Source of the DNA: Candidatus Woesearchaeota archaeon
Lineage (GTDB): Archaea; Nanobdellota; Nanobdellia; Woesearchaeales; UBA11576
Length of the DNA stretch: 12,932 nucleotides
Assembly (NCBI GenBank): GCA_030591125.1
Contig: JAUVBP010000010.1
Location: forward strand, 1 to 12,932
Direction of reading: 5' to 3'
This document shows positions 1 through 12,932 of this stretch, one piece after another (positions within the stretch are counted from its first letter, which is position 1; every line of letters begins with the position of its first letter). Under the pieces are notes generated by a model. The model made no database searches. It had not been told where the DNA came from and saw only the letters and a program-made list of their open reading frames with translations. Both the position numbers and the translations under genes were made by a program.

Positions 1-1557
1 GAATCAGTCATAGAAGTGAAAGGTAAGGTGGTTGACCGGGAACATATCAACAGGAACATGCCTACAGGGGATGTTGAAGTTGTAGTGGAAGATCTTACAG
101 TCCATAATGCTGCAGAGCCATTACCTGTTGAGTATAATGATCTTACGAAGATAACTGAAGATAATCGGTTGAAGTTCCGTTACCTGGACCTGAGAAGGCC
201 TGAGATGCAGCAGAACCTCATCACAAGACATAAGATCACCACACTTGCCAGATCATATCTTGACAAGCAGGATTTTGTCGAGATAGAGACACCTATACTT
301 GCAAAGTCAACACCGGAGGGTGCACGGGATTATCTTGTTCCGAGCAGGGTCCACCCAGGAGATTTTTTCGCTCTCCCACAGAGCCCACAACAGTACAAAC
401 AGTTGCTCATGGTCTCAGGATTTGACAGGTATTTCCAGATCGTCAAGTGTTTCAGGGACGAGGATCTTAGGGCAGACAGACAGCCAGAGTTCACCCAGAT
501 AGACATTGAGACTTCATTCTTGAGCCCTGATGATTTCTTCGAGATACTTGAAGGACTCATGGTAAAGCTCTTCAAAGACATCAAAGGCATAGACATAACG
601 CCTCCGTTCCCACGCATGACATACAAGGACGCGATGGACAGGTTCGGGATTGACCGACCCGATACGCGGTTCGGTCTTGAGCTCATAGACATATCAGAAG
701 TCGTGGGCAGATGTGATTTCAAGGTGTTCCAATCAGCTGTCGATAGCGGTGGTTGCGTGAAAGGGATTGTCGTAGAAGGTGCAGAGTTCTCACGGAAAGA
801 TTTTGACAGGTTCGAGAAGCACGTCAAGATATACGATGCAAAAGGCCTTGTCTGGTTCAGGATGGCTGACGAGCTTGAAGGTAACTGTGTAAAGTTCCTT
901 GACACAGAGACAAAAGAGAAGATCATCAATGTCGCAAAGCTCAAAAAAGGGAGTGTCCTGCTTGCTGTCGCAGACCATAAGCATTACACTGCAAACATCG
1001 CACTTGGTCAGCTGAGGCTGCTTCTTGGAAAGAAGCTTGGCCTGATCGACGAGAAACAGGATGATTTCCTATGGGTTGTCGATTTTCCTCTGTTTGAATA
1101 TGATGAGGATGAGCAGAGACATGTCTCCGTGCATCACCCATTCACATCACCGAAGATCGATCACATGAGATATCTTGAATCCGCACCTGAGAAGGTGCTG
1201 GCAGATGCATATGATCTTGTATGGAATGGTGTCGAGATAGCTGGCGGGTCTAAGAGGATCCATCAGCGAGAAGTGCAACAGACTGTGTTCTCTCTCCTGG
1301 GCATAGGAAAGGAAGAGGCAGAAGAGAAGTTCAGCATGCTCCTTGATGCTTTCAAGTACGGCGCACCTCCGCATTGCGGCATAGCATTCGGTCTTGACAG
1401 GCTTGTGGCATTGTTCACAGGAAATGAATCCATAAGGGAAGTCATAGCTTTCCCGAAGAACAAGACCTGTACTGCACTCATGGAAGGCGCACCGAGCAGC
1501 GTAGATACTCCCCAGCTGGATGAGCTGCACATAAGGCTCAAGGAAAAGAGTGACTAG
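1..1557 (+). CDS. aspS: Aspartyl-tRNA synthetase, bacterial type (5' end outside window)
   Basis: It charges tRNA-Asp (or tRNA-Asp/Asn) with aspartate in the cytoplasm. The frame is open from base 1, and the GTG at 16 is internal: the sequence there already matches the end of the N-terminal anticodon-binding OB domain, so about 70 residues are missing relative to the roughly 590-residue bacterial family. Counting from base 16, class II motif 1 lies near residues 86-95 (FVEIETPIL). Motif 2 is FRDEDLRADRQPEFTQID at 146-163, the bacterial form; archaeal/eukaryotic enzymes have FRAEE-type motifs. A GAD-type insertion fills roughly residues 220-330, again a bacterial trait. The C-terminus has HHPFTSP, AGGSKRIH, and the motif 3 region GIAFGLDRLVALFTG followed by IREVIAFPKN. 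The stop is TAG. Identity is very secure. What is odd is a bacterial-type enzyme in an apparently archaeal genome. Whether it also charges tRNA-Asn cannot be read here. Confidence 0.97.
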   Translation, partial: ESVIEVKGKVVDREHINRNMPTGDVEVVVEDLTVHNAAEPLPVEYNDLTKITEDNRLKFRYLDLRRPEMQQNLITRHKITTLARSYLDKQDFVEIETPILAKSTPEGARDYLVPSRVHPGDFFALPQSPQQYKQLLMVSGFDRYFQIVKCFRDEDLRADRQPEFTQIDIETSFLSPDDFFEILEGLMVKLFKDIKGIDITPPFPRMTYKDAMDRFGIDRPDTRFGLELIDISEVVGRCDFKVFQSAVDSGGCVKGIVVEGAEFSRKDFDRFEKHVKIYDAKGLVWFRMADELEGNCVKFLDTETKEKIINVAKLKKGSVLLAVADHKHYTANIALGQLRLLLGKKLGLIDEKQDDFLWVVDFPLFEYDEDEQRHVSVHHPFTSPKIDHMRYLESAPEKVLADAYDLVWNGVEIAGGSKRIHQREVQQTVFSLLGIGKEEAEEKFSMLLDAFKYGAPPHCGIAFGLDRLVALFTGNESIREVIAFPKNKTCTALMEGAPSSVDTPQLDELHIRLKEKSD

Positions 1558-1595
1558 AACCTTCCAAAGAGTGTATCGAAAAAAACAGCAAAAAC

Positions 1596-1605
1596 TTTTA
1601 TAAAT
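1596..1605 (+). promoter_or_regulatory. TATA box of the 119-residue gene
   Basis: TTTTATAAAT lies about 40-50 bases before the ATG at 1646. Transcription would start near 1626, just before the SD-like AGGGGTG at 1631-1637. This rules out the upstream in-frame ATG at 1604, which overlaps the TATA box. Confidence 0.6.
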
Positions 1606-1645
1606 GCTGCTACAATCATCCATTAAGAAAAGGGGTGTACAGTAC

Positions 1646-2005
1646 ATGAGTCTATTTTCAAAAAAAGAGGATACGAGATACATCAAGGAATTTGACAGCG
1701 CACTGGATTCTATCAACACTATTGCAAAAGAGTTCCGGGAGTCTCATTTCGAGACGCTGAAGATGTTCGGCAACAACTTCAAGAAGGAGAAAGGGAGATC
1801 TGATCTTGAAAAAGAACGTAAGCTTTTCGAGAGGCACATGGAAGTGCTGCAGAAGCTGAAGTTCCAGACAGACTTTCTGGTGGATGAGGCATTCAAGCTT
1901 GTCAGGAACGAGAGTGCCCTGACAGATAAGGACAGGGAAGAGCTCCTCAAGATCATGGCACCCAAGCCAAAGACAGGCATAAAAGTAGCCAAAAAAGACA
2001 GATAG
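1646..2005 (+). CDS. Hypothetical helical protein, 119 aa
   Basis: I do not recognise this family. The protein is charged and almost wholly alpha-helical in appearance, with heptad-like stretches between about residues 12 and 85 (for example ERKLFERHMEVLQKLKFQ). It ends in a basic tail (KPKTGIKVAKKDR). There is no signal peptide, membrane segment or cysteine pair. The start was chosen at 1646 because AGGGGTG (1631-1637) sits 8 bases upstream and a TATA box lies at 1596-1605; the frame is open further upstream to an ATG at 1604, but that codon would precede the predicted transcript start. It lies 88 bases after aspS with its own promoter, so it is probably not in the aspS operon. A soluble scaffold or nucleic-acid-associated helical bundle is possible but unsupported. 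Confidence 0.75.
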   Translation: MSLFSKKEDTRYIKEFDSALDSINTIAKEFRESHFETLKMFGNNFKKEKGRSDLEKERKLFERHMEVLQKLKFQTDFLVDEAFKLVRNESALTDKDREELLKIMAPKPKTGIKVAKKDR

Positions 2006-2061
2006 AAGGGCTAAAACACCATAATTCTGTTACCACTACTTAATAACTAATTTCCGGAAGA

Positions 2062-2070
2062 TTTATAAAG
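2062..2070 (+). promoter_or_regulatory. TATA box of the 295-residue gene
   Basis: TTTATAAAG lies about 38 bases before the TTG at 2105, predicting a start of transcription near 2092. The purine-rich SD-like stretch AGGGGATG (2092-2099) follows immediately. Spacing supports the TTG start, because the ATG at 2097 reads into a stop after seven codons. Confidence 0.6.
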
Positions 2071-2104
2071 GGTCAGATGTATCTTTTCGATAGGGGATGT
2101 TAAT

Positions 2105-2992
2105 TTGGGAGATGGATTAGCCAAAGTGATCAAGCTCAGTGATAGGATAGGCAGACCACGTAGAGCAAGACCTAGAACAGGACAGGGAGATCCATGCCAA
2201 ACCACAGACAGGCTTGTTCTTCGTATGCTCATTGTCGACCCTGAAGACACAGGCAACATCGACAAGGTCGTTTCACAGGTACGGCCCGGATCGAACATAT
2301 TCCTTCCATTGTACGAGGATCAGATATTCCATCCAGAGTTCACAGGACATCCGGAGTTCTATAGTAGACTGATAGGACAGCTGAAAGATAATGCTATATT
2401 CGCCACAACAGTCATGCCCATTTACAAGCACTGCAAAAGGCCACAGAAAGAAGACTGGCTCCAGCAGATCAATGACATCTTCCATGCACACTTCCAATCT
2501 ACCAGGATAATGACCATAACGTATGGACAGGACACATTAAAAGATAATCCTGATTGGAAATCAGGCCAAAAAGTCTACATCGGGACTGAAGAAGAAGTGC
2601 TACACACACTGTTGAGATTAGGACAGATGGCGATCGCAGCTAAGTTCGCAGAAGATGGTGCGGATATGCCCGAAGTCCCTGCAGTCATACCACCTTATCT
2701 CACCCAATCACAGGTCCAGTTCTGCTCATACATATCACAGCTTGAAGAGAGCATATATTCTGTCAATCCGGAAAAAGGGTTGCCGCGACACATACCTACA
2801 CGACCAAAGAGCGGATTTCTGTCTCGTCTTGGAAACAGACAGAGATTCACCAAGAAGATGGCTGTACGACGCGACAAGGAGATAAAAACTTTGCAGGACA
2901 TTACAAGAAGGATCTCCCAGCAGTATGCTTGTCAGGACAGGAAAGTCCATGAGTACCTGCCCATGAATCTTAAGATAGAGAACAAAAAATAG
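2105..2992 (+). CDS. Hypothetical protein, 295 aa, TTG start
   Basis: No family is recognised. The N-terminus (residues 15-25) is Arg-rich (GRPRRARPRTG). Residues 38-140 look like an alpha/beta domain with hydrophobic strands (LRMLIVDPED, SNIFLPLY, NAIFATTVMPIY, RIMTITYG). Residues 160-185 form a helix after GTEEEV. Residues 230-285 form a basic C-terminal region rich in R/K (SGFLSRLGNRQRFTKKMAVRR). The basic ends would suit nucleic acid binding, but this is inference. The TTG start is supported by AGGGG about 8 bases upstream and the TATA box at 2062-2070; the next methionine is residue 41, inside the first predicted strand. It faces a convergent gene with a 40-base A/T-rich gap. Confidence 0.75.
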   Translation: MGDGLAKVIKLSDRIGRPRRARPRTGQGDPCQTTDRLVLRMLIVDPEDTGNIDKVVSQVRPGSNIFLPLYEDQIFHPEFTGHPEFYSRLIGQLKDNAIFATTVMPIYKHCKRPQKEDWLQQINDIFHAHFQSTRIMTITYGQDTLKDNPDWKSGQKVYIGTEEEVLHTLLRLGQMAIAAKFAEDGADMPEVPAVIPPYLTQSQVQFCSYISQLEESIYSVNPEKGLPRHIPTRPKSGFLSRLGNRQRFTKKMAVRRDKEIKTLQDITRRISQQYACQDRKVHEYLPMNLKIENKK

Positions 2993-3001
2993 AATAACTG
3001 A

Positions 3002-3017
3002 TAATAAAAAAATTAAA
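3002..3017 (-). terminator. T-rich terminator of the 168-residue gene
   Basis: Read on the minus strand this is TTTAATTTTTTTATTA, starting 16 bases after the TAG stop at 3033-3035. Archaeal RNA polymerase terminates in such oligo-T tracts. A small TGGC/GCCA hairpin (3029-3040) overlaps the stop codon just upstream. Confidence 0.5.
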
Positions 3018-3032
3018 CGGGTTTTATGTGGC

Positions 3033-3539
3033 CTATGCCACCTTATTATATTCTTCTCGGATCTCTTGAGCACGCTTCATATTGAGCCTATTGATTGCAC
3101 CCATCGCATCTTTCATCATCTTTGCCATCTCTTCATGGGATTCTTTCAGTCCTGCAGATAACATCTGATCCATCTCAGCTTTGCTTGCAGCTTTTGTCGT
3201 TGCATACTCTCCGTACACAGTTATCAGGGCAGAAGAAAAACCTTGAAGATATTTAGCGACCTCTTTGACCGCCCTGGCCTGTATCTCTTTTGCCGCAGCA
3301 GGGGAACCGACATCCTCAAGTATAGATTCTATCCTGCGTCTATCTTTCGCAGACATGAGGTCGGCGGAAGATAACGGCTGCCTGATCTTGGCAAGTTTAC
3401 GTATGGGTTCCTCAACAGCCCTTGCTAATATGACTAATTTTTTTGCAGCGATCTCAGAAGCATGCGCATCTTCCATAGCAGCTTTCTGGAGTGCCCTTCC
3501 AGCACCCAGCTTCCCTCCTAAAAACCCAAAGAATCCCAT
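3033..3539 (-). CDS. Hypothetical helical protein with Gly-rich N-terminus, 168 aa
   Basis: Not recognised. The first 16 residues are hydrophobic and Gly-rich (MGFFGFLGGKLGAGRAL), too short for a membrane helix but possibly an amphipathic or membrane-touching segment. The rest is amphipathic helix, rich in Ala, Lys, Glu and Met, with a likely coiled-coil between about residues 110 and 165 (AEMDQML, HEEMAKMMKDAM, NRLNMKRAQEIREEY). The ATG is well supported: AGAGGTG (complement of 3547-3553) lies 7 bases upstream, and a TATA box (3606-3614) predicts a leader of about 45 bases. It is divergent from the Nudix gene and convergent with the 295-residue gene, so it is a single-gene transcript. An oligomeric membrane-surface or scaffold role is only a guess. 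Confidence 0.75.
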   Translation of the reverse strand: MGFFGFLGGKLGAGRALQKAAMEDAHASEIAAKKLVILARAVEEPIRKLAKIRQPLSSADLMSAKDRRRIESILEDVGSPAAAKEIQARAVKEVAKYLQGFSSALITVYGEYATTKAASKAEMDQMLSAGLKESHEEMAKMMKDAMGAINRLNMKRAQEIREEYNKVA

Positions 3540-3565
3540 TTCGTCACACCTCTAAATCATTAATG

Positions 3566-3578
3566 TCAATAATATTGA
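3566..3578. promoter_or_regulatory. AT-rich palindrome between divergent promoters
   Basis: TCAATA-A-TATTGA is a perfect inverted repeat with a one-base centre. It lies just downstream of the predicted transcription start of the 168-residue gene. It could be a repressor site, but AT-rich palindromes of this size also arise by chance. Confidence 0.25.
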
Positions 3579-3605
3579 TTGTTTGAAGAATAGCACCATT
3601 ACTGA

Positions 3606-3614
3606 TATTTAAAG
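3606..3614 (-). promoter_or_regulatory. TATA box of the 168-residue gene
   Basis: On the minus strand CTTTAAATA, about 70 bases before the ATG at 3539. The predicted transcript starts near 3584 and leaves room for the SD at 3547-3553. Confidence 0.5.
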
Positions 3615-3679
3615 ATATCCGCGATGAAAAGAACAACCACACACAAGAACAGGGCCTGAAACCCTTACTTTCAGTTAAA

Positions 3680-3688
3680 TTTTTAAAT
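3680..3688 (+). promoter_or_regulatory. TATA box, leaderless Nudix gene
   Basis: TTTTTAAAT is centred about 28 bases before the ATG at 3712, the distance at which transcription would start at or next to the start codon. No SD precedes the ATG, in agreement with a leaderless mRNA. Confidence 0.6.
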
Positions 3689-3711
3689 GGAGCCGTTTTA
3701 ATCACGTCGAT

Positions 3712-4083
3712 ATGCCTACAATATTACTAGCAGGATGCGCCATTCTGAAAGACGGTAAGATACTCCTTATTCGTAAGGCCGATAAGGAGCTCTGGGAACT
3801 TCCTGGAGGTACTGTCAAACAGAAAGGCGATGATGAACAGGCAGCGATATCTAAGACCAAAGAACAGATAGGTATAGTGCCTGAAGTGATACAGCAGTTC
3901 ACGCTTCTCGAATATCAGAACAACGGAAACAATATAGAAGCAGCCATCTTCGAATCTGACATAGAACCTGATTCATCATTCCTTCCTGGAGAAGGTATTG
4001 AAGAGATAAAGTGGTTCGAGACGGAAAGTCTGGATACAGAGAATGTAGGTGATGATGTAAAAGCGGTGCTTGAAGAGATCTGA
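3712..4083 (+). CDS. Nudix-fold protein with degenerate catalytic box, 123 aa
   Basis: Nudix hydrolases cleave nucleoside diphosphates linked to another group, using Mg ions bound by the box Gx5Ex7REUxEExGU. The fold is clear: strand LLAGCAILKDGKILLIRKA, then ELWELPGG, the box helix, and the later strand FTLLEYQ and IKWFE. The box runs from G33 to I55 with exact spacing, but position 39 is Gly instead of Glu, 47-48 are Ser-Lys instead of Arg-Glu, and 52 is Gln instead of Glu; only E51 and the glycines remain. Normal metal binding is therefore doubtful, and it may be a binding protein or a diverged enzyme. Start: ATG at 3712 fits a leaderless transcript. It is convergent with the mre11-like gene with a 24-base gap. 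Confidence 0.85.
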   Translation: MPTILLAGCAILKDGKILLIRKADKELWELPGGTVKQKGDDEQAAISKTKEQIGIVPEVIQQFTLLEYQNNGNNIEAAIFESDIEPDSSFLPGEGIEEIKWFETESLDTENVGDDVKAVLEEI

Positions 4084-4107
4084 TGAATTTACAAAGTAGA
4101 CCCTGAT

Positions 4108-5319
4108 CTATTCCTCAAAGACATTCTGCACTTCAACCAACACCCTCCTTTCATAATCTGACACTTTCTCCCCTTCATCTTTCTCTGTGTCAAGCACATT
4201 CATCAGGGTCTCAACAAGAGCTTTCTCTTCCTGCACGTCAAGCTCCAATGAACGTATCTGACCGACGTGCTCTTCGATGACCGACCGCTCTGCCTCTTCT
4301 GCACTGTCAGCCTTGACTTTTATCTCTTCAAACTCCTTTGATGCGAGCTTGCTCGTGTTCTTCATCACAGAATATGCTTTTTTTCCATGGAGGGTCTCAA
4401 TCACTTTGCTCAGGTCTATCTCAGAAGTCTTGCCTGAATCCAGTTTTCCGTATAGCCTCATCAGGACGATAGAATCCTTGACGCTCTTGCTCATCACCTC
4501 ATCAAGCAGGAGTTCTGTCGCTTGCTGCGGAGTCTTATTGGTACAGTCAAGACTCATGGTGATGACTGGAGCGAGAGCTATCTTCTGATGCGCAATCTTC
4601 CCCTCATCATAGATGTAGTACCCGCCACACCCGAGTTTCTCAAGCTCTGAAAAACTGTTCGGGAATGTAGGCCCGGGATAGGCGATCTTCTTGTACCCTT
4701 CCATGCTTGCCTCTTTGACTATATGGACGTGTCCTCCTGCATAATAATCAAACCCGCGCGGAAGCAATGATATCGGTGCGGCTTCCATCTTGGCCAGCTC
4801 TGCTGGCTTGAGTTCTGCAATTGCTGTGTGGAACATGAATATCTTGAATCCCTGTTCCTGCTCAAGGTTCTTCGTGACAAGGCCTTCATAGTGTGACTTC
4901 TCAAGCATCCCTTTCTTCCCTATCATGCCAGTTATCTTGGCACCAGTCTTGGGGTCGACAGTAAAATTGAGCTCTAGTTTTCCTTCAACTGATCTGCCTC
5001 TGCACACATTCTTGACAAGATCAGCCTCTTCCAGCACTTCAAGCATGGTCTTGCCTGAAGGTGAGAAATCATGGCTTCCTGCAATAGTATACACAGGTAC
5101 ACCTGCATCCTTGAGACGCTTGAGCTGGGTCACTGCGACCTTCAGGCTCTCTATAGGCGGCAGGCTGGTATTGAACAGGTCTCCTGCAATGAGGACGAAA
5201 TCAACATTTTCAGCAAGTGCACAGCCCATGACAGTGACAAAGGCCCTTGTACTGAGGTCCCTCATCTTAGGGTCTCTCCAGCTCCCCAGGTGGATATCTG
5301 CCATATGGATGAATTTCAT
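4108..5319 (-). CDS. mre11: Mre11/SbcD-like DNA repair nuclease, 403 aa
   Basis: A calcineurin-like phosphoesterase of the Mre11/SbcD family, which processes DNA double-strand ends together with Rad50, using two Mn ions. Motifs in order: DIHLG (D8, H10), AGDLF (D47), AGSHD (H83), FHTAI (H164) and GGHVH (H197, H199). The usual third motif is GNHD; here Ser82 replaces the metal-bridging Asn. The capping domain covers about residues 205-300. The C-terminus from about 330 is acidic and helical, with an E/V/L-rich end where Rad50 contact would be expected. ATG at 5319 directly precedes the first strand (MKFIHMADIHLG), so the start is secure. No rad50 follows it: the next gene downstream is convergent. 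The family call is firm; partner and exact specificity are open. It stands alone as a minus-strand transcript divergent from the acidic 157-residue protein. Confidence 0.92.
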   Translation of the reverse strand: MKFIHMADIHLGSWRDPKMRDLSTRAFVTVMGCALAENVDFVLIAGDLFNTSLPPIESLKVAVTQLKRLKDAGVPVYTIAGSHDFSPSGKTMLEVLEEADLVKNVCRGRSVEGKLELNFTVDPKTGAKITGMIGKKGMLEKSHYEGLVTKNLEQEQGFKIFMFHTAIAELKPAELAKMEAAPISLLPRGFDYYAGGHVHIVKEASMEGYKKIAYPGPTFPNSFSELEKLGCGGYYIYDEGKIAHQKIALAPVITMSLDCTNKTPQQATELLLDEVMSKSVKDSIVLMRLYGKLDSGKTSEIDLSKVIETLHGKKAYSVMKNTSKLASKEFEEIKVKADSAEEAERSVIEEHVGQIRSLELDVQEEKALVETLMNVLDTEKDEGEKVSDYERRVLVEVQNVFEE

Positions 5320-5374
5320 ATCAGAGAATAATGCCTGCTTGTTCTTTAATCTTGCTCCAGCAGGCCAGTAAGAC

Positions 5375-5382
5375 TTATAAAG
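5375..5382 (-). promoter_or_regulatory. Possible TATA box of the mre11-like gene
   Basis: On the minus strand CTTTATAA, about 60 bases before the ATG at 5319, giving a leader near 33 bases with no clear SD. A weaker ATTAAAG (complement of 5343-5349) would instead give a leaderless mRNA, so the choice is uncertain. Confidence 0.4.
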
Positions 5383-5389
5383 CTCCGAA

Positions 5390-5460
5390 TTTAGGTGTTT
5401 TGAGACCTAAAGCACCTGTTTTACACTCCAGAGCAGAATAAAAACATTTAAATACCTAAA
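5390..5460. promoter_or_regulatory. Three ACCTAAA motifs and an alternative hairpin between divergent promoters
   Basis: The 7-mer ACCTAAA occurs inverted at 5390-5396 and direct at 5405-5411, making a stem with an 8-base loop, and direct again at 5454-5460, where it runs into the TATA box of the 157-residue gene. A second, mutually exclusive pairing joins 5393-5401 (AGGTGTTTT) with 5409-5417 (AAAGCACCT), nine pairs including one G-T. The element lies outside both predicted transcripts, so it is better read as a protein-binding site than as an RNA structure. Confidence 0.4.
5446..5454 (+). promoter_or_regulatory. TATA box of the 157-residue gene
   Basis: ATTTAAATA predicts a transcript start near 5476. 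The GTG at 5486 would lie only 10 bases into the mRNA with no SD, whereas the TTG at 5513 is preceded by a six-G run at 5500-5505. Confidence 0.55.
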
Positions 5461-5512
5461 TACTCAGTTAATTGAACATTCATAAGTGACGAAACTTTCG
5501 GGGGGAACGTTT

Positions 5513-5986
5513 TTGAGCAATATTGATACAAATAAGGATAATCTTGCAGACATATTATTCGATGAGCTTTGTAGACCTATAGACACTGATGTAGACCACA
5601 TAAGATCAGTCAGGTATGATGAAGCGCTGATAGTTCTGAACTACATGCTTAAAGAGTACTCAAAAGCAGAAGATGCTGGAGAGACCAGCGAATATATGCT
5701 TCCCGCGGAGTTCACACCACAGGACAGGATGAAAGACCTTTTTGAGATGTCTCTGAAGAAAGAATATGATTGGGACACTGAAACAGAGACCACCAAACAC
5801 AAGAAGTGCAGCATCGTTTACACGAACCTAAGACACATATCTGATGGTTACAAAGCGACCCTTTCTGAAAAGATAGAAGATATAGACACACTCATACATG
5901 AAGGACTGAACAATCAATGTGCAAGCCATGGCGGAAGGCTTGACAGGGCCATAAGTTCCGATGATAAGTTTATTGAGCAGAATTGA
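5513..5986 (+). CDS. Hypothetical acidic protein, 157 aa, TTG start
   Basis: Not recognised. It is soluble, acidic and mostly helical: residues 5-60 are D/E-rich (DNLADILFDELCRPIDTDVD, then YDEALIVLNYMLKEYSKAED), residues 70-90 contain PAEFTPQDRMKDLFEMSLKKE, and the C-terminal third has two more helices (EKIEDIDTLIHEGL). It has three cysteines but no metal-binding spacing. The TTG start is preferred because GGGGGG (5500-5505) sits 7 bases before it; the alternative GTG at 5486 would add nine residues and has no SD. It lies divergent to mre11 and runs into the GGDEF-like gene with a 16-base convergent gap. Whether it works with Mre11 or the GGDEF-like protein cannot be told. Confidence 0.7.
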   Translation: MSNIDTNKDNLADILFDELCRPIDTDVDHIRSVRYDEALIVLNYMLKEYSKAEDAGETSEYMLPAEFTPQDRMKDLFEMSLKKEYDWDTETETTKHKKCSIVYTNLRHISDGYKATLSEKIEDIDTLIHEGLNNQCASHGGRLDRAISSDDKFIEQN

Positions 5987-6002
5987 CCGCCTGGCAGGAT
6001 TC

Positions 6003-8708
6003 TCAGGTTATCTTATTGTCCAGACTATGGATCCCGCCACGACCTTTTGTCTTTCTGATATGCTCTACCATATCATTCATGGCTTTTCTCAGGGTCTTCA
6101 CGTCTGAGGCATTGCTATGCATTATCTTTGTTCTCCCGAAACCGGCGTAGCCCATAGTGAACCCTATACGTATCACCCTGCCAGTATCCAACCTCGAAGA
6201 CACTCCTTGAACAGTCTTCTTGACAGTCTCACGGAATAGCATATATGCTATCTTGAACTTCATAGGGCCAAAAAGGTCTGCACCATTCACTTCTCTTGCG
6301 CCATCAAGGAGCTTCCATCTGCTGAAATCATTGACGTTCCTGTTCGGCGACATCTTGATCGTGAACAGGCCACCAAAAAAGCTCTCCTTATTTTCAGGAG
6401 TCACCCGCACATGCGATTTTTGCTGGACCTCCGTAGATGCATGTTTAGAGTTATCGACATAAGCGATTGTCCTGTTCTTATGGAGACTGTTACGGATGTG
6501 TCCCTCCATGACTGCCTTATCTTCGATAAGATAAGGTATCCAGTCGACAGTCCGCACATTATCTATCTGAAGCGCTTCATCACCTCTGCTTATGAGAGAA
6601 TCATTGATGCTCTCAAGGAACCTAAGATGATCTTTCTCACTGACTATCCCTCGTTCCGAATGTAATGGATAGCTTACCCATATCTCATCACCCTGTTTGG
6701 TCATCCGCAGGCTTAACTTATGCTCTTCAGGGACATCTGCATTGAGGGTCTCATCAAATTTCGTGAATACCAGCTTGAGGAGAGAATGATAATACTTATC
6801 CTGTGCATCAGGCTTGTAGAGTCGATTGAATGCGTTGAACCCGTCCACTTCTATGAAAGTCATGACTTGAGGTCCCTCTACCAGCATCATCTTTGTAAGG
6901 ATCTCATCATATGCATCTTCCCTCAGTGCATTTATGAACCTCAATTCATAGCTCTTGGCAAGATGTCTCTTCTGGAGGACCGATATGTAGAACTGTTTCT
7001 TCAGCTCGCGCAATTTACGTGAATCATCGGCACTCATCTTGCCATCTCTCTTGAGGTCTCTTGCAGTCCTGAGAAAATCCATGAAACCTTCAGTCAGGTG
7101 GTGATCCATGCCTATCTGGTGCGCCACCCTGTTTATCATGATGCCCTCAAACTCATCTTCAGGGATGTAGTTTGTCCCAAGAAGTACAGGATCGACCTTC
7201 CAATCATATAGTAGGACAACAGGATATCTCTTCGCAGCCTCTGATACTATCTCTTTATCCTGCTTTTCAAATATAGGATTAGGGATTCTGGGGATGCCCG
7301 ATTGCCGACGCCTCTTGGATACATATTGGATAAGTTCATCCCTCATCTTAGGATATATTGTCTTCTCAAGATACTCTGCTTTTGCAGAAGCAGACTTTAC
7401 TGCACCATCTATCTCCATGGAGATCCTCTTCTCGATGATCTTTATATCTGCAAGAAGGTGTTCCCGGGTCACTCTCCCCTCGATACCCTTCGGAGCATCA
7501 GGGGTCTGCAGGTTCATATAGTCAACAGGAGAGAAATTCATCGCCTCGACAGCTGACCTGAACTCCTGCCTAAGGGAGCCTATAGATATCTCATGATACC
7601 CTGCAAGCATCACAGTATTCAACTGCTGGAAACGCACTTGATCCCGCAGATTCCTGAATCTGCCCCCTTCCTTCGCGACCAACAGTTTACGGATTTTTTC
7701 AGGAAGCTCGGCCAATGCTGGCTCAAGCTCGGATTTCGGGACACCGACTATCTTGAAACGTGTCCTTCCAAGTATGGTTACCACACCTTTACCCTCTATG
7801 ACACTGCCTTTCTTTTTGGATCCTGTCTTGGTAAAATCTCTCTTGAACCGGTTATTGAGCTCAGTATAGCAGATCTCGATCAATGCATCACCGAGTTGGT
7901 GTGAACCATCAAGGTTATTGCAGGCAGTCATATCTATGTTTATCAGAGCGATAGGTATCTTATTCCCGAGTTTCTTGATCTCCTCAGTCCCTTGTATATA
8001 GAGATTAAGAGCTAGCTCTGTCCCTAATTGTGAAGCACGTTCATTGTCAGCGAACTCTGCGTGGTAGATGTTAAGGAGCTTCCTTATATCATCTTCAGCC
8101 TTATCTAGTTCATCATCGCTTACGCTTTCCAGCCTAGAGATAAGCTCTTCAATCCTTGTAGTGACTAGCTCCCAGTCATGCCAGAATGGTTTGACATGCT
8201 GTAGAAGGGCATTCTCTGTCTTGGTGAGTTCACGCAGATCCAGTTCAGAATATGCCTGCTGTCCTGCACCTTTATTCTTGAGATCATCAAGTATCTTCTT
8301 CTGTTCCTGTAGGTCAAGATGCAGCTTACGGAGAAACCCAAGTATACTGTCAACGTCAAGCTCTGCCTTGGCCACAAGATCCCCTGCATCACCTGCAAAT
8401 CCAAAGTGAGATTTGACAAGTTCGCTGTATCGCGTATGCTTGGTTACACTTACACCATTATCACGTATATCAGATTCCTGCTTGTTTATGAGTTCGGCAA
8501 TATTTGAGAGCAGCTTTAGCTGTGAATCGACGATTTCACAGGTATTTCTGAACTGTTCTTCCACATATTTTATCCGACCCTTATTGAACTCTCCTGTCCA
8601 ATCCATAGAAAGTATGCTTTTTTTCCGATTGAGCATACTATTAAACTGATCGACCAGAGTCACAAGCACTGCTCTTTTTTCTATCTCTGCACGTCCAAAT
8701 TTACGCAT
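6003..8708 (-). CDS. Large protein with two GGDEF-like (nucleotidyl-cyclase palm) domains, 901 aa
   Basis: No named family is recognised, but two palm domains can be aligned by hand to diguanylate cyclases. Residues 1-245 are helical and probably coiled-coil. Domain 1 (about 250-380) has D259, N265, H270 and G273-D274 at exactly the GGDEF-family spacing, but the signature is GRTRF (314-318) and the first metal Asp is Asn257. Residues 380-610 are a mostly helical linker with a basic patch (SKRRRQSG). Domain 2 (about 615-901) has E620, D622, N628, D637 and QGDEI (672-676), then about 165 residues, then RIGFTMGY and KGRGG (888-892), matching the C-terminal SxG and K-GR parts. Domain 2 could be active, domain 1 not. 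No transmembrane helix or sensor domain is visible. Start: ATG at 8708 fits a leaderless mRNA (TATA 8731-8738); a GTG at 8777 would add 23 residues but lies upstream of that TATA box. It follows herA on the same strand with its own promoter. Confidence 0.85.
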   Translation of the reverse strand: MRKFGRAEIEKRAVLVTLVDQFNSMLNRKKSILSMDWTGEFNKGRIKYVEEQFRNTCEIVDSQLKLLSNIAELINKQESDIRDNGVSVTKHTRYSELVKSHFGFAGDAGDLVAKAELDVDSILGFLRKLHLDLQEQKKILDDLKNKGAGQQAYSELDLRELTKTENALLQHVKPFWHDWELVTTRIEELISRLESVSDDELDKAEDDIRKLLNIYHAEFADNERASQLGTELALNLYIQGTEEIKKLGNKIPIALINIDMTACNNLDGSHQLGDALIEICYTELNNRFKRDFTKTGSKKKGSVIEGKGVVTILGRTRFKIVGVPKSELEPALAELPEKIRKLLVAKEGGRFRNLRDQVRFQQLNTVMLAGYHEISIGSLRQEFRSAVEAMNFSPVDYMNLQTPDAPKGIEGRVTREHLLADIKIIEKRISMEIDGAVKSASAKAEYLEKTIYPKMRDELIQYVSKRRRQSGIPRIPNPIFEKQDKEIVSEAAKRYPVVLLYDWKVDPVLLGTNYIPEDEFEGIMINRVAHQIGMDHHLTEGFMDFLRTARDLKRDGKMSADDSRKLRELKKQFYISVLQKRHLAKSYELRFINALREDAYDEILTKMMLVEGPQVMTFIEVDGFNAFNRLYKPDAQDKYYHSLLKLVFTKFDETLNADVPEEHKLSLRMTKQGDEIWVSYPLHSERGIVSEKDHLRFLESINDSLISRGDEALQIDNVRTVDWIPYLIEDKAVMEGHIRNSLHKNRTIAYVDNSKHASTEVQQKSHVRVTPENKESFFGGLFTIKMSPNRNVNDFSRWKLLDGAREVNGADLFGPMKFKIAYMLFRETVKKTVQGVSSRLDTGRVIRIGFTMGYAGFGRTKIMHSNASDVKTLRKAMNDMVEHIRKTKGRGGIHSLDNKIT

Positions 8709-8730
8709 GATGTTGATATGCCCTATAGAA

Positions 8731-8738
8731 TTTATATA
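8731..8738 (-). promoter_or_regulatory. TATA box, leaderless GGDEF-like gene
   Basis: On the minus strand TATATAAA, centred about 27 bases before the ATG at 8708. This decides the start in favour of 8708 rather than the upstream GTG at 8777. Confidence 0.6.
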
Positions 8739-8751
8739 GTTTCTGCAAAAG

Positions 8752-8766
8752 TGACGCAAAACGTCA
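8752..8766. promoter_or_regulatory. TGACG-N5-CGTCA inverted repeat upstream of the GGDEF-like promoter
   Basis: TGACGCAAAACGTCA has perfect 5-bp half-sites with a 5-bp spacer. It lies about 14 bases upstream of the TATA box on the minus strand, a place where archaeal activators or repressors can bind. The site also lies in the 20-90 bases between the herA stop and the GGDEF-like start. Confidence 0.35.
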
Positions 8767-8797
8767 AGAAAAATCACTAAATGATATCAATAGGGTA

Positions 8798-10333
8798 TCA
8801 ATCCAGCCTCACACCGTCAAAAGCAGGGGATGATTCTGCCTCATCGGGTCGCGTCTGTTCAGTATACTCCTCGAACAGAGGTATCTTTATCGGAGTCGCA
8901 AATTTCACGAAATTGCTTGTCACCAGCGCCTCACCCTTATCAAGCGAAGCTATGTTCCGGTCATCCTGCGAAAGATCCTGGGAAGCAGATTCGATTATCG
9001 CCTGGCGTTCAGGTTTCATCTCAGTGCCGAGGATTATCTTGGTATTCATATTGGCAAGTATCTCTCTAGGTATCAGTGAAGGCAGCTGGGTTATGGCCGT
9101 CAGGCCGACCTTGAACTTCCTGCCTTCTCGTGCTATCGTACTGAATATATTAGGGCCTGATTCCAGGACTTCTTTTCCCAGCACTCGCGGCGCCTCTTCA
9201 AGTATTATCGATACCACAGGTTTATCATCCAGCTGGCCCTTGGATTTATACCTCTTGTACCTATTGAACACTTCTGAAGTGATCATGCTGCCTATCATTA
9301 TCTCCACAGCCCCACTGAATCCTGATGTATCGACTATGACCGTCTTGCCATTCTCAACATCATCTGCCATGTCATTTATGGTCGCTTCCCCTGCAGAAAG
9401 GTCAAACACACCATTGCAGGACAGCCTATCCCCCTCAGACTCAAGATTGAGGAGATGTGACAGCCTACGCTTGAGCACACCTACTGTCGCCTCATGGAAG
9501 TGGAATCCCTGATTGAGCTCCTTCTCAAGTATTACTGCTTCAACCCACTTATTGCCGTACTTCTTATAGAACGCATTCATCGCCTGCACCTGTGGGTCAG
9601 AGAAACTGACTGCACCCTTAAAATGCTCAGGCCTTACCTGCCTAAGGTTTATCTTCAATGTACATGTGCCGGGCGGAGGGTCTCTAGGAGTGTAATATGA
9701 CACGCGGTCAGGATCAGGATGGTCTTTCAACCCTCTGCCATTCCGACCATAATACTCATCATGAGGGTCCAGGACAACAACACCACAATAGTCCTTATCG
9801 ACTATGCTCCAGAGCATGACCTTGACCAGGTTGCTCTTGCCTCGTCCGGTAGTCGCTGTAAGAAGGACATGATGCGAGAATACCTTATCACCAGGTAGGC
9901 TTATCGGCACTTCCAGCATCTTCGAACCTGACCGAAGATTCCCAAGATAGACCGGTCGGGCAGGTGCTGTCATGAAACGAAGGTCGGCCTCTTCTACCTG
10001 CCTCACTTCACCGAAGAATATTGGCAGCTGTTTGCAGAGCTGCACGTTGCCTCCTGCAAGGACTGCGATAGGCTTTGCATGAGCGATGGTGTAGTTGCGC
10101 ATGTTCGCGTCAAAGAAAGATACATCAGTACCATCTTCCAGGTTCATCCCGGATACCAGTTCAAGATTTGAAGATGATATCTGGCTGCCATATGTGAGGT
10201 CATACACCTGCAACAGGGATTTTTGACAGCCATCACCGCATATGAGAAGCTCCCCTATCTCAAGCTGCTGCTCAGACTTCTGGCGTATGCTTATCCTGCC
10301 TAGCTCTCCACCGACTATCTGACCTTTTATCAT
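8798..10333 (-). CDS. herA: HerA-type ATPase / DNA translocase, 511 aa
   Basis: HerA is a hexameric FtsK/HerA-superfamily motor that moves along duplex DNA and works with NurA and Mre11-Rad50 in archaeal end resection. Residues 1-120 form the beta-barrel HAS domain. Walker A is TTGRGKS (161-167). A second conserved strand is [10 protein letters not shown] (186-194). Walker B is [13 protein letters not shown] (373-385), with E379-E380 as the catalytic acids; HerA often has EEAH, here Pro replaces His. The sensor/arginine region is [11 protein letters not shown] (400-410), followed by [11 protein letters not shown] and NTKIILG. The C-terminal tail from about 492 is acidic and probably disordered. 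Start ATG at 10333 fits a leaderless transcript with the TATA at 10355-10362. It is upstream of the GGDEF-like gene on the same strand. No nurA is seen. The superfamily is certain; true HerA function, rather than another DUF87-type ATPase, is likely. Confidence 0.92.
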
Positions 10334-10354
10334 ACGTAATGAGAACCTTAAGGG

Positions 10355-10362
10355 ATATATAA
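10355..10362 (-). promoter_or_regulatory. TATA box, leaderless herA
   Basis: On the minus strand TTATATAT, centred about 25 bases before the ATG at 10333, with no SD between. This fits a leaderless herA mRNA. Confidence 0.6.
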
Positions 10363-10440
10363 GAATATCCGTGGAGAAAAAGCAATTTACACGCCATCCA
10401 TTTGTATCATATCAGTGATGAAAAGAGAAGAGATAGATGA

Positions 10441-10471
10441 AAGAATAAAAAATTAAAAAATAAAAAAGAAA
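10441..10471 (-). terminator. Long T-rich terminator of the lysine-rich protein gene
   Basis: On the minus strand, beginning a few bases after the stop at 10474-10476, there are successive T runs of six interrupted by single A or C bases over about 30 bases. This is the strongest oligo-T terminator in the window, as expected for a highly expressed gene. Confidence 0.7.
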
Positions 10472-10473
10472 GC

Positions 10474-10917
10474 TTATTTCTTCTTGGCCTTTTTCTTGAC
10501 TGCTTTTTTCTTCTTGGCTGGCTTCTTCTTGGCTACTTTCTTCTTAGCCTTCTTCTTGACAGTCTTTTTCTTGGCTTTCTTCTTAGCTGGCTTCTTCTTG
10601 GCTACTTTCTTCTTTGCCTTCTTCTTAGCCGGCTTCTTCTTGGCTGCCTTTTTCTTGACAACCTTTTTCTTTGCCTTCTTCTTTCGCTTTGCTCCGCCTC
10701 GGACCATCTTTGCGCAAGCGATATCGCCCTGCTTGTCGATGAAGTACAGGTAACCTGACTCCTTCTTCACGCCGACCTTTGCAACTTTCTTGGTCTTGCC
10801 TGCTTTCCTGCCCTTACCACGGGACATCTTTGCACAGGATACGTCACCTTGTTTATCGACGAAGTATAGGTATCCTGACTCTTTCTTGACTCCAACTTTT
10901 GCAACTTTTTTTGCCAT
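10474..10917 (-). CDS. Lysine-rich histone-H1-like chromatin protein with duplicated domain, 147 aa
   Basis: Probably a DNA-compacting nucleoid protein. Residues 3-33 and 43-73 are near-identical copies of one unit, differing at only four positions (V/I, V/I, S/A, S/V); each contains ESGYLYF, DKQGD and CAKM, which reads as a small beta unit with one Cys. Residues 76-147 are an extremely basic K/A/P tail built from KKKPAKKK and AKKK repeats, like eukaryotic linker histone tails and bacterial H1-like proteins. It is not a histone-fold protein: no HFD helices are visible. The start is very firm: AAAGGAGGT (complement of 10927-10935) lies 9 bases upstream, the best SD in the window. A 120-base structured leader and a long T-rich terminator suggest strong, controlled expression. 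The chromatin role is inferred from composition. Confidence 0.85.
   Translation of the reverse strand: MAKKVAKVGVKKESGYLYFVDKQGDVSCAKMSRGKGRKAGKTKKVAKVGVKKESGYLYFIDKQGDIACAKMVRGGAKRKKKAKKKVVKKKAAKKKPAKKKAKKKVAKKKPAKKKAKKKTVKKKAKKKVAKKKPAKKKKAVKKKAKKK
10517..10614 (-). repeat. Internal repeats coding the K/A/P tail
   Basis: A 29-base sequence is identical at 10517-10545 and 10586-10614, 69 bases (23 codons) apart, within a longer stretch of imperfect repetition from about 10474 to 10690. In-frame repeats like this allow tail length to vary by slippage or recombination without frameshift. Confidence 0.8.
10699..10911 (-). repeat. Tandem duplication of a 40-codon unit
   Basis: Codons 3-33 (10819-10911) and 43-73 (10699-10791) encode the same 31-residue unit with four substitutions and a 120-base period. 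The copies differ at many third positions, so the duplication is not very recent and both copies are kept by selection at protein level. Confidence 0.85.
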
Positions 10918-10936
10918 TTTTTACTGACCTCCTTTC

Positions 10937-10991
10937 GGATTTATAGCGACATAGCATGATTGAACAACATGAACCACCCGTCGCTATATCC
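10937..10991 (-). promoter_or_regulatory. Leader hairpin 2, abutting the SD of the lysine-rich gene
   Basis: TATAGCGAC (10942-10950) pairs with GTCGCTATA (10980-10988), nine pairs. The stem is extended by GGA (10937-10939) with TCC (10989-10991) across a two-base bulge. The 29-base loop contains an 11-mer, ACATAGCATGA, that recurs in the tandem repeat array at 11132-11195. The base of the stem is one base from the SD at 10927-10935. Confidence 0.6.
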
Positions 10992-11030
10992 AGCGAAATT
11001 TGACTTTCCATGAGATAATCAAATTTCGCT
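10992..11030 (-). promoter_or_regulatory. Leader hairpin 1, perfect 12-bp stem
   Basis: AGCGAAATTTGA (10992-11003) and TCAAATTTCGCT (11019-11030) are perfect complements with a 15-base loop. The hairpin starts a few bases after the predicted transcript start (near 11040) and abuts hairpin 2 with no gap, so the two could stack. Confidence 0.65.
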
Positions 11031-11060
11031 CGTATAGAATACCATTCCCTAATAAGACTA

Positions 11061-11070
11061 GTATTTAAAT
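11061..11070 (-). promoter_or_regulatory. TATA box of the lysine-rich protein gene
   Basis: On the minus strand ATTTAAATAC. It predicts transcription from about 11040 and a leader of about 120 bases. A second TATA-like CTATAAATC (complement of 10938-10946) would place the start at the ATG and cut off the SD, so it is less likely to be the promoter. Confidence 0.55.
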
Positions 11071-11131
11071 GTTTTGATTCTTACCCGTCGGTGAGTCAGG
11101 AATCTCTCGTGGAGAACTCAGTACCTGCCAG

Positions 11132-11195
11132 GCATGACTGCAACATAGCATGACTGCAACATAGCATGACCACGACACAGCATGACCTTGACATA
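11132..11195. repeat. Four-copy 16-bp tandem repeat
   Basis: Units begin at 11132, 11148, 11164 and 11180. The first two are identical (GCATGACTGCAACATA); the third and fourth each differ at four positions and keep GCATGAC plus a GACA/AACA core. The array starts one base after the stop of the PIN gene and ends about 60 bases upstream of the TATA box of the lysine-rich gene. An imperfect fifth copy lies at 10954-10966 inside leader hairpin 2. Confidence 0.85.
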
Positions 11196-11196
11196 T

Positions 11197-11907
11197 TTAC
11201 CGTCTGGCCCTATAGTCCTTTGAGGTCTCGATACGGACCAGCTCGCTGATCTCCTGTCGGGATAGTGCACAACCATGCAGCTTTACACCCCATAAGAGTG
11301 AGTCGACCAGAGTCTTGTCAGCATCCTCACCATCAGGAAGATACTTATTCAGTATTCCGTGCTCATAGGCGACCATCACCAGCTCAACAGATCGTATTAC
11401 CTTTATGTTCTTCAGCCAATTCTTGACCTTGGCGAGATTCTGCTTGTTTATCGATACCTTGACCCTGACCTTACGCTCAAGCATCTTAGCTATCTGTTCA
11501 GGACACTCGACCAGCAGCTTTGTTGTTCGCTCATCTATGGCAACTGCTGAAGAATTCATCACTATTGCAGTCGCCAGCACCTCCATCTCTGCATAGTGGA
11601 CTATTTGCACCCAATTGCCCTTGCTCTTGAAAGTATGGTTTGCCAGCTCGAGCAGCTCCTCTGCAAGCATCCGGATCTTGGGTGTCTCGATGACATTGAG
11701 CACTGCATTACGTATCCGGAACACGACCTGAAGCGCCTCGAACTTGAATCTCCTTGAATGGATTGGCCGGTCCACCAGCTCACCTTTCACCGCTCGAGGT
11801 ATATAGAAATCCCCTTCAAAGATATCCTTGAGGTAATCAAGGGTCCATAATAGGTTATTTGTAGTAAGGCTTATTACTGGTCCAGCATCGAATACTATTG
11901 ATTTCAT
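11197..11907 (-). CDS. PIN-domain protein, probable RNase, 236 aa
   Basis: PIN domains are Mg-dependent ribonucleases, often toxins or RNA-processing enzymes. The N-terminal motif is SIVFDAGPVISL with D7; then IPRAVKGELV with E43; then AEMEVLATA with E107 and E109; and AIDERTTKLL with D125: the acidic set expected of a PIN active site, in order. Residues 140-236 form an extra C-terminal helical region (KVKNWLKNIKVI, then DKTLVDSLLWGVKLHG) not present in short VapC toxins of about 130 residues. The ATG at 11907 is preferred because AGGT lies 10 bases upstream; the ATG at 11916 adds three residues but has the SD only one base away. It follows the HTH gene by 29 bases and surely shares its mRNA. 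Toxin versus housekeeping RNase is undecided. Confidence 0.82.
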   Translation of the reverse strand: MKSIVFDAGPVISLTTNNLLWTLDYLKDIFEGDFYIPRAVKGELVDRPIHSRRFKFEALQVVFRIRNAVLNVIETPKIRMLAEELLELANHTFKSKGNWVQIVHYAEMEVLATAIVMNSSAVAIDERTTKLLVECPEQIAKMLERKVRVKVSINKQNLAKVKNWLKNIKVIRSVELVMVAYEHGILNKYLPDGEDADKTLVDSLLWGVKLHGCALSRQEISELVRIETSKDYRARR

Positions 11908-11936
11908 TTTGATCATGACCTATCTGATGAGCCGCA

Positions 11937-12503
11937 TCATCTCGGCGTGAACAAGGACCTGGCAAACCTGAGCCTCTCAGCCACATCAGACTTATGTTCT
12001 ATCTCATCATGTATCCTTGTCTTCCCTATATAGTTGAGCAGCTCCCATTGTCCTATCCCAAAAAGGTCAGCGACCCGGGCAACACTGATCCCTTGCGCGT
12101 ATATGCTGCTCCCTTTCTTTATCTGAGCCTTCTCTATCACCTTCTCGACATATATCTTTGACTCTTTCTCTACAGTGGATATGAACTCAAAAAGGTTCTT
12201 CATCTTTTCCCTATACTCAAGGACCTCATCATGCTCAACAGAGAACTGTGCACTTCCGAGCAGGACCCGGGCCTGTTCAGCATGCTCCGAGTCAAAACCC
12301 CATCTCTCAAGAAGCTTGGATATGGCATAGAGTATCACTGCCAGAGAAAGCGAATCCTCATCCTGGTATATCGTCAGGTTATGGACTGCATCATCACTTA
12401 TTGACTTGAGTTTCTTGGAGTCCCCACTGTTTATGTACCTCTGGGACTTCTTGAGAATCCTGACAAGGTCTTTCTTGACCGCCTTAGGAACCGCCTCTTT
12501 CAT
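11937..12503 (-). CDS. HTH-containing helical protein, partner of the PIN gene, 188 aa
   Basis: No named family is recognised. Residues 1-130 are helical, with ILYAISKLLERWG near 58-69 and a charged coiled-coil-like stretch near 95-130. Residues 139-162 (ISVARVADLFGIGQWELLNYIGKT) read as a helix-turn-helix: short helix, turn at G-I-G, and recognition helix. The C-terminus is basic (ERLRFARSLFTPR). Placed directly upstream of a PIN gene in the same transcript, it could be the DNA-binding antitoxin and autoregulator, though it is larger than usual VapB proteins. The start is ATG at 12503: the TATA box at 12526-12533 is about 27 bases away, giving a leaderless mRNA; an in-frame TTG at 12509 would add two residues. 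Confidence 0.75.
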   Translation of the reverse strand: MKEAVPKAVKKDLVRILKKSQRYINSGDSKKLKSISDDAVHNLTIYQDEDSLSLAVILYAISKLLERWGFDSEHAEQARVLLGSAQFSVEHDEVLEYREKMKNLFEFISTVEKESKIYVEKVIEKAQIKKGSSIYAQGISVARVADLFGIGQWELLNYIGKTRIHDEIEHKSDVAERLRFARSLFTPR

Positions 12504-12525
12504 AGTCAAAACCCTGGTTTCAGCG

Positions 12526-12533
12526 TATTTAAA
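12526..12533 (-). promoter_or_regulatory. TATA box of the HTH-PIN unit
   Basis: On the minus strand TTTAAATA, about 27 bases before the ATG at 12503. No SD lies between, so the unit is probably transcribed as a leaderless mRNA. Confidence 0.6.
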
Positions 12534-12540
12534 GCTTTCG

Positions 12541-12748
12541 ACCGGTTATGGAAGGAATACTTCAATAACCACAAGTCACAGGACGGTAGAGAGTGTTAAG
12601 ACTGACAGACTGTGTAGTTGTTTGAGACACGGAGTGTTTCTAACATACCAAAAATCAAAGATTTTTGAGCATTTGAAGCTCAGAAGTCCACCAAATAGGG
12701 CAGAGTGGAATTCTATTGCTTAAAAATAAAGGGAATCGTCGAGGCAAA
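12541..12748. other. Non-coding stretch between divergent promoters, with small inverted repeats
   Basis: No credible gene is seen in about 210 bases. It holds a hairpin GGTTAT (12544-12549) with ATAACC (12565-12570), continued inside by GAAG/CTTC around a GAATA loop after a G-A mismatch. It also holds an 8-bp inverted repeat CAAAAATC (12649-12656) with GATTTTTG (12660-12667) and a three-base loop, and TGAGC/GCTCA (12666-12670, 12678-12682). GAGTGTT occurs twice. I see no tRNA, no box C/D pair and no poly-T end, so a small RNA cannot be claimed. Confidence 0.4.
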
Positions 12749-12758
12749 GTTTTTAAAC
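12749..12758 (+). promoter_or_regulatory. TATA box of the OB-fold gene
   Basis: GTTTTTAAAC predicts a transcript start near 12781, immediately before the SD AGGTG at 12782-12786. Confidence 0.55.
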
Positions 12759-12791
12759 TCATGAAATTTAATGCCAAAGACAGGTGATATG

Positions 12792-12932
12792 ATGTCCATA
12801 AAGAATCTACAAGCAAGACAGACAAACGTTGAAGTTGAAGGAGAGATCCTTGAAGTTGGTCAAGTACGGGAATTCAGCAAGTTCGGAAAACAGGGCAGGG
12901 TTGCCAATGCTATACTGAAAGATGATACTGGC
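12792..12932 (+). CDS. OB-fold nucleic-acid-binding protein, probably RPA/SSB-like (3' end outside window)
   Basis: Only the first 47 residues are present. After a short lead (MSIKNLQARQTNVEVEGEI) the pattern is that of the first strands of an OB-fold of the archaeal replication protein A kind: VEVEGEILEVGQVREF, then a turn with SKFGKQGRVANAIL and LKDDTG, where the KDxTG motif is typical of RPA OB domains. Such proteins coat single-stranded DNA in replication and repair, which suits the nearby Mre11-like and HerA-like genes. Two adjacent in-frame ATGs exist at 12789 and 12792; AGGTG (12782-12786) is 5 bases from the second and only 2 from the first, so 12792 is preferred. The gene is cut by the window end, so the number of OB folds and any zinc finger are unknown. 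Confidence 0.8.
   Translation, partial: MSIKNLQARQTNVEVEGEILEVGQVREFSKFGKQGRVANAILKDDTG

Follow-up and report, generated by a model that had tools for sequence, protein, structure and literature searches.

A divergent protein with two probable GGDEF-type palms, one degenerate and one with conserved acids, in an archaeon of the order Woesearchaeales

The locus, its genes and its homologs

The stretch of DNA analysed here (the window) comprises 12,932 nucleotides of contig JAUVBP010000010.1 from a Candidatus Woesearchaeota archaeon (assembly GCA_030591125.1). These archaea are tiny and uncultured. The window contains a gene for a large uncharacterised tandem-palm protein, the neighbours and parts of which are listed in Table 1. 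A preliminary description, made from the sequence alone, had the open reading frame, the length of 901 residues and every residue number right; the strand, which it had not given, is the minus strand. In the alignment with three orthologs the gene begins where they do, and by pattern match a TATA-like sequence is present at −28 to −31 in all four long-type genes. This box is possibly the gene's own promoter, with a leaderless or near-leaderless start.

Table 1. Features of the tandem-palm gene and its neighbours (positions in the window)
Feature	Position	Strand	Remarks
Mre11/SbcD-type nuclease gene, downstream neighbour	4108..5319	−	Pfam Metallophos 2e-13; NCBIfam Mre11 3e-29, below model cut-off
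Small convergent gene between palm gene and mre11	5486..5986	+	Up to 166 aa; no Pfam match
Tandem-palm protein gene	6003..8708	−	901 aa; ATG at 8708, stop (included) at 6003
Palm 2, last strand and helix, residues 845–893	6030..6176	−	With RIGFTMGY and KGRGG; profile match
Palm-2 insertion, residues 707–844	6177..6590	−	Gap between GGDEF-matching segments 597–705 and 846–891
Palm 2, first part, residues 596–706	6591..6923	−	Up to helix following beta hairpin; HHalign
QGDEI 672–676, hairpin signature	6681..6695	−	G673, D674, E675 invariant 7/7
N628 and D637, predicted base (guanine) contacts	6798..6827	−	Invariant 7/7; by analogy with PleD
E620-V-D622, predicted metal ligands	6843..6851	−	End of strand 1; invariant 7/7
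Inter-palm linker, long, residues 346–595	6924..7673	−	Alignment; no Pfam match
Palm 1, degenerate GGDEF-like domain, residues 240–345	7674..7991	−	HHalign; full-length profile match 242–289
GRTRF 314–318, palm 1	7755..7769	−	Where GGDEF would stand; motif check
N257-I-D259, palm 1	7932..7940	−	Asn at first metal position
N-terminal helical region, residues 1–225	8034..8708	−	Long type only; short homologs start at palm 1
TATA-box-like actatataaa	8731..8740	−	About 30 bases upstream of ATG; pattern match only
HerA-type helicase gene, upstream neighbour	8798..10333	−	89 bases away; Pfam DUF87 3e-27; NCBIfam HerA 1.5e-29, far below model cut-off

In the AF2 model of the window protein residues 11–170 are mostly helices (pLDDT in blocks of 65–87, one at 52), and in the ortholog alignment the linker holds two conserved stretches, NYxPExEFEG and QKRHLxKSY. 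The insertion into palm 2, which had been put at about 165 residues, is present but amounts to about 140 (705 to 846), and to about 47 in the shorter homologs; the motifs RIGFTMGY and KGRGG that follow it begin at 847 and 888. Receiver, PAS and membrane domains had been said to be absent, and indeed Pfam gave no receiver or PAS match and no membrane segment was found (highest 19-residue Kyte-Doolittle mean 1.05). No family was named for the protein by Pfam or NCBIfam, and the 2023 copy of PADLOC gave no match.

The relatives found are three orthologs (45–50% identity), two shorter two-palm homologs (596 and 618 aa), both of which begin with palm 1, and one fragment, all of them from one archaeal order. 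An open frame and the active site are retained between the orthologs and also at 24–30% identity over domain 2. Among the weak matches two have stops within the matched stretch (G054, G180), one covers 38 profile positions only (G164) and one sits in a 10,066-residue frame (G189). Viral contigs, searched with three family alignments, each through two peptide patterns, yielded nothing useful, tblastn led to no homolog in phages and plasmids, and nothing on the family was found in print in searches of one open-access library.

The herA and mre11 genes enclose the long-type gene in 4/4 genomes, and homologs of the small convergent gene adjoin it in G001, G002 and G005. The short-type gene adjoins mre11 in G009, the homolog in G338 has archaellum genes alongside, and no neighbour is common to the long and short types in all genomes. 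herA and mre11 are contiguous without a palm gene in G004 and G008, and in G003 other genes occupy the slot. That the palm gene is a stand-in for nurA was considered and rejected, NurA matches being found elsewhere in G000, G001, G002 and G005.

Relation of the two palms to GGDEF domains

The profile employed for comparison was built from 25 GGDEF domains of the same archaeal order, out of 34 GGDEF loci. The nine left out have an altered signature (L004, L005), are a second match in a protein already included (L006) or are short (L063, L065–L069); it should be noted that L003 stayed in, although its signature is altered too. With HHalign, domain 2 matched this profile at 93.6% (E 2.1e-7 for one comparison, score 46.0) and domain 1 at 45.9% (2.1e-4, score 28.6), and in neither case was any of 200 column shuffles as good. 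The long sequences alone and the short ones alone (either domain), as well as the window sequence alone (domain 2), also beat 200/200 shuffles, some of them narrowly; for domain 1 of the window protein as a single sequence 5/200 shuffles were as good. When unrestricted full-length profiles of both types were used, the three best sub-alignments were the same three segments, in the correct order and with matching GGDEF columns. For example, residues 597–705 pair with columns 16–107 and residues 846–891 with columns 121–158; the score of the latter segment (20.2) is weak alone, but its columns and order are right. Among 17 families of the loci compared with the same GGDEF profile, the tandem-palm family came first, with 31.7 versus 20.8 for the next.

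An earlier profile comparison with five GGDEFs yielded 2.5% and 0.8%. A plain HMM made from the GGDEFs of the larger profile gave the window protein 3.6 bits, 17 of 1000 shuffles were as good, and three of 67 control ORFs lay above it, one of which, at 63.4 bits, is presumably a true GGDEF protein; for the homologs the shuffles as good per 1000 were 2 (G001), 14 (G002), 42 (G009), 719 (G005) and 951 (G338). The conventional GGDEF protein L002 from the window's genome found by blastp, in a database of only seven sequences, domain 2 and the upstream helix of the G005 homolog (26.6% over 139 aa, E 5.6e-5); the window's domain 2 was not found in this search. PF00990 remained below its gathering score in the window protein and six homologs (one a fragment), and its six matches in the window's own genome do not include the tandem-palm gene. 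PDB sequence searches with three profiles returned none, one and one chance row.

Structure prediction does not settle the fold because both models, of the window protein and of a short homolog, are of low confidence (mean pLDDT 45–46). The element order of domain 2 fits strand-helix-helix-strand-strand in both, at this pLDDT only. With the weak window model, eight of the first nine Foldseek rows were chains of GGDEF or class III cyclases (DgcZ at E 3.4e-3), and with the short-homolog model Thg1, IS200 transposases and other ferredoxin-like folds matched about as well as GGDEF.

In domain 2 the residues E620, D622, N628, D637, G673, D674 and E675 are invariant in 7/7 family sequences. These positions had been named from one sequence; all seven predicted active-site columns proved invariant, as compared with 8 invariant among 22 D/E/N/G columns (P 4.7e-5, from seven sequences). 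The four acids at 620, 622, 674 and 675, whose variation among homologs would, according to the preliminary description, have spoken against it, are thus constant throughout. The full motif is also rare by chance: the pattern [DE]-x-D-x5-N-x8-D-x(20-60)-G-[DE]-E occurs in all seven family sequences and in 0/67 control ORFs, and when the window protein was shuffled 20,000 times it turned up in 14 cases. The first metal position is occupied in 7/7 by Glu rather than Asp, while the Asp two residues on is kept in all. The signature GG[DE]EF is absent from domain 2 of the family; the hairpin reads QGDEI in the four long-type sequences and LGDEL, LGDEF or MGDEM in the others, the common core being G-D-E.

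Domain 1 presents a different picture. At its first metal position Asn or Ser is found in 6/6 sequences, with D259 retained in all six, and the GRTRF site lacks acidic residues in all four sequences of the long type; LGSKL and LGGKI of the short homologs were set opposite GRTRF by eye only, and MAFFT does not align them there. The triad D259/N265/D274 is seen in the window sequence only: the three orthologs carry T, S or I at 265, and one of them has N at 274. Moreover, a triad of this spacing (D, N at +6, D at +15) is present in 3,653 of 20,000 shuffles, and two are present in 324. A D-x-T-x-x-N motif (Asn at +5) is kept in domain 1 of 6/6 and is likewise common by chance (2,497/20,000 shuffles, 4/67 control ORFs). 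Of the tandem GGDEF-like palms with identical triad spacing that had been proposed, the two palms, one of them degenerate, are upheld by the profiles, and the domain-1 triad is peculiar to the window sequence. Palm 1 is taken as a relative of other palms from the profile evidence and not from the triad. Taken together, we put the probability that this archaeal chain contains two GGDEF-type palms, the first degenerate and the second with conserved acids, at roughly 90%, judged from sequence comparisons.

Possible functions of the tandem-palm protein

Since the protein appears to contain two copies of a fold that makes cyclic nucleotides, one degenerate and one with the catalytic residues kept, a nucleotide-signal synthase may have gone unrecognised here. 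We give about even odds to its being an active nucleotide synthase. Most likely there would be one live palm, with GTP as the probable substrate. In diguanylate cyclases an equivalent Asn and Asp read guanine. N628 and D637, which we take to correspond to N335 and D344 of PleD, are kept in palm 2 (596–706 plus 845–893) and would allow guanine to be read in the same way; E620/D622 together with D674/E675 would form a likely two-metal site. Palm 1 (about 240–345), in which D259 remains but the first metal acid and the acids of the hairpin are gone, probably serves as structural half and second nucleotide platform. Across the interface of the two palms NTPs, preferably GTP, would then be joined or cyclised to give a small nucleotide signal, and the N-terminal helical region and the palm-2 insertion may gate the reaction. 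PilZ receptors gave no match in 12 genomes, no sensor domain was recognised in the protein, and a common neighbour is missing, so that nothing but the homology speaks in favour of a role in signalling.

Coincidental motifs in an unrelated fold would be in line with the low-confidence models, the lack of a curated family match, the frequency of the triad in shuffles and the marginal plain-HMM test. We nevertheless consider chance resemblance very improbable, because the profile-profile results hold under shuffle, family and sub-sample controls and because two diverged homolog types independently yield the same three segments. A rather unlikely alternative, though one to be taken seriously, is a non-catalytic sensor, the palms of which bind GTP, or a cyclic dinucleotide from the cells' conventional GGDEF proteins, and thereby switch a partner. 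The loss of synthesis would then be marked by the Glu that replaces Asp at the first metal position, palm 1 is degenerate, and the ligand could be at hand, conventional GGDEF domains being common in the order (25/39 genomes). However, the strand-1 acids and the GDE hairpin of domain 2 are invariant across 24–61% identity, which is beyond the usual demand of binding alone, and two genomes with the tandem-palm protein, G005 and G009 (both incomplete), have no PF00990 match.

The palms could also belong to a nucleic-acid-end polymerase or nucleotidyltransferase that acts at the ends of DNA together with HerA and Mre11, by Thg1-like palm chemistry, and makes no signal, which we regard as unlikely. 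The Thg1 palm (a 3′-5′ polymerase) has been described as RRM-type, with one acid closing strand 1 and, after a small residue, a dyad of acids in the hairpin (PMC2904730), and the tandem-palm protein has both the strand-1 acid and such a dyad. As described above, its gene has herA and mre11 on its two sides in the long type and adjoins mre11 in the short type of G009, domain 2 shows a weak match to one archaeal Thg1 (71 columns, 7.1%, P 0.005), and Thg1 chains are among the Foldseek rows of the short homolog. The match to GGDEF is far stronger, however (93.6% versus 7.1%, a 25-row profile being compared with a single sequence), and unlike Thg1 the protein is duplicated with one copy degenerate. 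PF04446 (Thg1) matches in two of 351 genomes, not including the window's own, and not in the window protein. Also, herA and mre11 do without the gene in G003, G004 and G008, the homolog of G338 is found near archaellum genes, and the window gene has its own TATA-like box. DisA is a bacterial DNA-integrity enzyme. The synthase reading could be extended to a counterpart of DisA in role, not descent, namely a single-chain, Cas10-like, GTP-using signal synthase that arose from GGDEF in Woesearchaeota, is independent of CRISPR and is coupled to HerA/Mre11 DNA-end processing; this we consider quite unlikely.

Comparison with known systems and significance

GGDEF domains and Cas10 share the nucleotidyl-cyclase palm, and Cas10 has two palms per chain, one degenerate and one acid-bearing. 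With GGDEF domains (PF00990; for example PleD and DgcZ) the tandem-palm protein has in common the order of the strand-1 acids, the Asn at +6 and Asp at +15, the GDE hairpin, the late strand and the KGR-like end. It differs in that the Pfam model misses the family, Glu is at the first metal position, the signature is [QLM]-G-D-E-[IFLM], and the chain has two palms, an insertion and no recognised sensor domain. With Cas10 it shares one chain with a degenerate palm and one with acids, whereas its hairpin is GDE and that of Cas10 GGDD. The parallel to Cas10 drawn earlier stands as an analogy of architecture; the sequence match goes to GGDEF, that to the one Cas10 sequence compared being negligible (0.6%). 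The placement outside CRISPR is borne out, no Cas10 palm-2 match being found in 12 genomes and no HD domain or cas gene by Pfam among the ten window proteins.

A nucleotide-making palm outside CRISPR that is related to GGDEF and Cas10 is mCpol/OptS of Panoptes, described as a minimal single-palm protein which forms a tetramer and is paired with the effector OptE (PMC12657218). The tandem-palm protein resembles it in its palm outside CRISPR, which is related to GGDEF and predicted to make nucleotides; it differs in its size and two palms, and among its nearest genes (HerA, the small unnamed gene, Mre11) no OptE-like neighbour was found. By description alone it is also like MK0296 of Methanopyrus kandleri, an archaeal GGDEF-like relative characterised as being without signalling domains (PMC2904730).

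GGDEF proteins have been reported to be almost completely absent from archaea, database matches having later been noted in Asgard and DPANN groups (PMC8646023); in searches of one open-access library no studies of DPANN GGDEF proteins were found. The tandem-palm family would be a divergent archaeal GGDEF branch that is missed by the standard model and in which one degenerate and one conserved palm are laid out in one chain, as in Cas10. If active, it would offer an archaeal enzyme of nucleotide signalling that can be tested directly, and a second case in which a homodimeric cyclase was turned into a one-chain enzyme.

The palm protein family and its distribution

The gene of the palm protein lies on contig C51 of a genome of 1.31 Mb (226 contigs, 67% complete), which its relatives place among the archaea. 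An alternative in-frame GTG upstream of its ATG would give 924 aa; the ATG coincides in the alignment with the start position of the orthologs, and in all four long-type genes (see below) a TATA-like box is found 28–31 bases 5' of the ATG. When the translation was checked, every residue named in the preliminary description was at its proposed position, and the proposed lack of a membrane domain was borne out, no membrane segment being found in the palm protein.

Among 144 genomes, its own included, full-length orthologs were found in G001 (50% identity), G002 (48%), and G005 (45%). A scan of genome contigs yielded three loci, which are these same orthologs, from one Nanoarchaeota archaeon and two Candidatus Woesearchaeota archaeon genomes. 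With a profile of these four long-type sequences three shorter relatives were found in the same order (short type), namely in G009 (596 aa), in G338 (618 aa), and in G136, where it is a fragment at the end of a contig. Searching back with the two complete short-type proteins recovered the four long ones (E 1e-6 to 3e-5). Each of the two order-wide searches matched 8 of 352 genomes, and seven of them, shared by both searches, were accepted; the eighth, left out of the family, was G180 in the long-profile search and G189 in the reverse search. A phylum sample of 371 genomes added solely a 38-position match in G164, which was also left out, and there were no matches in the viral contigs, phages, or plasmids searched. 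Within the genomes examined, all members come from two taxonomic families of a single order. In the short type palm 1 is N-terminal, followed by the linker and palm 2, and the two parts of palm 2 are about 47 residues apart rather than about 140 as in the long type.

Features of the long-type palm protein (residues) and of genes in the window (nucleotides)
Feature	Position	Strand	Product
Palm protein gene	6003-8708	minus	901 aa
Helical N-terminus	residues about 1-225
Palm 1	residues 240-345
Linker	residues 346-595
Palm 2	residues 596-706 + 845-893
Repeat protein gene	10474-10917	minus	147 aa; two VAKVGVKKESGYLYF-type repeats and Lys/Ala-rich tail
PIN-like gene	11197-11916	minus	looks PIN-like by eye; no Pfam match
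Neighbour of PIN-like gene	11937-12509	minus

Relationship of both predicted palms to GGDEF domains

What the preliminary description noticed is real and was missed by the curated models of Pfam, NCBIfam, and PADLOC, none of which matched the palm protein. PF00990 is found in 25 of 39 genomes of the archaeal order, the window's own included; GGDEF being common in these archaea, a comparison profile was therefore built from 25 of their GGDEF domains. In HHalign, the alignment of domain 2 (7 sequences) matched this profile with 93.6% (E 2.1e-7 for a single comparison, 105 columns) and a score of 46.0 versus a maximum of 21.9 among 200 column shuffles, and that of domain 1 (6 sequences) with 45.9% (2.1e-4, 88 columns) and a score of 28.6 versus 22.7. 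In a second set of 200 shuffles the best nulls were 26.6 (domain 2) and 23.9 (domain 1), with 0/200 as good for either. Sub-samples also exceeded 200/200 shuffles, in some cases narrowly: the long type alone (31.1 for domain 2, 23.3 for domain 1), the short type alone (26.8 and 23.5, where the best nulls reached 25.8 and 23.4), and domain 2 of the window as a single sequence (24.7). For domain 1 of the window as a single sequence, 5/200 shuffles were as good.

When the full-length profiles were aligned with no target region given, the three best sub-alignments of the long type were 597-705 with GGDEF columns 16-107, 242-289 with 21-71, and 846-891 with 121-158; those of the short type were 397-488 with 29-101, 5-54 with 16-68, and 536-589 with 119-160. 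Taken singly, just the leading sub-alignment of each type is strong (31.8 long, 30.9 short); what matters is the agreement in position and order of the segments. Of 17 gene families from these loci, the palm family ranked first against the same profile (31.7; next 20.8).

In blastp with L002, a conventional GGDEF protein encoded in the genome of the window, against a 7-sequence database, domain 2 of G005 with the preceding helix was found (26.6% over 139 aa, E 5.6e-5), the same region in G002 and G001 had E values of 0.012 and 0.026, and the window's own domain 2 was not found. Against the relationship stands a plain HMM of GGDEFs, with which the window protein had a marginal 3.6 bits (17/1000 shuffles as good), and most shuffles did at least as well as G005 and G338; of the 67 control ORFs, 3 outscored the window protein, one of which, at 63.4 bits, is presumably a true GGDEF. 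Also on that side, the AlphaFold2 models of the window protein and of a short homolog were both poor (mean pLDDT 45.2 and 45.6). At this low pLDDT the former has a strand (614-620), helices (625-631, 638-655), strands (668-672, 675-681), and a helix (691-705), and in Foldseek GGDEF/class III cyclase chains made up 8 of its first 9 rows (best E 3.4e-3, low TM-scores). With the poor model of the short homolog, Thg1, adenylyl cyclases, IS200 transposases, and further ferredoxin-like folds stood among the GGDEF chains.

L002 (G000:C30, 523-aa frame) is itself a second tandem-GGDEF protein of this genome. Its strong first domain has the GGDEF signature and its weaker second match (26.9 bits) does not, the reverse of the order in the palm protein; two-domain matches also occur in G001:C58, G002:C25, G003:C22, and G007:C49. 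On G000:C53 there are three GGDEF matches within 6 kb (L003, L004, L005) with altered signatures (DTNSF, AENEF, DSDEF).

Genomic surroundings

In all four genomes with a long-type gene, this gene is flanked by herA-type and mre11-type genes (in G005, the mre11 call comprises the first 32 codons only, at a contig end). It comes immediately after herA in the window and in G005, and in G001 and G002 it is separated from herA by two or three small ORFs. Comparison of window 4108-10333 with loci L013, L015, L086, L087, L088, and L089 revealed that herA and mre11 are contiguous without a palm gene in G004 and G008 and that G003 has different genes in the slot. Among sister genomes the space is empty, filled by the palm gene with or without 2-3 small ORFs, or otherwise filled, and it therefore looks like a place taking cargo. 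The corresponding locus of G006 has no herA. The 147-aa repeat protein, whose tail is histone-H1-like, is encoded upstream of herA or mre11 in 6 of 7 related loci, and the PIN-like gene and its neighbour are present in all seven related loci reaching that far.

The short-type gene is divergent from mre11 in G009. In G338 (L023:1243-7895, contig C5) a 150-aa gene comes next, and after it convergent ArlJ, ArlI, and ArlH (NCBIfam names, ArlJ scoring under its cut-off), so that the short-type gene adjoins an archaellum cluster with the 150-aa gene in between. In G136 the fragment is followed by a similar 143-aa gene and, by eye, the end of an ArlJ-like frame. These different contexts therefore suggest that a link to DNA ends belongs to one lineage and is not common to the other.

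Predicted active site and chemistry

In the profile alignment of palm 2, E620-V-D622 falls on the D-x-D of GGDEF strand 1, N628 on the GGDEF Asn, D637 on the Asp ending GHxxGD, and G673-D674-E675 on G-[DE]-E. These seven predicted active-site columns are invariant in 7/7 sequences, as compared with 15 of the 87 shared columns and 8 of the 22 with D, E, N, or G in the window (P 4.7e-5). Variation at the acids 620, 622, 674, and 675, which would have spoken against the preliminary description, was thus not found. The first acid is Glu throughout the family, which is unusual because at the end of strand 1 the acid is nearly always Asp in the superfamily, as stated in a section of PMC2904730. According to a passage in PMC12657218, serine reads adenine and asparagine reads guanine in GGDEF and Cas10-type enzymes; by analogy, N628 may be the guanine-reading Asn, and GTP would therefore be the likelier substrate of palm 2.

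Palm 1 is less well kept. Its first metal position is Asn or Ser (6/6 sequences). At the hairpin, all four long-type sequences have GRT[RK], and in the short type the corresponding stretches, matched by eye, are LGSKL and LGGKI. Of the triad D259, N265, and D274 proposed for it, only D259 held (6/6 sequences), the other two varying among relatives.

Most likely, palm 2 would hold two metals via E620/D622 and D674/E675, and N628 and D637 would place GTP; a second nucleotide would sit where palm 2 meets the degenerate palm 1, and its hydroxyl would attack the GTP in palm 2. Cas10 works with one live palm, and the chemistry proposed here, which is deduced from homology and conservation, would be like that of Cas10. 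In the 12 genomes examined there was neither a PilZ nor a match to Cas10 palm 2. As a candidate enzyme, the palm protein is, judged by its sequence, best filed as a divergent relative within the GGDEF superfamily that is neither a member of PF00990 nor a Cas10.
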